In this document: piece by piece, positions 1 through 64,000 of the stretch
Position numbering within the stretch: the stretch's first letter is position 1
Layout of the letters: each line of letters opens with the position of its first letter
Source of the DNA: Alphaproteobacteria bacterium
Lineage (GTDB): Bacteria > Pseudomonadota > Alphaproteobacteria > UBA9219 > RGZA01
Assembly (NCBI GenBank): GCA_033762625.1
Contig: JANRLI010000003.1
Location: 186,001 to 250,000, forward strand
Reading direction: 5' to 3'
Length of the DNA: 64,000 nucleotides
The notes under the pieces: model-generated
The model's database searches: none
Seen by the model: only the letters and a program-made list of their open reading frames with translations
What the model was told of the DNA's origin: nothing
Translations under genes and position numbers: made by a program

Positions 1-46
1 GTATGAAAAAGAAGTGCTCTAATCTATCAAAAATGTGGTCTTCATC

Positions 47-1090
47 ATGGAACAAAAAATACCCGTAACCGTACTCACAGGCTATCTGGGCGCTGGCAAA
101 ACAACCTTGCTCAACCGCATCCTGTCGGAACCACATGGCAAGAAATACGCGGTGATTGTCAATGAATTTGGTGAAATCGGCATTGATAATGATTTAATTG
201 TCGATAGCGATGAAGAAGTGTTCGAAATGAATAATGGGTGCATCTGCTGCACTGTGCGCGGTGATCTTATCCGTATCATCAGTAATCTGATGAAACGTAA
301 GGGCAGCTTTGACGGCATTATTGTAGAAACCACGGGTCTTGCTGACCCGGCTCCTGTTGCCCAAACATTCTTTGTGGATGAAGACGTTGCGCGCCGCACA
401 AAGTTAGATGCTGTTGTTACGGTGGTTGATGCCAAGCATTTATCGGCACGTTTAAATGATAGCCGCGAAGCGGTGGAACAAATTGCATTTGCTGACGTTA
501 TCCTTCTTAATAAAACAGATTTGGTAAGCCCAAAGGAATTATCAGAACTCGAAAAGACAATCAAAATCATTAACCGCTTTGCACCGATTTACCACACGCA
601 GCGTTCATCTATCGCGCTGGATAAAATCCTTGATAGGGGTGCATTTGATTTAAACCGCATTCTGGAAGCTGACCCGCATTTCCTGTGCAATCACTCGCAT
701 GATCCGCATCACGTGCATGATGAACATTGCGGCCATGATCATGGCCATGGTCACGACCATCACGGACACGACCATGACCATGCCCCGCATTACGAAGGGA
801 TTAGCAGCATTTCCCTGAGTAGTGACAAACCGCTAGATACCGAAAAATTCGATGGCTGGATTAGCGATGTTTTGGCCAATCATGGGCAAAATATCCTTCG
901 TTCAAAAGGTATTTTGAATTTGAATGGCGAGCCCGACCGCTTTGTATTCCAAGCCGTGCACATGGTAAAGGAAGGCGGCTTTCAACGCCCATGGAAGGCA
1001 AATGAAAACAAGCAAAGCCGTTTGGTATTTATTGGCCGCGATTTGCCGGTGGATGAATTACAAAAAGGCTTTACGGCCTGTGCCGCCTAA
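47..1090 (+). CDS. CobW/COG0523-family GTP-binding metal chaperone
   Basis: This is a G3E-family GTPase of the COG0523 group, cytoplasmic proteins that help insert or allocate metals such as zinc or cobalt. From the ATG at 47 it has 347 residues. A Walker A motif GYLGAGKTT lies at residues 12-20, the family's GCICC metal-binding motif at 64-68, and an NKTD guanine-specificity motif around 155. A loop of about 35 residues rich in His and Asp (nt 687-795) precedes the CobW C-terminal domain and is probably a metal buffer. A GTG at 35 is in frame, but the ATG places the strand before the P-loop at the normal distance. The stop overlaps the convergent hda stop by 4 nt. The metal substrate cannot be read from sequence. 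Confidence 0.9.
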
Positions 1091-1731
1091 GCAGATTCCA
1101 GTACTTTTTTAATAAGCGGAATGGTAATCGCGTGGTTATTTGCAAGCGATAATACATCGAGTTGTTTCACTGTGTCTTCAATCACCGCGCCATCACGAGC
1201 GATGCGCGGAATAATATAATTCAACACATCTTCGCTCACGCGCAGCTGTCTGTCTTTGAAATGTTTAAGTAACAATCCCGCCACCAACGCATCATCCGGC
1301 ATATCTATTGTTGCGACATTAATAGCCAATAGGCGTGAACGCAAATCGGCCAGGGTCAAATCCCACTGTGCTGGCGGTTTCGTTGCGGTAACAAGCAACG
1401 GCAGCTTTTTTTCCTTTACGGTATTCAGTAAATGAAATGCTGTTTCTTGGCTGTATGCGTTCCAGTTGGTTGCATCCGCATCTTCCCACAGCACCGCTTG
1501 CGATAATGTGCCGATGGTTGTGGTTGATATGTTAAACGAAAAGGCATTGCGACGTTTTTGCCAAATGCGGGCGAGATGACTTTTGCCGGTGCCCTTTGGC
1601 CCTAGCAGCAATGTTGTGCTGTCGTTGTTCAATTGGGCCGCCGCTGTTTGGTTGCTGGGCGTGATGAGAAAATCATCTTCTCCCATACTCGGTTCAACAG
1701 GTAATGCAAACGGGATTTGTTGCGCGCACAT
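1087..1731 (-). CDS. hda: DnaA-related regulatory inactivator Hda (HdaA)
   Basis: Hda binds the replication sliding clamp and stimulates ATP hydrolysis on DnaA, limiting re-initiation. The 214-residue product has a clamp-binding-like motif QIPFAL near the N-terminus and a Walker A GPKGTGKS at about 44-51. The stretch LWEDAD stands at the Walker B position. The remainder resembles the DnaA AAA+ lid region, and there is no DnaA domain IV, which is right for the family. An upstream GTG would add 21 residues, but the ATG at 1731 puts the clamp motif at the extreme N-terminus and starts one base after the stop of the upstream permease gene, which suggests an operon. It follows DUF2066 and permease genes on the same strand, an order I recall from Rhodospirillales-like genomes. 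Confidence 0.85.
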
Positions 1732-1732
1732 A

Positions 1733-2818
1733 CTAATACGTGGACGGCGGAATGGGGCTGAAATACTTACTGCGACGGTATTGGCGCAGGCCAAGGCGGA
1801 TAAGAATGGCTACCGTTCCTGCAAGCGGTACGGCGATGATGATGCCAATTGCACCAAATAGCTTTCCGCCAGCAAGCACGGCAAAAATAATCCAGACAGG
1901 ATGCAGACCGACGCGGTCACCCACCAGTTTGGGCGTGAGAAAATAGCCATCCAGTATCTGCGCAATCGCAAAAATCGCGCCCACCATCAATATCGAGTTC
2001 ATATTATCAAACTGGATAAACGCCATAATAAGGCTGGTGATGATACCGATCAGCGTTCCAACAATTGGAATAAACGACAAAAGCCCGCTAATAAGGCCAA
2101 TGACCATACCGTACTTCAATCCCGCGAGGCTTAGCGTGATGCTATAAAAGCTGGCAAGCGCCAGACTAACCAACGCTTGCCCGCGAATGAAACCGGCAAT
2201 CATCATATCGATGTTATGGAGTTCCTGACGGATCGCAGGCGCATGGCGTACAGGGAGGTAGCTATTTACTTTTGAAAGCATGCCTTGCCAATCGCGCATC
2301 AGATAAAATGCGATTACAGGTGTTAAAACTATGAGCGCAAGAATATCAAGTAACGCCATGCTGCTGGTTACGACGTTGCCCACCATGCGGCCGACAAAAT
2401 TCACTACATCCGTCGTGTATTGACTAAAGGTGTCTTGGAGCTTGCCGGTGTCAACAGCAGGAAGGTGCTCCAGCACATCTTTAATCCGCGGCCATAATTC
2501 CCGCTGCAAAGTATCGATGTACGAGGGGAGGGAGTTTACAAGTTCCACAACCTGCGCGCGGATAAGCGGTGCAAGGAAGATGGTTGCGGTGGTAATAATC
2601 GCCAAGAAGATAAGGAGCACAATGATTGCGCCAAGCCATCGTGGTGCCCCAATTTTGCAAAGGCCGCTGACCAAAGGATTAAGGAAATAGGCAATCGCAA
2701 GTGCGAGCACAAAGGGGGTCAAAACACCTGAAAGCACCCACACAATTGCGCAAAAGCCAAGAATGGCTAAGAGCCAAAACCGTACTTGATAATCGGTGTC
2801 TGAAGAATGGGGTTTCAT
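1733..2818 (-). CDS. AI-2E family (PerM/YdiK-type) membrane permease
   Basis: A 361-residue polytopic inner-membrane protein with about eight hydrophobic segments. It has the AI-2E family plan: two N-terminal helices, a long amphipathic soluble stretch (about 75-140), then a cluster of helices including LSFIPIVGTLIG and a conserved C-terminal ILDGYFLTPKLVGDRVGLHP block. Members include TqsA-like exporters and sodium-proton antiporters, so the substrate is unknown here. It starts 9 nt after the stop of the DUF2066 gene and ends 1 nt before hda starts, making a tight three-gene minus-strand operon. Confidence 0.88.
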   Translation of the reverse strand: MKPHSSDTDYQVRFWLLAILGFCAIVWVLSGVLTPFVLALAIAYFLNPLVSGLCKIGAPRWLGAIIVLLIFLAIITTATIFLAPLIRAQVVELVNSLPSYIDTLQRELWPRIKDVLEHLPAVDTGKLQDTFSQYTTDVVNFVGRMVGNVVTSSMALLDILALIVLTPVIAFYLMRDWQGMLSKVNSYLPVRHAPAIRQELHNIDMMIAGFIRGQALVSLALASFYSITLSLAGLKYGMVIGLISGLLSFIPIVGTLIGIITSLIMAFIQFDNMNSILMVGAIFAIAQILDGYFLTPKLVGDRVGLHPVWIIFAVLAGGKLFGAIGIIIAVPLAGTVAILIRLGLRQYRRSKYFSPIPPSTY

Positions 2819-2827
2819 CGGGGTTGA

Positions 2828-4408
2828 TTATTGCTGTTCAAATCGGTCTTGGATATTTGGGTCTTGGCCGGATGCTGGCCCAGCATCCATCTGTTGTTGC
2901 TGATAGTCAGGATTATACGCAGGTTGATAGCCTTGCGGATAAGGTTGTTGTGTTGGCTGCATTTGCTGTGGTTGCGCATTTGGATAAACGGTGGTGAATA
3001 CAGGTTGGCCAGGTGTGCCATTTATCACCTGCGGCTGCGCGGTACTGCTCAACATATATGTTCCATCGGGCGGGTTGGTTGGCATGATTTGCATGTTACG
3101 CGTTGAAAGCGCCTGATCAAGCTGGCTTTGTGCACCAGTATAATCAATTTGTACAACTGCGCGGTAACGGTTCATGCGCAACACTTCCAGTGCCGCCATG
3201 CCGGGAATAGCTTGCAATGCTTCACGCTTGGCTGACCATTCCTCCATATTTGCAAACGGCACGGTCAAGGTTACACGCAAGAATTGGCTCGGCGTGGTAT
3301 TGGTTGGCATTGCCGGCTGCGCAACACCGTATTGTGGCATAACGGGCTGTGTTTTTGAAACGCTATCGCGCCATGCGGCGATTGAATTGGTGACGCTGGC
3401 TTGCAGCCATTCCATATCCTTGCGGTTGGGTTGCGCGGGCACAGGCAACACGATGGTGCTGATCATTTTGCCGCGTTCATCAAACCGTGCCAGTTGTACG
3501 GAAAGGCTCTGGTTAGCTTGCGGCATAGTATTGTTGGCCAATAGCACTGGAACGATCGCGCCGCGTGCCTGGTATTTGCGCATGATGCGGGTAAGCGGAA
3601 GGTTTAGCCCTGCTAATGCTTCGCTGGATGTGATTGCACCCACATCTTCAACCGTTCCATCGGGTAAAATCAAATCCGGTGTGGGCTTGTCGGAAAGCAC
3701 ATTATACCACGCGAGATGCCATGGGGTTTTCTCTTCCCATAAAATACTACGGTCAGGAGCACGCAAAATGGGTAATACCAGAATGCGCATCGGCGGCATG
3801 GTGGTTGCACTTAATGCTTGAATACCATCTGGCTTTTTAGGGCGGTTATAGGGGTCGTCATTCACTTCTGCGCCGCCTTTGCCCAGTAATGCTGCCGTAG
3901 CTTGTGGTTTAAAGTGATAGGTCAGTGTTGCAGTATAACGAGTGCCTGAAGCACGTTCGCTTTCCACTTCAAAGCTTTTTATAAGTTTACCGATGGTGGC
4001 TTCATCATAAACTTTAAGCGGTTCATCACCAGATAAGCTTTTTGCCAGAGCAATGAAGGCGGTTTGCTGGCCAAGCGTGAATGCCTTGTCGCGTGCTTTC
4101 ATGGATGTGCTTTCGCTTACATCCACCTTTACGCCATGAACGGTATATGGATCATCTTCTGATACTTCGCCCGAACCATCACTCGCAGCAGGCGCGCTTT
4201 CAATTTTTGAAACCGCCGCCGGCGGATTATCTTTAACAGGTGCAGGTTGTGGTTTTGTTGCAGCCGGTGCAGGTGCGGGCGCTACTGCTTTGGGGGCAGG
4301 CGCAGCAAGGGTTGGTGAAGCAATCGTTGGCAGAGGCGAGGAGCTTGCTGCCAGTGCTGGCGCAGCTTCCAGCAATATAAGTGCAAAAACAAAGATAAAA
4401 CGTAGCAT
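2828..4408 (-). CDS. DUF2066 domain-containing exported protein
   Basis: A 526-residue protein with a clear signal peptide (MLRFIFVFALILLEAAPALA). A Pro/Ala-rich linker (about 20-70) follows. The central part has the DUF2066 pattern (VHGVKVDVSES, then a block ending LTYHFKP) and about 200 further residues, ending in a Gln/Pro/Tyr-rich, probably disordered tail. Function unknown; a periplasmic or envelope location is inferred from the signal peptide. It is the first gene of the DUF2066-permease-hda operon and diverges from purM. ATG 4408 is preferred to an in-frame TTG two codons upstream because the signal peptide begins there. Confidence 0.8.
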   Translation of the reverse strand: MLRFIFVFALILLEAAPALAASSSPLPTIASPTLAAPAPKAVAPAPAPAATKPQPAPVKDNPPAAVSKIESAPAASDGSGEVSEDDPYTVHGVKVDVSESTSMKARDKAFTLGQQTAFIALAKSLSGDEPLKVYDEATIGKLIKSFEVESERASGTRYTATLTYHFKPQATAALLGKGGAEVNDDPYNRPKKPDGIQALSATTMPPMRILVLPILRAPDRSILWEEKTPWHLAWYNVLSDKPTPDLILPDGTVEDVGAITSSEALAGLNLPLTRIMRKYQARGAIVPVLLANNTMPQANQSLSVQLARFDERGKMISTIVLPVPAQPNRKDMEWLQASVTNSIAAWRDSVSKTQPVMPQYGVAQPAMPTNTTPSQFLRVTLTVPFANMEEWSAKREALQAIPGMAALEVLRMNRYRAVVQIDYTGAQSQLDQALSTRNMQIMPTNPPDGTYMLSSTAQPQVINGTPGQPVFTTVYPNAQPQQMQPTQQPYPQGYQPAYNPDYQQQQMDAGPASGQDPNIQDRFEQQ

Positions 4409-4440
4409 TGGCAAAAGTCACAAGCTTAGGTAAAAAGAAC

Positions 4441-4497
4441 ATGCCCGCGCACTTAAAAATGAAATAAACGTGCGGGCATCCGCGCCGACTGGCGCGG
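4441..4497. other. Two adjacent hairpins in the DUF2066/purM divergent intergenic region
   Basis: Between the divergent genes (4409-4578) the sequence forms two stem-loops. One pairs ATGCCCGC+CAC with GTGCGGGCAT at 4441-4479 with a single bulged base. The second is a tight CCGCGCC-GACT-GGCGCGG at 4480-4497. Neither is followed by a T-run on either strand, so they are not simple terminators. They could lie in the purM 5' leader, be a regulator site, or be a repeat element. Confidence 0.45.
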
Positions 4498-4578
4498 CGG
4501 CGGCTTATGCCACCGAACTAAACGAGGGTATCATAACGAAGTTTATGGCAATTTCTAGCTATTAGTACAGGATAGTGA

Positions 4579-5658
4579 ATGACGACTAACACCGCAGCCA
4601 AAGATGCTTATGCAAAAGCAGGCGTTAATATTGACGCTGGAAATGAACTGGTACGCAGGATTAAACCGCTAGCCAAATCAACCGCGCGCCGCGGCGCCGA
4701 TGCAGGTCTTGGCGGGTTTGGTGCTTTTTTTGACATTAAGGCAACCGGCTATAAAGACCCGCTAATTGTAAGCAGCAATGACGGCGTTGGTACCAAATTG
4801 AAAATTGCCATTGAAACCGGTTTACATGATGGCATAGGGGTCGATTGCGTTGCTATGTGTGTGAACGATTTAGTCGTAAGCCGCGCAGAACCACTTTTTT
4901 TCCTTGATTATTTTGCCTGTGGCAAACTGGATGTTGATGTTGCAGAAAAAGTCATAGCCGGTGTTGCGGAAGGATGCAGACAGGCAGGCGCAGCATTAGT
5001 CGGCGGTGAGACCGCAGAACTTCCAGGGCTCTATACGAATGATGATTACGACCTTGCTGGTTTTTCAGTTGGCGCAGTGGAACGTGATGAAGTGATTACC
5101 GGAAAAAATGTAAAAGCTGGCGACGCAGTAATCGGCCTTGCATCGAACGGAGTGCACAGTAACGGGTATTCATTGGTACGCAAAATTGTAAAAGATGGCG
5201 GGCATGATTATAAAAAGCCTGCGCCGTTTGAAACATCCGTTACGCTTGGTGAAGCGCTTCTTCGACCAACGCGAATTTATGTAAAGCCCTTATTGGCGCT
5301 GTGCAAAGCGTTGCCGGTCAATGCCATGGCGCATATTACGGGCGGTGGGTTGTTGGAAAATATTCCACGCGTTTTACCGGAAGGGTTGGGCGTTACCATC
5401 GATTGCGCCGCATGGAAATTGCCGGCGGTATTCGGCTGGCTTGCAGCACAAGGCAAAATCTCGGCGGCTGATATGGTGCGCACATTCAACTGCGGTATCG
5501 GTATGATTGTGGTGGTGAAGTCTGATGATGCAGCCAAAGCGCAAGCAAATTTAAAAGCCGCTGGCGTCGAAAATATGCTGATTGGAAAAGTTGAAGCCCG
5601 CAGTGGTGCTGATGAAGTGATGCGCTTTGATAAGCTTGAGGGTTTATGCGCAAACTGA
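4579..5658 (+). CDS. purM: Phosphoribosylformylglycinamidine cyclo-ligase (AIR synthetase)
   Basis: PurM closes the imidazole ring in purine synthesis, turning FGAM plus ATP into AIR in the cytoplasm. The 359-residue product shows the family blocks: [14 protein letters not shown] at the N-terminus, [10 protein letters not shown] around 66-75, [10 protein letters not shown] around 89-98, [11 protein letters not shown] for nucleotide binding and [13 protein letters not shown] in the C-terminal half. Length is typical (about 350). An AGGA Shine-Dalgarno sits 7 nt before the ATG. The coding end overlaps the purN start by 13 nt, so the two are translationally coupled. Confidence 0.97.
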
Positions 5659-6305
5659 AGCTTGGTGTACAAATCTCGGGGCGCGGCAGCAACTTACAAG
5701 CCTTGATTGATGCGTGTGCCCAGGAAAATTTTCCAGCCGAAATTGCGCTGGTTATTTCCAATATCGAAGGGGTGGAGGGGCTTGCTAAGGCTCAGGCTGC
5801 GAATATTCCAACGCTGACTATCCCGCATAAATCCTTTCCGGATAAGGAAGCGTTCGAAGCAGCGATTGATGATGCGCATCAAAAAGCTGGCGTTGAGTTA
5901 ATTTGTCTTGCTGGGTTCATGCGCGTGATTTCACCTTACCTGATTAGCCGCTGGCGCGGACGGATGATAAACATCCATCCGTCTTTATTGCCTGCGTTTC
6001 CCGGGCTTCATACCCATCAACGTGCGATTGACAGCGGCGCGTTATTCGCGGGATGCACCGTGCATTATGTCGAAGAAGAGGTGGATGCCGGTGCAATTAT
6101 AGTGCAAGCGCCAGTTCCCATTAAACCGGGTGATACGGAAAGCGAACTTGCTGCACGTGTTCTTGCCTTGGAACACAAGCTATATCCCTATGCCGTGCAG
6201 TTGATTGCGCGTGGTTTCATCCGATATCAGGGCGGCAAAATTATAAGCAAAGATACGGATTCCATGCCGCCAATTGGACTTTTAAATCCTGCGCTATTAT
6301 CCTGA
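5646..6305 (+). CDS. purN: Phosphoribosylglycinamide formyltransferase
   Basis: PurN transfers a formyl group from 10-formyl-THF to GAR in purine synthesis. The 219-residue protein has the GRGSNLQAL phosphate-binding loop near the N-terminus, the [12 protein letters not shown] block, and the catalytic Asn and His in [13 protein letters not shown]. The catalytic Asp lies in VDAGAII. The C-terminus is somewhat longer than in E. coli PurN (212). It overlaps purM, the usual bacterial pairing. Confidence 0.97.
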
Positions 6306-6332
6306 CGGCCTGTTTCAATTACGGAGGAATAT

Positions 6333-6494
6333 ATGGGTTCACATGCACAGCAACCAACACCGGAACAATTAAAGCCTATGGTGGAACATAACCGCAATTT
6401 TTGGGGTGGCTTTACCAAGGCTATGGCAATCAGTGTCGTTAGTGTTTTTGTATTGCTTGGCCTTATGCTTATTTTTCTAGTGAAGCACCACTAA
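6333..6494 (+). CDS. Small single-helix protein resembling aa3-type cytochrome c oxidase subunit IV
   Basis: A 53-residue protein with a polar N-terminus (about 20 residues), the motif NFWGGFTKAM, then one transmembrane helix (about 31-50) and a KHH end. This matches the plan of the bacterial aa3 oxidase subunit IV family (COX4_pro_2), a small inner-membrane subunit of alphaproteobacterial oxidases. A strong GGAGG at 6323-6327 stands 5 nt before the ATG. It lies between purN and the ELM1-like gene rather than in an oxidase operon, and the next gene begins 2 nt after its stop. The family call rests on pattern only. Confidence 0.65.
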   Translation: MGSHAQQPTPEQLKPMVEHNRNFWGGFTKAMAISVVSVFVLLGLMLIFLVKHH

Positions 6495-6496
6495 TC

Positions 6497-7471
6497 TTGG
6501 AACAAGCATTTTCGCCAACTGTGTGGGTTGTGACCGATGGCAAGGCTGGCATGGAAAGCCAATGCGTTGGGCTTGCCGAAGCGCTGGGGTTGACGCCCGT
6601 TATCAAGCGTGTGCGCTTGCGCAAATTCTGGCGGGACTTTAGCCCTTATATCAATCTATGGAAACGCCTTGCCATCAGCCGCAAAGGTGACAGGCTTCGC
6701 CCGCCTTGGCCAGATATGGTGATTGCCTCGGGCCGTCAAAGTATTTTACCAGCGCTCCATATCAAGCAAATGAGCGGCGGAAAAACATTTCTCATTCAAA
6801 TTCAAAATCCGGCTATCCCGACATCGAATTTCGATATGGTTATCGTGCCGGAGCACGACAAGCTGGAAGGTAAAAATGTCGTATCGGTTCAGGGCGCACT
6901 TCATCGTGTCACGCCGGAAATACTGAAAGCGCAAGCTGATAAATGGGCGCCTGCCTTTGCGCATTTGCCTCGCCCTTATGTGGCGGTATTGCTGGGTGGA
7001 TCCAACGGCGCTTATAAGCTTGATCCGCGCTTTATCATGCAGTTTGGCGAACAGCTTTCTGCGCTTTCCAAAAAAGAAAAAGTCAGTTTATTGGTTACTC
7101 CATCACGGCGCACGGGTGATGCGAATATGGTCTTGCTCTCCGCGCTGTTGCATGACTGTCCCAATATGATATGGGACGGGCAGAGTGATAATCCCTATTA
7201 CGGCATGTTGGGTCTTGCGGACGCGATTATCGTAACCTGCGATTCCATCAATATGGTATCGGAAGCCTGCCGCACGGGTAAGCCCGTGCATGTGGTGCAA
7301 CTGCCGGGGCATTCCGATAAGTTCTCATCTTTTCATCAAAGTCTGTTAATTGATAAGCGCATCCGTTTTTTCGATGGTTCCCTTGTTAACTGGTCACCCA
7401 AACCGCTGGATGAAATGAGCCGCGTCGCGTCGCTGGTGCGTGATGCATATCTTACAAAAAATACCAAGTAA
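6497..7471 (+). CDS. Mitochondrial fission ELM1-like family protein (DUF1022)
   Basis: A 324-residue protein of the ELM1/DUF1022 family. It opens with VWVVTDGKAGMESQCVGLAEALG and has DMVIASGRQS, PEHDKLEG, VLLGGSNGAY, TPSRRTG and VTCDSINMVSEACRTGKPVHV. The last block resembles the nucleotide-sugar-binding half of GT-B glycosyltransferases, so a transferase acting on the envelope is possible but unproven. The best start is TTG at 6497, two bases after the preceding stop; no ATG precedes the conserved N-terminus. Tight spacing suggests co-transcription with the small oxidase-like gene. Confidence 0.8.
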   Translation: MEQAFSPTVWVVTDGKAGMESQCVGLAEALGLTPVIKRVRLRKFWRDFSPYINLWKRLAISRKGDRLRPPWPDMVIASGRQSILPALHIKQMSGGKTFLIQIQNPAIPTSNFDMVIVPEHDKLEGKNVVSVQGALHRVTPEILKAQADKWAPAFAHLPRPYVAVLLGGSNGAYKLDPRFIMQFGEQLSALSKKEKVSLLVTPSRRTGDANMVLLSALLHDCPNMIWDGQSDNPYYGMLGLADAIIVTCDSINMVSEACRTGKPVHVVQLPGHSDKFSSFHQSLLIDKRIRFFDGSLVNWSPKPLDEMSRVASLVRDAYLTKNTK

Positions 7472-7571
7472 TTCAGCATTTTGCATTTATTGGTCCCTGC
7501 GACAATAAATACCTGACAAATCAAGTGGCTCTGCTATTAAATACACCGCTAACCATCAGCTACGGGTGTCT

Positions 7572-8186
7572 ATGCTTAATATCGAAGCCTTAAATAATGC
7601 GGAAGTTATACGCGAACCTTATCCATTCCTGATTGTTCCAGGGTTTGTGGATGAAACGGCGTTGCAAGTCATTGAAAAGGATTTTCCAGAAATTTCAAAA
7701 CCAGGAAGCTTTCCTTTGGAAACACTGCGCTATGGTTCGGGCTTTAACGAGTTCATGGCGCAATTGCGCGGGCCAGAATTCAGGCATGCCGTAGAACGCA
7801 AGCTGTGCATTAATCTTGATAACCGTCCGACGATGATTACGGTGCGGGGGCAAGCACGTGCGCGTGATGGTCAAATCCACACCGATAGTAAAACCAAATT
7901 GGTAACCGTGCTGGTTTACTTGAATGGTAAGTGGGAGGCGCCAGGTGGCCGGTTGCGCATGTTGCGCGGCCCCGATAATTTGAATGACTATATCGCCGAA
8001 GTTCCCCCCGTGCAGGGCACGTTGCTGGCGTTTATTAACAAGCCGAATGCGTGGCATGGACATGAACCGTTTGAAGGCCAGCGCCGGTCCATTCAATTGA
8101 ACTGGGTAACTGATAACGGCGTAGTCGTGCGCGAAAGACTACGCCACAGCATTTCCGCGTTTTTCAAACGCTTGAAAGGCAAATAG
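7572..8186 (+). CDS. 2-oxoglutarate/Fe(II)-dependent oxygenase (prolyl-4-hydroxylase-like fold)
   Basis: A 204-residue protein with a double-stranded beta-helix oxygenase signature. The iron ligands are an HTD triad (QIHTDSKTK, about residue 98) and a distal His in AWHGHEP. RRSIQLNW carries the Arg expected to bind 2-oxoglutarate. The part between, LVYLNGKWEAPGGRLRML, is typical of the fold. Substrate unknown. An in-frame GTG at 7566 is an alternative start. Its stop lies 5 nt before the large unknown gene at 8192, so the two probably form an operon and may act on one product. Confidence 0.82.
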   Translation: MLNIEALNNAEVIREPYPFLIVPGFVDETALQVIEKDFPEISKPGSFPLETLRYGSGFNEFMAQLRGPEFRHAVERKLCINLDNRPTMITVRGQARARDGQIHTDSKTKLVTVLVYLNGKWEAPGGRLRMLRGPDNLNDYIAEVPPVQGTLLAFINKPNAWHGHEPFEGQRRSIQLNWVTDNGVVVRERLRHSISAFFKRLKGK

Positions 8187-8191
8187 ATAAT

Positions 8192-10102
8192 ATGCCTATT
8201 AATCTTGAGACATTCAGTAATATCAACGGCGGTAATGCGTTTTTCAAAGCCATCAGTCATCCGCTTGTTGCACCAAAGATAGAAGCGCTGTTTGCCGAAA
8301 TGGCAAAGGGAAAAGTAGCGATCTACGACCCGCTATCGCAGGTCGAGGCGTTCAACCAGTTCTATAATTTAACCAAGCTGCCTCTTTGCGGTTATTTCAT
8401 TCAGAACATCGAAAAGAAAAACACCAGCTTTGCAGGACATAAGGCCCAGCTCATTACTACAATTTCTAAAACCGATGCAACATGGGTGTTCATTACGGCC
8501 TTTGATGCACAAAAGATGGCTGACCATATCCGCCATTTACTGCCAGCGAATGTCAAAGTCGTATCATTTGATGATTTGAAGCTGCCGATTGATATGCAAA
8601 GTGATAAACAGCGTTATCTTGCGCCGTTAAATTTTGCGACAAACTTTGTGTTCTTCCGTGATGCGGATGGCAAGCACACACGCTTCGTAAGTACCAATTA
8701 CTGGGGCGGTTACGGCGCAAAAGATGTCCAGTTTTGGTGCCGTCTGTATGATGCCAATGGCAAGGTACTTGCCGATTGGGTTGAAAAACTTCCCGGCGCG
8801 CAGGCATCGGTGATTATTGACAGCGCGGAAGTACGCAAGCGCTTTAACCTGCCAGAATTTACAGGGCAGATTTTTGTGCATGCCTTTAATATTACAGGAC
8901 ATGATATCGTTAAATATGCGCTTGATACATATGGCGATGCCGAGGATGTGTTGTCGTGTACACATGATGCAAATTCATGGCCATCTGATTTGTATGCAGG
9001 TCTTCCAGCCCCGGATGAAGGCGAGGATGTTGTGCTATGGGTACAAAACAGCCAGCCCTTTCCAATTCCGGCGGGCGAAATCGGCCTAAACCTGATGGGC
9101 GATGAAACCATCGTCTGGTTTAATAAAACTATTCCTGCCTTTGCGGTCCACCGCCTGTCTGTGGCGGATGTATTGCCGACAGCCAAATGGCCGCAACAGA
9201 TTGAAGTGCATTCGGGTAAATACTTTGTTCGTCCGCGCTATGAAGTATTTCAGGCAAATGGCCGCCAGCGCATCGCGCATGTGAATGTGGAGCGCAGCGA
9301 TTTGAAGCCCGACCCCATGCTTGCCGAAATTGGTACTGAAATGGGCAAGGGGTACATCTTGCCGGCGCCTATTTTACCATTAAACCGCTTCAATAGCCTT
9401 ATTTTGCCAACGCCAATGGCGGAAGGGCAACAACACCTGCCGATTGCTGCGCTTATCTATGATGCCAATGGTACGCAGATGGGCGAACACAAATTCGGCA
9501 ATCTGCCACGTAACCATGCTAGCCTTTTAAATGTAAAAGCGGTTTTGCAAACACAAAACATTTCACTCCCATCCGGATTTGGGCATGTCGAGCTGGTCTA
9601 TGATTTCAACGCAGGCAAAGAGGCCGATGGCTGGTTGCATGCACTGTTCCGTTATGTTGATGAGAAAACAGGCCACATCGCCGAAAGCAGTTTTGGTGGC
9701 CATATGTTCAATACGGTGTTGACGTATAAGAACGAACCGCAAAGCTATGTGGGCCGCGCGCCCGGGCTTTCAACGCGTTTGTTCCTTCGATTGGGGCAAA
9801 AACCATACGATACGATGTGTCATCTTGTTTATCCGGCATCAACGCCGTGGCATCGCACATCGAACACCGACCTCATCCTCACTTCACGTGACGGCAAGGA
9901 AGTTGCCAAACAACATATCGCCATTCCATGCGGCGGTTCAAAATTCTGGAAGGTGAGCGAGACGTTTACAGCTGAACAGTTGCGAGAAGCAGGTGAGGGG
10001 GGCTATGTGATCATCCGTGACATCACGTGCCGCTTATTCGGCTATCATGGTCTTATGAATGGCAATGCAGCGTTCTGTCTTGACCATATGTTTGGATTTT
10101 AA
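8192..10102 (+). CDS. Conserved-looking 636-residue protein of unknown function
   Basis: I do not recognise a named domain. The protein has no signal peptide and no transmembrane segment. It is acidic to neutral and looks rich in beta-strands with many Gly, Asn and aromatic residues. Notable blocks are STNYWGGYGAKDVQFWCRLYD (about 168-188), CTHDANSWPSDLYAGLPAPD (about 255-274), WVQNSQPFPIPAGEIGLNLMG (about 284-304) and CGGSKFWKVSETF near the C-terminus. Repeated beta-sandwich modules are conceivable. Codon use resembles its neighbours. It follows the 2OG oxygenase by 5 nt, and the oxygenase is the only functional clue: perhaps a substrate, scaffold or partner enzyme. Confidence 0.8.
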   Translation: MPINLETFSNINGGNAFFKAISHPLVAPKIEALFAEMAKGKVAIYDPLSQVEAFNQFYNLTKLPLCGYFIQNIEKKNTSFAGHKAQLITTISKTDATWVFITAFDAQKMADHIRHLLPANVKVVSFDDLKLPIDMQSDKQRYLAPLNFATNFVFFRDADGKHTRFVSTNYWGGYGAKDVQFWCRLYDANGKVLADWVEKLPGAQASVIIDSAEVRKRFNLPEFTGQIFVHAFNITGHDIVKYALDTYGDAEDVLSCTHDANSWPSDLYAGLPAPDEGEDVVLWVQNSQPFPIPAGEIGLNLMGDETIVWFNKTIPAFAVHRLSVADVLPTAKWPQQIEVHSGKYFVRPRYEVFQANGRQRIAHVNVERSDLKPDPMLAEIGTEMGKGYILPAPILPLNRFNSLILPTPMAEGQQHLPIAALIYDANGTQMGEHKFGNLPRNHASLLNVKAVLQTQNISLPSGFGHVELVYDFNAGKEADGWLHALFRYVDEKTGHIAESSFGGHMFNTVLTYKNEPQSYVGRAPGLSTRLFLRLGQKPYDTMCHLVYPASTPWHRTSNTDLILTSRDGKEVAKQHIAIPCGGSKFWKVSETFTAEQLREAGEGGYVIIRDITCRLFGYHGLMNGNAAFCLDHMFGF

Positions 10103-10216
10103 AGGTAGATTCTGGGCCGTTGCTATTGGGCTAAGTGTAACCCATTGAATTAGTGTCCCTCCTAAACTAGATAATTCCTTATATAACGATCCCATTTCAC
10201 CACTTAAGGCTTTGTG

Positions 10217-11158
10217 ATGACTGAACATAAGATGAAAGTACTGATTATTGGCGCCGGGCCTGCAGGTTATACCGCAGCGATATACGCCGCGCGCGCCAAC
10301 TTAAAACCGGTGCTGGTGCAAGGTATGCAGCCCGGTGGTCAATTGATGATTACGACCGATGTTGAGAACTACCCGGGGTTTGCTGAAGCGGTTCAGGGTC
10401 CTTGGCTGATGGAACAATTCCAGAAGCAGGCGGAGCATGTTGGAACCACATTGCTTTACGACATCATCACCGAAGTTGATTTCAAGACCCGCCCGTTCCG
10501 CTGCAAAGGCGATAGCGGCGATGTGTATATTGCCGATACGGTTATTATCGCAACCGGCGCGCAGGCACGCTGGCTGGGTATTGAAAGCGAAAAAACATTT
10601 CAGGGTTTTGGCGTATCTGCATGTGCGACCTGTGATGGCTTTTTCTACAAGGGCAAGGATGTCGCATTGGTGGGCGGTGGTAACAGTGCAATGGAAGAAG
10701 CGCTGTATCTTTCCCATATTGCCAATAGCGTTACGATGATTCACCGCCGTGATAGCTTCCGCGGTGAAAAAATCCTGCAAGACCGCGTGGCAAACAACCC
10801 CAAAATCAAAGTGATCTGGGACAGTATTGTGGATGAAATTGTGGGTGAAACCACGCCGCATAAATCCGTAACAGGTATCAAGATAAAGAATGTGAAGACC
10901 AATGCCGTGACAACCGTTCCGGTTCACGGGCTTTTCATCGCCATTGGTCATGACCCAGCCACCAAATTATTCAAAGGTCATGTGGATATGGATGATGCGG
11001 GTTATATCATCACCGCGCCGGATAGTACCGCGACCAACATCCCAGGCCTCTTTGCTGCGGGCGATGTAAAGGACAAAGTCTTCCGTCAGGCGGTTACAGC
11101 CGCGGGTATGGGCTGTATGGCCGCATTGGAAGCGGAACGCTGGCTTGCGCAACACTAA
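10217..11158 (+). CDS. trxB: Thioredoxin-disulfide reductase
   Basis: TrxB passes electrons from NADPH through FAD to thioredoxin in the cytoplasm. The 313-residue product has an N-terminal FAD site GAGPAG (12-17), the redox-active CATC at Cys136-Cys139, an NADPH site VGGGNSAMEEALYLS with the HRRDSFR phosphate-binding block, and the C-terminal FAD motif GLFAAGDVKD. Length is typical. ATG at 10217 is chosen over the adjacent GTG at 10214; AAGG at about 10206 serves as ribosome-binding site. Confidence 0.97.
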   Translation: MTEHKMKVLIIGAGPAGYTAAIYAARANLKPVLVQGMQPGGQLMITTDVENYPGFAEAVQGPWLMEQFQKQAEHVGTTLLYDIITEVDFKTRPFRCKGDSGDVYIADTVIIATGAQARWLGIESEKTFQGFGVSACATCDGFFYKGKDVALVGGGNSAMEEALYLSHIANSVTMIHRRDSFRGEKILQDRVANNPKIKVIWDSIVDEIVGETTPHKSVTGIKIKNVKTNAVTTVPVHGLFIAIGHDPATKLFKGHVDMDDAGYIITAPDSTATNIPGLFAAGDVKDKVFRQAVTAAGMGCMAALEAERWLAQH

Positions 11159-11254
11159 TACGGTTAGTGCAGCGTTAACTTGCCAGTTCTATTAAGAAAT
11201 TGTTAAAACAAAACGGGTGAAATCGCATGGTGTGCAACAGCCGAAGGCTTATCT

Positions 11255-11824
11255 ATGTCCAGATCATATGTTGAGACCGTTCTGTTAAAAGGTGAAGAAC
11301 TAGAATATGCGGGCACGCTGCACTGGGTTATTTTTGTGCCCGGCTTTGCCAGCGCTATCTTCGGCTCCTTTTTATGTTTGATTACACCGCAAGTGCTCAA
11401 TGAAACATTCCTGCTCGGTTTGGCGGGCGAAATGCGTTCCTATATTGTATGGACGGGTGTGTCGATGGTGCTCGCAGGCGTTGGTATGATTGCTCATTCG
11501 TATCTTCGTTTCATCAGCACGGAATTAGCGGTTACAAACCGCCGCGTAATCGCAAAAGTCGGTTTTATCAGCCGCAATACCTTTGAAGTGATGCTCAACC
11601 GTGTGGAAGGTGCCAATATCGACCAGACGGTATGGGGGCGTATCCTCGGCTTTGGTTCTATATTTGTGCACGGCACCGGCGGTGGGATTACCCCGATTGA
11701 CCACATCGCTGACCCATTGAACTTCAAAAAAGAACTCATGACATGGGTTGAGCGTAATCAACCCACCACCACGGCAAAACCCAGCAGCCACGACCGCAAG
11801 GCAACCGCAGAAGCAGGCAATTAA
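11255..11824 (+). CDS. Bacterial PH-domain (DUF304/YdbS-like) membrane protein
   Basis: A 189-residue inner-membrane protein with two hydrophobic segments (about 25-45 and 62-85). A cytosolic bPH2-type domain follows: FISTELAVTNRRVIAKVGFISRNTFEVMLNRVE, then FGSIFVHGTGGG. The last 35 residues are polar and Thr/Ser/Lys-rich. The family's function is poorly defined; membrane-bound PH proteins may bind lipids or act as scaffolds. AAGG lies 8 nt upstream of the ATG. It stands alone between trxB and a tRNA. Confidence 0.85.
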   Translation: MSRSYVETVLLKGEELEYAGTLHWVIFVPGFASAIFGSFLCLITPQVLNETFLLGLAGEMRSYIVWTGVSMVLAGVGMIAHSYLRFISTELAVTNRRVIAKVGFISRNTFEVMLNRVEGANIDQTVWGRILGFGSIFVHGTGGGITPIDHIADPLNFKKELMTWVERNQPTTTAKPSSHDRKATAEAGN

Positions 11825-11849
11825 GCCTGTTTGCAGCGTATTAAAAGCA

Positions 11850-11878
11850 CTTTCAGTAATGAACGGAATAGCTATAAT
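11850..11878 (+). promoter_or_regulatory. Putative promoter for the CAU tRNA
   Basis: A perfect TATAAT at 11873-11878 is preceded at 17 bp by a weak -35 (CTTTCA). Initiation near 11885 would give about 50 nt of 5' leader before the tRNA at 11934. Confidence 0.45.
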
Positions 11879-11933
11879 GCGCGTGCATATTGCGTATGAA
11901 ATCGCGCGTTGTTAGTTACTTTTTTATTAAAAA

Positions 11934-12009
11934 GGGCCTGTAGTTCAGCGGTTAGAACGCACCGCTCATAACGGTGTTGTCGCAGGTTCGAATCCTGCCG
12001 GGCCCACCA
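11934..12009 (+). tRNA. tRNA with CAU anticodon, probably tRNA-Ile2 (lysidine-modified)
   Basis: A complete 76-nt cloverleaf. The acceptor GGGCCTG pairs with CGGGCCC, the anticodon stem CACCG/CGGTG encloses the loop CTCATAA (anticodon CAT), the T arm is GCAGG-TTCGAAT-CCTGC, the discriminator is A and CCA is encoded. The D loop is 8 nt, as in E. coli ileX, where elongator tRNA-Met has 9. This and the GGGCC acceptor favour the tRNA-Ile2 that reads AUA after TilS modification. An elongator Met tRNA cannot be excluded. It is not initiator-like, since C1-A72 is absent. Confidence 0.9.
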
Positions 12010-12011
12010 AT

Positions 12012-12056
12012 AAAAAACCCTGTTGCCCCTCAAAAAGGGCTGCAGGGTTTTTTTTT
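12012..12056 (+). terminator. Rho-independent terminator of the tRNA gene
   Basis: AAACCCTG (right after the tRNA) pairs with CAGGGTTT around a loop that itself contains a GCCC/GGGC stem, followed by nine Ts ending at 12056. Confidence 0.9.
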
Positions 12057-12454
12057 GGACAGATTCTTGGGTGCACAAACGGAATCGCGCTCATCAATTA
12101 TGGATGATAATAAAATATCGATATGCAATTTGTTCAATGATACCAGTGGTTATTTGCATGTTTTATTTTTGCGCACACGCGTGTTTTAAAAAACTTTTCC
12201 ACTCATTTTTATTTTTAGAATCCAGTTGCTGGCACTTGAAACAGAAGTCCGGAATCGGCTTTTTTCGATTCTTATCCACGGAATCATCTCGCGCATGCGA
12301 GCGAAAGTAGGGTCAAAACGCAAAAAGCGTTGCATCGAAGACACGAAATTGCGTTTCTCATCACAAAAATGCATTTTGGGAGATGCAATAGTGAAAAAAA
12401 AGATTGAACAATTTTTTATTTGTGGGAAATTGTAATCCGTAACTTAGACAACCT
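12057..12454. other. 398-bp gap with serial small hairpins, no supportable gene
   Basis: The only open frames are short, start at non-ATG codons and look random. The middle holds four close inverted repeats: AATCG/CGATT (12253-12270), CTCGC-GCAT-GCGAG (12288-12301), AACGC-AAAAA-GCGTT (12317-12331) and TGCAT/ATGCA (12370-12387). A near-DnaA-box TTATCCACG lies at about 12272. The run ends at the Shine-Dalgarno of the 24-residue peptide gene. It could be a structured leader or small RNA. Confidence 0.4.
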
Positions 12455-12465
12455 GGAGGTATACA

Positions 12466-12540
12466 ATGGCTGCTAAGAAGAAAGCTAAAAAAGCACCGGC
12501 TAAAAAGCCAGCTGCAAAGAAAAAAGCTAAGAAGAAGTAG
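12466..12540 (+). CDS. 24-residue lysine/alanine-rich basic peptide
   Basis: A complete tiny gene: GGAGG at 12455-12459, a 6-nt spacer, ATG, 24 codons, TAG, then a strong terminator. The product starts MAAKKKAKKAPAKKPA and is composed only of Met, Ala, Lys and Pro. Its composition is like the C-terminal tails of histone H1 and of bacterial HC1/AlgP-type DNA-binding proteins. DNA or RNA binding is inferred from charge. The expression signals are unusually complete for so short a frame, which is the main reason to believe it. The opposite-strand frame is a low-complexity shadow. Confidence 0.7.
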   Translation: MAAKKKAKKAPAKKPAAKKKAKKK

Positions 12541-12572
12541 TTCGCGATAAGCAATTGCTTACTTTTAAATTT

Positions 12573-12605
12573 AATACCCCGCCAGAAATGGCGGGGTATT
12601 TTATT
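12573..12605 (+). terminator. Rho-independent terminator after the Lys/Ala peptide gene
   Basis: AATACCCCGCC (12573-) pairs with GGCGGGGTATT around AGAAAT, an 11-bp stem running into TTATTTT. It lies 32 nt after the peptide stop. Confidence 0.88.
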
Positions 12606-12697
12606 TTGTGGCACATAAACTGCTGTCTGTTGCATGTATATCGGCGTTTATAGGAAGCCACATATATATGTGTGTATACTTAAATCAGCGTTCCAAT

Positions 12698-12731
12698 AAA
12701 AAACCCCGCAACTAGGTTGCGGGGTTTTTAT
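12698..12731 (-). terminator. Terminator of the arsR-AHSA1 operon (bidirectional shape)
   Basis: AAAAACCCCGCAAC/GTTGCGGGGTTTTT with a short loop. The flanking A-run on the plus strand gives a T-run on the minus strand, 20 bp beyond the AHSA1 stop. The plus-strand T-run means it may also stop read-through from the left. Confidence 0.88.
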
Positions 12732-12749
12732 TAGGGCGGTGTTTTAAGT

Positions 12750-13226
12750 TTATGCAGCAGTTGCAGAGCAGCTTGCTGACTTTTCCATACCTGCAAACAC
12801 ATTTAGACCTTTTCCAGTTTCTAAATACGACTTCATGCTAGAGAGTACGCGTGGCCATCCTTTTGAAACGCCATTTGCCATGGTTGATCCGGCTTTGAAC
12901 TCGTTATGTGTAACTATCAGGCGAACCATGTCTTCAACCTGCTGGATTTCATAAGTTACCTTGGATTCATCAGCCAGATTATTGGGGGATGCCCAAGATG
13001 TAACCAGACGACGAGGTGGGTTACATTCCAGTACTTTACCAATAATTTTGGGAGTACGGGTCGGATCGTCATTTGCCACATGTCCCCATTTTGAGCCGAT
13101 TTTCCAATCGGAAACATTTTCATGGCCCCAATATTGGCGGGTAAATTCAGGATTTGTAATGGCATCCCATACTTTTTGTTCAGTGCTTCTTATGTAAGTA
13201 GTGTAGATTTGTTCTATATTACTCAT
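12750..13226 (-). CDS. AHSA1/SRPBCC-domain protein
   Basis: A 158-residue protein of the START-like AHSA1 family. EQIYTTYIRSTEQKVWDAITNPEFTRQYWG is the usual opening, followed by WKIGSKW, KVLECNPPRRLVTSW and a C-terminal helix GWPRVLSSMKSYLETG. These soluble proteins bind hydrophobic ligands, and those paired with ArsR regulators are of unknown ligand. A GGAG Shine-Dalgarno sits 7 nt before ATG 13226; a GTG one codon upstream is less likely. The start overlaps the end of arsR by 8 nt, so the genes are co-translated. Confidence 0.9.
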   Translation of the reverse strand: MSNIEQIYTTYIRSTEQKVWDAITNPEFTRQYWGHENVSDWKIGSKWGHVANDDPTRTPKIIGKVLECNPPRRLVTSWASPNNLADESKVTYEIQQVEDMVRLIVTHNEFKAGSTMANGVSKGWPRVLSSMKSYLETGKGLNVFAGMEKSASCSATAA

Positions 13227-13545
13227 CACTATTCTCCTCTAGTGCTTGCTTAAGGTTTTGCAGCGCTTGAACCCGATTTTCTTCAAACTTACCGATCCAG
13301 CGCGTATAAATGTCATGGATAGGGATGGGATTGAGAAAATGCAGCTTTTCACGCCCACGCTTTACCGTGACGACAAGGTTTGCCGCTTCCAATAAAGCCA
13401 AATGTTTGGTTACTGCTTGGCGGCTCATATCATGCCCTTCGCAAAGAGCATTTAGTGTCAAGCCATTATCCTCACGAAGCCGGTCTAATAAATCGCGGCG
13501 GCTTGCATCAGCTAGAGCTTTAAACACGTCGTCTTCAATAACCAT
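13219..13545 (-). CDS. ArsR/SmtB-family transcriptional regulator
   Basis: A 108-residue winged-helix protein. FKALADASRRDLLDRL is the family opening, DMSRQAVTKHLALLEAANLV the recognition helix region and KRGREKLHFLNP the wing. No ELCVCDL-type cysteine metal site is present, so it is not a classical arsenic or cadmium sensor; it matches the ArsR group linked to AHSA1 proteins. An upstream TTG would add 12 residues, but ATG 13545 coincides with the predicted transcription start. Autoregulation through the 18-bp operator just upstream is likely. Confidence 0.9.
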   Translation of the reverse strand: MVIEDDVFKALADASRRDLLDRLREDNGLTLNALCEGHDMSRQAVTKHLALLEAANLVVTVKRGREKLHFLNPIPIHDIYTRWIGKFEENRVQALQNLKQALEENSDE

Positions 13546-13551
13546 ACGAAC

Positions 13552-13581
13552 ACTATATGCAACCAAATGGTTGCATGTCAA
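13552..13581 (-). promoter_or_regulatory. arsR promoter with an 18-bp operator filling the spacer
   Basis: Read on the minus strand: -35 TTGACA (13581-13576), then 18 bp forming the inverted repeat TGCAACC-ATTT-GGTTGCA (13575-13558), then -10 TATAGT (13557-13552). The expected start site, 6-7 nt beyond the -10, falls on the A of the arsR ATG (13545), so the mRNA would be leaderless. The repeat fits a dimeric ArsR site that blocks RNA polymerase. Confidence 0.8.
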
Positions 13582-13588
13582 GGATTAT

Positions 13589-15904
13589 CTAGCGGTCATC
13601 CAGGAAGCTACGCAATTTACGGCTGCGGGAAGGGTGTTTCAGCTTACGCAGGGCTTTTGCCTCAATTTGGCGAATACGTTCACGGGTAACACTGAATTGG
13701 GTACCCACCTCTTCAAGGGTATGGTCTGTATTCATCCCGATTCCAAAGCGCATACGCAGAACGCGTTCCTCACGGGGGGTTAGGGTGGAGAGTACCCGGG
13801 TGGTCGTTTCGCGTAAGTTACCAAGAATCGCGTTATCGAGGGGCTGAATGGCGTTTTTGTCCTCGATGAAGTCGCCGAGATGCGAATCCTCCTCGTCACC
13901 AATTGGGGTTTCAAGGCTAATCGGCTCTTTAGCGATTTTGAGAACCTTGCGTACTTTTTCCAGTGGCATCATCAATTTCTCGGCCAATTCTTCCGGGGTT
14001 GGCTCGCGGCCAATCTCGTGCAGCATCTGGCGGCTTGTGCGAACCAGCTTGTTGATGGTTTCGATCATGTGCACCGGAATACGGATGGTGCGTGCTTGGT
14101 CGGCGATTGAGCGGGTGATTGCTTGTCGGATCCACCATGTTGCATAGGTGGAGAATTTATAACCACGGCGATATTCAAACTTATCAACCGCTTTCATCAG
14201 GCCGATGTTGCCTTCCTGAATAAGGTCAAGGAATTGCAAGCCACGATTGGTATATTTCTTGGCAATCGAAATAACCAAACGCAAATTGGCTTCGACCATT
14301 TCTTTCTTGGCTCTCGCGCTTTCCTTTTCGCCACGCTGTACGGTGGCAACAATGCGGCGGAAGTCGGGAAGGGGAAGGCCTGCTTCGTTGCAAATTGCGG
14401 TGATTTCCGCGCGCATACGGTCAACTTCTTCGTTGTGTCGTTCAATAAAGCGCGTCCACCCTTTAATGACTGAGGCAGATGGGCCTTCTTTGCCTGTTTT
14501 GGCATTGGGGCCAATAACAGCGCCGAGCCAAGCTGGATTAAGTTCATGCCCATAATAACGGGCAAGGAACTCATCACGGTTCACGCCGCAATCGGTTGCC
14601 ATGCGGAGCAAGCGGCCTTCCAAACCAATCAAACGGCGGTTGAGGGTGTAGAGTTGCTGAACAAGTTGTTCCAAACGGTGGTTGTTGAAACGAATGGTGC
14701 GCACCAAATCCACCAGTTCGACTTTCAATTCTTCAAACTTACGGTCGGATTGTTTGGAAAGCGCTTCACCCTTCATGAAGGCTTGATGGCGTTGGGCCAC
14801 CAGTTTGAACAGCTTGGCATAGGTCACGGCAATACGTGCAAACGTATCCATAACGCCGGGTTTCAGCTTTTCTTCCAGCATTGATAGGGAAAGGCTGTTT
14901 TCCTCATCATCGAATTCGCTGGTCATATCTTCGCCAACGCCTTCGCCGCCTTCTTCGCCTTCTTTCTTGGGCTCGTCTTCTTTTTCGTCTTGGGTCAGCG
15001 CAAGGCTGCCTTCACCGCCCGATGGCGCAAGGGCAGGGAGCTCTGGTGCACCAGTTTCATCGGCATGGGTTGCTTCCAGATCGATAATTTCACGCAGCAG
15101 CATCTTTCCTTCAGAGAGTGCTTCATGCCATGCCAAAATCGCCTGAATGGTAAGCGGGGATTCACAAATCCCGCTGATCATCATTTCACGGCCAGCTTCA
15201 ATCCGTTTGGCAAGCGCGATTTCGCCTTCGCGCGACAGCAATTCGACCGAACCCATTTCGCGCAAATACATGCGCACGGGGTCATCGGTACGGCTTACGG
15301 ATTCTTCGTTGATGTTACCTGAAGCCTGTTCATCATCATCCTTCGCTTCCTTTTCATCGGCGGCATTATCGTCGGCTTCTTCCTCTTCGCTTTCGATGAC
15401 GTTGATGCCCGCTTCCGAGAATAGCGCAAGAGTATCTTCAATCTGTTCCGATGAAACCTGATCGGGTGGCAATACCTTGTTAATTTCATCAATGGTTACG
15501 TAACCACGTGTTTTACCTTTACGGATAAGCTTTTTCAGCGCGTCAACCGATGCGTCATCCAATACCGGCGCTGCGTCGGTTGTGGCTTCCGCAGGCTTGC
15601 CCTTTGACATATCCACGCGTTTAAAATTCTTAGGCAGAACTTTTTCCGGCAGCTTCTTCTTGTCTGCTTCTTTGCCTTTTGGCAGTGGGCCCTTTGCAAC
15701 CAGTTTCAGGTCCGGTTTCTTGCCTGAGCCACCTTTGAGCGGCAGCGCTTTTTGCGCAACGATCTTTACAACTTTTTTCTTATCGTCTTTTTTTGCGCTG
15801 GTTTTTTGCGCGGGTTTTCCGGCGGCTTTTTTAGCGGCGATTTTTGCGGTAACTTTGGCGGCGGGCTTGGCGGAAGATTTCTTTGCAGGTTTTTTAGCAG
15901 GCAT
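13589..15904 (-). CDS. rpoD: RNA polymerase primary sigma factor RpoD (sigma-70)
   Basis: The housekeeping sigma factor. Of 771 residues, the first 95 or so are a Lys/Ala-rich tail ([17 protein letters not shown]...). Region 1.1 ([22 protein letters not shown]) and an acidic linker follow, then region 1.2 ([11 protein letters not shown]). Region 2 contains [19 protein letters not shown] and [10 protein letters not shown], and region 4 has [15 protein letters not shown] and [17 protein letters not shown]. It is longer than the usual alphaproteobacterial RpoD (about 620-690) mostly because of the basic tail. AGGA precedes the ATG. It lies downstream of dnaG, and the arsR promoter begins at its 3' end. 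Confidence 0.97.
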
Positions 15905-16203
15905 GATTTTTCCTAAAATGGATTACATAAAAAAACATCGTCATGCGCGCGCAAACAAAAGCTTGCGCACGCGTTGTGTCACGCGGAAGTCGGGGCCGTA
16001 AAAGACAGAGGATGTGTGCGGTCGTCCAAAAGCGCATATGATCTTCTTAATCCCGAAATGCCGGGTGACCTGGCTGGACGGCAAAATCCCTGAAACTTGA
16101 CTTAAAGGTTTAGTGGCTGAACGCTTGCTATACAAGTATATATGTATGTTTTTTTTACCTTCAACGGCGGGATGAGGGTGCAGAATTGGGGGGGGGTATA
16201 CCT
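15905..16203. other. rpoD-dnaG intergenic region (299 bp)
   Basis: No convincing gene. On the minus strand dnaG's stop is followed almost at once by a run of nine Cs (plus-strand G9 at 16188-16196), then an AT-rich tract with TATATATGT-like sequence. A TGCGCAA/TTTGCGC hairpin lies near 15960, about 55 nt before rpoD. rpoD promoters could lie here, but I cannot single one out. Confidence 0.4.
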
Positions 16204-18096
16204 TTAAAGCTCCACAACTTCGCGTTCAGCCTTTTCATCCATATCAATAAGCATGGCTTGAAGCTGGCTAATTCGCTCCAAAATAGCCGAATCACCCGTG
16301 TTTTTTAGCTCCAAACTCAGGTTTTTTAGCTCATTTTCTGCCGAAACCCGTTCATGACGGTTCCAAATGTCGTGCCAACCGGCTAAAGCGGCGCTTAATG
16401 GCCGTTCAGGGCGGGCAAAACCGGCATGAACGTACAAATCGGGGCTCAAAACCCTCGAAAGTACCTGCCCAAGCCCTGCTTTTTCCAAATAATCGCGTAA
16501 AGCGACGGGATTTTCGTGTTCCAGGTCGCTTTCCGACATGAAATCGAAAACACCCTGCCTTAATGGCTCTAATGACGTATCCGTAATAGGAAGGGTATCA
16601 AGCGCGCTTTCCATTTCACTAAAAAGGGCGGGGTGGTTGATGAGCAGGGCCAGAACTATGCGTTCCTGTAAATTATTGGGCAGCGGGCGCGGCTTGATAA
16701 CCGGCATGAAGGAACGCGCATAAGGTTTTGAATTAGAATTGTTTCCTGTGCGCTTTTCAAATCTGTTTTGTGGTCGGTTGTCGTTGCCGCTTTGTGAACT
16801 GAAATTTTGCTGCAAGCGTTCCTGAATGGAATTTTTATAATCTTGCTGTAACGCACGGTCTTTGATTAAGGCAATACGTGCATCAAGCGCTCTGCGGAAC
16901 CCTGCGCGGTCTTCGGGTGTGTTGAGTGGGCGCTCGCCCGCCGTGCGCTGCCACATAAAGTCAATGAGTGGTTGTGCAGCATCCAACACTGCCTGCATCG
17001 CAGCGGGGCCCTTGTTCAAAATAAGTGTATCGGGGTCTTCACCCGCAGGCATGGCCGCAAAGCGCACGGATTGGTCTGGCGCAAGATGCGGAAGGATGCG
17101 TTCCAATGCACGTTCTGCTGCCTTACTGCCCGCATTATCACCATCAAAGCATAAAATCGGAATGTGATTGAGGAGGTCAGGGCGCACAGGCGGCTTTGGA
17201 ATAATTTTCCAAAGTAATTGGATTTGTTCTTCGGTTAATGCTGTGCCCAACGGCGCAACCGCGCCCATAAATCCTGCCTCCACCAACCGAATAACATCCA
17301 TATATCCTTCGGTAATAATCAGTGGTTTGCCATCCGCCGCTGCGGCGCGCGCGCGTGAAAACCCATACAGCAATTGGCCCTTATGGAATAAGCCATGGTC
17401 TGCGCTGTTGATGTATTTCGGGCCATCGCCTTCCAGTAATCGCGCGCCAAACGCAACGATGCGCCCCCGCCGGTCACCTACGGGAAATATCAAACGGCCA
17501 CGAAAGAAACTGTATACGCCATCATCGCGTTCTGACTTTTTCGCAAGGCCTGCATCCACCATTTGTTGCGGCCTATAACCTTTGGCGGTTAGATATTTAA
17601 TCAATGCTTGCGCATCATTTGGCGCATAGCCTAGGCGGAAACGGTCAATCGTTTCCTGCGACAGATTACGGCGCTTTGCATATTCTAATGCCATGCGGCC
17701 TGATGGAATACGCAGCTGTTCTTCAAACCAACGTGCGGCTTCGTCAATTAACGTATAAAGGTTTTTTTCTTCTTCATAGCGCTTGGCTTCTTCTGGCGAA
17801 GATTTGGGAACCTGCATTCCCGCCATGCCTGCCAATATTTCCACCGCTTCGGGGAATGAACGGTTTTCTTGGCGCATCGTAAAGCCAATCACGTCACCAT
17901 GTGCTCCGCAGCCAAAACAGTGAAAAAAACCCTTCGCATCATTGATGGTAAAGCTTGGCGATTTTTCCTTATGGAAAGGGCAGCATGCTTTAAACTCCCG
18001 CCCAGCGCGCGTTATCTTCACGCGCCGCCCAATCACTTCTGACAAGGTCAGGCGATTTCTTAGTTCATCAAGAAAGGCGGGTGAAAATGTGGACAT
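16204..18096 (-). CDS. dnaG: DNA primase
   Basis: DnaG lays down RNA primers at the replication fork. The 630-residue protein has the CHC2 zinc-binding domain with Cys39, His42, Cys60 and Cys63, then the TOPRIM catalytic core (LIITEGYMDVI, later ILCFDGDNAGSKAAERAL). A Gln/Asn-rich linker (about 425-455) leads to a C-terminal helicase-binding domain (PNNLQERIVLALLINHPAL onward). Length is typical for the class. It starts 16 nt after the yqeY stop, and rpoD follows. Confidence 0.97.
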   Translation of the reverse strand: MSTFSPAFLDELRNRLTLSEVIGRRVKITRAGREFKACCPFHKEKSPSFTINDAKGFFHCFGCGAHGDVIGFTMRQENRSFPEAVEILAGMAGMQVPKSSPEEAKRYEEEKNLYTLIDEAARWFEEQLRIPSGRMALEYAKRRNLSQETIDRFRLGYAPNDAQALIKYLTAKGYRPQQMVDAGLAKKSERDDGVYSFFRGRLIFPVGDRRGRIVAFGARLLEGDGPKYINSADHGLFHKGQLLYGFSRARAAAADGKPLIITEGYMDVIRLVEAGFMGAVAPLGTALTEEQIQLLWKIIPKPPVRPDLLNHIPILCFDGDNAGSKAAERALERILPHLAPDQSVRFAAMPAGEDPDTLILNKGPAAMQAVLDAAQPLIDFMWQRTAGERPLNTPEDRAGFRRALDARIALIKDRALQQDYKNSIQERLQQNFSSQSGNDNRPQNRFEKRTGNNSNSKPYARSFMPVIKPRPLPNNLQERIVLALLINHPALFSEMESALDTLPITDTSLEPLRQGVFDFMSESDLEHENPVALRDYLEKAGLGQVLSRVLSPDLYVHAGFARPERPLSAALAGWHDIWNRHERVSAENELKNLSLELKNTGDSAILERISQLQAMLIDMDEKAEREVVEL

Positions 18097-18112
18097 CTGT
18101 TTCTGGATAAGG

Positions 18113-18586
18113 TTACGCCGCTGCGCTCAGCATTTCTTTGATGATACCGCTAGCTTTGCCCATATCCAGTTGACCTGCATATTGGGTTTTTAAAACGCCC
18201 ATGATTTTGCCCATGTCTTTGATGCCCGCTGCGCCGGTGGAAGCGATGAGGCCTTTGACGACGCCGCGCACTTCATCTTCGCTCATTTGCTTAGGCAGGA
18301 ATTTTTCAATCGCCGCGATTTCGGCATTTTCTTTATCCACCAATTCTTGGCGACCACCTTGTTTATACAGCTCGATGGATTCACGGCGCTGTTTGATCAT
18401 GCCTTGCATCAAGGATAAAACTTCTTCGGGGGAGATCTGTTGATCCCCGCGCGGGCGGGCCACATCGATGTCTTTTTGCTTAATTGCGGCATTGATCATG
18501 CGCAGGATGGAAACGCTAGCTTCGTCCTTGGCGATCATGGCTGCCTTTAAGGACTCGGTGATTTTTTCGCGTAAACTGTTGGTCAT
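18113..18586 (-). CDS. GatB/YqeY domain-containing protein
   Basis: A 157-residue helical protein: LREKITESLKAAMIAKDEASVSILRMINAAIKQKDID, then DVARPRGDQQISPEEVLSLMQGMIKQRRESIELYKQGGRQELVDKE, and the tail GIKDMGKIMGVLKTQYAGQLDMGKASGIIKEML. This matches YqeY, related to the tRNA-tail domain of GatB. Its exact role is unclear; tRNA-linked function is suggested by homology. It opens the yqeY-dnaG-rpoD minus-strand group and diverges from carA. Confidence 0.93.
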   Translation of the reverse strand: MTNSLREKITESLKAAMIAKDEASVSILRMINAAIKQKDIDVARPRGDQQISPEEVLSLMQGMIKQRRESIELYKQGGRQELVDKENAEIAAIEKFLPKQMSEDEVRGVVKGLIASTGAAGIKDMGKIMGVLKTQYAGQLDMGKASGIIKEMLSAAA

Positions 18587-18700
18587 GGGGCTATTTCCTT
18601 AGCATTTACAGGCGTTATAAAAAACGATTGCAGGGGCGGGGTAGTGTGTGGATACTCTCGCCGTTTTACCTATTATATATAAAGTAGAAAAGAAAAAGCG

Positions 18701-19891
18701 ATGCCCGAAGCAACTGCGTCCCATTATCCACAAAAACCTGCCGCCGCCAATGCTGTTTTAGTATTAAGTGATGGATCAGTGTTTTGGGGAAGGGGCATCG
18801 GTAAGGAAGGCGATGCTGTTGGCGAAATCTGCTTTAACACCTCCATGACGGGCTATCAGGAAATCCTGACTGATCCCAGCTATGCAGGCCAGATTATTAC
18901 CTTTACCTTTCCGCATGTCGGAAATATCGGTACCAACCCTGAAGACATCGAGACACAAAAGGTTGCAGCGCGCGGTTTAATCTTGCGGGAAGACATCACG
19001 CAGCCATCCAACTTCCGTTCTACCCAACATCTGCAAGCATGGCTTGAGCTGAATAATCTTGTGGGGTTGTGTGGAATTGATACGCGCGCGTTAACCCACC
19101 GCATTCGTGATGCGCAGGTTTCAGTGAACGGCGTTGTCGCGCACAATAAAAAAGGCGTGTTCGACATCGCCGCACTCACCAAAAAAGCAAAAGAGTTTTC
19201 TGGCCTTGATGGCATGGATTTGGTCCCGGAAGTAACCTGCAAGCAGCGTTATTCATGGGATGAAGCGAAATGGGTTCTGGGTTCTGGTTATCAAAAGCAA
19301 ACCAAACCGCAATTTCATGTCGTGGCAATTGATTACGGCGCAAAGCTGAACATTTTGCGCTGCCTTGCCGCAACGGGTTCAAAAGTTACCGTTGTTCCGG
19401 CAACCACATCTTATGAAGAAATCGCCGCATTAAAGCCTGATGGCGTCTTCCTTTCCAACGGCCCTGGCGACCCGGCCGCAACGGGTAAATACGCAGTGCC
19501 AGTTATTCAAAAGATCATCGACAGCGGCGTGCCATTATTCGGCATATGTCTTGGTCATCAATTGCTATCGCTCGCTTTAGGCGCAAAAACCAAGAAGATG
19601 AAAACGGGCCATCGCGGCGCCAACCATCCTGTAAAGGATTTAAAGACAGGCAAGGTAGAGATTACCAGTCAGAACCACGGCTTTGTCGTGATGCCTGAAA
19701 CATTGCCGGCCTATGCAGAAGAAACCCATATCAGTTTATTTGATGGCACGAATGAAGGCATGCGCATGAAAAATGCGCCAGTGTTTTCGGTGCAATACCA
19801 CCCCGAAGCCTCTCCCGGACCGGAAGACAGCCATCATTTGTTTGAGCGTTTTGTTGAATTGATGCGCGCTAAAATCAGTAAGGCCGCTTAA
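18701..19891 (+). CDS. carA: Carbamoyl-phosphate synthase small (glutaminase) subunit
   Basis: CarA hydrolyses glutamine and feeds ammonia to CarB, giving carbamoyl phosphate for arginine and pyrimidines. The 396-residue protein has the N-terminal CPSase domain (LSDGSVFWGRGIG, TSMTGYQEILTDPSYAGQII). Its class I glutamine amidotransferase domain carries catalytic Cys283 in FGICLGHQLL and the His/Glu pair in QYHPEASPGP. Length is typical. It is followed at 10 nt by the membrane spermidine-synthase-like gene and then by carB. Confidence 0.97.
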   Translation: MPEATASHYPQKPAAANAVLVLSDGSVFWGRGIGKEGDAVGEICFNTSMTGYQEILTDPSYAGQIITFTFPHVGNIGTNPEDIETQKVAARGLILREDITQPSNFRSTQHLQAWLELNNLVGLCGIDTRALTHRIRDAQVSVNGVVAHNKKGVFDIAALTKKAKEFSGLDGMDLVPEVTCKQRYSWDEAKWVLGSGYQKQTKPQFHVVAIDYGAKLNILRCLAATGSKVTVVPATTSYEEIAALKPDGVFLSNGPGDPAATGKYAVPVIQKIIDSGVPLFGICLGHQLLSLALGAKTKKMKTGHRGANHPVKDLKTGKVEITSQNHGFVVMPETLPAYAEETHISLFDGTNEGMRMKNAPVFSVQYHPEASPGPEDSHHLFERFVELMRAKISKAA

Positions 19892-19901
19892 AGAAAGAAT
19901 T

Positions 19902-22070
19902 ATGCAAGCTATCGCTTCATCATCGCGCACGAATATCGTGCGCCTAGTATTCGGCCTGACAATCGGGCTGGGGGCGGCGTTGCTTTTCTGGCAGCAACTT
20001 ATGCTGGGCCGTTTGCTGTTGCCAGTATTCGGTTCTGTGCCAACCGTTTGGCTTGTCTCGCTGGTTGTGTTTCAAACTGTATTGCTTGGTGCCTATGCCT
20101 TTGCGCATTTATCGCACACATGGCCGCGATGGTTTGCATTGTCATCGATTGTATTACTGGTTATCGCGGCAGGTGCACAGCATTTCCTGTATCCCGATAT
20201 GGCGGCGCTTGGCAGCTCCACGGCGATTGATGCACCATCGGTGATTATCGCGTTGCTTGGGCTTTCGGGGTTTAGTCTGTTTGTGCTTTCGCTTATTTCA
20301 CCCATGCTGCAAAACATCTATGCAGGGTTGCCGCAGCCGGATGCGAAAGATCCGTACTTCTTATACAGCGCCAGCAATTTTGGCAGCTTTGCGGGTTTAC
20401 TGGTTTTTCCGTTATTGCTGGAGCCATTATTTGGCGTGAGGATGAGCCAGACGATTTGGTTCTGGGGCGCGGGTTTATTCGTCATTCTGCTTAATTCCTG
20501 CTTGGCGTTTTCGGCCAAAGCTGCGCCTGTGGTTGATGCTGTGCCCAGTGCAATTGATGAAGTAAAGCCGCACTATCTAAAATGGCTGTTCTATTCTTTC
20601 ATGCCATGCGCGTTATCCTTTGGTGCAACATCGCACCTGATAAGCGATATTGCGCCGCTGCCATTGTTATCGATGGTGCCATTGGCACTTTATCTGCTGA
20701 CTTTTGTGTTGGCATTTTCACGCAAAGACCGTTTCAGCGATGATTTAGCCATCGCGCAGATTTTCCTGATTGCGTTTTATGTGTTCCGCGAAATTTTCAC
20801 TAACTTCAAGCCGTCGCATCTATTTGATATTCTTATTATCCTTGCGGCGTTTTTCCTAACCGCATGGCGCTGCCACCGTGAATTGGTAAAGCTTCGTCCT
20901 TCTTCACGATATCTTACGGCGTTCTATCTCACCCTTGCGTTGGGCGGCGCACTGGGCGGCATATTCAACGTATTCGTTGTTCCATTCATCCTGCCATTGC
21001 CCATGGAATTCATGCTGTTCCTGCTGATTACGCTGTTGCCAAATTGGAAGGATGATGTCGCACGTTTAAAGATGCCGCAGTTTAAAAAGCTGCACATCCT
21101 TATCTTTGGTTTGCTTGCGGTGACCTTGGTAATGCTGGCAGTGCAGAATTTGAATGTCGCGGTTGCGCGTATGGTTACGCCTGTTGCGTTGGTCGTGTCG
21201 CTTATGTTGCTTACGATGCTGCCATCCGTATTGGCGGTTGCATCAGCAGCGCTGATTGCCATTTCATTAATTGTAACACCAACGCCAATTGCCTTGCAGC
21301 GCGATTTCTTTGGTGTGAAGCGCGTGATGGACAGAACCTTTGATGATGGCGTTGTCTACCGAACCTTATTGCACGGCACCACCAGCCACGGCATGCAGCA
21401 GCGCACGCCAAGTGTGACTACAGCGCCGCAACTTTATTATGCGCCGGGCAGTGGGTTGCAGGATGTGGTCGAAGTTATGCAGCCACATCATGTTGGTATT
21501 GTCGGGTTGGGCATGGGTGCGATTGCATGTATTCCGCCGCGTAGCTCCGATATTCGTTATTTTGAAATCGACCCCGGCGTGGAAGCGCTGGCAAAGCAAT
21601 ACTTCACCTATTTACATGATTGTCCTGCCGAAATCGTGATTGGTGATGCGCGCATGACGCTGGCGAGTGATAGGAACTATTATGATCTATTAATCCTTGA
21701 TGCATTCTCATCCGATGCTATTCCGGTGCATTTGCTGACAGAGGAAATGTTCAAGGTGTATCGTGAACGTCTTGATCGAAATGGTGTGCTGCTATTGCAC
21801 ATTTCCAATCGCTATCTGAATTTACGCCATGTAGTTGCGGGCGCGGCCAAGCAGTTAAGCTGGCATGGCGCCATTAAAGACCATGTACCCGAACGTGATG
21901 CGCCGAATTTAACGCCGAGTGAATATGCGGTGTTAAGCCCGGATAAGCAGGTTATTCAAGCTTTGCTGGATAAGGGCGGGTGGATATCGGTTGATGAAGT
22001 ATCGCCGCTCTACTGGACAGATGATCACATTTCAATTGTACCCATTTTAAATCTTGGTTTTGGTAAGTAA
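19902..22070 (+). CDS. Membrane-fused spermidine synthase-like protein
   Basis: A 722-residue protein whose first 450 or so residues contain about 12 hydrophobic helices. The C-terminal 220 residues form a SpeE-like Rossmann domain: [58 protein letters not shown] and [11 protein letters not shown]. This is the fused MFS/spermidine synthase-like family. The SAM-type site is present, but GLGMGA replaces the GGGDGG of classical SpeE, so aminopropyl transfer is not assured. Spacing of 10 nt on each side shows it is an integral part of the carA-carB operon. Confidence 0.85.
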
Positions 22071-22080
22071 GGAAAAGAAC

Positions 22081-25000
22081 ATGCCTAAAAGAACAGACAT
22101 AAAATCCATCTGCATCATCGGTGCTGGCCCGATTGTGATTGGTCAAGCCTGTGAATTTGACTATTCCGGCGCGCAGGCATGTAAGGCGCTTCGCGCGGAA
22201 GGTTACCGTGTTATTCTTATCAATTCCAATCCCGCCACCATTATGACCGATCCCAATCTGGCGGATGCGACCTATATCGAACCCATCACTCCCGCAATTG
22301 TTGCGAAGATTTTAGAAAAAGAAAAACCCGATGCGTTATTGCCAACTATGGGCGGACAAACTGCGCTCAACACCGCTATGGCGCTTGATAAAGATGGCAC
22401 GCTTAAACGGCTGAACATCGAACTAATTGGCGCAAAGAAAGACGCGATTGAAAAAGCCGAAGACCGTCAGCTATTCCGGGATGCGATGGACAAAATTGGC
22501 CTTACCAGTCCCAAATCACGTGTGGTAAAAAACCTTGCCGAAGGGCAGGCGGCGCTTGCTGAAATAGGCTTGCCCGCCATTATCCGTCCAAGCTTTACTC
22601 TTGCAGGTACCGGAGGCGGTATCGCTTATAACAAGCAACAGTATAACGACATCGTGGCAAGTGGGTTGGACGCCAGCCCTGTGACCGAAGTGTTGGTCGA
22701 AGAGTCGGTATTGGGTTGGAAAGAATATGAAATGGAAGTTGTGCGCGATAAGGCAGATAACTGCATTATCATCTGCGCGATTGAAAATGTGGACCCCATG
22801 GGCATCCACACCGGCGATAGCATTACGGTTGCGCCCGCACTAACCCTCACCGATAAAGAATACCAGATTATGCGCAATGCATCCATCGCGGTGTTGCGTG
22901 AAATCGGCGTGGATACTGGTGGTTCAAATGTGCAATTTGCCGTCAACCCTGCTGATGGCCGCATGGTCGTTATTGAAATGAACCCGCGCGTCTCGCGTTC
23001 ATCCGCACTGGCATCAAAGGCAACGGGATTCCCCATTGCAAAAATTGCTGCAAAGCTGGCGGTCGGTTACACGCTGGATGAATTGAAAAATGATATGACG
23101 CAGGTTACGCCGGCATCATTCGAACCAACGATTGATTACGTAGTTACCAAAATCCCGCGCTTTGCGTTTGAAAAATTCCCGGGCTGCGATCCGTTGCTAA
23201 CCACCGCAATGAAGTCAGTGGGCGAGGTGATGGCGGTTGGCCGTTCATGGCAGGAATCCGTACAAAAGGCGCTGCGCTCCATGGAAACGGGTCTTCATGG
23301 ATTTAACGATGTGAATTTGCCGGGTGCGGATAAAGACCCGCTGGTGTTGCGTGAAGCATTGGGTAAGCCAACCCATGACCGTTTGCTAGTGATTGCGCAG
23401 GCCATGCGCCACGGCATGAGCGTTGCGGATATTCATGCGATTTGTAAGGTTGATCCATGGTTCCTTGAGCAGATCAAAGGCATTATTGATACCGAAAGCG
23501 CGATTAAGAAAAATGGCTTGCCGAAATCAGCCGATGAATTAATGCGCCTGAAACAAATGGGTTTTGCTGATGCGCGCCTTGCTACATTAACCGGTAAATC
23601 CAAAGAAGAAATAGCAAGCCTGCGCCACGCGTTGAATGTGCGTCCGGTTTATAAACGTATTGATACCTGCGGCGGCGAATTCGCATCCGCCACGGCTTAT
23701 ATGTATTCATCGTATGAAGGTATTGGCGCGGAATCCGAAGCACGTGTTTCCGATAAAAAGAAAGTCATCATCCTTGGCGGCGGTCCAAACCGCATCGGGC
23801 AGGGGATCGAATTTGACTATTGCTGCGTGCATGCCGTGTTTGCATTGCGTGAAGCAGGTATCGAAACCATCATGATCAACTGCAACCCTGAAACTGTATC
23901 TACTGATTATGATACATCAGATAGATTGTATTTCGAGCCATTAACCGCCGAAGACGTAATTGAAATCGTGCGTATCGAACAATCCAAAGGTCATGTTCTG
24001 GGCGTGATTGTGCAATTTGGCGGTCAAACACCGCTAAAATTGGCGGATGAATTGCAAGCAGCCAATATTCCCATACTTGGCACGCAGCCCGATAAGATTG
24101 ATTTGACTGAAGACCGCGAACGCTTCCAGAAATTTCTGGAAGATCTTGCTGTGCGTTATCCAGACAGTGGCATACGTCAGCCAGAGAGCGGCATTGCCTT
24201 TTCTGAGGATCAGGTTGCAACTGTTAGTGCAGCCGTTAGTCAGAATTCAGAATTTTCAATCCTGATGCGTCCTTCCTATGTTTTAGGTGGGCGAGGCATG
24301 AAAATTATACCAAGCGGAGATCAAGTCACTTTCAACCTTGAAGTTACAAAGTATGCGACAGAAGCAGTAAAAGTTTCGGATAAAAACCCTGTACTGATTG
24401 ACCGCTATTTGTCGGATGCCACTGAAGTGGATGTGGATGTGATTTGCGATGGCGACACCGTTTATATTGCGGGTGTTATGGAACACATTGAAGAAGCCGG
24501 CATCCATTCAGGCGACAGCGCGTGTTCCTTGCCGCCATATTCGCTATCACAAAAGCTGATTGATGAGATGGGCAGACAAGCTGAATTAATGGCTAAGGAA
24601 ATCGGCGTTATTGGTCTTATGAATGTGCAGTTTGCCGTTAAAGACCAGAATATCTATGTTCTGGAAGTTAACCCACGCGCCAGTCGTACCGTGCCTTTTG
24701 TTGCCAAGGCAACAGGCGTTGCGGTTGCCAAAATAGCCGCACGGGTCATGGCAGGAGAAAAATTAGCTAGCTTTAAATTAAAGCCACCTGTTTATAAACA
24801 TGTCGCGGTGAAGGAAGCTGTTTTCCCGTTCAGCCGTTTTCCGGGTGTGGATGTATTGCTGGGCCCTGAAATGAAATCAACCGGCGAAGTCATGGGTATT
24901 GATGTGGATTTCCCCAAGGCCTTTGCGAAATCACAATTGGGTGCCGGCGTTAACTTGCCATTAAAAGGCAATGTATTCATCTCCGTGCGTGACCGCGATA

Positions 25001-25365
25001 AACCAAGCGTTATTGCGATTGCAACCCAACTTATCAGCATGGGCTTTGGAATTGTGGCAACCTCTGGCACAGCAAAAACCTTGCAGGAAAAGGGCTTAAA
25101 AGTCACCAGCATCAACAAGGTGTTGGAAGGTTCCCCGCATATCGTCGATGCGATGATTAATGGCGATATCCAGTTGGTCATGAATACAACCGAGGGCGCG
25201 AAGGCATTGGCGGATAGTTTCAGCCTTCGCCAGACGGCACTGCTCAATAAAATTCCCTATTACACCACGGTGGCCGAAGCCAGTGCGGTGGTGCAGGGAA
25301 TTGCTGCGTTGCAAGCAGGGAATATGCAGTTCGAGCCGATTCAGAATTACTTCAAAGTAGCGTGA
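22081..25365 (+). CDS. carB: Carbamoyl-phosphate synthase large subunit
   Basis: CarB makes carbamoyl phosphate from bicarbonate, ammonia and two ATP. The 1094-residue protein has two homologous halves. The first has [19 protein letters not shown] and an ATP-grasp core ([39 protein letters not shown]). The second has [17 protein letters not shown] and [13 protein letters not shown], with [18 protein letters not shown]. An MGS-like regulatory domain ends it. The second half carries a short extra duplication, [13 protein letters not shown], where one RQPPNGIA is usual. The start is ATG 22081 after AAGGAAA. Confidence 0.97.
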
Positions 25366-25472
25366 TGCAAATCAACCCTTCTTGCTACGGAATGAATTGA
25401 CCGAATCCGAAAGTATTCGTTACCATCATCCCTACGAATCTAATTTTGCTTAGATGCTGTAGGGAATACCAC

Positions 25473-25796
25473 TTGGACCGTTTGAAAGCCGCGCTCGAAA
25501 ATCTAGACCAATCCATCGACGGATTAGTGGATGCGTTGGCGCGCCGTCAAAAAGAACTGGACAAGGTGATTGAAGCGAGAGCCGCCAAACGCGTAAAGGC
25601 TGCGAATGAAACTGCAGAACGCGCATTAAAACAGGCCCAGCAACGCGAAAGCCAAGCCGTAGCCAATGAACGCGAAGCGCTTACCAAAGAGCGCGAAGCA
25701 GTGACCAGAGAAAGTAAGCAGCGCGAACTTACTTCGCTGGTTGCCAGTCGCCTTGATCAAGCGATTGTTCGTTTAGAAAAAATAGTAGGGGAATAA
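25473..25796 (+). CDS. DUF4164-like coiled-coil protein
   Basis: A 107-residue, almost wholly helical, charged protein (DRLKAALENLDQSIDGLVDALARRQKELDKV, then a Glu/Arg/Gln-rich coiled coil, ending SRLDQAIVRLEKIVG). The position directly before zapA matches the alphaproteobacterial DUF4164 family. It may assist ZapA at the division ring, but that is inference from context. The start is probably TTG at 25473, with AGGGA 7-8 nt upstream; a TTG at 25446 would add nine unlikely residues. Confidence 0.72.
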   Translation: MDRLKAALENLDQSIDGLVDALARRQKELDKVIEARAAKRVKAANETAERALKQAQQRESQAVANEREALTKEREAVTRESKQRELTSLVASRLDQAIVRLEKIVGE

Positions 25797-25798
25797 TT

Positions 25799-26137
25799 AT
25801 GGACAAAAACATGATTGAAATTTCCCTGATGGGTCGTTCCTATCAACTCGCTTGCCCGCCAGACCAACATGAGCGTGTCAGACAATTAGCCGGAATGGTG
25901 GAAGAAAAAATGCGTCTTGCCATATCAACCAGCCAGGGAACAGTGGGTGAAGTACGCTTGTTTTTACTGGCTGGCTTGATGTTGGCGGATGAGGTGCTGG
26001 AAGCAAAAGCTGCACAGGATAAATTTATCGCCCAAGAACGCAGTAACCTAAGCGATGAAGAAAACATGCTGGTAACAGCGGTAGAACACCTGTCGCAACG
26101 CATCAACAGCATCACATCGCGGATTGATGCGCACTAA
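25799..26137 (+). CDS. zapA: Cell division protein ZapA
   Basis: ZapA is a small cytoplasmic protein that bundles FtsZ filaments at midcell. The 112-residue product opens IEISLMGRSYQLACPPDQHERVRQLAGMVEEKM, the family's beta-hairpin head. It ends in a long helix (EVLEAKAAQDKFIAQERSNLSDEENMLVTAVEHLSQRINSI) that forms the tetrameric coiled coil. It begins 2 nt after the DUF4164 stop. 6S RNA and the folate cyclo-ligase follow, the same order as zapA-ssrS-ygfA in E. coli. Confidence 0.92.
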   Translation: MDKNMIEISLMGRSYQLACPPDQHERVRQLAGMVEEKMRLAISTSQGTVGEVRLFLLAGLMLADEVLEAKAAQDKFIAQERSNLSDEENMLVTAVEHLSQRINSITSRIDAH

Positions 26138-26341
26138 TCAACCAAGTGTGGATTTTATAATTGTCTGCGCCCGTTTTGTGGGCGGGGTAGGCGCGGGCGT
26201 GGGTGTTGGCGGTTCTGCTGGCCCATCATACCCGCCACCCCCTGTCGATGGCCTTGTCATATCAAGATTTGCGTAACGTCTGCCTTGAGTAGGCAGTGCG
26301 TATTCGGCTGGTTTATTTTCAATGCCCACTATTAAATCCAT
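26138..26341 (-). CDS. Possible small proline-rich protein (doubtful)
   Basis: A 67-residue open frame, convergent with zapA and ending right at its stop. The sequence has a plausible N-terminal part (MDLIVGIENKPAEYALPTQGRRY) and a Gly/Pro/Thr-rich tail (PAEPPTPTPAPTPP). No Shine-Dalgarno is visible upstream of the ATG, and it could be random. It otherwise fills a gap of 350 bp. Confidence 0.25.
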   Translation of the reverse strand: MDLIVGIENKPAEYALPTQGRRYANLDMTRPSTGGGGYDGPAEPPTPTPAPTPPTKRAQTIIKSTLG

Positions 26342-26478
26342 CAAACATTTTTATAACTTAAACCGAATTATCGTCGAATGCGGTTAATGATTGCTTATTG
26401 GGCATATTTCTTGTGAAAACACCGCAAAAATTTATGGTTTAAAAACGTAAAGATTTCCCCTTTTTTCTGAAAATGGAG

Positions 26479-26484
26479 TATTCT
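26479..26484 (+). promoter_or_regulatory. Putative -10 element of the 6S RNA gene
   Basis: TATTCT lies 7 nt upstream of the predicted RNA 5' end at 26491. No clear -35 is visible at the right distance. Confidence 0.4.
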
Positions 26485-26490
26485 ACTCAG

Positions 26491-26655
26491 TGGAAGTATG
26501 CTGCGCTCTTCGAGAGGTCAATCATCCCCAGGGCCCATAATTAAAACCTCTAGGGAGCTGTCTCTGGCAAGGCCGTGGTCTTGTTATATGGTTCCCACCT
26601 GTACCAACAGGCCGTGAGGGATACACTGTACTAACGATTGTGTGGCTACTTCCGC
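26491..26655 (+). ncRNA. ssrS: 6S RNA
   Basis: 6S RNA binds sigma-70 RNA polymerase by mimicking an open promoter. The call rests on position and structure. It lies between zapA and the folate cyclo-ligase gene, the conserved place of ssrS. A GGAAGTA at 26492-26498 pairs with TACTTCC at 26647-26653, extended inward by GCTGC/GTGGC pairs; the length of about 165 nt is typical. Upper-arm structure includes a CCTGT-ACCA-ACAGG hairpin and AGAGGT/ACCTCT pairing. The central bubble was not folded computationally. Confidence 0.72.
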
Positions 26656-26675
26656 TTCTTTCGTTGCAGTTCTTC

Positions 26676-27257
26676 ATGCCAGATTTAAAAGCCCTCAAGA
26701 AAAAACTTCGCGAACATATTCACGTGATTTTACGCGCGCATGAAGACCGCGATGCAGGGCAGAAAATCCGGGACCATTTTCTATCGCACTTCACGAATTT
26801 GGATAGAAAGCTTGTTGTAGCAGGCACATCATCTATTAAAAACGAGATGGACCCCATGCCGCTGATGGAAGCGCTGGAGAAAAAAGGCCACCGGCTTTGT
26901 CTGCCCATTACCGGTGAACGCGCAACACCGCTGTTGTTCCGCGCTTATAAAACAGGCGATATCCTGATTCCCCATGTGTGGAACATTGGTGTGCCTGCCT
27001 CGACACAACCCATCTGTGTTCCCGATATTTTGTTGTGCCCATTGCTGGCTTTTGACCGTACCGGCGCACGCCTTGGTTATGGCGGTGGTTATTACGATGC
27101 GACTTTGCAAAGCCTTCGCGCCCAAAAGAGCATTATCGCAGTAGGCCTTGGTTATGCCGTGCAGGAGGTGGAGGCGGTTCCTTTGGGCAAATATGACCAG
27201 CGGTTAGATCTAATCATTACCGAAAAAGAAGTCATTCTTCCTAATAGACAAGCCTAA
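26676..27257 (+). CDS. 5-formyltetrahydrofolate cyclo-ligase
   Basis: This enzyme converts 5-formyl-THF to 5,10-methenyl-THF using ATP. The 193-residue protein has the N-terminal LKKKLREHIHVILRAHEDRDAGQ helix, a middle block VAGTSSIKNEMDPMPLMEALEKKGHRLCLP and the signature DILLCPLLAFDRTGARLGYGGGYYD. ATG 26676 fits the family N-terminus; the in-frame start at 26640 lies inside the 6S RNA 3' end and is rejected. 6S RNA and this gene may share a transcript, as in E. coli. Confidence 0.92.
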   Translation: MPDLKALKKKLREHIHVILRAHEDRDAGQKIRDHFLSHFTNLDRKLVVAGTSSIKNEMDPMPLMEALEKKGHRLCLPITGERATPLLFRAYKTGDILIPHVWNIGVPASTQPICVPDILLCPLLAFDRTGARLGYGGGYYDATLQSLRAQKSIIAVGLGYAVQEVEAVPLGKYDQRLDLIITEKEVILPNRQA

Positions 27258-27316
27258 AACCCCTCACTATGATTGGCGCGTCGTCTTTCGCTCCTTCCAT
27301 TCAAGAGGTTCCCCCC

Positions 27317-27913
27317 ATGTTGCGTTCTGCATCCCAATCACTCGCATTCGCTGCTCTTCTGGCGCTCTTATCCGCTCCAGCTTTTGCCGAAACGCATGCG
27401 GCAACACCTGCTGCGGCTGCTGCTCCAGCCGCTCCCGAAGCGCCAGCGGTCGCGCCTGTTCCAGCAACTCCTGAAGCATCAAAAGTTGAAACGCCTGCAG
27501 CCGCAGCGCCAACTGCCCCCGAAGCCCCTGCCGTTGAAACGCCAAAGGCTGAAGCACCAAAGACTGAGCCAGCGAAAACCGAAACCGCAAAACCAACGGT
27601 TGGAAAAATGCGCGACCGCTGGAAAAAAATGACCCCAGAACAAAAAGAAGAAATGAAAAAGAAGGCCGAAGGCCGTTTGAATGACCGGTATGACCGTCTG
27701 AAAACCGCAGAGCAAGAAAACATCAAAAACATCATGGCTGAAATCACCAAGCTAAACAAAGAACAGCGTTCCATTCTGATGGCAAAAATCAAACAGCAAG
27801 CCAGCAAGGATCGCGCCGCACGCAAGGCGATGAAGACGATGGAAAACAATAAGGCCGAGGGACCCAAGAAAGAAGCAACGCCCGCAGCCGATCCGAACGC
27901 AGTTCACCACTAA
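27317..27913 (+). CDS. Secreted Ala/Pro/Glu-rich protein with charged helical C-terminus
   Basis: A 198-residue protein with a signal peptide (MLRSASQSLAFAALLALLSAPAFAE). A low-complexity Ala/Pro/Glu/Lys region (about 25-105) includes several imperfect repeats of the type PEAPAVETPKAEAPK. The C-terminus is a charged helical segment, MRDRWKKMTPEQKEEMKKKAEGRLNDRYDRLKTAEQEN and onward. It is probably periplasmic; function not recognised. The MTPEQKEEMKKK style recalls periplasmic Spy/CpxP-like or DUF3106-like helices, but I do not claim membership. AGAGG precedes the ATG by about 9 nt. Confidence 0.75.
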   Translation: MLRSASQSLAFAALLALLSAPAFAETHAATPAAAAAPAAPEAPAVAPVPATPEASKVETPAAAAPTAPEAPAVETPKAEAPKTEPAKTETAKPTVGKMRDRWKKMTPEQKEEMKKKAEGRLNDRYDRLKTAEQENIKNIMAEITKLNKEQRSILMAKIKQQASKDRAARKAMKTMENNKAEGPKKEATPAADPNAVHH

Positions 27914-27924
27914 CGCAGTTGTAT

Positions 27925-27970
27925 AACGTCATGTCTGCTGCTGAATGGCAAATAGACATGACGTTTTTTT
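27925..27970 (+). terminator. Rho-independent terminator directly before lysS
   Basis: AACGTCATGTCT (27925-27936) pairs perfectly with AGACATGACGTT (27954-27965) and runs into seven Ts. The T-run ends one base before the lysS ATG at 27971. Confidence 0.88.
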
Positions 27971-29509
27971 ATGAATAAAGAAGATAAGATGCCGGAAGTA
28001 AAAAAGAACGATTTACCAGACGCGACTACACCTCCAGCCGAACATGATTTGCTGGCGCAGCGTGCGCACAAACTTGCGGAGATGACGAAGGATTATGGTA
28101 ATCCATTCAATATCACGCGTTTTGATAAAACCCATCATGCGGCAGCATTAAAGAAACAATACGAACATCTGGCGAATGGCGAAAAGACAGATGCCGTCGT
28201 CAAGATTGCTGGCCGCGCCATGGCGGTGCGCAATAATGGTATGTTTATCGATTTGCTGGACGATAGTGGCCGCATTCAGGTGTTCCATAATTTAAAGGAA
28301 ACACCTGAACCGGTTTTAAAGCTTCTGAAGCTGCTTGATCTGGGGGATATTATCGGCGTGGAAGGAATTATGCGCCGCACCCCGCGCGGGGAACTAACCG
28401 TGGATGCAACCAGCCTCGTTGTGCTTGCAAAGGCTCTGGAACCGCCCCCTGAAAAATATCATGGCCTTAAAGATACCGAATTTCGTTACCGCCACCGCGA
28501 ACAGGATTTGGTGGCGAATGACAAGGCGCGCGAAACCTTGCGTAATCGCTTTCGTATCATTTCATCGATGCGTCGCACATTAGATGATGCGGGTTTTCTG
28601 GAAGTTGAAACACCCATTTTGCATAATGTGGCAGGTGGGGCGCTCGCAAAACCATTCAATACCCATCATAACGCACTTGATATTCCTTTGTATCTGCGCA
28701 TTGCAACCGAACTTCATCTAAAGCGTTTGGTTATTGGCGGGCTATCAGAAAAAGTTTATGAAATTGGCCGTATTTTCCGCAACGAAGGCATCAGCCCGCG
28801 GCATAACCCTGAATTTACATCGGTTGAAATCTATCAGGCTTATGTGGATTTCGCAGAAATGATGACGCTGACCGAAACGCTGATTTCAGGTGCATGTCGC
28901 CTCATCCACGGTTCGACCAAGTGTATCTTTAATGATATGGAACTGGATTTCACGCCGCCATTTCGCCGTGCATCGATTTTCGATTTAATCAAAGAGCATA
29001 CAGGCGTTGATTTCCACCAGTTCCCCACGGTAGAAGCTGCGCGCGAGCAAGCAGCAAAGCTAAAAGTTCCAACCGACCCTAAATCCAACTGGGGCCAGAT
29101 TGTGGAAGCTGTGTTTGGTGAAAAGGTTGAAGAAAAACTGGTTCAGCCCGTTCATGTCATGGATTTACCCAAGGAAATTTCGCCGCTGGCCAAAGCTTAT
29201 CCGGATAAGCCGCATGTGGCGCAGCGATTTGAAACCTATGTCAATGGCTGGGAAATCGCCAATGCGTTTTCGGAATTGAATGACCCCCGCGAACAGCGCA
29301 AGAACTTCGAGCATCAATCGGCGCAGCGTGATACCGGAAATGCCGAAGCGCATCCGGTCGACGAAGAATTTTTGAAAGCCATGTCATTTGGTATGCCGCC
29401 CATGGGCGGTCTTGGTATCGGGGTTGACCGTCTGGTGATGCTGATGACCGATAGCCCGACCATCCGCGAAGTGATTGCATTCCCAACGCTGCGTCCGCAC
29501 AAAGACTAA
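27971..29509 (+). CDS. lysS: Lysyl-tRNA synthetase, class II
   Basis: LysS charges tRNA-Lys. The 512-residue protein has an OB-fold anticodon domain (VKIAGRAMAVRNNGMFIDLLDDSGRIQVF, about 75-105) and the class II catalytic core: motif 2 at EIGRIFRNEGISPRHNPEFTSVE and motif 3 at GLGIGVDRLVMLM near the end. The start is uncertain: ATG 27971 sits on the T-run of the upstream terminator, and ATG 27989 (MPEVKKND) is the alternative. It converges with uvrC. Confidence 0.95.
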   Translation: MNKEDKMPEVKKNDLPDATTPPAEHDLLAQRAHKLAEMTKDYGNPFNITRFDKTHHAAALKKQYEHLANGEKTDAVVKIAGRAMAVRNNGMFIDLLDDSGRIQVFHNLKETPEPVLKLLKLLDLGDIIGVEGIMRRTPRGELTVDATSLVVLAKALEPPPEKYHGLKDTEFRYRHREQDLVANDKARETLRNRFRIISSMRRTLDDAGFLEVETPILHNVAGGALAKPFNTHHNALDIPLYLRIATELHLKRLVIGGLSEKVYEIGRIFRNEGISPRHNPEFTSVEIYQAYVDFAEMMTLTETLISGACRLIHGSTKCIFNDMELDFTPPFRRASIFDLIKEHTGVDFHQFPTVEAAREQAAKLKVPTDPKSNWGQIVEAVFGEKVEEKLVQPVHVMDLPKEISPLAKAYPDKPHVAQRFETYVNGWEIANAFSELNDPREQRKNFEHQSAQRDTGNAEAHPVDEEFLKAMSFGMPPMGGLGIGVDRLVMLMTDSPTIREVIAFPTLRPHKD

Positions 29510-29517
29510 CGACTTAA

Positions 29518-31428
29518 TTATCCGCTGTGGAAATAATCGTAGATTAGCTTCGCTAGCTCCGCATTAATACCGGGCACGCGCTGTAAATCGCTCATACCTG
29601 CTTTTGAAACGCCTTGCGCGGATCCAAAATGCAGCAATAGCTTTTTCTTACGTGTAGGCCCAATACCTGCAATACCGTCGAGCGGTGAATTGGTTATGGC
29701 TTTCATGCGCCGCGCGCGGTGGCTGCCGATGACAAAACGGTGTGATTCATCCCGTAGACGTTGCAGGAAATACAAGACAGGATCGCGCATGTCCAATTGG
29801 AAATCATCACGTCCCGGCATGAAGAACCGTTCGCGGCCAGCATTTCTATCGGGCCCTTTGGCAATCCCCACCACAGGAATGTCGTTCAACCCCAATTCTG
29901 CGAGTGTTTCCAAGGCCGCATTCAATTGACCCAAACCGCCGTCAATGAGCACCAAATCAGGGCGGCTCCATTTTTCGCTATCGGTTTCCTCATTCATGCG
30001 CGTGAAGCGGCGTTTGAGCATTTCACGCATCATGCCGTAATCATCACCTTTTGAAAGCTCGGTGCTTTTGATATTAAACTTGCGGTATGCCTTTTTAATA
30101 AACCCATCGGGGCCAGCGACAATCATTGCACCTACCGCATGCGTGCCGGAGATATGGCTGTTATCGTAAACTTCAATCCGTTGCGGTGGTTCGGGCAAAT
30201 TGAATGTCTTGGCAACGCCTTCTAATAGCACATTCTGGCTTTTGCGTTCGGCCAAGCGCCGCGCTAATGCCGCCGATGCATTTTGTGCCGCCATGTCAAT
30301 CAGCCGTTTTTTATCGCCTAGTTTTGGAATGATAATATCGGTTTTAAAGGCTTCCGCCAGTAATTCCAGATCATGGGGTGCCTCATTCACAAATAACTGC
30401 TTTGGTGCAGGTTTATCGGAATAAAATTGTGCAAGGAAAGTGGAAAGGATTTCACCATCTTCTAATGTTGTATCGGCCTGCGGAAAAAACGCACGGTTGC
30501 CGTAGTTGCGGTCATTTCGAATAAAGAATACCTGAATGCAGATTTGCCCAGCTTCACGCGCTAATGCCACCACATCCGCATCGCCGATATTATTCATATT
30601 GATGACTTGCTTCGATTGAATAGTAGCGAGGATTTTAATGCGGTCACGCAAATGTGCGGCATATTCAAAATCCTTATCTGCGCTGGCTTTTTGCATATCG
30701 TTCTGCAAATCTTCCAACACTGCATCGTTTTTGCCGAGCAAAAATTCCCGTGCTTCCTTTACCTGCTGCGCGTAATCCTCAACGCTCACCTTGGCAACAC
30801 AAGGCGCCGTGCAGCGTTTGATATGATATTGAAGGCATGGGCGTTTGCGTGCCGCAAAGAAACTATCGGTGCAATTGCGCAGCAAGAATCCGCGCATCAG
30901 CACGGTCATGGTTTCAGTTACGGCTTCACCCGATGCAAACGGGCCAAAATACCAACCCTCGCGGTCTTTGCTGCCGCGGTATTTCACCAATTGCGGAAAA
31001 TCATGATTCTTGGTGATTAAAATATAGGGGTAGCTTTTATCATCGCGCAGCAGCACGTTAAATGGTGGCTGGTAATGTCGTATAAGATTGGCTTCAAGCA
31101 ATAAAGCTTCGGCTTCGGTGTGCGTAACCACTACTTCCAGATGGTGGGTTTGCGCCACCATGCGTTGAATGCGGTTGGTGTTACGCTCCAACTGCGTATA
31201 GTGCGTCACACGCTTCTTCAGATTTTTGGCTTTGCCCACATAAAGCACATCGCCCTTGGCCGAAACCATGCGGTACACGCCGGGGCTAAACGGCACGTTC
31301 TTTAAATACTCCTTGAGCACTGCCGCGCCCCGCGCGAAACCACCTTTTGGCAAATCATCCGTACCGCCGGGCAGGGAAGATGCGCTGCGGCTGATACGGT
31401 TAGGATTATTGGGATCGTCGTTACTCAT
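29518..31428 (-). CDS. uvrC: Excinuclease ABC subunit C
   Basis: UvrC makes the dual incisions in nucleotide excision repair after UvrB has bound the lesion. The 636-residue protein has the GIY-YIG domain (SPGVYRMVSAKGDVLYVGKAKNLKKR), Cys-containing block RPCLQYHIKRCTAPC, a UVR helical pair (MQKASADKDFEYAAHLRDRIK), an RNase H-like endonuclease domain (IEVYDNSHISGTHAVGAMIV, VLIDGGLGQLNAA) and C-terminal helix-hairpin-helix motifs (LDGIAGIGPTRKKKLLLHFG). uvrB lies 5.5 kb away on the other strand. Confidence 0.97.
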   Translation of the reverse strand: MSNDDPNNPNRISRSASSLPGGTDDLPKGGFARGAAVLKEYLKNVPFSPGVYRMVSAKGDVLYVGKAKNLKKRVTHYTQLERNTNRIQRMVAQTHHLEVVVTHTEAEALLLEANLIRHYQPPFNVLLRDDKSYPYILITKNHDFPQLVKYRGSKDREGWYFGPFASGEAVTETMTVLMRGFLLRNCTDSFFAARKRPCLQYHIKRCTAPCVAKVSVEDYAQQVKEAREFLLGKNDAVLEDLQNDMQKASADKDFEYAAHLRDRIKILATIQSKQVINMNNIGDADVVALAREAGQICIQVFFIRNDRNYGNRAFFPQADTTLEDGEILSTFLAQFYSDKPAPKQLFVNEAPHDLELLAEAFKTDIIIPKLGDKKRLIDMAAQNASAALARRLAERKSQNVLLEGVAKTFNLPEPPQRIEVYDNSHISGTHAVGAMIVAGPDGFIKKAYRKFNIKSTELSKGDDYGMMREMLKRRFTRMNEETDSEKWSRPDLVLIDGGLGQLNAALETLAELGLNDIPVVGIAKGPDRNAGRERFFMPGRDDFQLDMRDPVLYFLQRLRDESHRFVIGSHRARRMKAITNSPLDGIAGIGPTRKKKLLLHFGSAQGVSKAGMSDLQRVPGINAELAKLIYDYFHSG

Positions 31429-31735
31429 GGAATTATATATAGCTCAAACGCGGGGTGGCTCAGCTCGTATTAACTCGGGGGGGGGTGGCAGTCGCTGACC
31501 TTGAACATATCCCCGATTCCTGTGGATAAGTCTTGGGATGAAATTTGTTTTTTGCCAATTATGGCCAAGAAAAACGATGTTTTCACCGCTTTGCTTAAAA
31601 AACAGGCATTTAAAAAAGGAAATTAACCACGATAGTGTCGATAGTTAGCGGTTTTATTCAGAAATACACCCACAATTTGCTAACGAAACGTAAAAAATTT
31701 TGCTCGCTGTTGATAAACGCCCAGAACTCCAAAAA
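31429..31735. other. Intergenic region upstream of uvrC (307 bp)
   Basis: It contains a run of nine Gs (31477-31485), one perfect DnaA-box-like TGTGGATAA (31521-31529) and an AT-rich stretch (31540-31740). A 21-codon frame beginning MAKKNDVFTALLKK (31561-31626) lacks a Shine-Dalgarno and is not supported. I see no RNA gene or terminator. Confidence 0.4.
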
Positions 31736-32431
31736 CTACACATTCACAAAGCAAGGCTGTGTCGCTGGGCTTTCCATAGATGCATCCATCACGCTCAAAA
31801 TATCTTCAATCTTCGTGACGGTTAGCGCGGCACTGGCTTTTTCAAAATGCGTCTTGCTTTCGCGCGGGTTACGCAACGTGGGACCAAGGCGAAGACCAAA
31901 CAGATACAAGTCGGGTTGGTATGCGGCAGCGTTTTTTTTGGTCCACTCTTCTAGCGCAAGCTTGCTGAGCACGTAAGCGGGAAGAAGAGGCCATGACCAA
32001 TCCAGTGAACGGTCGAGAATATTAAATACGAAACGCGGACCAGAATTTTCTGTGGCTTCACCCGTGCGCATCAGCTGTGCGAGAGCAATCGGGGTAGCAG
32101 CGTTTACTGCCATATGTGCCTGTAAACTTTTTTGCGTAATGCCACCATCATCGCGTTCAAACCGTGCAGCATTATTGATTAATACATGAGGTGTGCCACA
32201 TATCTTTACTACATCGCTGAATAATTCCTGTGCGGCATCACTCTTCGTAAAGTCGGCTTGAAACAGGGTTATTTTTCCTCCTTTTGCGTTGATGTCATCC
32301 CGCAAATGTTCTGCGTCTGTGGCTGCATCGCTGTAATGCGCGGCGATATGCCAGCCCTTTGCCGCATAATGCAATGCCATTGCCCGTCCAATGCGCCGTG
32401 CCGCACCAGTGATGAGAATGGTCTTGTTCAT
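31736..32431 (-). CDS. Short-chain reductase of the pteridine-reductase (PTR1/FolM) type
   Basis: A 231-residue Rossmann-fold SDR. TGAARRIGRAMALHYA is the NADPH site, with the TGxxxRxG form and Arg seen in PTR1 and FolM. The catalytic triad appears as Asp-Tyr-Lys: the Asp of FNILDR lies exactly 13 residues before the Tyr of AYVLSK, the spacing in PTR1, instead of the Ser of ordinary SDRs. NNAA is present. A dihydrofolate or dihydromonapterin reductase role is a reasonable inference. It overlaps the preceding 103-residue gene by ATGA. Confidence 0.82.
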   Translation of the reverse strand: MNKTILITGAARRIGRAMALHYAAKGWHIAAHYSDAATDAEHLRDDINAKGGKITLFQADFTKSDAAQELFSDVVKICGTPHVLINNAARFERDDGGITQKSLQAHMAVNAATPIALAQLMRTGEATENSGPRFVFNILDRSLDWSWPLLPAYVLSKLALEEWTKKNAAAYQPDLYLFGLRLGPTLRNPRESKTHFEKASAALTVTKIEDILSVMDASMESPATQPCFVNV

Positions 32432-32739
32432 AATGTTTTTTTATCATCCAAAATCATTGCATCTTTTCCCACAACAGGCCGTGCGGCTTTTAGTTTTTCT
32501 TCCAGCAAGGTTTGTTTAATCATTTTCTGAACTCCAACGGAAAGACTTTGTACATAAGGCGTATCTTTTATCGCATTCCAATCAAGCGGATGTGCGTGGG
32601 CGTCGGAAACAATAAATGCTCCATCTCTGGGTTCGGGCACTGGGTTGCCCACTTCTATAAATAAATCTCCCACGCCAATAATACTGCTATTGCCTTTGTA
32701 ATACAAAATACGGAAATGCTGTTTTTCGTCTTCAGCCAT
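32428..32739 (-). CDS. Unknown 103-residue protein between trmJ and the SDR gene
   Basis: I do not recognise this family. The protein opens HFRILYYKGNSSIIGVGDLFIEVGNP, likely a beta-sheet. A short Asp/His-containing stretch SDAHAHPLDWNAIKD follows, then a charged helix and a flexible end. There is no signal peptide or membrane segment. Translational overlap on both sides (8 bp with trmJ, ATGA with the SDR gene) argues that it is a real operon member. Confidence 0.7.
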   Translation of the reverse strand: MAEDEKQHFRILYYKGNSSIIGVGDLFIEVGNPVPEPRDGAFIVSDAHAHPLDWNAIKDTPYVQSLSVGVQKMIKQTLLEEKLKAARPVVGKDAMILDDKKTL

Positions 32740-33511
32740 TTTGGTTGCGCGGTTTCTTGGGGCCTTCGGCCAAGGCGGTAATCATGCCATGCCATGTGCG
32801 CACTTCCTGTTCGGTCAGTTCCGCGCGCAAAATAGCATTACGTAAATTTTGCGTCATCGCAGGCTTCATCTCAAGCGATGTAAAGAACCCGCCTTCTTCC
32901 AATTCACGCTCCAAATGGTCAAATAAATGAAAGACTTCGGCTTTGGTTGCTGGGCGTGTCTTGCCATAGTTTAATGCGCGACTGCTCTGGGCTTCGCCCA
33001 ATCGCGACTGCGCATGGGTAAACCATTCATACCCCATAATTAGAACCGATTGCGCAAGGTTGAAGGAAGAGAATTCAGGATTTGCCGGAATACAAATTAG
33101 TTTTTCAGCGCAGACCAAATCCTCATTGATAAGACCAGTACGTTCTGGTCCAAACATTAGACCGACTTTCTCGCCGGCTTGAATTTTTTTATGAATTTCA
33201 GCAATAGCGGCGCGGGGAGTAAGTATTTCCTTTGCCATATCGCGCGTTCGCGCGGTCAGTGCATAAACGCTGTTCAAATCGCCAACGCCTTCCTGCGTTG
33301 TTGGATATATTTTGGTTTGTTTGAGAATATCGGTTGCGCCTGCAGATGTCGCATCAATCCGTTCCTGTAAAGTATTGGAAAGTGGCCATGGGTCGCGCGG
33401 CTCAACAAGCCGTAAATTCGGCAGCGCACAATTCATCATCGCGCGCGCAGTCGTGCCGATATTCTCGACCATTTGTGGGCGAACCAGAATGATGGTGGGT
33501 GTGGCGCTCAC
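32732..33511 (-). CDS. trmJ: tRNA/rRNA methyltransferase of the TrmJ (TrmH group 1) type
   Basis: A SPOUT-class SAM-dependent 2'-O-ribose methyltransferase. TrmJ modifies position 32 of tRNAs. The 259-residue protein has PTIILVRPQMVENIGTTARAMMNCALPNLRLVEPRD, GLMFGPERTGLINEDLVCAEKLICIP and the knot motif FSSFNLAQSVLIMGYEW. A C-terminal helical extension follows. The start is a GTG at 33511; no ATG precedes the first conserved strand. It begins 22 bp after the pilin gene. Confidence 0.9.
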   Translation of the reverse strand: MSATPTIILVRPQMVENIGTTARAMMNCALPNLRLVEPRDPWPLSNTLQERIDATSAGATDILKQTKIYPTTQEGVGDLNSVYALTARTRDMAKEILTPRAAIAEIHKKIQAGEKVGLMFGPERTGLINEDLVCAEKLICIPANPEFSSFNLAQSVLIMGYEWFTHAQSRLGEAQSSRALNYGKTRPATKAEVFHLFDHLERELEEGGFFTSLEMKPAMTQNLRNAILRAELTEQEVRTWHGMITALAEGPKKPRNQNG

Positions 33512-33533
33512 GTTGTACTAAAAAATGGGGTGT

Positions 33534-34082
33534 TTAGTTTGCCTTCAAAAGGAAGAACAGATTGAGCGTTGCAGGATCCGTCGCGCAAATCGAACCTGAA
33601 ATCGTTGAAAACTGCGTGGTGTTGGTAATTGCTTGCCCGCTGATATCTGTAAGACCTTGGGTCTTGCCAGTGCTGAGAATAGCCTGAGCAAGCTTGAGAC
33701 AGTCTGATCTTCTAACCAGGCTATAGCTTACGTTCATACCCGTGGTGTTTGGCGTAATCAGTGTATCGCCACCCCATGGATTTTTTAATGTTGTGCCTGA
33801 AAGATATTCAACAGGAATTAAGTTTGCAGCAATTAATGCTTGTGTAAAGGTCGCGCCGCTCGCGGTGTCGGTTGCATCAAATGTCGTGCGTGCAGCATAG
33901 GTGGTGCGGATTTGCTGGACGATGGTTGTGGTCATATCGGCTGCGCGGCGCACACGTTGCTGGGATTCCACATTACCCCATGCAGCAAAAATACCACCGA
34001 TGACGAGCCCTACTATGCCCAGCACCAACGCTGCTTCGATGAGGTTGAAACCAAGTTGATTATCAGAACGAGTGGGTTGCAT
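33534..34082 (-). CDS. Type IV pilin-like protein
   Basis: A 182-residue prepilin. A short leader MQPTRSDNQLG is followed by the mature N-terminus FNLIEAALVLGIVGLVIGGIFAAWGN, with the methylated Phe and the conserved Glu5. The C-terminal domain has two Cys (RSDCLK and GSICAT) suited to the D-region disulfide and a Thr/Ala-rich surface typical of PilS-like pilins. CGGAG lies 7 nt before the ATG. It stands alone among tRNA-synthetase and methyltransferase genes, with no assembly genes in the window. Confidence 0.85.
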   Translation of the reverse strand: MQPTRSDNQLGFNLIEAALVLGIVGLVIGGIFAAWGNVESQQRVRRAADMTTTIVQQIRTTYAARTTFDATDTASGATFTQALIAANLIPVEYLSGTTLKNPWGGDTLITPNTTGMNVSYSLVRRSDCLKLAQAILSTGKTQGLTDISGQAITNTTQFSTISGSICATDPATLNLFFLLKAN

Positions 34083-34156
34083 GGCATGCTCCGGTTAATG
34101 AAGATAGCAAATCTTATACAAACAAAACGCGTGATACTAGTGGGATTCAAGCGTGT

Positions 34157-35515
34157 TTATACACGCCTCCACAGCGTTTCATTGGCTTTATCTTCAAGAA
34201 TAATGCCGCTATCCAGCAATTCTTTGCGGATGCGGTCAGCCTCGGCAAAGTTCTTGGCGGCCTTTGCATCCTTGCGTGCTGCAATAAGGGCGATGATTTT
34301 TTGCTCATCCATCCCGCCAGCGCTTGGCCCGCGCATCCAGCTTTCAGCATCCTGGGTCAGGAACCCGATGAGGTTTGCGGCATTCACGAAAGCCGATTTG
34401 GTTTTTGTATCCGGCGTTTTATTGAGCTGCGATACCAAATCATGCAAAATAGCGAATGCCTGCGGCGTATTCAAATCATCATCCATGGCTTGTGTGAATG
34501 CAGCAGGGGCAGGAATGGTTTTATCAACCGGAATGTCCTTGCTGTTGCGCAATGCGCCGTACCATCCATCCAGTGTATGCTTGGCTTTCTTTAATGCATC
34601 TTCGCTGAAATCCAGCGGCTGGCGGTAATGCGCGGTAAGCAGCGCAAGCCGTAATGCTTCCCCGGGCGCGATCGAAAGCAAATCGCGAACCGTGAAGAAA
34701 TTCCCTAATGATTTGCTCATTTTATCATTGTTGATGGTCAGGAACCCATTATGCATCCACAGTTTTGCCAGCGGGGCATCATTGTGCGCGCAGCGGCTTT
34801 GCGCGATTTCGTTTTCATGGTGCGGGAAGATTAAATCCAATCCCCCGCCGTGAATATCAAATGTTTCCCCCAAATGTTCCTTTGCCATCGCGGAGCATTC
34901 AATATGCCAACCGGGCCGGCCACGGCCATAGGGGCTATCCCATCCCACTTGGTCAGGAGCCGATGGTTTCCATAATACAAAGTCAGCTGCGTCTTTCTTA
35001 TATGGCGCAACTTCTACGCGTGCGCCTGCAATCAATTCATCGCGTGAACGGCGTGATAACTCGCCGTAATTTGGCATCGATGGCACATTGAATAATACAT
35101 GACCATCTACTGCGTAGGCATGGCCTTTTTCAATTAGCCTAGCAATCAGCGCGAGCATATGCGGAATGTGCGCAGTAGCACGCGGTTCAATATCCGGCGG
35201 CAGCGCTAGCAGTGCAGCCATATCATCATGATACGCTTTGGTTGTACGCGTTGTGATGCTATCAATCGGCTCGCCGGTTTCTTTGGCTTTTGCCATGATC
35301 TTATCGTCCACATCCGTGATGTTGCGAACGTATGTGACCTTCGGATAATGCGATTTCAATATGCGGTACAGCGTATCAAACACCACCACAGGCCGTGCAT
35401 TGCCAAGATGTGCGAAGTCATACACCGTTGGTCCGCACACATACATGCGCACATTCTTTGCATCCAATGGCGTGAAGTTTTCTTTTGTACGGGTAAGAGT
35501 ATTATAAAGCTGCAT
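34157..35515 (-). CDS. cysS: Cysteinyl-tRNA synthetase
   Basis: CysS charges tRNA-Cys. The 452-residue class I enzyme opens MQLYNTLTRTKENF. It has the first zinc ligand in MYVCGPTVYDFAHLGNAR together with the HIGH-like HLGN. Further zinc ligands are in WHIECSAM and the HHEN block, and the KMSKS motif is KMSKSLGNF. ATG 35515 is the family start; an upstream ORF extension of 19 residues is rejected. AAGG lies upstream and gltX ends 10 nt before. Confidence 0.97.
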   Translation of the reverse strand: MQLYNTLTRTKENFTPLDAKNVRMYVCGPTVYDFAHLGNARPVVVFDTLYRILKSHYPKVTYVRNITDVDDKIMAKAKETGEPIDSITTRTTKAYHDDMAALLALPPDIEPRATAHIPHMLALIARLIEKGHAYAVDGHVLFNVPSMPNYGELSRRSRDELIAGARVEVAPYKKDAADFVLWKPSAPDQVGWDSPYGRGRPGWHIECSAMAKEHLGETFDIHGGGLDLIFPHHENEIAQSRCAHNDAPLAKLWMHNGFLTINNDKMSKSLGNFFTVRDLLSIAPGEALRLALLTAHYRQPLDFSEDALKKAKHTLDGWYGALRNSKDIPVDKTIPAPAAFTQAMDDDLNTPQAFAILHDLVSQLNKTPDTKTKSAFVNAANLIGFLTQDAESWMRGPSAGGMDEQKIIALIAARKDAKAAKNFAEADRIRKELLDSGIILEDKANETLWRRV

Positions 35516-35525
35516 TTCGAAACCT

Positions 35526-36869
35526 TTATGCGGTCTGTCCAGCAAGACGAGCCTTTGCGCGTACTTCGCCAATCAACGGCAACATCATCTTCATTTCAGG
35601 CCCGTGTTCTTGTCCTGTTAGCGCAAGGCGCAGCGGCATGAATAATTGTTTGCCTGAACGCCCTGTTGCCGCACCTAATGCTTTGGTCCATGTGCCCCAT
35701 GTGGTTTCATCCCATGGCGCGGCGGGCAATAATGCAGCAGCTTGCTTGATAAATTCCGCATCTTCAATTTTAGGGCTAAGTTTTTCATTCGTAATCTGCC
35801 ACCAGTTTTTAATCTCGTTGAACTGGGTCATATTCTGGTGAACCGCGTTCCAGAATGTTTCATCAACTGCACTTAACCCCATTGCGGCAAGACGCGGCGC
35901 AGCCTGCGCATAACTCATATGATGAATAATGCGTGCGTTAATCCGCATCAAATCCTTGGTATCAAATTTTGGGGGCGAGCGGCCAATTTTCTTGAAATCG
36001 AAGCTATTCACCAATTCATCCATGCTATTGGCTGCTTCAATTGGATCCGATGTTCCGGTTTTGGCAAGAAGGCTGGCAATCGCCAAGGGCTCAACGCCCA
36101 TTTCGTCACGCAGACCCGCAACACTCATACTACCCAGACGTTTGGAAAGCTCTTCACCGCTGGCGAGGGTAATAAGCGGCAAATGCGCGAAGGTAGGAAC
36201 AGGCGCGTTCATCGCTTCCCAAATCTGGATTTGCACGGCGGTATTCGCCACGTGATCTTCGCCGCGAATAACGTGGGTGATTTTCATATCCGCATCGTCA
36301 ACTACTGAACAGAAGGTATAAAGCGGCACGCCATCTTCGCGCACCAAAACGGGGTCGCTGAGTGCGCCGCCCGCAAAGGATTTATGGCCTTGCACCAAAT
36401 CATCCCACACAACGGGTGTATCATTTAACTTAAAGCGCCAATGGGGTTTCTGGCCTGCGGCAATCTTTGCAGCGATTTCTTCTTTGGTCAGTTTTAATGC
36501 GTCGCGGTTATAAATCGGCGGCATCCCGCGGCTGAGTTGCGATTTGCGCTTGAGCGCCAATTCTTCCTGATTTTCAAAACATGGATAGGCACGGCCCGCT
36601 GCCTTGAACTGTTCTAACACTTCGTTATAGCGCGCAAAGCGGTCCGATTGTTTGGCGAATAAATCCCAGCTTAAGCCCAGCCATTTGAAATCGCGTTCAA
36701 TTGCATCGGCAAAAGCCTGCGTTGAACGCTCCATATCCGTGTCATCCAACCGTAGCATGAATTTGCCGCCTTGCTTACGCGTGAACAGCCAGTTCATGAG
36801 CGCGGTGCGTACATTTCCTACATGCAAAAATCCAGTGGGGGAGGGAGCAATACGTACAAGAGTGGACAT
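35526..36869 (-). CDS. gltX: Glutamyl-tRNA synthetase
   Basis: GltX attaches glutamate to tRNA. The 447-residue class I protein opens STLVRIAPSPTGFLHVGNVRTALMNWLF, containing the HIGH-like HVGN. It has RLDDTDMERS, VVDDADMKITHVIRGEDH and the KMSKS equivalent ELSKRLGSMSV. Alphaproteobacteria often carry two GltX forms, and the SKRLG variant fits either. The open frame extends 73 residues upstream, but ATG 36869 agrees with the family; the extension would run toward the divergent uvrB gene. Confidence 0.95.
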   Translation of the reverse strand: MSTLVRIAPSPTGFLHVGNVRTALMNWLFTRKQGGKFMLRLDDTDMERSTQAFADAIERDFKWLGLSWDLFAKQSDRFARYNEVLEQFKAAGRAYPCFENQEELALKRKSQLSRGMPPIYNRDALKLTKEEIAAKIAAGQKPHWRFKLNDTPVVWDDLVQGHKSFAGGALSDPVLVREDGVPLYTFCSVVDDADMKITHVIRGEDHVANTAVQIQIWEAMNAPVPTFAHLPLITLASGEELSKRLGSMSVAGLRDEMGVEPLAIASLLAKTGTSDPIEAANSMDELVNSFDFKKIGRSPPKFDTKDLMRINARIIHHMSYAQAAPRLAAMGLSAVDETFWNAVHQNMTQFNEIKNWWQITNEKLSPKIEDAEFIKQAAALLPAAPWDETTWGTWTKALGAATGRSGKQLFMPLRLALTGQEHGPEMKMMLPLIGEVRAKARLAGQTA

Positions 36870-36974
36870 GGGCCTTAAAACTTTCGGGAAAACACTTGAG
36901 AAATCAACCAGTCCCACCAATATGAAGCCTAATAAAATTGCTGCAAGAGCTATTTCATAAAGGTAAACTGCCTT

Positions 36975-39083
36975 ATGTCCAATCCAACCGCTTTTCCTAT
37001 CATGGCTGACGTAATCCGGCCGGAATTCCGCCCCGAAAGCGGCAAGAAGTTCGAGCTGGTCTCGGATTACACGCCGGCAGGTGACCAACCGCAGGCAATC
37101 GCGGAGCTATTGGAAGGCTTGAGCGCTGAAACGCGTGACCAGGTATTATTGGGCGTTACCGGTTCAGGAAAAACATTCACGATTGCGCATGTCATTCAGC
37201 AGGTGCAGCGCCCCACGCTCATTCTTGCCCCCAACAAAACACTTGCGGCCCAGCTTTACGGGGAGATGAAATCATTCTTCCCGAATAACGCGGTTGAATA
37301 CTTTGTGTCCTATTACGACTACTATCAGCCCGAAGCCTATGTCCCGCGCACCGATACCTATATTGAAAAAGAATCGAGCGTGAATGAACAGATTGACCGT
37401 ATGCGCCATTCGGCCACGCGCGCGCTGCTGGAACGTGATGATGTGATTATCGTTGCATCGGTATCTTGTATTTACGGTATTGGCTCGGTTGAATCCTATA
37501 GCAACATGACGCTGGTATTGCAAAAGGGCGAGGCAAAGTCGCGTGATGATGTGCTTCGGCACCTTGTTGAAATGCATTATAAGCGCAACGATGACAGTTT
37601 TGGTCGCGGCTTCTTCCGTGTGCGCGGTGATATTGTTGAAATATTCCCATCGCATTTGGAAGACCGCGCATGGCGATTGTCGTTCTTTGGTGATGAGTTG
37701 GAAAGTATCACGGAAGTTGACCCGCTCACCGGCGAAAAAATCGCCGCACTCGATTTGGTCAAGCTTTATGCTAACAGCCACTACGTAACACCAAAACCCA
37801 CGATTAATCAGGCAATTGCCCAAATCAAACGGGATGCGAAAGAGCAGGTGGAGGCATTTACACAGGCTGGCAAGTTGATCGAAGCGCAACGCATTGGCGA
37901 GCGCACCCAGTTTGATGTGGAAATGATGCTAGCGACGGGAAGCTGCGCGGGTATCGAAAACTATTCGCGCTATTTAACGGGCCGCAAACCCGGCGAAGCG
38001 CCGCCAACCCTGTTTGAATATCTTCCAAAAAATGCGTTGCTGATTTTGGATGAAAGCCACGTCATGGTTCCTCAGCTCTCCGCAATGTATAAGGGCGACT
38101 ATGCGCGTAAATCCACGCTGGCGGAATTCGGTTTTCGCTTGCCATCGTGTATTGATAACCGGCCATTGAAGTTCGAGGAATGGGAGGCATTTCGTCCGCA
38201 AACCATTTATGTGTCTGCAACGCCCGGCCCTTGGGAACTTAATCAAACAGGCGGTGTGTTCACAGAGCAAATTGTACGCCCCACCGGGCTGACTGACCCT
38301 CCCGTTATTATTCGTCCAACCGAACATCAGGTGGATGATTTATTGGCCGAATGCCGCCGCGTGGTTGAAAAGGGTTTGCGCGTTCTGGTTACCACGCTTA
38401 CCAAAAAAATGGCGGAAGCACTTACCGAATATATGGGCGATGCGGGATTAAAGGTGTGCTACATCCACAGCGATGTTGAAACGCTGGAGCGCATCGAAAT
38501 CATTCGTGATTTGCGCTTGGGGGTATATGACATTCTGATTGGCATTAACTTGCTGCGCGAAGGTCTTGATATTCCGGAATGCGGTTTGGTCGCTATTTTG
38601 GATGCGGATAAAGAAGGGTATTTGCGTTCCCGTACATCGCTTATTCAAACCATTGGCCGCGCGGCACGTAATGTGGATGGACGCGCGATTTTATATGCAG
38701 ATAGTATCACCAAAAGTATGCAAGCTGCGATTGATGAAACCAATCGCCGCCGCGATAAGCAAAAAGAATATAATATTGCGCATAACATCACGCCTGAAAC
38801 CATCAAGAAGCAAATCGGTGATATTCTACATTCCGCCTATGAGCGCGATTATTTAAGCGTGGATACTAGCGTGGAAGAGGGCGCGCTGGTGGGCAATAAT
38901 ATGAAGGCACATTTAAAGGCGCTGAATGAGCAGATGATGGAAGCTGCAAGTAATCTGGAATTTGAAGAAGCAGCGCGTCTGCGTGATGAAATTCACCGGC
39001 TCGAAGCAAAGGAACTGGGTATTGCGGCTCCCGTGCCGCGCGCATCCAAACGGTTCGAGCCAAAAAAACGTGGTCGCAGATAA
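36975..39083 (+). CDS. uvrB: Excinuclease ABC subunit B
   Basis: UvrB verifies DNA damage and recruits UvrC. The 702-residue protein has Walker [11 protein letters not shown], the DNA-clamping beta-hairpin [30 protein letters not shown], the helicase motif V-VI region [21 protein letters not shown] and [13 protein letters not shown]. The C-terminal UVR motif is [19 protein letters not shown] basic tail [11 protein letters not shown] ends it. The gene diverges from gltX, with 105 bp between them. Confidence 0.98.
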
Positions 39084-39095
39084 TTTATGGGATAG

Positions 39096-39938
39096 TTAAA
39101 AACAATAACTATCAATTGTGCCATCCAGCATGCGCTGAGTGTCTTCCCCGTCAATCACTGGCTTTAATACTGTTGGGATAAGGGGCAATAAATCAATGCG
39201 TTCCATCGGCAGACAAATCATATTCACGGTGCGAAATCCGCGAAAAATATTTTCTGAAACTTTATTGTAGTTATCCGGATTAAACAGCCGTGCGGTATGC
39301 CACCACAACCGATAGCGTTGGCCTTGCAACCATTGAATAAGGGCTGATGCGCCATCCATCTTGTCGTTTTCCACATACATCACCGGCCGGTCGCGCGCGA
39401 TTGTTTTGGCTGCGCCTTTTAATGCGCTAAGTTCCATTCCTTCAATATCCATTTTGATGAATGAGATTTTGGGAAGGTTCAAACTATCCAGCGTAATAAC
39501 CTTTATGTTTAAATCATCACCAACCGTATCAAACGAAAACGCGCCAAGGTTATTGGCTTTGTCATAATCGGGGACGGCAGTTTCAATCATGCCTGCTGTT
39601 TCGCCCAGCCCCTCAATGTGCGGGATAAGCTGGGTTAGATTGTTTATCGCGGCGTTTTGTTTAAGGCAGTGATTTAAAACGGGCTGTGGCTCAAATGCGT
39701 GAACCTTTCCGGCAATTCCAACCTTGTGTGCCATGGGGAGTGAGAACCCGCCAATATTTGCGCCGGCATCCACAACGCAATCGCCCAGATTGATGAAGCG
39801 CTGCATAAGCAGCCACTCATGCTCAATGTATTCGCCATAATGAATCAGTGATTTGCCGACAAACACATCATGGCGATTGACCATGAATTTGCCATACCGT
39901 GTTTCTACGGTTATAAAAGATGAAGCGCTCTCGTTCAT
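39096..39938 (-). CDS. FkbM-family SAM-dependent methyltransferase
   Basis: A 280-residue class I methyltransferase. VVDAGANIGGFSLPMAHKVG is the SAM-binding loop, HAFEPQPVLNHCLKQNAAIN the second strand, and SFIKMDIEGMELSALKGA the FkbM signature. Members O-methylate sugars, polyketides or other small molecules; the substrate is not given by the context. Convergent with uvrB, 12 bp apart. Confidence 0.88.
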   Translation of the reverse strand: MNESASSFITVETRYGKFMVNRHDVFVGKSLIHYGEYIEHEWLLMQRFINLGDCVVDAGANIGGFSLPMAHKVGIAGKVHAFEPQPVLNHCLKQNAAINNLTQLIPHIEGLGETAGMIETAVPDYDKANNLGAFSFDTVGDDLNIKVITLDSLNLPKISFIKMDIEGMELSALKGAAKTIARDRPVMYVENDKMDGASALIQWLQGQRYRLWWHTARLFNPDNYNKVSENIFRGFRTVNMICLPMERIDLLPLIPTVLKPVIDGEDTQRMLDGTIDSYCF

Positions 39939-39993
39939 AAATAAACGGTATAAGGCGCGTGACAGTTTCGCAATATGGTTTTAGAATACGCGC

Positions 39994-40221
39994 ATGCAAT
40001 GGATAATCTTTGGCATATTGGCAATAATTGTGGTCAGCGGCGTGCGCCGCATGGCGCGCGAAGATAAACCCAAGGCTGCGCCGTTTTCTTCCGCCGTGAC
40101 CGATACAAAGCCGGTTAATCCGCAAATTCCTGTGCAGGATACCGTGCAGTGCCCCAAATGCGGTGCATTCATGGTAAAAAATGCAACCTGTAACAGCCCC
40201 GGCTGTATGGTAACAAAATAA
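39994..40221 (+). CDS. Small membrane-anchored zinc-ribbon-like protein
   Basis: A 75-residue protein. One N-terminal transmembrane helix (MQWIIFGILAIIVVSGVRRM) is followed by a basic polar linker and two cysteine pairs, CPKCGAF and CNSPGC, that could form a zinc ribbon near the C-terminus. I do not recognise the family. The stop overlaps the next start (TAATG), so it is coupled to the amidohydrolase gene. Function unknown. Confidence 0.72.
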   Translation: MQWIIFGILAIIVVSGVRRMAREDKPKAAPFSSAVTDTKPVNPQIPVQDTVQCPKCGAFMVKNATCNSPGCMVTK

Positions 40222-41081
40222 TGCGCAATGTGTTATCCAACGCGATGATAGATGTAAGCATCCCGCAGAGCAGTGCAGCGCCATTAGTGTTGGATAGCCC
40301 GCATAGCGGCAGCATGTATCCTGAGGATTTTCATTATATTGTTCCGCAATTCTGGCTGCGCCAAACCGAAGACAGCTACGTGGATGAATTATTTTCGTTT
40401 GCGCCATCACTTGGCGCAACGCTCATGAAAGCAAATTTCACGCGCAGTTATATTGATGTCAATCGCGCGATCGATGATTTGGATCCGACGATGATTTCCG
40501 GCACGCTACCCTTTGCGCTGGAACCAACAGAACGCAGCTTTGCAGGGTATGGACTTATCCGTCATTTGTGCCGTGGTCAGGCGGTTTATGCCAACAAACT
40601 ATCGGCCGAAGAAATTCAAAAGCGCTTGCAGGAATGCTATACGCCATATCATGCGCTACTCAAAAAACTCATCAATGATGTGCATAGCCAGTTCGGTGCT
40701 GTGTGGCATATCAATTGTCATTCTATGCCGTCACATATGGCGGTGAAGGCACGTCCGGATTTTATTTTGGGTGACCGTGATGGCGCATCATCCGAACCTG
40801 AATTTATCCATGTTCTTACCGATGCTATCAAGCGTCTGGGATATTCGGTTGCGCATAATGACCCTTATAAGGGCGTTGAAATTGTGCATCGCTACGGCCA
40901 TCCGCGTGCCGGATTTCACAGCGTCCAGCTGGAAATAAACCGCGCACTTTATATGGATGAAGAAACGCTGGAGCGTTCAGCAAATTTCGCAGTACTGAAG
41001 CGCGATTTGGCAAAAATTATTCAGGACATAAAGTCGTGGATAGCGCAGCGCGGCGAACCTGAACAAATGGTTGCGGAATAA
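40221..41081 (+). CDS. N-formylglutamate amidohydrolase family protein
   Basis: A 286-residue zinc hydrolase family member: LVLDSPHSGSMYPEDF, then SYVDELF, RSYIDVNRAIDDLDP, VWHINCHSMPSHM, LGDRDGASSEPEF and EIVHRYGHPRAGFHSVQLEINRALY. These blocks fit N-formylglutamate deformylase (HutG-type). With no hut genes near, a histidine-degradation role is not shown. MRNVLSNAM could also begin at the second Met. The start overlaps the previous stop. Confidence 0.88.
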   Translation: MRNVLSNAMIDVSIPQSSAAPLVLDSPHSGSMYPEDFHYIVPQFWLRQTEDSYVDELFSFAPSLGATLMKANFTRSYIDVNRAIDDLDPTMISGTLPFALEPTERSFAGYGLIRHLCRGQAVYANKLSAEEIQKRLQECYTPYHALLKKLINDVHSQFGAVWHINCHSMPSHMAVKARPDFILGDRDGASSEPEFIHVLTDAIKRLGYSVAHNDPYKGVEIVHRYGHPRAGFHSVQLEINRALYMDEETLERSANFAVLKRDLAKIIQDIKSWIAQRGEPEQMVAE

Positions 41082-41095
41082 AAATCAAAACTAAA

Positions 41096-41557
41096 TTATC
41101 TGCCTTCTTTACCCTTGGGCACGCTCGGGCGGCCAATATTGCCAAGCAATTGCTGTAAGATGGTGATGTCTTTTCCATAGGTGGGTGTCTTACCCGAAAC
41201 AGGGTCGATGTTGCGCGCAAGTTCCGCGCCGGATTTGTTCACGGATGAAACTTTTCCTTCCGGCGTAAACTCAACGGTAACGATTTTTTGTTCCTTCAAC
41301 TCTGGATCAAAGAAGGCTTCTTTTTCGGTGCGCTGGCCGATGTAGTACCATGTCTTGTCATCAAAGGTTGCCATTTGCGTTGGCGTTCCCAAAACCTTGG
41401 CCACATCTTCTCTGGTGCTTTCACCGATTTTGATTTGCTGCAATTGATCGTCCTCAATCGTGTTGCCGCGCTTGGCAACCGTTGGGGTGCATGATGCAAG
41501 GGTTAACCCCAGCATCAAGATGGCCGCAGTAGTGGTAAGGAATTGAAAGATAACCAT
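41096..41557 (-). CDS. bamE: Outer membrane assembly lipoprotein BamE
   Basis: BamE is a lipoprotein of the BAM complex that inserts beta-barrel proteins in the outer membrane. The 153-residue precursor has a lipoprotein signal with lipobox LTLASC. The SmpA/OmlA fold follows: IKIGESTREDVAKVLGTPTQMATFDDKTWYYIGQR, FFDPELKEQKIVTVEF. A C-terminal extension follows (ITILQQLLGNIGRPSVPKG), common in alphaproteobacteria. ATG 41557 lies in CCATGG, whose other strand offers the first ATG of the divergent chaperone frame; longer upstream frames are rejected. Confidence 0.9.
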   Translation of the reverse strand: MVIFQFLTTTAAILMLGLTLASCTPTVAKRGNTIEDDQLQQIKIGESTREDVAKVLGTPTQMATFDDKTWYYIGQRTEKEAFFDPELKEQKIVTVEFTPEGKVSSVNKSGAELARNIDPVSGKTPTYGKDITILQQLLGNIGRPSVPKGKEGR

Positions 41558-41594
41558 GGAAAACATCAATATGATTTTGGTAGAACATACCCTT

Positions 41595-42125
41595 ATGAAA
41601 AGCTTTTTCAAACTCTTTCTGAAAAATGAACCGGATGCGCATAAAATCGCGTTGCTTTATGGCGCTATCATGGCGCAGGCGCGCTCAAAAGATTTTTTTA
41701 TTCGTTTTGGTCTAAGTGATGATTTCGAGACACGATTTGAATCCCTTATCCTGCATATGCTGCTGGTGATGCGCCGTTTAAAGGGCGAGGGGCAGGAAGT
41801 TAAGCAAGCGCTGATGGATTTTATGGTGAGTGATTTAGACCGTACGCTGCGCGAAATGGGTGTGGGTGATGTGGGTGTTGTCAAACGCATGAAACATTTT
41901 ATGGAAGGGTTTTATGGCCGGATGAATGCCTATGAAGCTGCGCTAAACAGTGCCGATAAAAAAGAAATTCTCCGCGCGCTAGATCGTAACCTGTATGGTG
42001 CGTCATCAACAGATCTTGCCAAACTGGACATGATGCGTGACTATATTGAAGCACAAGCGCAAATACTCGCCGCGCAGCCCACGCCAGATATCTTAGATGG
42101 CAAAATTTCGTTTAAGGCGATTTAA
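41595..42125 (+). CDS. Ubiquinol-cytochrome c chaperone (UQCC1/CBP3-like)
   Basis: A 176-residue protein of the CBP3 family that helps assemble the cytochrome bc1 complex. ALLYGAIMAQARSKDFFIRFGLSDDFETRFESLILHMLLVMRRL and LDRTLREMGVGDVGVVKRMKHFMEGFYGRMNAYEAAL are the family blocks. MKSFFKLF (ATG 41595) is the best start; two earlier ATGs at 41556 and 41571 would add residues absent from relatives. It is followed 12 nt later by yceD, the usual neighbour. Confidence 0.87.
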   Translation: MKSFFKLFLKNEPDAHKIALLYGAIMAQARSKDFFIRFGLSDDFETRFESLILHMLLVMRRLKGEGQEVKQALMDFMVSDLDRTLREMGVGDVGVVKRMKHFMEGFYGRMNAYEAALNSADKKEILRALDRNLYGASSTDLAKLDMMRDYIEAQAQILAAQPTPDILDGKISFKAI

Positions 42126-42137
42126 GGAACCCATTTT

Positions 42138-42692
42138 ATGCATGAACCCGAAGTTGAATTTTCACGGCTATTTCCCGTTGATAAATTGCGCAGCCATGAA
42201 ATGGATGAACGCATCGAAGCGAATGAAGAAGAGCTGGAGGCATTAGCCAAACGCATGGGGCTTGTTGCGCTGAAAAGCCTTGAAGCAAAGTTGCGTTTGC
42301 AACGCATTCACTCCGGCGAAATGGTAGAAGTGAAGGGCCATTTTAAAGCTAATGTTGTGCAGGATTGCGTTGTAACATTGGAACCGTTTGAAGCATTGGT
42401 GGAAGAAGAATTTACGGCCTATTATGCGCGTCCTGATACCATTCCAAAAGCGGATGAAATGGACATTGATGATGACAATTCGCCAGAACCTATTTCCGCA
42501 AATGGCGATATTGATTTGGGTGAATTGACTGCGCAGCATCTGGCATTGGCGATAGACCCGCATCCGCGCAAACCCGGCGCTACGTTCGAAGTTCCAAAAA
42601 ATGCCAAGGTGGGGGTGGGGGAAAAGCCGATAAATCCCTTCGCGGTGCTTGCGGAATTCCGTGACAAAAAGAATGATAAAAAAGACAAGTAG
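42138..42692 (+). CDS. YceD/DUF177-family protein
   Basis: A 184-residue acidic protein with the DUF177 plan: FSRLFPVDKLRSHEMDERIEANEEELEALAKRMGL, then VEVKGHFKANVVQDCVVTLEPFEALVEEEFTAYY, then GDIDLGELTAQHLALAIDPHPRKPGA. The C-terminus is Lys-rich. The family is usually next to rpmF and has been linked to 23S rRNA metabolism. Here rpmF follows after a 244-bp gap that holds parS. Confidence 0.9.
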   Translation: MHEPEVEFSRLFPVDKLRSHEMDERIEANEEELEALAKRMGLVALKSLEAKLRLQRIHSGEMVEVKGHFKANVVQDCVVTLEPFEALVEEEFTAYYARPDTIPKADEMDIDDDNSPEPISANGDIDLGELTAQHLALAIDPHPRKPGATFEVPKNAKVGVGEKPINPFAVLAEFRDKKNDKKDK

Positions 42693-42734
42693 CTGTTTTT
42701 GAAAAGCGTTGGCAGAACAATCGCTTATAAAAAA

Positions 42735-42750
42735 TGTTTCACGTGAAACA
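42735..42750. other. parS centromere site (ParB-binding)
   Basis: TGTTTCACGTGAAACA is a perfect 16-bp palindrome identical to the canonical parS consensus bound by chromosomal ParB in most bacteria. It lies in the yceD-rpmF gap. parS sites cluster near the replication origin, so this part of the window is probably on the origin-proximal side of the chromosome. No parA or parB gene is in the window. Confidence 0.9.
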
Positions 42751-42790
42751 CATCAAATATGGTGAAAACAGTGAAAAACCAAGTTTTTTG

Positions 42791-42819
42791 TTGACGGTTT
42801 GGCATGCTTGTTTGATTAG
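42791..42819 (+). promoter_or_regulatory. Possible rpmF promoter
   Basis: TTGACG (42791-42796), a 17-bp spacer, then GATTAG (42814-42819). The -10 is weak (3 of 6). It lies about 40 bp from parS, and an RNA leader of about 110 nt would precede rpmF. Confidence 0.35.
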
Positions 42820-42936
42820 AAACCCGTGTATTTATTAATAAAAATGTTAATATCGACGCAAGTGAAGGATGTTCTTGCTTTTCCCCTGCTGCTTAGGTAA
42901 TAAACATCACGATTTTAAACAGTAAAGGTTACCGAT

Positions 42937-43128
42937 ATGGCAGTTCCAAAGAGAAAAACCAGCAAGTCAGTGCGCAACATGCGCCGCTCGCACCACGCAT
43001 TGAAAGCTGTTGGCACATCCGAATGCGCCAATTGCGGTGAAATCAAACGCCCACACCATGTGTGCGGTTCATGTGGCTATTACGATAGCCGTCAGGTTAA
43101 TAGCAAGCAGGATAAGGCTGCTGCCTAA
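42937..43128 (+). CDS. rpmF: Ribosomal protein bL32
   Basis: A 63-residue zinc-ribbon protein of the large ribosomal subunit. [22 protein letters not shown] is the standard N-terminus, and the metal site is [18 protein letters not shown], with all four Cys. Length typical. plsX follows at 50 nt, as in most proteobacteria. Confidence 0.97.
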
Positions 43129-43178
43129 TTCGCAGTACGTTTTAAGTTTTCTGTTGGTCTCCCAATTCGGGATTATAT

Positions 43179-44252
43179 ATGCCTCAGCCGACAATCATTG
43201 CGCTTGATGCTATGGGCGGGGACAAAGCGCCCGATGCGGTTATTGATGGTGCCGCAGCAGCGCTGATTATCAACCCCAATATCAAATTCCGCATCTTTGG
43301 TGATGAAGCGCGCGTGCGCCCGCTTATCGCGCGTCATGCTAACCTTGCAAACGCTATTTTCCATCATACACCGGATTTTATTCCAGGCGATATGAAGCCA
43401 TCTGCCGCGCTGCGTCAGGGCCGCAATTCCAGCATGCGGCTTGCGATTAATGCGGTGGCCGACGGCCAAGCCCAAGGTATCGTGAGCGCAGGTAACACCG
43501 GCGCATTGATGGCGTTGGCGCGCCTTGTGCTGGGTTCGCTTCCTGGTATTGATCGCCCCGCAATTGTTTCAACCGTGCCAACCATGACTGGCCGAAGTGT
43601 GATGTTGGACATGGGCGCGAATTTGGAATGCGACGCGGATAACCTTGTACAATTTGCAATTATGGGCACGCTGTATGCACGTGCAGCCTTGCGTATTCAA
43701 ACGCCGCGCGTAGGCCTTTTGAACATTGGCAGTGAAGAAATGAAGGGGCATGATGAATTGCGCGCTGCTGCCGCCATTTTACGTGAAACGCCGCTGCATG
43801 GAAAATTCATCGGCTATATTGAAGCCGATCAAATCCCACATGGTGATGTGGACGTGGTGGTGACCGATGGGTTTACCGGTAACATCACATTGAAAACGAT
43901 TGAAGGCACAGCCAAGCTTTGCTCGAACTTTTTAAAGGAAGCATTACAGTCTTCGCTGCTTGCCAAACTGGGCGCGTTGTTGGCCCGAGGTGCATTCATG
44001 CAAATGAAAGCACGCATGGATCCCCGCGCTTATAACGGCGCGATGCTGGTCGGGTTGCAGGGCGTGTGCGTAAAAAGCCACGGCGGAACCGATGCGCGCG
44101 GCTTTACCAACTCCGTACTCGTTGCTGCACAATTGATTGAAGAAGGCCTGAACGAACGCATTAAAGACGAATTTGCAAAACTTTACGGCGCGCTTCCAAA
44201 CAGCGGTGCAAATGCTGCGCCCAAAGCCATTGAAGGTGAAATACTCCCATGA
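43179..44252 (+). CDS. plsX: Phosphate acyltransferase PlsX
   Basis: PlsX makes acyl-phosphate from acyl-ACP for phospholipid synthesis. The 357-residue protein has IALDAMGGDKAPDAVIDGA, the RQGRNSSMRLAINAVADGQA block, VSAGNTGALMALARLVLG and the C-terminal KSHGGTDARGFTNSVLVAA. Length typical. It overlaps fabH by ATGA. Confidence 0.97.
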   Translation: MPQPTIIALDAMGGDKAPDAVIDGAAAALIINPNIKFRIFGDEARVRPLIARHANLANAIFHHTPDFIPGDMKPSAALRQGRNSSMRLAINAVADGQAQGIVSAGNTGALMALARLVLGSLPGIDRPAIVSTVPTMTGRSVMLDMGANLECDADNLVQFAIMGTLYARAALRIQTPRVGLLNIGSEEMKGHDELRAAAAILRETPLHGKFIGYIEADQIPHGDVDVVVTDGFTGNITLKTIEGTAKLCSNFLKEALQSSLLAKLGALLARGAFMQMKARMDPRAYNGAMLVGLQGVCVKSHGGTDARGFTNSVLVAAQLIEEGLNERIKDEFAKLYGALPNSGANAAPKAIEGEILP

Positions 44253-45226
44253 CTGTGTTGCGTTCAGTTATCAAAGGTGTTGGTTCCGCGCTTCCTGAAA
44301 AAATTCTGACCAATGCGGAAATCGCAGCGCGCGTTGAAACCAATGATGAATGGATTACCCAGCGCACCGGTATCAAACAGCGCCATGTCGCCGCCGAAGG
44401 CGAAAAAACATCTGACCTTGCAACCAAAGCTGCGCAGGCCGCATTGACCCATGCAGGGCTTGGTATTGATGCAATTGATGCCATTATTGTTGCCACCACA
44501 ACGCCTGATGAAACATTTCCTGCCACCGCCACGCGCGTGCAAATGAATTTGGGTATGACGCGCGGCTTTGCATTCGACGTACAGGCGGTATGCTCCGGCT
44601 TCATTTATGCGCTCACCGTTGCCGACCAGATGATCAAAGGCGGGCTAATCCGCAAGGCGCTGGTGATTGGCGCGGAAACCATGAGCCGTTTGCTCGATTG
44701 GAATGATCGCACCACCTGTATTCTGTTTGGCGATGGCGCGGGCGCGGTAGTGCTGCAGGCCGAAAGCGGCAAGGGCGATATGAATGATCGCGGTATTTTA
44801 TCATCCCACTTGTTCTCTGATGGGCGTCAGCATGATTTGCTGTATGTGAATGGCGGTCCATCCACCAGCAAAAATGTTGGCAGCATAAAAATGCAGGGCC
44901 GCGAAGTGTTCCGCCATGCGGTTGACCATATGGCCGATGTGGTGCTGCATGCGCTTGGTTCAAATAATATGTCGATTGCCGACCTTGATTGGCTGGTGCC
45001 GCACCAAGCCAATTTGCGTATTCTGAACGCTACTGCCGAGAAACTTTCTATGCCGATGGAAAAGGTTATTGTGACCGTTGATAAACACGGCAATACCTCC
45101 GCCGCATCCATCCCCCTGGCGATTGCCAGCGCAGTATCGGCGGGCAAGTTCAAGCCGGGGCAGCTCATGGTTTTGGAAGCCTTGGGCGGGGGATTCACAT
45201 GGGGCGCCGTGCTGCTCCGCTGGTAA
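44249..45226 (+). CDS. fabH: Beta-ketoacyl-ACP synthase III
   Basis: FabH starts fatty acid synthesis by condensing acetyl-CoA with malonyl-ACP. The 325-residue protein has the catalytic Cys in DVQAVCSGFIYAL, His in LVPHQANLRIL and Asn in KHGNTSAASIPLA; WITQRTGIKQRH is the CoA-binding opening. Length typical. It precedes ihfA in the standard alphaproteobacterial order. Confidence 0.97.
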   Translation: MTVLRSVIKGVGSALPEKILTNAEIAARVETNDEWITQRTGIKQRHVAAEGEKTSDLATKAAQAALTHAGLGIDAIDAIIVATTTPDETFPATATRVQMNLGMTRGFAFDVQAVCSGFIYALTVADQMIKGGLIRKALVIGAETMSRLLDWNDRTTCILFGDGAGAVVLQAESGKGDMNDRGILSSHLFSDGRQHDLLYVNGGPSTSKNVGSIKMQGREVFRHAVDHMADVVLHALGSNNMSIADLDWLVPHQANLRILNATAEKLSMPMEKVIVTVDKHGNTSAASIPLAIASAVSAGKFKPGQLMVLEALGGGFTWGAVLLRW

Positions 45227-45322
45227 ATCCTAGGGTTTAGCCGAGCCGCGTTTTTTTCTTCTCCAAATCACCCAAATCAGTTTACCATCTTGATAAATAT
45301 ACCTGAATCGAGAGGTGCTGAT

Positions 45323-45646
45323 ATGACCGAACATCAAACAGAACGAACCATAACGCGCGCGGATTTAAGCGAGTCTGTGTATCAGGAAGTTGGCCTGTCG
45401 CGCAATGAATCCGCTGTGCTGGTGGAAACCGTTCTTGAGGAAATCAGCCTTGCGCTCATCGCCGATGATACGGTGAAGCTGTCATCCTTTGGCACGTTTG
45501 CTGTTCGCCAGAAAAACGAACGTGTTGGTCGCAACCCCAAGACAGGGGAAGAAGTGCCCATCAAGCCACGCCGCGTATTGGTGTTCCGCGCATCGCATGT
45601 TTTGAAAGACCGCATCAATCAGAAAAACACAGAAACCAAAGCCTAA
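45323..45646 (+). CDS. ihfA: Integration host factor alpha subunit
   Basis: IHF bends DNA and helps sigma-54 transcription, replication and recombination. The 107-residue subunit opens [32 protein letters not shown]. The arm [16 protein letters not shown] contains the Pro that intercalates in the DNA. A charged tail ends it. GAGG precedes ATG 45323 by 7 nt; the TTG at 45290 would add 11 residues outside the family pattern. merR follows. A sigma-54 promoter is present elsewhere in the window (57076). Confidence 0.95.
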
Positions 45647-45682
45647 AAAAATTAAAAAATAAGAAATCAAGGAGGTCGTTCA

Positions 45683-46744
45683 ATGGATCTGTCATCATCA
45701 GCACACGAAGCATCCACCGATTTCGGTGATGTTGTCCATGATGGTCACGAACATTCTGAACGAAAATCTTCTCACGCGTTTCGCACCATCAGCGAAGTAT
45801 CCGAAGAGATCGATGTGCCGCAGCATGTGCTGTGTTTTTGGGAAAGCAAATTTGGCCAGATCCGTCCGTTAAAGCGCGGGGGTGGCCGCCGGTATTATCG
45901 CCCCGAAGATATTGAACTTTTAAAGCGCATCAAAAACTATCTGTATAAGCAGGGTTATACGATTAAGGGCGTGCAGCGTTTATTAAAAGAAAAACGCGCC
46001 GCCGCCGTTGCCAACTTTGTGCCTTATGCAAACCCCCAATATAATAATGCGGGTGCCGGTATACCAAACTTCCCGTTTGAGCAAGCATTGCAGGCGGCAG
46101 CGCCGCTTTCGATTACATCATTCCTGCAAGCCGCATCGGCTGCGCCATCGGCGCTTGCCATGGCTTATGGCTCCATTGGCGGGCAGATTGCGGAACGTGC
46201 GGGCGAAATTCAATTCGGCGACGCATTTGAACAAAGCACAGTTCGTATCGAGGAAGATCAAAACACATCCACCGACCAGATGGAAAAAAGCCTGTTTGCG
46301 GTAACGCAAATCCATCAGGAAATCGCATCACCCATCGAACCTATTCGCATCATCAATCCTGCCGCGCCAAGCTTGGATGATATGGCAGATGATATGGTGG
46401 AAGATGCCAAGGCTGTAATGGCACAACCCGCAGCTCAAGCGCTGGAATTCGATTTGCAACCGCCAGTCGTGGAAGGGTTGCCGATGTTATCATTACCCGT
46501 GGTTGAGCCAGTTGTGGCAGCAGCTGCGCCAGCTGTTGAAGCCAGCGTTGAAGCGTCTTTTGAAGTATTCGAAGAAGAAGATTTCAGTCAAGATGATGGC
46601 GATGATGAAGGGCCGGTTAAACGCCTTGATGCGGAAGAAGCGGAAGTTCCCGCCATTTCAGCCGAAAAGAAAAAGGAATTGCTGGGTATTTTGGCGGAGA
46701 TGATGGCGCTGCGCGATATGCTGAATGTCGGGATTACCGCCTAG
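45683..46744 (+). CDS. MerR-family transcriptional regulator with long acidic tail
   Basis: A 353-residue protein. After a polar N-terminus, the MerR winged-helix region [71 protein letters not shown] occupies about 33-100. The rest is Ala/Glu/Asp-rich and partly disordered, ending in a short conserved helix ([18 protein letters not shown]). AAGGAGG lies 6 nt before ATG. The gene order after ihfA is conserved in the class, and its targets are unknown. Confidence 0.93.
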
Positions 46745-46753
46745 TCTGGCATG

Positions 46754-46817
46754 CGCCAGCGTAAGCTGGCGTCCAGTATTATTATGGAAATAACTGGGTC
46801 CCAGCTTTCGCTGGGAC
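46754..46817. repeat. Tandem palindromic hairpins (REP-like element)
   Basis: Two perfect short hairpins after merR: CGCCAGC-GTAA-GCTGGCG (46754-46771) and GTCCCAGC-TTTC-GCTGGGAC (46798-46817), with the pattern CCCAGCTTTCGCTGGG. Similar palindromes are widespread as dispersed repeats in several alphaproteobacterial genomes; this window shows only this copy. Confidence 0.6.
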
Positions 46818-46846
46818 ATGCGAATTTAATTGATTTTGTAAGCCAT

Positions 46847-46875
46847 TTGCCAGAACCCGTTCTTTTGGCTATAAC
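46847..46875 (+). promoter_or_regulatory. Promoter of tRNA-Pro
   Basis: TTGCCA (46847-46852), a 17-bp spacer and TATAAC (46870-46875), giving initiation near 46882, about 26 nt before the tRNA. Confidence 0.65.
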
Positions 46876-46907
46876 AACCCTCGCTTAACTAAAAAGCCTT
46901 ACCAATT

Positions 46908-46984
46908 CGGAACGTGGCGCAGCCTGGTAGCGCACAAGTCTGGGGGACTTGGGGTCGCAGGTTCAAATCCTGTCGTTCCGACCA
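46908..46984 (+). tRNA. tRNA-Pro (GGG)
   Basis: A complete 77-nt cloverleaf. CGGAACG pairs with CGTTCCG, the anticodon stem CAAGT/ACTTG encloses CTGGGGG (anticodon GGG), the T arm is GCAGG-TTCAAAT-CCTGT, the discriminator is A and CCA is encoded. It reads CCC and CCU codons. Confidence 0.95.
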
Positions 46985-46990
46985 TTTATT

Positions 46991-47392
46991 TCAAAAACAA
47001 TGCGTATAGGGCCCGTTGCGGGTGCAGGTGATGGGGCGCTGCGCTTCCATGATAGCGCGTTCTTGTAACATCCGGCTTTGTTGCGCTTCTTTGCGGTTAA
47101 ACCGGAAATCCAGCCATTTGCGTTTGGCTTCTTCATCACTCAGGTTGCGTTTCTTCACAGATGCCGCAAGGCTATCGGCATAGGCGATGATCGCATCATC
47201 ATCGGTGGAGCAATAGCCGCTTTGGATACAGCTTGCAGTGCGATTTTGTTTGGCGCATGCGGCAATATCAGAAAACTTTGCGTTCTGGCGTGAACACATA
47301 TCCACCCAATCAATCGCAGATGGCTGCTGTGTGCAACCAGATATGCCCCCGCATGCAATCAGTAATGCTGTAATCAGAAGAGCATTTTTCAT
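46991..47392 (-). CDS. Small cysteine-containing lipoprotein, function unknown
   Basis: A 133-residue precursor with a lipoprotein signal MKNALLITALLIACGGISGC (lipobox ISGC). The mature part holds several Cys (DMCSRQN, IAACAKQN, ASCIQSGYC) and a charged helix, and ends PITCTRNGPYTHCF. Disulfides are likely in the periplasm. No family recognised. GGAG lies 7 nt before ATG 47392. The upstream extension of the frame (34 residues) runs through divergent cutA and is rejected. Confidence 0.75.
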   Translation of the reverse strand: MKNALLITALLIACGGISGCTQQPSAIDWVDMCSRQNAKFSDIAACAKQNRTASCIQSGYCSTDDDAIIAYADSLAASVKKRNLSDEEAKRKWLDFRFNRKEAQQSRMLQERAIMEAQRPITCTRNGPYTHCF

Positions 47393-47478
47393 GAGGTTTC
47401 TCCGAGAAGAGTTCTGGCCTGAACACGTATGATAGATTAGAATAACGACTACAATAAGACCTAATACATAAGCCGTAA

Positions 47479-47808
47479 ATGTCTGATAATACATCCAGCA
47501 TCATCTTCATTTATGTAACCTGCAAAGATGCCAGCGAGGCAGAAAGCATTGCCCGTGCAGTTGTGGAGAATAAATTGGCAGCCTGCGCCAACATATTCCC
47601 CGCGATGAAATCGGTTTACACATGGGAAGGGCACATGCGCAGCGATGACGAAGCGGTGCTTATTTTAAAAACCACCCATGATAAATTCAAAGCAGTGGAG
47701 GCGGCTGTGCTTTCGCTGCATTCCTATGAAACGCCGTGTATTGTTGCGTTAAACGTCAGTGAAGTTAACGATGCTTACCGCACGTGGTTAACGTCATCGA
47801 TGAAGTGA
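47479..47808 (+). CDS. cutA: CutA1 divalent-ion-tolerance family protein
   Basis: A 109-residue protein of the very stable trimeric PII-like CutA family. IIFIYVTCKDASEAESIARAVVENKLAACANIFPAMKSVYTWEG is the diagnostic opening, followed by EAVLILKTTHDKFKAVEAAVLSLHSYETPCIVALNV. It was linked to copper tolerance in E. coli, though its biochemical role is unclear. Confidence 0.95.
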   Translation: MSDNTSSIIFIYVTCKDASEAESIARAVVENKLAACANIFPAMKSVYTWEGHMRSDDEAVLILKTTHDKFKAVEAAVLSLHSYETPCIVALNVSEVNDAYRTWLTSSMK

Positions 47809-47876
47809 AGCTTGCGAATACTTTCATTTTTTTGTGATATTCTTCTTCTGCAAACACATTTTTATGGGGCTTATCA

Positions 47877-48176
47877 ATGAATGTTGTAGAGGGCGAAGTT
47901 GTATTGGAAGAGCATATTGTTCCGTTTGATGAAGTAGGTGCAAATGCACGCGTCGCAGTTGGTGAAAGACGCAATGCTATTTCAATCAAATTCGATAGAC
48001 CCACAGATTTATGTGAAAATGGCCGCCCATTTGGCGGGCTTGCTGTTTTGCACCGCATGATTCAGGAAGCGGGCGCAGAAATTGCCAAAGTCGGCACACG
48101 TTGCACGGTTTCGTTTGACCCGAAGCGCGGCGGCTATGCGACCATTAAAATTCATAAACAAGACCGCCACGTTTAA
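47877..48176 (+). CDS. Hypothetical 99-residue protein upstream of rplM
   Basis: I do not recognise the family. The protein is soluble, mixed acidic/basic, with LEEHIVPFDEVGANARVAVGERRNAISIKFDRPTDLC and a basic end YATIKIHKQDRHV. A GGGG Shine-Dalgarno lies 8 nt before the ATG. No signal peptide or membrane helix. Confidence 0.65.
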   Translation: MNVVEGEVVLEEHIVPFDEVGANARVAVGERRNAISIKFDRPTDLCENGRPFGGLAVLHRMIQEAGAEIAKVGTRCTVSFDPKRGGYATIKIHKQDRHV

Positions 48177-48211
48177 CCGCAGCGCTATAATAACCCAATA
48201 AAAGCATCACA

Positions 48212-48236
48212 GTGTGCGGTATTATATTACCACACA
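48212..48236 (+). promoter_or_regulatory. Imperfect hairpin upstream of rplM
   Basis: GTGTG-C-GGTA pairs with TACC-A-CACAC around TTATAT. It lies 20 nt upstream of the rplM -35, so it would be outside a transcript from that promoter. It may end the upstream transcript or be a regulator site. Confidence 0.35.
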
Positions 48237-48255
48237 CTAAAAATGCATGTTTTTA

Positions 48256-48285
48256 TTGACGTGAGCCGCAATTATCCCCTATAAA
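48256..48285 (+). promoter_or_regulatory. rplM-rpsI promoter
   Basis: TTGACG (48256-48261), an 18-bp spacer and TATAAA (48280-48285); initiation near 48292 gives a leader of about 26 nt containing the Shine-Dalgarno AGGTG. Confidence 0.65.
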
Positions 48286-48317
48286 CACTGCACGTTTTAA
48301 AACACAGGTGTAAACAT

Positions 48318-48806
48318 ATGAAAATAAACGATATGAAATCTTTTGCGATGCGCGTTGAAGACGCGCCTGCGCAAAAAAAGTGGATCTTGATTGACGCCGA
48401 CGGCGTTGTTCTGGGCCGTCTTGCTGCTGAAGTTGCAACCATTTTGCGCGGCAAGAATAAACCAACTTTTTCTCCAAGCGTTGATTGCGGCGATAACGTC
48501 ATCATCATCAATGCTGAAAAGGTGAAGTTGACTGGTGATAAGCTGAAGAAGAAAGTGTTCTATTACCACACCGGTTATGCGGGCGGTATCAAGGAGCGCA
48601 CCATGGGCTACATCCTGAACAGCCGTTTCCCGGAGCGCGCCATTCAAAAGGCGGTTGAACGCATGTTGCCACGCGGTCCACTTGGCCGTAAGCAAATGAC
48701 CAATTTGCGTTTGTTCAAGGGTCCTAAGCATACCCATGAAGCACAACAACCAACCGTGTACAATTTTGCTGCTGCTAATCCCAAGAATAAGAGGATCGCT
48801 AAATGA
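48318..48806 (+). CDS. rplM: Ribosomal protein uL13
   Basis: A 162-residue large-subunit protein. [55 protein letters not shown], then [13 protein letters not shown] and [39 protein letters not shown] are family blocks. Length is somewhat above E. coli (142) owing to a short N-terminal and a C-terminal extension. The stop overlaps the rpsI start (ATGA). Confidence 0.97.
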
Positions 48807-49282
48807 CCGCTGCTATTAAAGCTATCACTGAAATCGAAGCGCTCCGCCCCAAAAAGGAAGAGCCAGCCAAGATCGCCAAAATCCGCGTTGATGCAAAAGG
48901 CCGTGCTTACGCAACCGGCCGCCGCAAAGATGCAACCGCTCGTACATGGGTAAAGCCAGGTAAAGGCAAGATCACCATCAATGGCCGCGATGTGAAGGTA
49001 TATTTCGCACGCCCCGTGTTGCAGATGATTGTGCAACAGCCATTCGGTGTTTCAAACCGCGCTGGCCAATACGATGTTGAAGTATTGGTTGCTGGCGGTG
49101 GTCTTTCAGGCCAAGCAGGTGCCGTTAAGCACGGTATCAGCCGCGCATTGACCTATCTTGACCCTGAATTGCGTACCGTTTTGAAGAAAGCTGGTCTCTT
49201 GACCCGCGATTCACGTATGGTTGAACGTAAGAAGTACGGCCGCGCGAAAGCACGTCGCCGCTACCAGTTCAGCAAACGCTGA
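48803..49282 (+). CDS. rpsI: Ribosomal protein uS9
   Basis: A 159-residue small-subunit protein; the C-terminal tail reaches the P-site tRNA. After an N-terminal extension of about 30 residues it has [54 protein letters not shown] and the C-terminus [23 protein letters not shown]. Co-translated with rplM. Confidence 0.97.
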
Positions 49283-49303
49283 CGCGTATCTTTCCAGATC
49301 TGG

Positions 49304-49336
49304 AAAAAAGGGCGTCAGAAATGGCGCCCTTTTCTT
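49304..49336 (+). terminator. Terminator of the rplM-rpsI operon
   Basis: AAAAGGGCG pairs with CGCCCTTTT around TCAGAAATGG, followed by CTTTT. Confidence 0.8.
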
Positions 49337-49372
49337 TTGGGCATTCGAAAATTTATTATGTGGAATAGGGTT

Positions 49373-50422
49373 ATGGGAACAGTTCAGAAAATCAAAATCG
49401 CAATCTTGGGTGCAAGTGGATATACGGGCGCGGAGCTACTGCGTTTTCTGGTACGTCACCCGAATGCCGATATTGTAGCATTAACGGCTGAAAAGAATGC
49501 AGGCCAGAATATCGCTGCGGTATTGCCGCATCTGGCGTTTGAAAACCTGCCCACGCTGGTAAAGATTGATGCAGTGGATTTTACCAAGATTGATTTGGTG
49601 TTCTGCTGTTTGCCACATGGCACTACGCAGGAAGTCATCGCAGCATTGCCCAAAAACGTAAAAATCATCGATTTATCGGCAGATTTCCGGCTTTCGAATG
49701 TGGAAACCTATGCATCCACCTATGGGCATGCGCACCGGGCGGTGGAATTGCAAAAATCAGCCGTATATGGGCTTACCGAAGTTTATCGTGCGCAAATTCA
49801 AAAGGCGCGGCTGGTGGCAAACCCCGGATGTTATCCAACCTCCGCGCAATTGCCGCTTATCCCATTGCTGAAAGCCAAGCTGATTTCCAAGGATGATATC
49901 ATCATCGACAGCAAGTCGGGCGTAACGGGCGCAGGCCGCGAAGCCAAGCAGGGCAGTCTATATGCCGAAGTGGGCGAGGGCATTCATGCCTATGGTCTTG
50001 CCAATCATCGTCACACGCCGGAGATCGAACAGGGTTTAAGCGATGCTGCGGGAACACCTGTTACGGTGAACTTTACGCCGCATTTGATGCCGATGAACCG
50101 CGGTATTTTATCAAGCATTTATGTAAAGCTGGCGGCAGGTAAAACCGCGCAGGATTTACATGCGGAGCTTGAAAAAACCTATAAGGGCGAGGCATTCGTG
50201 AAGGTGCTGCCGTTCGGCAGTATCCCTGCAACGCGGCATACGCGCGGCAGCAACCTGTGCATGATCGGCGTTGCGGCAGACCGCATTTCGGGCAGAGCGA
50301 TTATTATCGCCGCCGAAGATAACCTTGTGAAAGGTGCATCGGGCCAAGCTGTGCAGAATATGAACGTGATGTTCGGATTGCCGGAGACCACAGGCATTGA
50401 TGGCGTAGCGATGTTTCCGTAA
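49373..50422 (+). CDS. argC: N-acetyl-gamma-glutamyl-phosphate reductase
   Basis: ArgC reduces N-acetylglutamyl phosphate in arginine synthesis. The 349-residue protein has KIAILGASGYTGAELLRFLVRHP, the catalytic Cys in VANPGCYPTSAQLPLIPL and the DSKSGVTGAGREAKQGSLYAEV block, with the His region FTPHLMPMNRGILSS. ATG 49373 follows AGGG; earlier frame starts at 49337 (TTG) and 49358 are less likely. Confidence 0.95.
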   Translation: MGTVQKIKIAILGASGYTGAELLRFLVRHPNADIVALTAEKNAGQNIAAVLPHLAFENLPTLVKIDAVDFTKIDLVFCCLPHGTTQEVIAALPKNVKIIDLSADFRLSNVETYASTYGHAHRAVELQKSAVYGLTEVYRAQIQKARLVANPGCYPTSAQLPLIPLLKAKLISKDDIIIDSKSGVTGAGREAKQGSLYAEVGEGIHAYGLANHRHTPEIEQGLSDAAGTPVTVNFTPHLMPMNRGILSSIYVKLAAGKTAQDLHAELEKTYKGEAFVKVLPFGSIPATRHTRGSNLCMIGVAADRISGRAIIIAAEDNLVKGASGQAVQNMNVMFGLPETTGIDGVAMFP

Positions 50423-51244
50423 TCATTCGCCGGCCAACCAATCGATAATTGCTGGCTTGGTATCTGGCGCACATAGCGGCATAAGTGCTGCATAGGCTGC
50501 GCGTAAATCATTTTCAATTTGATAGGGCGGGTTAATGATGATCATCCCGCTACCATTCATTTTGTTCGGGAGTGTCTTGTTCGAGAATGGGACATCAGCG
50601 CGTAATATCTTCTTGATGCCGCTGGCGGCAAATCGTTCCTGCAATATCCCTGTTTCCACCGCGTCTTTTAATGGGTACCACAGGGCAAATACCGCATGCG
50701 CCATTTTCGCATGCGCTCCTTTGATGGCGGCAAAGGCCTGTTCGTTTTCATCCGGCTGCTCATAAGGTGGATCAATAAACACCAATAACCGTTTTTCCGG
50801 CGTGGGGATGAGCGCACGCATGGCATCCCACGCATCACGCGTATGAATGGTCATGCGTTTATCATAACCCAGCATGGATTGAAGTTTTGCAGCTTCTTCA
50901 GGGTGTTTTTCAATCGCTACTAATTTATCCTGTTCACGAAGATAATGTTGAACGATGGCAGGCGAACCGGGATAGGTGTTTTTACCATATTTGTCTAATA
51001 CAGCGCGAAATGGCGCATGGGTTTGCTCTGGCGGCAGTTTTAAATAGGGGATGATACCCGCTTGCGCTTCGCCTGTCTTTTCTGCATTCGCATGGGTTAG
51101 GTCATAAAGGCCAGCTGCCGCATGGGTATCAATCACGCAAAACGGCGCCGGCTTTTGATGAAGCCGTATTAAAAGATGGGATAGGGTGATATGCTTGACG
51201 ATATCGGCAAGCGAGCCAGCATGAAAATGATGCCTATAATTCAT
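50423..51244 (-). CDS. rlmJ: 23S rRNA (adenine-2030-N6)-methyltransferase RlmJ
   Basis: A 273-residue class I methyltransferase. NYRHHFHAGSLADIVKHITLSHLL is the family opening and VIDTHAAAGLYDL the SAM loop. The catalytic motif DPPYEQ appears in LLVFIDPPYEQPDENEQAF. It modifies A2030 of 23S rRNA in E. coli. It ends just after the argC stop (convergent) and follows rpmG on the same strand. Confidence 0.93.
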   Translation of the reverse strand: MNYRHHFHAGSLADIVKHITLSHLLIRLHQKPAPFCVIDTHAAAGLYDLTHANAEKTGEAQAGIIPYLKLPPEQTHAPFRAVLDKYGKNTYPGSPAIVQHYLREQDKLVAIEKHPEEAAKLQSMLGYDKRMTIHTRDAWDAMRALIPTPEKRLLVFIDPPYEQPDENEQAFAAIKGAHAKMAHAVFALWYPLKDAVETGILQERFAASGIKKILRADVPFSNKTLPNKMNGSGMIIINPPYQIENDLRAAYAALMPLCAPDTKPAIIDWLAGE

Positions 51245-51272
51245 AAAGCTAATTCATGCTGGCAGAAGAAGC

Positions 51273-51446
51273 TTACTTCTTCGCGCGTGAGATCTTGCTT
51301 TCGGTAAATTCAACGTGCTTGCGCTTTACCGGATCATACTTCTTCAGTTTCAGCTTTTCAGCTTTGCGTGGGTTCTTTTTGGTTGTGTAAAAAAAGCCCG
51401 TGCCTTCGGAGCTTACCATCTGAATTGCATTTTTAACTTTTGCCAT
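51273..51446 (-). CDS. rpmG: Ribosomal protein bL33
   Basis: A 57-residue large-subunit protein, [26 protein letters not shown] and ending [10 protein letters not shown]. The zinc-ribbon Cys pairs are absent, as in the C-minus L33 form. AGGAC lies about 9 nt before the ATG. Confidence 0.95.
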
Positions 51447-51528
51447 TTTATTACTGTCCTAAATTGATTTTAGGCGCAGACCATACTGAAAATAGGCCGC
51501 ATAAGTCAATGAATTAGCGTATTTCTTA

Positions 51529-51563
51529 ACAAAAAACCGGCCTCCGATGGGGGAGGCCGGTTT
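51529..51563 (-). terminator. Terminator of the amt gene
   Basis: AAACCGGCCTCC pairs perfectly with GGAGGCCGGTTT around GATGGG; the plus-strand A-run before it gives a T-run after the stem on the minus strand, 32 nt beyond the amt stop. Confidence 0.9.
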
Positions 51564-51594
51564 AAAGCTAAAGTCCTTGATTTATAAGGACTAA

Positions 51595-52962
51595 TTAGTG
51601 GATTTGCTCGCCGTGGAGCATTTCATCAAGGCCGCGCTGTTCGGTTTCAGCATCCACGCGAAGGCCGATGGTCATATCGACGATCTTGAGGATGATGAAG
51701 GACACAATCGAGCACCAGGCGATGGTTGCGCCGATTGCAGCCAACTGGATGAGTACTTGATCCATGCCGCCTGCAACGCCGCCAATCGCCTTCGAAGCAA
51801 AGATACCGGTCAAGACTGCACCGATAATACCGCCCACACCGTGAACGCCAAAGCAATCCAAGCTGTCATCGTATTTGAAGATATTCTTCAAACGTGTTGC
51901 AGAGAGATAGCACAGAACGCCAGTGATAAAACCAATTGCAAGTGCGCCGGTTACATCAACGAAGCCCGAAGCCGGGGTGATGCCAACAAGACCAGCAACC
52001 GCGCCGGTGATTTTCCCGGAGATGCTGGGGCGGCCACGATCGGACCATTCCACAGCCATCCAGCTGATCGCGGCAGTTGCAGCAGCAACGATGGTAACCG
52101 TTGCAGCCATCGCAGCACGGCCATCCGCAGCAAGGGCTGAGCCAGCGTTAAAGCCAAGCCAACCTACCCACAGCAAGGATGCACCGATGAGGCTGAAAAT
52201 CACGTTGTAAGGAGCGTGCTGCGCATTGTTCGCATTGCGGCGACCAATCATGATTGCAGCAACAAGACCTGCTACACCAGCGTTGATGTGCACAACGGTA
52301 CCGCCAGCATAGTCAAGCGCGCCCATCTTGAACAGCCAACCCGCAGGTGACCATACCCAGTGGGCAATCGGTGCATACACCAGAATTGACCATGCACCCA
52401 TGAATGCGAGCAATGCCGAGAATTTAATACGGTCAGCAAATGCACCTGCAATCAGGGCCGGCGTGATAATCGCAAAGGTCATTTGGAAAATCATGTACAC
52501 AGGCTCGGGAATGGTTGTCTTGACTGCGTTATCAAGGCCGGAGCCGAGAACAAACGCAACCGTGTGATCAACGCCGGCAAAAAACAGACGGCTGAAATCA
52601 CCGATGAAAGTTGAACCATCAGGCAAGGTGGTAGTGCCATTGGTGAAGGAAAGGCTGTAGCCAACCACAACCCAAAGCACTGCAACGAGACAGCACGTTG
52701 CAAAACTTTGCATTGAAGTTGCCAAGGCATTTTGTTTGCGAACCAGACCGCCATAAAACAGTGCCAGTGCGGGAATCGTCATCATCAGAACAAGAGCAGT
52801 TGCGCACAGCATCCATGCTGTATCACCGCTATTGAGTGGATTTGGAGCCGCTGCTGCGGTTTCAGCAAACGCTTGCAGTGGGGTGAAGACCAGCGCAGCA
52901 ATTGCCGCCAAGCCGCCAACCAGCTTATTTGTTGTTGTATTTCCCATTTTTTTATTTCCCAT
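51595..52962 (-). CDS. amt: Ammonium transporter (Amt family)
   Basis: A 455-residue polytopic protein with an N-terminal signal-like segment (ALVFTPLQAFAET) and about 11 helices. The family blocks are GDTAWMLCATALVLMMTIPALALFYGGLV, FQMTFAIITPALIAGAFADR, GGTVVHINAGVAGLVAAI and FGVHGVGGIIGAVLTGIFA. The two pore His are in VHIN and VHGVGG. The start is ambiguous between ATG 52962 and ATG 52947, which lie in a duplicated ATGGGAAATA. glnK is not adjacent on either side. Confidence 0.95.
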   Translation of the reverse strand: MGNKKMGNTTTNKLVGGLAAIAALVFTPLQAFAETAAAAPNPLNSGDTAWMLCATALVLMMTIPALALFYGGLVRKQNALATSMQSFATCCLVAVLWVVVGYSLSFTNGTTTLPDGSTFIGDFSRLFFAGVDHTVAFVLGSGLDNAVKTTIPEPVYMIFQMTFAIITPALIAGAFADRIKFSALLAFMGAWSILVYAPIAHWVWSPAGWLFKMGALDYAGGTVVHINAGVAGLVAAIMIGRRNANNAQHAPYNVIFSLIGASLLWVGWLGFNAGSALAADGRAAMAATVTIVAAATAAISWMAVEWSDRGRPSISGKITGAVAGLVGITPASGFVDVTGALAIGFITGVLCYLSATRLKNIFKYDDSLDCFGVHGVGGIIGAVLTGIFASKAIGGVAGGMDQVLIQLAAIGATIAWCSIVSFIILKIVDMTIGLRVDAETEQRGLDEMLHGEQIH

Positions 52963-53048
52963 GTCGTGTAGAGGATGGACAAAGACAGGTTTTGTGAAAA
53001 AACATCACCTGAAGACACGGGAGCTAACACTGGCTTAAAAAAAATGAT

Positions 53049-53076
53049 TTTACAACCTTAATTATTATTTTATAAT
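53049..53076 (+). promoter_or_regulatory. Promoter of the chemoreceptor-like gene
   Basis: TTTACA (53049-53054), a 16-bp spacer and a perfect TATAAT (53071-53076), about 55 nt before the coding start. Confidence 0.55.
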
Positions 53077-53132
53077 TTTTGCTTAGTTATGGGTGTGTGT
53101 CATAAAATAATCCCCAACCTGAGGATAAATCC

Positions 53133-54161
53133 ATGCCAGAGCGGATTCTCAAGCTTTCTCAAGCTGTTTCGGACCTTGCCAGTAAACGTGTAGGCGAAAT
53201 TCAGGTTATTACTGCGACTACACGAATCCTCGCACTCAATGCGATGATAGAAGCGGCAAGGGCAGGCGAAGCAGGCAAGGGTTTTTCAATTGTTGCTGAA
53301 GAAGTACGCAAAATATCAGAACAAATCCGGACCATTTCCAAGAGTTTGACTGAAGAAATGGCGGAACGCGTTGGCGAGCTCAATGAACTTGGCCAGCGCC
53401 TTGTAAGCCATGTGCGCGGCCAGCGTTTGGCCGATTTATCGCTTAACATGATCGATATTATTGATCGTAATTTATACGAGCGTTCATGCGATGTGCGTTG
53501 GTGGGCAACCGATAGTGCGGTGGTGGATTGCGCGCAAAACCCAACCGACATTATTCGTGACCACGCAAGCCGTCGTTTGGGCGTCATTTTGGGCGCTTAC
53601 ACAGTTTATCTTGATTTATGGGTGGCAGATAAGAACGGGATTGTTATCGCATCGGGTCGTCCTGAAAAATATGGTAATGTTCAAGGCTCGTCGGTTGCAG
53701 GTGAAAGCTGGTTCCAGCAAGCCATGCGTACGCATACGGGTGATGAATATGCGGTGGTCGATGTTGCGTCGAACCCGCTTCTTGAGGATAAGCTGGTTGC
53801 AACCTATTCGGCTGCTATACGCAAAGACGGGGACAGCAAAGGCGACATTGTTGGTGTTTTAGGCATCTTCTTTGATTGGCAGACGCAAAGTCAGGCGGTG
53901 GTGAATTCCATCAATCTCACCGATGATGAACGGACGCGCACGCGCTGTCTGTTGCTCGATAGTAGATACCGGGTTATTGCATCAAGCGATGGTCAAGGTG
54001 TTTTACAGCAAACCATACCATTGCAAACCGAGGGGAAAACCGCAGGCAGTTATGCCGATAGCGAAGGAAATACGATTGGCTTTGCTTTAACCCCGGGTTA
54101 TGAGACATATAAGGGGCTTGGCTGGTATGGGTGTATTGTGCAAAAACCAGTTCAGGCTTGA
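53133..54161 (+). CDS. Soluble chemoreceptor-like protein: signalling hairpin first, Cache-like sensor second
   Basis: A 342-residue cytoplasmic protein. Residues 22-75 carry the methyl-accepting receptor tip ([39 protein letters not shown]), the part that binds CheA and CheW. No methylation helices or HAMP domain precede it, and no membrane helix exists. The C-terminal 230 residues look like a Cache/PDC sensor: [64 protein letters not shown]. The usual receptor order is reversed. GAGG lies 8-9 nt before the ATG. Confidence 0.82.
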
Positions 54162-54187
54162 TCTGGGTTTTTTGACAGGAGTTTTTT

Positions 54188-54268
54188 ATGGGTATTGATC
54201 TTATCCTTGTACTTGCGGGCGTTGCCTTCTTTGCATGGCAAACCACCAAATACGGCAAACACTCTTAA
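54188..54268 (+). CDS. 26-residue single-helix membrane peptide
   Basis: A tiny gene with a strong AGGAG at 54177-54181, a 6-nt spacer and ATG. The product, MGIDLILVLAGVAFFAWQTT then KYGKHS, has one hydrophobic helix and a basic end. It ends exactly where the convergent PP-loop gene ends (54269) and follows the receptor gene by 26 nt, so it may share that transcript. Function unknown. Confidence 0.6.
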   Translation: MGIDLILVLAGVAFFAWQTTKYGKHS

Positions 54269-55192
54269 TTAGTATTTTATACTAAACGCGTTTGCGCCGC
54301 CGTTGAGCTGATGCTCGAATTCAAATATCGGTATCGTGTATTTGGCTACTTTAGAGCCATATTTTTTTCTTAACATGCGTTGTGCTTTCAGGCGTTCCTG
54401 TTCGACATTCTCAAAACCGGAATATTTTGGCCGATGGGTCAAGTCGGGCCAGAATTTGTGGTACAGCGTGTCTTTGATGTTGTGCGCAAATTTATCCATG
54501 TTTTCAAATCCATGCGCTTTTGCTTCCAAAAGAATGCTGAGCATCAGTTCGGGGGTATAGCAATAAAAAGCTGAAACGCCTTCGACTTGCTCCGCTTGCA
54601 TGAAATGTGTCACGGCAATGCGTTCGATAGGGACGGGAATGACTATTTTGCCGTCAATGCGTTCATAACGCTGCTCACCTACGGCAATCACTGCCATGCC
54701 GCCTTTGCTTGCCGCATAGCGCATTAAATGCATGTGCATAATGTGTGCGCAATTGGCAAGAATATAAGGCGTTTCAACACTTCCTTGAAAGAACGAGACG
54801 ATATCCAGCGTTGGTACTTCAGGGGTAAGATTGTGCTGTTTGCAAAACTCGAACGCATAGGCAATGTCCATTTTATTGACATCGTTATCGTATTTCAAAA
54901 TCAACGGGGTGAATGGAATTTTTTCCTGCACCATGGTGCGGGCAACCAGCTCGCTATCAATGCCACCACTCATCGCTACATAAATCGGTTTGGTTGCGGC
55001 ATTTGCAATTTTTTTGGCCGCCACCGCCATTTCAATGTCGAATGATTTTGGTTGCGAAGCGCAAGGGCCAAATGTGACCCATAATGGTTGGCCTTGTTCA
55101 TCAAAGTTATAACGATTTTTTCTTCTGCCCCAGCCGAATTGCCAGTGGTTATTGTCAGAAAATATCATTTGTTTGGGCGTAGTGGTTACCAT
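54269..55192 (-). CDS. Orphan PP-loop ATPase (asparagine-synthase-like nucleotide hydrolase)
   Basis: A 307-residue protein. YVAMSGGIDSELVARTMVQEKIPFTPLILKYDNDVN contains the PP-loop SGGxDS motif of ATP-pyrophosphatases such as the asparagine synthase C-domain. The N-terminus HWQFGWGRRKNRYNFDEQGQ is unlike the usual tRNA-modifying PP-loop enzymes. HIMHMHLMRYAASKGGMAVIAVGEQRYE is a middle block, and HKFWPDLTHRPKYSGFENVE lies near the C-terminus. There is no glutaminase domain. I cannot name the substrate. Similar proteins occur in large phages and scattered bacteria, but no phage gene is near. Confidence 0.75.
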   Translation of the reverse strand: MVTTTPKQMIFSDNNHWQFGWGRRKNRYNFDEQGQPLWVTFGPCASQPKSFDIEMAVAAKKIANAATKPIYVAMSGGIDSELVARTMVQEKIPFTPLILKYDNDVNKMDIAYAFEFCKQHNLTPEVPTLDIVSFFQGSVETPYILANCAHIMHMHLMRYAASKGGMAVIAVGEQRYERIDGKIVIPVPIERIAVTHFMQAEQVEGVSAFYCYTPELMLSILLEAKAHGFENMDKFAHNIKDTLYHKFWPDLTHRPKYSGFENVEQERLKAQRMLRKKYGSKVAKYTIPIFEFEHQLNGGANAFSIKY

Positions 55193-55233
55193 GCAGGCAG
55201 TGTAAGAATGCGTATTGCTAAAGTCAAACCGGC

Positions 55234-56994
55234 TTAAAACCAGTTTTCCGGCATCGTCATTACGCCATGCTGTTTTGCAAGTATGACAGGTAAAAGCCCA
55301 GCAGTTTGCGGCAGAATGCTTTCGGCATAAAACCGCGCAGTGATAAGTTTGCTTTCCAAAAAATCTGCCGAAAAATCTTGTGGAGCTTTAAGCTCGTTAT
55401 GCGCGATGCGCGCTGATTCTGCCATGCGGGCCCCGCCAGCGGTAACTGCAAATAAGCGCAAGAATGGCACAGCTGCAAATGCAGCAGCATTCATATCTGT
55501 TTTTGCAAGCGGCAATAAATAAGCAGCAGCTTTTTCCAAATGCCCAAGCGAAGTATTCAGGCTTGTGGCAATTGCCGCCGCGTCATCACCGTTTTCTGCG
55601 CCGAGCGCTTTGGAAATTTCTTTCATCTCCGTTACATAGGCATTAAATGCCTTCCCATCATCCCTCGCCAATTTGCGGAACACCAAATCATTGGCCTGAA
55701 TGCCGTTGGTTCCTTCGTAAATTGCCAATACGCGTGCATCACGCATGTGCTGCGCAGCCCCGGTTTCTTCCACAAACCCCATACCGCCAAAGACCTGAAC
55801 GGCAGTGGATGTGAGTTCGTTTGATAAATCGGTAATCCATGCTTTTACAAGAGGTGTCAGCAGCTCCACGCGTTCCTGATGCTTCGCGTCAATGGCAAAC
55901 GCTGCGCTGTAGGCAAGGGCCCGCGCTGCTTCGGTTTGCGATTTCATCATCATCAACATGCGGCGCACATCGGGATGATGAATGATGGTTACGGGTTTAT
56001 CCGCCCCTTTCTTAAGCGGTTTGCTTTGTACACGGGCGCGCGCAAAGTCTGCCGCGTGCTGCATGGAGCGTTCGCATAATGCTAGGCCCTGTAGGCCAAC
56101 ACCGATGCGGGCATTATTCATCATCACGAACATTGCTTCGATACCGCGGTTTTCATCCCCGACAAGTTCAGCATAGCAATTGCCCTTATCGCCATACGAC
56201 ATGGTGCACGTGGGGCTGGCATGTTGACCAAGTTTATGTTCAATCGAAATGGCATAAGCATCATTGCGTGGCCCGAGCGTGCCATCTGGATTGACCAGAA
56301 ATTTTGGAACAAGGAATAGGGATAAACCTTTTGTGCCTTCCGGTGCATCGGGCAAGCGTGCCAGCACCAGATGGATGATGTTTTCGGTCATGTCGTGTTC
56401 ACCATAGCTGATGAATATCTTCTGACCGCTCAGTTTGTAATGATTGCCGTCTTTAACCGCTTTACAGCGCACTGCGCCGACATCGGAACCAGCTTGTGGT
56501 TCTGTTAAATTCATAGTGCCAGACCATGCGCCGGAAACCATCTTGGGCAGGTATAATTTCTTCTGTGCTTGGGTTCCATGCACATTTAACAATTCAATTG
56601 CGCCTTGGTTCAGTAGTGTGCACAAGGCAAGGGAAAGGTTTGCAGTTTGCAGCATTTCCTGTACGGGCATGGCAAGCGTTGCTGGCAATCCTTGCCCGCC
56701 AATATCTTCGCCGAATGACAAACCATTCCAGCCACCATCAACATATTCTTTATACGCTGCCGCAAATCCATCGGGCATTGTTACGGCGCCATTCGAAAAT
56801 TTTAAACCCTGTTTGTCGCCCGTATGATTAAGCGGCGCGAAAGTTCCTGCGGCTAACTTTCCTGCTTCTTCCAAAATGGAGCGCGTGAGGTCTTCGCTTG
56901 TCGAATCGAAGCCGGGAAGTGCGGCCAGTTTTTCGATACCTATCAAACGGGTGAGGACAAATAAAATGTCATTAATCGGGGGGGTGTATGTCAT
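55234..56994 (-). CDS. Acyl-CoA dehydrogenase
   Basis: A 586-residue FAD enzyme of the long DmdC/AcdA-type with a C-terminal extension. It has GWNGLSFGEDIGGQGLPATLA, the FAD-binding WSGTMNLTEPQAGSDVGAVRCKA, KIFISYGEHDMTENI and IIHHPDVRRMLMMM. The C-terminal VFGGMGFVEETGAAQHMRDARVLAIYEGTNGIQANDLV carries the catalytic Glu. A probable fatty-acid oxidation enzyme; chain length unknown. ATG 56994; a GTG at 57000 is an alternative. A C7 run lies in codons 4-6. Confidence 0.92.
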   Translation of the reverse strand: MTYTPPINDILFVLTRLIGIEKLAALPGFDSTSEDLTRSILEEAGKLAAGTFAPLNHTGDKQGLKFSNGAVTMPDGFAAAYKEYVDGGWNGLSFGEDIGGQGLPATLAMPVQEMLQTANLSLALCTLLNQGAIELLNVHGTQAQKKLYLPKMVSGAWSGTMNLTEPQAGSDVGAVRCKAVKDGNHYKLSGQKIFISYGEHDMTENIIHLVLARLPDAPEGTKGLSLFLVPKFLVNPDGTLGPRNDAYAISIEHKLGQHASPTCTMSYGDKGNCYAELVGDENRGIEAMFVMMNNARIGVGLQGLALCERSMQHAADFARARVQSKPLKKGADKPVTIIHHPDVRRMLMMMKSQTEAARALAYSAAFAIDAKHQERVELLTPLVKAWITDLSNELTSTAVQVFGGMGFVEETGAAQHMRDARVLAIYEGTNGIQANDLVFRKLARDDGKAFNAYVTEMKEISKALGAENGDDAAAIATSLNTSLGHLEKAAAYLLPLAKTDMNAAAFAAVPFLRLFAVTAGGARMAESARIAHNELKAPQDFSADFLESKLITARFYAESILPQTAGLLPVILAKQHGVMTMPENWF

Positions 56995-57011
56995 AGTCAC
57001 TCTTATGGGTC

Positions 57012-57068
57012 GGGCAGATTCACGCGATTAAATTTTTTCGGTCGTTTTTGTCTAATCGCGATCTGCCC
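57012..57068. repeat. Long inverted repeat upstream of the sigma-54 promoter
   Basis: GGGCAGAT (57012-57019) and CGCGATTA (57023-57030) pair with TAATCGCG (57053-57060) and ATCTGCCC (57061-57068), with a 3-nt bulge and a 22-nt T-rich loop. It ends 8 nt before the -24 element. It could be a regulator site or the start of a structured RNA from the divergent strand. Confidence 0.75.
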
Positions 57069-57075
57069 TAAAAAT

Positions 57076-57092
57076 TTGGCACGGTCTTTGCC
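57076..57092 (+). promoter_or_regulatory. Sigma-54 (RpoN) promoter
   Basis: TTGGCAC (57076-57082), 5 bp, then TTGC (57088-57091): TTGGCACGGTCTTTGCC matches the TGGCAC-N5-TTGC -24/-12 consensus exactly. Initiation near 57103 leaves a very short leader holding AAGGG before the ATG at 57114. Confidence 0.85.
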
Positions 57093-57113
57093 AATAAAGG
57101 GTTAAGGGAAGGA

Positions 57114-58046
57114 ATGTGCGGAATGACCGATATATTGCAAAGTGCCATTACAGAGCTTTCAAAAAACCAGCAAAATCAATCTGTTGGTAAAAGCAGTGTA
57201 GTTGCGGCTATTCAGGTTGCCAGCGCCCGAACCGGGGTGGATTTTGCCTACCTGCTTAATAAAGCCGACCAAGAGAGCAGTTTAAATCCAAACGCCAAGG
57301 CAAGCACTTCTTCCGCAAGCGGATTATTCCAGTTCATTAAATCAACCTGGCTGAAGATGGTCAAAGAACATGGCAGTGACTATGGCCTGTCGGATGAAGC
57401 TGCTGCAATTACGGAAAAGAATGGTCAGTTAAGTGTCAGCGACCCAGAAATGCGCAAGAAGATTTTAAATTTGCGGCATGACCCGGTTTTATCATCGGCG
57501 ATGGCAGCAGAATTCACTAAAGAAAATAAAGATTATCTCGATGCATCAGTCGGTGGAACCATTGGAAACACTGAATTATACATGGCGCATTTTTTAGGCG
57601 CGGGCGGTGCATCAACCTTCTTGAAAAAAATGCATGCAGCGCCAAATGCCCCTGCGGCAGACTTCTTGCCGGAAGCAGCGGATGCAAATCCAAGTGTGTT
57701 TTATTCCAAAACAGGTCGTGCATTAAGCCTAAAAGAAATTTACAACCGCTTTGCCAAGAAGTTTGATAGCGAACCAGCAAGCGCAACCATGGTGGCTTCG
57801 GCCGTGCCCGTTATGAATTCGAGCCGTGAGTTGTCGTCTTCGGCATCCATTACACGCCCAAGCCAGCAAAGCGTGGCAAGCAATGTGACTGTAGATATGG
57901 ATGTAATGCAGCAAGTGTTAAAGCAAACAAATGGCACCTCCGATACGCTATTTAACACGATGATTTTAGCACAAATGCATATGAATGATGCATTGACTAG
58001 CGTTGGTACAAAGCGCCAAGAATATAAATCATCCTTCGCTGCTTAA
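57114..58046 (+). CDS. Lytic transglycosylase (SLT domain) with C-terminal extension
   Basis: A 310-residue protein. VASARTGVDFAYLLNKADQESSLNPNAKASTSSASGLFQFIKSTW holds the SLT-type active site, with catalytic Glu in QESS. A second part has DASVGGTIGNTELYMAHFLGAGGA, also typical. The C-terminus (about 230-310) is Ser/Thr-rich and ends with helices that may bind a partner. No obvious signal peptide, as with some flagellar or pilus transglycosylases. The sigma-54 promoter suggests a role in flagellum or envelope appendage assembly. ATG 57123 is a second candidate start. Confidence 0.85.
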   Translation: MCGMTDILQSAITELSKNQQNQSVGKSSVVAAIQVASARTGVDFAYLLNKADQESSLNPNAKASTSSASGLFQFIKSTWLKMVKEHGSDYGLSDEAAAITEKNGQLSVSDPEMRKKILNLRHDPVLSSAMAAEFTKENKDYLDASVGGTIGNTELYMAHFLGAGGASTFLKKMHAAPNAPAADFLPEAADANPSVFYSKTGRALSLKEIYNRFAKKFDSEPASATMVASAVPVMNSSRELSSSASITRPSQQSVASNVTVDMDVMQQVLKQTNGTSDTLFNTMILAQMHMNDALTSVGTKRQEYKSSFAA

Positions 58047-58098
58047 GTATTATTTTTCGCGACTGCTCTGCGCCTGACGGCGTAACCGCGACTGCAAT

Positions 58099-59499
58099 TT
58101 AGAACAATACACCTGGATTCATAATCCCCTTGGGGTCAAGCGTTTGTTTGATGCTGCGCATCGTTTGTAATTCAATCGGTGATATGGTGCGGTGAAATTC
58201 CGCTTTTTTAAAACGGCCGATGCCATGCTCTGCGCTGATGGATCCGCCAAGACTAATCACTAAATCATGGAGTGCGCTGGCAACCAATTCACGCTTGGCG
58301 ATGAATGCGTCTTTATCGCCATCTTCCGGTTGGCTGATATTAAAATGAATGTTGCCGTCACCAATGTGACCAAAGGTATAGGGGCGGGCGCCTGGTATAA
58401 GCTTTTCCACCAGCCTGCTGCCCTGATCGATGCATGCAGGCATCTGGCTGATGGGAATGGAAATGTCATGCTTTAGCGATGCGCCCATGCGGTTTTGTGC
58501 CTCGACAATCGCTTCGCGTAACGCCCAGAATTCACGGTTTTGCGCTATGCTCTCGGCTATCGCAGCGTTTTGAATGAGTGACTTTTCCAGAAATGGTTCT
58601 AAAATGCTGGATAGGCTTTCGCCGCCAGCAGATGTGACATGGGTTTCAATCAGCGCTATCCATTCATAATTATTGGCGTCATCAAACGGTTTGCGGGCAT
58701 TGCAATGCTTGACCGCGCTATCAATAGCAAGGCGTGGCATCAATTCGAATGCCGCAAGTGTATCTTGTGATGCACTGCGCAGTTTGCCCAATACGTCAAT
58801 CGCCGCTTGCGGAGAGGCAAGTGCAATCAGGGCTGTTTCAACCCGTTCTGGTTTCGGTAATAATTTAAGGGTGGCCGCGGTAATTATGCCAAGCGTGCCT
58901 TCTGACCCAATCAACAATTGTTTCAAATCATACCCAGAATTGTTCTTGCGTAGACTGCGCAGACCATTCCAAATGCTGCCATCGGGCAATACCACTTCAA
59001 GCCCAAGAATTTGTTCGCGCATATTGCCATAGCGAAGCGTATAGGACCCGCCCGCATTTGTCGCTGCTAGCCCCCCAATGCAAGCCGAGCCTTGCGATGC
59101 CAATGTCATTGCGAATAGCCGGTTTTGTGCAAATGCCGCTTCTTGTACAATTTGCAAAATACAACCCGCTTCGGCAACCATGCTGAAATCAGCGGCATCA
59201 AAACTGCGGATTTTATTGAGGCGCTTTAAGCTAATACAGAGCGATGAATTATCTTCAGATGGAACAGATGCGCCAACAAGACCGGTGTTGCCACTTTGCG
59301 GAACAAGCGGCGTGTTGTGTGCAGCGCATAGCTTTACAATTTCGGAAACTTCCAGCGTATTTTTTGGTAAAAGCACAGCCGGACTTTTTGATTGGATGCG
59401 TCCACGCCATTCGTGCAGATAAGCTTCTTTATCTGAAGGTTCGGTCAGAATGCCAGATGGGCCTAGCAGCGTAGTCAGTTTTTTTATGACGTCATTCAT
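58099..59499 (-). CDS. FAD-linked oxidase (D-2-hydroxyacid dehydrogenase/GlcD-type)
   Basis: A 466-residue flavoprotein. VVLPKNTLEVSEIVKLCAAHNTPLVPQSGNTGLVGASVPSED is the FAD_binding_4 opening. LYHEW-type N-terminal sequence, QGSACIGGLAATNAGGSYTLRYG, EHGIGRFKKAEFHRTISPIEL and the ending KQTLDPKGIMNPGVLF are family marks. Members oxidise D-lactate, glycolate, 2-hydroxyglutarate or D-phenyllactate; which one is not shown. The start overlaps the tsaC stop (TGATG). Confidence 0.88.
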   Translation of the reverse strand: MNDVIKKLTTLLGPSGILTEPSDKEAYLHEWRGRIQSKSPAVLLPKNTLEVSEIVKLCAAHNTPLVPQSGNTGLVGASVPSEDNSSLCISLKRLNKIRSFDAADFSMVAEAGCILQIVQEAAFAQNRLFAMTLASQGSACIGGLAATNAGGSYTLRYGNMREQILGLEVVLPDGSIWNGLRSLRKNNSGYDLKQLLIGSEGTLGIITAATLKLLPKPERVETALIALASPQAAIDVLGKLRSASQDTLAAFELMPRLAIDSAVKHCNARKPFDDANNYEWIALIETHVTSAGGESLSSILEPFLEKSLIQNAAIAESIAQNREFWALREAIVEAQNRMGASLKHDISIPISQMPACIDQGSRLVEKLIPGARPYTFGHIGDGNIHFNISQPEDGDKDAFIAKRELVASALHDLVISLGGSISAEHGIGRFKKAEFHRTISPIELQTMRSIKQTLDPKGIMNPGVLF

Positions 59500-60497
59500 C
59501 ACGCATCGTCTCTGGGGGCGGCGGCTCTGCGCAGACGGTCATTCATGGCAAGGCCAAGGCCCGTTTCAGGAATTTGCATCACGGCGATTGTTGTTATCTC
59601 GGGTTTATCCAGTTCACGCAGCATAGCAAAAAGATTGGCCGCTGCCTCGTGCAAATCGCCGCGTTCGCTTAAATTCAGCTTCATTTTACCGCTTTTTATA
59701 CCCATTTCGGGGCCAAAAGCGAGTAATGCCTCGTCAGCATCGGCATGGGTTGCATTAAGTCGCACACGCGCATTCGGCGCATAGTGGCTTTGCAACTGGC
59801 CGGGGGCAGTGGGTGTTTCACTATGCCCTGTAAACACCTTTACCTTGCCGATTACCACTTCGATTTCCGCCTGCGTGATGCCGCCTTGACGCAAAATTAT
59901 CGGAACGTCGCCTGTAACATCCAGAATGGTGGATTCAAGACCGATGGGCGAACGGCCTGCACCCAAAATTAAATCGACTTTATTGCCAAGTGATTCCAAC
60001 ACATGCAGCGGCGAAGTTGCACTGACACTCCCAGAGCGGTTGGCGCTTGGCGCAGCAATCGGACGGTTCACTTCACGCAATAAAGCGCGCGCAACCGCAT
60101 GCGATGGAATACGCACAGCTAAACTATCCATGCCTGCACTAACAAGCCATGATAGCGCAGAGTCTTTTTTTCGTGGTAATACAAGCGTAAGCGCGCCCGG
60201 CATGAAATGCGCCGCAAGGTTTTCAGCTAGTGGCGTAATTTCAACATAAGCGGATAGTTGAGAAAAATCCGCCATGTGGACAATGAGCGGATTAAAGCTA
60301 GGGCGGCCTTTTGCAGCAAAAATCGCAGCAACGGCTTGTTCGTTCGTTGCATCCCCGCCAAGCCCGTAAACGGTTTCGGTAGGAAATGCGACAAGCTTGC
60401 CCGCGCGCAACGCTTCAGCCGCGCGCACGATAAATTCTTTATCGGGCTCCTTTTCAGGATGGGCGGCATGAAGGTTGAGCAGGGTGGGTGAATTCAT
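59499..60497 (-). CDS. Threonylcarbamoyl-AMP synthase, Sua5 type
   Basis: A 332-residue protein of the Sua5/YrdC/TsaC family, which makes threonylcarbamoyl-AMP for tRNA t6A. LVAFPTETVYGLGGDATNEQAVAAIFAAKGRPSFNPLIVHM contains the KxRPxxNPL signature, and GSVSATSPLHV and GLESTILDVTG follow. The C-terminal Sua5 domain (after about 220) contains QLQSHYAPNARVRL. It sits between bcp and the FAD oxidase on the minus strand. Confidence 0.92.
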   Translation of the reverse strand: MNSPTLLNLHAAHPEKEPDKEFIVRAAEALRAGKLVAFPTETVYGLGGDATNEQAVAAIFAAKGRPSFNPLIVHMADFSQLSAYVEITPLAENLAAHFMPGALTLVLPRKKDSALSWLVSAGMDSLAVRIPSHAVARALLREVNRPIAAPSANRSGSVSATSPLHVLESLGNKVDLILGAGRSPIGLESTILDVTGDVPIILRQGGITQAEIEVVIGKVKVFTGHSETPTAPGQLQSHYAPNARVRLNATHADADEALLAFGPEMGIKSGKMKLNLSERGDLHEAAANLFAMLRELDKPEITTIAVMQIPETGLGLAMNDRLRRAAAPRDDA

Positions 60498-60500
60498 GCC

Positions 60501-61103
60501 TTACTTCAACTTTTTTACGGCTTCCATAACTTCTTCGACATGACCCGGAACTTTTACATTGCGCCACGCGTTGCGAACAACACCTTTGCCATCAATTAAA
60601 AAAGTCGAGCGGTCAATACCCATGTATTTTCTACCATACATGCTTTTTTCAATCCATGCACCAAAAGCTGTTGCAATGCTGACGTCGTCATCGGATGCAA
60701 GATTAAAGTTCAGTTTGTATTTCTTTGCAAACTTTTGATGGGAAGCAAGGCTGTCTTTTGAAACGCCAATGACAACCGCATCCATTTTTTTGAATTTAGG
60801 AAGATTATCCTGGAAGGTGCAGGCTTCCTTGGTGCAACCGGGCGTGTCGTCTTTTGGATAAAAATAAAGCACCACATTCTTGCCTTTAAGATTGGCAAGA
60901 CTGACTTTGCCTTCCAATGTTTGTAAAGACACGGAAGGAGCTTTGCTGCCAACCGATAGTTTACTTTTTGGCGCAGATTTTGCAGATGCTTTTACCGGAA
61001 CTTTTTTTGTTGCAGACTTTGATGCGGCCTTGGGTGATTTCGCACCTGTTTTGATTGTTTTTGTGGTTGCAGGTTTAGCAAGTTTCTTTTTAGCAAGGGC
61101 CAT
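60501..61103 (-). CDS. bcp: Peroxiredoxin (Bcp/PrxQ type) with lysine-rich N-terminal tail
   Basis: A 200-residue protein. The last 150 residues form a Bcp peroxiredoxin: VGSKAPSVSLQTLEGKVSLANLKGKNVVLYFYPKDDTPGCTKEACTFQD contains the peroxidatic and resolving Cys, five residues apart. WIEKSMYGRKYMGIDRSTFLIDGKG follows. The first 48 residues are MALAKKKLAKPATTKTIK and further Ala/Lys/Ser, giving a histone-H1-like basic tail absent from ordinary Bcp. The gene is 3 nt upstream of the tsaC start on the same strand. Confidence 0.9.
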   Translation of the reverse strand: MALAKKKLAKPATTKTIKTGAKSPKAASKSATKKVPVKASAKSAPKSKLSVGSKAPSVSLQTLEGKVSLANLKGKNVVLYFYPKDDTPGCTKEACTFQDNLPKFKKMDAVVIGVSKDSLASHQKFAKKYKLNFNLASDDDVSIATAFGAWIEKSMYGRKYMGIDRSTFLIDGKGVVRNAWRNVKVPGHVEEVMEAVKKLK

Positions 61104-61210
61104 TTTATACTCCGGTGAATGTTAAAACTATGGAAGCAATGATGAAAATGATGATACGATTGATAAGAGTCAAGCGTTTCCCACCCATTTTCTAATCCAT
61201 TCGTTTTTTG

Positions 61211-64000
61211 ATGCCCCGCGTAAAAAAGACAATCAAAACTACATTCGCATTAGCCCTGCATGGTTTAGCATTTTGTGGTGCTGTCGTTTTCATCGGCGTT
61301 TTTTTGCTGGCGCTTCGTTTAACGCAAGGGCCGCTCACTATTACCGAGCTTACGCCTGCATTTGAAAATGTGTTTAGCTCAAAAGAACATGGTGTCTTTG
61401 CAAAAATCGCCACCAGCGCTTTGACATGGGATAAAGAACGTCACCGTGCCATGCTGGTTCTGACGGATGTGAGACTTCAAGACAAGCTTGACCAACGCAT
61501 CGCGACGGTTCCGCTTATCACACTGGGGCTACGCCCCATGGGTTATTTTGATGAAGCCCGCTCGCCCTGGAATGTCGTGGTAAAAGACCCGCATCTTCAT
61601 GCCCGTATTGACCCCGCAGGGGTATTCCATTTGGGCGCGATGGGAACGGGAAGTGAGAATGCGGTCGTCCCGCCATCTGAAAGCGAACCAAAAGATGATA
61701 TTTCAACAGATGAACTGCTGGCGTTAGCCAGCGATATCTTGCGCTCGCCTAATACACGCTCGGCTGGGCTTGGATTGTTCGCCAACCTCAATATCGCCAA
61801 TGGCGGCATTACTATCAATGACGAAAACAAGCAAATCACATGGAATGTGGTAATGCCTGAATTGTCATTAAAGCGAAGCAGGGGTAATTATGCAGGTAAG
61901 GCCGGATTAACGGTTAGCAAAAACGGGATGCAAACCGCATTCGATTTCCAATTGAATTACGATGCAGCAAAGCGGGTATTTACGACCACTGGGTCATTTG
62001 ACCATTTAAACCCTGCCCTGTTTGCAGACAGCATTCCACAGTTAAAAGCATTTAATTTCGTTTCATCCCCTTTAACGGGTTCTGTGACCTTGAGTGTGGA
62101 TGAAGAAGTCAATGTGATTGATGGCGGGCTTAATCTGAATCTTGATAGGGGTGACATCAACATCCCTGACTTATACCCAAAACCATTACCCTTCAAATCA
62201 GGGCAGATTGTAGCCCGATATAACAAGAAAGATAATATTTTACGCGTTGAGCCATTACGCTTTGATTTTGAAAAAATGATATTGCAGGGCGATGCCAGTA
62301 TTCATGTGGGGTCAACCCCGCGTGATATGACCGCGACATTCAAATTATCCGATATCCCTGTTGAGCAATTGCCGCAGTTGTGGCCGGAAAACGCGGGTAA
62401 AAATGCGCGCGACTGGATTTTGGAGAATGTCCACAAAGGCAGGCTGGATGAAGTAGTTGTCAATCTCGGGATGACGGTTCCTGAAAACGATGTCAGCGCA
62501 GCAACGCTGAAAGATGTGCATGGCACTATTAAGGTCAGTGGTATTGAAATGACCGTGTGGAAACCCTTGCCCAATTTGCAAAAAGTAGATGGAAGTGGGC
62601 CATTCACGGCAAACGGGTTTGATATTACCGTAACTGGCGGTGAAATGGGTGAGGTTAAGCTAGGACAATCGCATGTTGTGATTGATGGCCTAAGCGCCGA
62701 GGAACAAATATTGACGCTTGATGCTAATTTGACATCGCCTGCGTCTGTATTGCTCGAGATATTGGATCGTCCACCCATGGGGTATGCAAAAAAAATTGGC
62801 ATCAACCCCAAAGAGACCGGAGGCAATGTGGATGGAACACTGCATATCGCATTCCCGTTACTCAAAGATTTGTTGTTCGACCAGATTGAATTAAAAGCGG
62901 ACACCAAAATTACTGATGGCGCAATGAAGAATGTTGCAGGATTGGTGGATGTGACCAAAGGCAATATCGCATTGCAGGTGACCAAGGAAGGGTTGGCGTT
63001 CAAAGGTGATGGCGTATTAAATGATGTGCCATCAACGGTGGATTGGGTGGAGCGTTTTGCTGCAAGCAGTCCAACTGAATTGCTTAGCAAAGCAAGCATC
63101 AAAAGCAATGCCAAGGCGCAGGATATAAAGAAATTCGGAGTTGATTTGACAATGAACAGCGCGGCCGCGTTTCCGGTTGATGTGACGTATGAGCGCAGTG
63201 TTTCGCGTTCCAAATTGGCGGTTAGTGGCGATGCCAGCGCACCGCAATTGGACTTGCCCGATTTGTTTTATAGCAAGCCAGCCAATTCGGCATTTAATTT
63301 TACAACCGTACTGGAATGGGGCGGTAGCAAGCCGATGGAGCTTAGCGAATTAAGGGTTCGCGGCAAAGATGTAACCATTGATGGCAAAGGAAGCTTTGAT
63401 GCCAGCCAGCATTTATCGAAACTGGTGATTAGTCCATTAGAGCTTGGTGAAACGCGCGGCAAGGCTGAATTTACCCGCGGCGCAGACGGTGTACCGAGTT
63501 TCCAATTGGAAGGTGATGTGCTGGATATCCGCCACAGCTTTGATGCAACGCCAGTAGATAATAAAACACCGCCAGCATCTGGAAAACCATCTGCGCCGCT
63601 TGCAGTGGATATCCAGCTGAAGCGTGTTTTGACGGGCGCGAAGGCGCAGTTGGATGATGTCAGGATCAAGGGACGGCGTGATGAATTCGGCTGGGCGGTT
63701 TTGGAAGCATCCGCCATGGCAAAAAATAAAACACCGTTTAATTTCAGTATCAAACCTACGGGCGACTACACTGTGCTTTCGGCAACCTCGCCGAACTTTG
63801 GCAATATCCTAAGTTCGCTTGATGTCACCGACACTATGATTGGCGGTAAACTAGCGATTGATGGCAAGAGCGAGCCGGGCGATAAGCTGCGTAACATATT
63901 TGGTCATATCAAACTGGATAATTATCGAATTACTAATATGCCTGTGCTGGCGCAGCTGATTAGTGCGATTTCGCCGGATGGCTTGGCGGCGATGCTGGGC
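61211..64000 (+). CDS. AsmA/YhdP-like large envelope protein (partial)
   Basis: A frame open to the window end, 930 codons with no stop. An N-terminal signal-anchor helix (about 10-32, AFCGAVVFIGVFLLALRL) is followed by the opening LTITELTPAFENVF and many beta-rich repeats. LPQLWPENAGKNARDWILENVHKGRLDEVVVNLG is the DUF3971 block found in YhdP. Family members tether the inner membrane and help carry phospholipids to the outer membrane. It is divergent from bcp. The start ATG 61211 lacks a Shine-Dalgarno, but an in-frame stop lies at 61193. Three long minus-strand frames beneath it are shadows. Confidence 0.85.
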   Translation, partial: MPRVKKTIKTTFALALHGLAFCGAVVFIGVFLLALRLTQGPLTITELTPAFENVFSSKEHGVFAKIATSALTWDKERHRAMLVLTDVRLQDKLDQRIATVPLITLGLRPMGYFDEARSPWNVVVKDPHLHARIDPAGVFHLGAMGTGSENAVVPPSESEPKDDISTDELLALASDILRSPNTRSAGLGLFANLNIANGGITINDENKQITWNVVMPELSLKRSRGNYAGKAGLTVSKNGMQTAFDFQLNYDAAKRVFTTTGSFDHLNPALFADSIPQLKAFNFVSSPLTGSVTLSVDEEVNVIDGGLNLNLDRGDINIPDLYPKPLPFKSGQIVARYNKKDNILRVEPLRFDFEKMILQGDASIHVGSTPRDMTATFKLSDIPVEQLPQLWPENAGKNARDWILENVHKGRLDEVVVNLGMTVPENDVSAATLKDVHGTIKVSGIEMTVWKPLPNLQKVDGSGPFTANGFDITVTGGEMGEVKLGQSHVVIDGLSAEEQILTLDANLTSPASVLLEILDRPPMGYAKKIGINPKETGGNVDGTLHIAFPLLKDLLFDQIELKADTKITDGAMKNVAGLVDVTKGNIALQVTKEGLAFKGDGVLNDVPSTVDWVERFAASSPTELLSKASIKSNAKAQDIKKFGVDLTMNSAAAFPVDVTYERSVSRSKLAVSGDASAPQLDLPDLFYSKPANSAFNFTTVLEWGGSKPMELSELRVRGKDVTIDGKGSFDASQHLSKLVISPLELGETRGKAEFTRGADGVPSFQLEGDVLDIRHSFDATPVDNKTPPASGKPSAPLAVDIQLKRVLTGAKAQLDDVRIKGRRDEFGWAVLEASAMAKNKTPFNFSIKPTGDYTVLSATSPNFGNILSSLDVTDTMIGGKLAIDGKSEPGDKLRNIFGHIKLDNYRITNMPVLAQLISAISPDGLAAMLG

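Follow-up and report, generated by a model that had tools for sequence, protein, structure and literature searches.

A short stand-alone gene in the 64,000-nt stretch of alphaproteobacterial DNA analysed here (the window) encodes a 24-residue peptide that resembles the tail of histone H1. We consider it probable, from the sequences compared below, that the gene is single-copy, monocistronic and core to an alphaproteobacterial order, and that its product would be a disordered polycation that binds polyanions.

A complete gene for a lysine/alanine/proline peptide

The gene and its surroundings comprise the following features.

11934..12009, + strand: tRNA with CAT anticodon (tRNA-Met by ARAGORN), the upstream neighbour, outside the gene and used as a place marker in the order
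12329..12353, + strand: upstream element GTTGCATCGAAGACACGAAATTGCG, in the form common to the five genomes of the window's family
12404..12433, + strand: presumed promoter TTGAAC-N18-AATTGT, aligned to TTGAC-N18-CAACAT of other members and weak in the genus
12455..12459, + strand: Shine-Dalgarno sequence (SD) GGAGG, kept in the genus; other members have GGAGG or AGGAG
12466..12540, + strand: coding sequence of the 24-residue Lys/Ala/Pro peptide with its stop codon (translation, genus alignment, order members)
12573..12600, + strand: intrinsic terminator of 12 stem pairs followed by a T-rich tail; in L002 the stem has a compensatory change (genus alignment)

The 24 codons of the peptide, MAAKKKAKKAPAKKPAAKKKAKKK, run from the ATG at 12466-12468 to the TAG at 12538-12540 and specify 13 K, 8 A, 2 P and 1 M, giving a side-chain charge of +13. 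An earlier note on this DNA had read a GGAGG, an ATG, 24 Met/Ala/Lys/Pro codons and a stop here, and all of these were confirmed at 12455-12540. The terminator that it had put at 11 bp is present, but the stem (12573-12600) has 12 pairs, 7 of them G-C, with a loop of 4 and a T-rich tail after it. The parts also stand in the order that it described, although its phrase 'no waste' is slightly overstated, since a spacer of 32 nt separates the stop codon from the terminator stem. In the stretch searched against Rfam, only the tRNA reached the gathering score; its sequence resembles the isoleucine-2 type.

The combined share of K, A and P was 0.96 in the peptide and at most 0.58 in every other one of the window's 1057 ORFs of 15-60 aa. 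When the window was simulated 60 times with a first-order Markov model, none of the resulting 69670 ORFs of 20-60 aa had a share of 0.9 or more. The succession of an SD, an ATG, 24 codons for Met, Ala, Lys and Pro, a stop and a strong terminator is far beyond chance.

Upstream, 12062-12285 holds the window's densest GANTC cluster, where a single 300-nt stretch has 6 of the 57 sites, and the DnaA-box-like TTATCCACG at 12272. The cluster is partly conserved in the two sister species, and the GC skew has no clear turn there of the kind that would accompany a replication origin.

Conservation and coding signal

A peptide search found a single copy of the gene in each of the three species of the genus, the window's among them. 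The earlier note had called the gene complete and had named its conservation in relatives as the check; frame, SD and terminator are indeed kept there, as is much of a leader of ~200 nt in the alignment of the three species. The DNA 3' of the terminator is unlike in the window and in L002, and the unit is thus self-contained.

The genus peptides have 24, 26 and 23 residues, and the indels between them are whole codons. Differences at codon positions 1/2/3 numbered 0/1/8 between L001 and L002 (nine bases), 0/0/1 between L001 and L003, and 0/0/5 between L003 and L002. Summed over nine close pairs from several lineages, they came to 1/4/30 (p 2e-10 when the differences are treated as independent). 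These pairs were hand-chosen as close (L033-L119, L044-L082, L096-L114, L062-L117, L048-L136, L020-L118, L045-L129, L041-L126 and L001-L002); other pairs of equal length, such as L020-L032 (5/5/11), L041-L103 (2/2/4) and L103-L126 (2/3/6), were left unsummed because their alignment was ambiguous or their lineage was already counted. This sequence comparison shows that the window frame is a real protein-coding gene, conserved and dedicated.

The codon usage is at most a mild sign of good expression. The Ala codon GCT makes up 6 of 8 in the peptide gene versus 14% in the long ORFs of the window, a weak bias; in the EF-Tu gene of the same genome, GCT accounts for 12 of 35 Ala codons and AAG for 23 of 27 Lys codons, with AAG at 7 of 13 in the peptide gene.

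Distribution in the order

The order searches detected the gene in 26 of the 33 order genomes, among them 20 of the 21 good ones (completeness at least 90%, contamination at most 5%), and no copy in the remaining good genome, G020. The homology search with the peptide reached a sister species at E 0.05 and had no match in the sister genus. Since the peptide works poorly as a probe, we searched for the neighbouring CAT tRNA instead, which had a match in 30 of 32 order genomes. We scanned up to 1.5 kb on either side of these 30 loci for SD-preceded frames that were 12-45 aa long and had a Lys share of 35% or more. A Lys/Ala peptide lay within this distance at 15 loci; these come from each of the three families and include the two genomes of the sister genus.

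Promoter, palindrome and terminator

The DNA upstream of the tRNA-linked genes has a common promoter, TTGAC-N18-CAACAT, and a palindrome, TGTTGC-N5-TGCAACG. A pattern of promoter, SD and ATG that was blind to the protein had one site each in 16 of 32 order genomes, and all 16 sites led to a Lys/Ala peptide; the reversed promoter pattern had zero sites in the same 32 genomes. The exact palindrome occurred at 20 sites in 18 of the 32 genomes, compared with 3 sites for its reversed control, and 17 of the 20 led to the gene (the exceptions being L296, L307 and L308). The palindrome is therefore nearly private to the gene, which suggests that the peptide is made under a specific condition. It stands ~135-150 nt before the ATG (L289-L306). 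The distance from its start to TTGAC is 75-76 nt in 14 of the 15 cases with both elements; in the remaining case it is 66 nt, about one helical turn shorter, as would be expected of a protein bound to one face of the DNA.

The shared promoter is missing in 7 of the 26 members, including all three of the window's genus. A general consensus scan had no promoter match on the gene's strand, and the promoter at 12404..12433 is presumed from its position. In place of the exact palindrome, the window and four other genomes of its family have the related element GTTGCATCGAAGACACGAAATTGCG, which by its position is probably the counterpart of the palindrome in other families.

Downstream, the loci of the order have the stop codon, then a small hairpin, then the terminator. 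The terminator folding, computed for 20 of the 26 order sequences, had double changes in 9 of 19 pairs; G015 and the five sequences from the window's family, whose terminators seemed to be of another form, had been set aside before the folding.

Properties of the peptides

The 26 peptides of the order have 17-45 aa and consist of 49% K and 27% A, followed by P, T and V, with net charges of 10 to 28; none of the 26 contains D or E, and aromatic residues are absent. The lysines form blocks, KK or KKK, spaced by 1-3 small residues (Ala/Thr/Val/Pro), and K-K distances of 1, 4 and 5 are enriched and those of 2 and 3 depleted relative to shuffles. The peptides of related genomes are restricted to K/A/P/T/V/R, while their residue order and length vary, and this comparison indicates that selection holds the encoded composition more than the exact order or length. 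Such variation under a constant composition and rhythm would be expected of a disordered polycation, neither folded nor membrane-active.

With the window peptide as query, Pfam, NCBIfam and PHROGs returned 0 families at E 10, in profile searches that are insensitive to a peptide of such low complexity. The product is 24 aa in all and has neither an Hc1-type dimerisation domain nor an H1 globular domain (Pfam, E 10). The earlier note had likened it to an H1 tail freed of its globular domain, and the composition and the lysine rhythm fit this description, but homology to H1 is not claimable.

A tail much like the free peptide is found 1 kb away, where an RpoD-like sigma factor (13589-15904, − strand) starts with ~40 residues rich in Lys, Ala, Pro and Ser.

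Comparison with known basic tails

The C-terminal tail of eukaryotic histone H1 has a similar Lys/Ala/Pro composition, but it is far longer and attached to a globular domain, and so simple a sequence permits no claim of homology. Protamines and polyamines are likewise short, highly charged condensers of nucleic acids that act without sequence specificity; protamines are Arg-rich and eukaryotic, and polyamines are not gene-encoded peptides.

Among bacterial proteins, Hc2 (HctB) of Chlamydia is, according to excerpts of PMC2848022, a protein of 165-237 aa whose size differs by strain, with a repeat region of 72-144 aa and conserved flanks. In each of its pentamers two residues are basic and the other three are mostly Ala, but also Val, Thr and Pro; the protein binds DNA and RNA and represses translation (same excerpts). 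As far as these descriptions go, the peptides share with Hc2 and with BpH1 of Bordetella an acid-free tail in which basic pairs are parted by Ala, Val, Thr or Pro with a period of about five, as well as a variable size; unlike them, the peptides have 17-45 aa in 26 of 26 cases, use Lys only (with rare Arg) and consist of the tail alone. Hc1 (HctA) is also Lys-rich in its DNA-binding C-terminus, but the conserved N-terminal dimerisation domain ascribed to it in the same excerpts is missing here.

AlgP and PhaF of Pseudomonas have disordered Lys/Ala/Pro tails that resemble the H1 C-terminus; peptides derived from the AlgP tail bind DNA, and AlgP, through whose tail runs the KPAA motif, locates to polyphosphate granules and spaces them (excerpts of PMC9239181). 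The likeness to the peptides, within what these excerpts describe, lies in the disordered Lys/Ala/Pro tail, whereas the tails of AlgP (154 aa) and PhaF follow an N-terminal helical domain and are built of KPAA repeats; the peptide here has no such domain, and its lysines stand in doublets or triplets. Because length and domain content differ, we do not assign the peptide to Hc2/BpH1 or to AlgP/PhaF, though we liken it to them in action.

Similar frames outside the order

When named genomes of bacteria and archaea were scanned with a sequence pattern, at least 71 short frames of this type came up, spread over 14 phylum labels. They were selected from at least 118 pattern matches for a length of 11-35 aa and a share of K/A/P/R/T/V/G/S of 90% or more; since the pattern fixes the start and end letters and the matches listed are a lower bound, the numbers speak for breadth, not frequency. 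One locus, L044, is titled Candidatus Planktophila, and its leader and the gene order around the peptide gene are gammaproteobacterial, so that its phylum label is doubtful and the contig probably mis-binned.

Among the matches listed, a terminator-like site lay within 110 nt of 36 of 68 short frames (3 of the 71 being too close to a sequence end); the corresponding counts at the same loci were 56 of 795 for long ORFs and 30 of 568 for random places. By a crude gene caller, these listed frames are solitary, with hardly any same-strand gene close by. Leader and neighbours are conserved inside lineages, and across lineages no neighbour is common save for stray clustering links. By our reading of the protein sequences, Alphaproteobacteria presumably have gatB or a ribonucleotide reductase gene as neighbour, Gammaproteobacteria an EVE-domain gene and rpiA, Betaproteobacteria lysA, and Acidobacteria a CAAX-type protease and rsmE. 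Genomes of the window's class have the gatB neighbourhood in common with named Alphaproteobacteria, from which the window's place in that class can be deduced. The likeness across lineages may reflect a common ancestor or independent arrival, the sequence being too simple to separate the two.

Within the class, a strict sequence pattern matched in 5 of 289 genomes, a prevalence to be read as a low bound because the same pattern recovers 6 of the 26 known order members. A looser class pattern had a match in 70 of 376 genomes; on visual inspection, most of these matches lacked a Lys/Ala frame. Among 30 loci analysed further, for which frames were shown only if they had more than 20% K or fewer than 60 aa, three genomes of one family have peptides of 31-36 aa. 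The looser pattern also led to all-tail proteins of 76-144 aa in three genomes from other families of the class (L345, L346 and L349), nearly all K/A/T/R/P/V and a longer form of the theme. The forms of 31-36 and 76-144 aa point to a size continuum, with a blurred border to the peptide class. The gammaproteobacterial leader pattern matched in 0 of 398 genomes of the phylum; either its range is narrow or the pattern is too tight.

Viral contigs of IMG/VR also contain SD-preceded Lys-rich micropeptides (K/A or K/N), for example L144, L160, L187, L188, L202 and L229, and 15 of 120 IMG/VR pattern matches passed a strict K/A filter. Cultured pelagiphages related to L160 have no such micropeptide in the matching stretch, and searches of phage and plasmid records gave no match, or the flanking genes alone.

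Proposed action and alternative readings

We propose that the gene makes a free, presumably disordered, H1-tail-like peptide of 17-45 residues, which, to judge from its composition, would bind polyanions by charge. Its target would most likely be nucleoid DNA, otherwise RNA or polyphosphate, and it would act as a gene-encoded polyamine, by analogy with the tails of Hc2, BpH1 and AlgP. The earlier note had suggested that the peptide may bind the nucleoid or RNA, which is a reasonable proposal. Our ranking of the targets, with nucleoid DNA first, RNA or the ribosome second and polyphosphate third, is a provisional one, the present evidence being alike for all three.

A free basic tail that aids RNA folding or assembly, or that damps translation, is the strongest alternative, although we hold it unlikely. 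The same polycation logic applies, with the basic tails of ribosomal proteins as a likeness; Hc2 provides a precedent in its binding of RNA and repression of translation (PMC2848022, excerpts), and the gene lies beside a tRNA at 15 of 30 order loci. However, different lineages have no neighbour in common, and the evidence is equally compatible with DNA. That the target is polyphosphate or some other storage granule, in the manner of AlgP and PhaF, is rather improbable: AlgP with its KPAA tail does sit on polyphosphate granules and space them (PMC9239181, excerpts), but the likeness to AlgP is limited to the tail part, and the recurrent neighbours inspected include no granule genes.

The remaining readings depart from a polyanion-binding peptide altogether. 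A small regulatory RNA, with the frame incidental or secondary, would account for the short predicted transcript, the conserved leader, the structured terminator and the small hairpin before it, and yet the changes fall on third codon positions, the indels are whole codons and the related peptides keep to K/A/P/T/V/R while order and length change, which makes this very improbable. We give even less credence to a membrane-active or antimicrobial peptide: the product is short and strongly cationic, but no signal sequence is visible and there is no hydrophobic face, the helical hydrophobic moment being no larger than in shuffles (mean z of -0.19 in the 26 peptides of the order and of -0.55 in the other 71 frames, among the matches listed). 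A leader peptide for attenuation of a downstream gene, suggested by a short frame with one abundant amino acid and a terminator after it, can practically be dismissed, since the next genes beyond the window terminator are on the opposite strand and, by a crude gene caller and among the matches listed, 1 of 71 loci has a gene on the same strand in the 40 nt downstream (upstream, 3 of 69).

Possible meaning of a free histone-like tail

The polyanion-binding micropeptide that we prefer appears to be new in one respect, provisionally: a histone-tail-like protein reduced to a free micropeptide. Open-licence papers in PubMed Central, in the parts that they expose to search, contain no account of Lys/Ala micropeptides of 17-45 aa, and 'unreported' is meant provisionally, for these open-licence papers. 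As a wider proposal, to which we give somewhat less than even weight, many phyla, and some viral contigs too, may encode histone-tail-only micropeptides of ~17-45 residues as dedicated condensers of the nucleoid or of RNA. These would be the smallest nucleoid-associated proteins and in effect polyamines encoded by genes; in at least one order they would belong to the core and have an operator of their own.

Their shortness and simplicity would explain why tail-only micropeptides have escaped notice. Gene callers usually skip very short frames, homology searches mask low complexity or score it too low, and the product would not survive trypsin. Provided that the peptides are made, bacteria have a widespread class of micropeptides for binding chromatin or RNA that has gone unnoticed, and the gene would show the minimum of a histone-like protein that selection keeps.

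Follow-up and report, generated by a model that had tools for sequence, protein, structure and literature searches.

A parS site between yceD and rpmF belongs to a conserved extended element found at every parS copy in an alphaproteobacterial genus

Results

An exact parS match in the yceD–rpmF gap

The window, by which we mean the whole 64,000-nucleotide stretch of DNA analysed here (G000:C3:186001–250000), comes from a 2.23-Mb alphaproteobacterial genome in 26 contigs. Its forward strand carries yceD (DUF177; 42138–42692; Pfam YceD, E=1.9e-14), followed by rpmF, encoding ribosomal protein L32 (42937–43128; TIGR01031, E=1.2e-25, with the match at C3:228940–229101), plsX (43179–44252; TIGR00182, E=7.5e-101) and fabH (44249–45226; TIGR00747, E=2.9e-123), with ihfA downstream of fabH. 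Between yceD and rpmF, 42 bp past the stop of the former and 186 bp ahead of the start of the latter, lies the palindrome TGTTTCACGTGAAACA (42735–42750), which agrees with the chromosomal parS consensus at 16 of 16 positions, as the original prediction had stated. It is the sole match in the window, even when three mismatches are allowed; since shuffled sequence yields 0.39 matches at up to three mismatches, only the exactness of the match is informative.

A genome-wide count of the 16-mer, proposed as a check in the original prediction, returned eight exact copies; allowing one mismatch added nothing, and allowing two added a single unrelated place. The chance expectation for a fixed 16-mer in 2.23 Mb is ~0.0005 copies. 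These counts rule out a chance match, which had already been judged very unlikely. The yceD–rpmF site is held at the same place in the congener G002, and across the seven orthologous pairs of sites in the two genomes all 112 parS bases are the same, with flanks ~72% identical; this comparison places the core under purifying selection. In a second congener, G001, an exact parS lies 37 nt past yceD, with its flanking arm (described below) in the opposite orientation. The G001 gap apparently also contains at least 0.9 kb of extra DNA between parS and rpmF, and the end of G001:C261 (L156) and the start of C61 (L169) share a stretch of 20-odd bp, inverted at one relative to the other, which suggests an inserted element.

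A single chromosomal parA–parB pair accompanies eight parS sites

ParA and ParB are encoded at C2:28.0–29.8 kb, parA directly upstream of parB. The one chromosomal ParB (TIGR00180, E=2e-58, C2:28901) has the domains ParB_N, HTH_ParB and ParB_C and contains the motifs GERRWRA and ENMQRDDL; its CTPase and HTH domains are both present, and its gene neighbours parA. The original prediction that the site implies ParABS segregation, a claim for which absence of parB would have been fatal, is thus sustained by a single parA–parB pair with eight parS. Two of these, at C2:17620 and C2:19738, flank mnmG ~9–11 kb from parB, and the eight are spread over six contigs. All eight are intergenic: the neighbouring genes are co-directional at the window site and C2b, divergent at C7 (rpsF/ppa) and C2a, and convergent at C3a, C10, C21 and C25.

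The system shares with the canonical parS of B. subtilis, Caulobacter and P. aeruginosa its 16-bp palindrome, chromosomal parAB, mnmG pair near parB and multiple copies. Core sequence, copy number, parAB and conservation together argue strongly that 42735–42750 is a chromosomal parS, at which ParB would be expected to bind. Taken as a parS, the window site is ordinary.

Every parS copy lies within a longer asymmetric element

An alignment of the sequences on either side of the 28 exact parS copies of the three congeners (8 in G000, 7 in G002 and 13 in G001) showed that each one, its core unchanged throughout, sits in an asymmetric element consisting of a left arm of ~55 bp, parS and a right arm of ~45 bp. 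The left arm abuts parS and has the consensus ATTTTnnAAAA...TTGTrAAACAAnnncTTATCrAAAA; it is weak at some sites, namely C7, the G002 ortholog of C7 and some G001 sites. By eye, TTATCRAAAA gave no convincing match to a DnaA-box or IHF-site consensus. Right arms fall into two classes: the mnmG sites have CATACAATAGTATGTATTG, and the dispersed sites have CA-N7-GTTGAAnAG...TTAGCAAAAATT...TTGAC. TTGAC recurs 38–40 bp from parS at 17 of the 28.

At the window site, the left arm (42679–42734, forward strand) covers the last 14 bp of yceD and is matched by covariance model R1 at C3:228679–228734 with an in-sample E=1.7e-6, and by a leave-one-out nhmmer profile with E=0.0027. The right arm (class B; 42751–42796, forward strand) reads CA...GGTGAAAACAGTGAAAAACCAAG...TTGACG. 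Its first 35 bp are identical in the G002 ortholog, and its leave-one-out recovery is weak (E=4.8).

The mean best flank identity among sites, out of 60 positions, is 40.5 in G000, 39.1 in G002 and 43.5 in G001, compared with 23–25 for shuffled flanks (24.2 ± 1.0 for G000) and 22.6–27.0 in the comparison genomes G290, G006, G069 and G037, which have little or no arm. Leave-one-out profiles recover the left arm at seven of the eight G000 sites (E from 3.5e-8 to 0.12), failing at C7. For right arms the recovery is poorer, and because this holds for the class B arm the left arm is the better-supported part. Searched against the whole G000 genome, the left-arm model gives eight matches at E≤1.5e-4, which are the eight parS sites, with the next at E=0.05; as these eight belong to the training set, the informative results are the absence of others and an out-of-sample match in G004, a genome of a sister genus, where it again falls at parS (E=0.0028). 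Flank identity between G000 and G002 orthologs is 0.74–0.81 over the first 40 bp and 0.52–0.70 at 41–100 bp.

Local transcription signals are an unlikely explanation of the element

The original prediction took the site to lie about 40 bp from a possible rpmF promoter, with TTGACG (42791–42796, forward strand) read as its −35 box, and proposed that ParB spreading could affect rpmF–plsX–fabH transcription; on this reading the site is a plain parS with a regulatory effect. The site does occupy a co-directional position upstream of rpmF, at the 186-bp distance given above, and all three congeners use the same yceD–rpmF gap. However, TTGACG belongs to the parS element, since TTGAC recurs at the distance from parS noted above at several sites between convergent genes; no sigma-70 pair surrounds it, and scanning 42600–42960 for a sigma-70 promoter gave no match. 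With convergent genes on either side of at least four of the eight sites (C3a, C10, C21 and C25), promoter control is not their common function. In B. subtilis, moreover, genes beside parS are unaffected by loss of Spo0J (reviewed in PMC7022226). We consider regulation of rpmF–plsX–fabH by this route very improbable.

The convergent sites, together with a T-rich run after parS on one strand, could instead be read as a transcription terminator, possibly bidirectional, built around the palindrome. Against this, the mean folding z-score is only −1.3 for whole elements and −0.5 for right arms, no terminator-like site occurs at 42600–42960, and the genes around other sites are co-directional (window, C2b) or divergent (C7, C2a). 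With folding this weak, an intrinsic terminator in the sense of a GC-rich hairpin followed by a T run is rejected, and we give the terminator reading almost no credence.

Different arms accompany parS in other lineages

In G042, from another family, all seven exact parS sites carry a different arm, CCGATTTTTGAAAAAATGGCG...TCTGCCGTGAAAACAA, abutting parS, and a model of this arm matches those seven places (E≤1e-13) and nowhere else. In G223, a complete 2.75-Mb genome whose parS loci on C1 are L294–L302, a shorter motif, TTTGTTCACGAAA, abuts parS at five or more of the dispersed sites. A sequence-specific parS context has therefore arisen, or been copied, more than once; since the arm sequences differ between lineages, a common factor is not indicated.

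Among 387 genomes surveyed in the class, 294 contain an exact parS, most of them in one to three copies, and the survey table holds 13 genomes with at least seven. Many genomes have exactly two sites ~2 kb apart, which we take to be the same mnmG-flanking arrangement. Order relatives of G000 include metagenome-assembled genomes labelled Micavibrio, which makes Micavibrionales the probable order.

G236, of the same class (1.8 Mb; loci L245–L252), has 78 exact and 58 one-mismatch parS copies, with arrays on many contigs, for example six copies at 37-bp spacing, and a single ParB match above the cut-off. G355 (loci L253–L255) has short tandem arrays at 33–34 bp spacing, and exact copies range from 1 to 18 in the genus of G355 and G290. 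Within the same order, the family f2 genomes G005, G007, G013, G015 and G016 have a chromosomal parB; a search of these five genomes found no exact parS and at most one one-mismatch site (in G005), and the ParB target in this family may have drifted.

Signs of copying and of selection on the arms

An alternative view of the arms is that they are passive passengers of a short parS-bearing repeat that was copied around the chromosome, with only the 16-bp core selected. Copy number does vary among the congeners (7, 8 and 13), three G001 sites are alike over more than 100 bp including distal sequence, the G042 copies of the arm resemble one another closely across 60 bp (mean column identity 81%), and the G001 yceD–rpmF element is reversed relative to G000 and G002. 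Similarity that extends past the arms, especially among G001 sites, looks like DNA copying rather than selection. A passenger origin fits less well with the better conservation of the near arm than of DNA 41–100 bp out, and with the presence of the left arm at the sister-genus parS. Nor did the left-arm models find any parS-independent arm copy in G000 or G042, and on this basis a free-standing repeat is rejected. The element resembles REP and MITE repeats in being short, intergenic and present in several copies whose number differs between relatives; it differs from them in that no copy lacks parS, the core is invariant at all 28 sites and orthologous positions are kept between species. Weighing these observations, we regard purely passive arms as rather unlikely, though as the strongest of the competing readings. 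Separately, the neighbours of the G000 parS at C3:37189 (an EamA transporter, an acyltransferase and fabF) are split between G001 L157 and L163, as if a rearrangement had broken at parS.

The window site probably lies 190 kb or more from the origin

The site had also been taken as a sign that the window lies near the replication origin. Mnm​G and parB accompany two of the sites; the window parS is on another of the unordered G000 contigs, off the parB contig and 191.5 kb from the next parS on C3. GC skew along C3 is near zero over the first 40 kb and then positive to the high end, a pattern that puts the origin on the low side of this contig. By this measure, among contigs of unknown order, 190 kb or more probably separate the window site from the origin. 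Such a distance would be compatible with the ~500-kb permissive zone of Caulobacter (PMC5815017), by analogy, and the presence of a parS alone is no proof of position. In G223, eight parS lie beside parB at 1.812–1.817 Mb, at the point where the skew changes sign; ten further exact copies are scattered, reaching within ~0.1 Mb of the expected terminus; parS is therefore an unreliable sign of origin proximity in this class. The original interpretation thus stands in part: its ParABS implication is supported, its origin proximity is not, and its rpmF promoter is rejected.

Another proposal is that the arms give parS a replication polarity, the left arm pointing toward the origin and, for example, biasing SMC or ParB movement. 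At 11 of 13 sites the element points the way that local GC skew would predict (7/8 in G000 and 4/5 in G042), but the p-value of 0.02 is uncorrected, two of the agreements (on C2) rest on near-zero skew and flip with the size of the interval used for the skew, and the short adjacent motif of G223 has no clear polarity. The polarity of the element is suggestive only, and we hold it improbable as an explanation of the arms.

Discussion

What the sequences show directly is that the arms exist, are linked one-to-one with parS and are conserved. Around every copy, conservation extends beyond the core into what looks like an integral site for a partner or for control, as though the centromere of this genus were longer than 16 letters. 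The exceptionless linkage, the conservation gradient and the arm shared with a sister genus favour a function for the arms; copying is favoured by the differing copy numbers, by the extended similarity that some G001 sites share and by the reversed G001 element. Both may be true, the element having spread by copying and been kept by selection. On balance, we lean towards the reading that functional parS lies in a composite element of ~100–120 bp whose arms carry a site for a second factor or set topology.

In such a composite element, ParB would bind the parS core and load from it as a CTP-dependent clamp, and the working unit in this genus would consist of the invariant 16-bp parS together with the asymmetric arm on its left and the arm on its right. 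The arms would most likely either hold the recognition site of a putative second DNA-binding factor or shape DNA topology locally. In this way, we infer, they could govern the timing or the side of ParB loading and sliding, or the place at which SMC is brought in. Dispersed copies, including the window site, would then act as secondary ParB/SMC loading stations. More tentatively, and with somewhat less confidence than we place in the composite reading for this genus, some alphaproteobacteria might possess composite centromeres in which a lineage-specific second site gates or orients ParB loading, with stations chromosome-wide rather than in one origin cluster.

Two features distinguish these sites from canonical parS. 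Each G000 copy has a conserved asymmetric arm on either side, and the copies are dispersed instead of clustered at the origin; according to reviews, most parS lie within the 20% of the chromosome around oriC (PMC7022226), and in Caulobacter they form one cluster ~8 kb from ori (PMC5815017). In the mostly open-access literature on chromosomal parS, we found no description of conserved arms, and looking there for work on parS and ParB in Micavibrio gave no results. The parS core itself is known; its extended, dispersed form is, judged by that literature, new.

The closest experimental parallel comes from Bdellovibrio bacteriovorus, in which 242 or 330 bp of native parS context prevents ParB foci in attack-phase cells but has no such effect in E. 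coli, an indication that a host-specific factor is involved (PMC10547168). In both systems, short parS-adjacent DNA is proposed to affect ParB clustering, and both stand in or near groups with predatory members, which for G000 is deduced from its Micavibrio-labelled order relatives. They differ in that the Bdellovibrio effect is experimental and concerns two sites, with no shared flank motif described in the available part of the report, whereas the G000 elements share a motif recognised from sequence alone. The arm motif offers a handle for seeking the factor behind the Bdellovibrio context effect described there.

For the genus studied here, we know of no equivalent parS-context experiment. 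The textbook parS is a self-sufficient 16-bp site near the origin. Chromosome-wide parS in G223 and G236 calls the rule of origin proximity into question. Conserved arms at every site, observed separately in at least two lineages, would mean, if the composite reading is true, that the centromere could have a second sequence-specific component.
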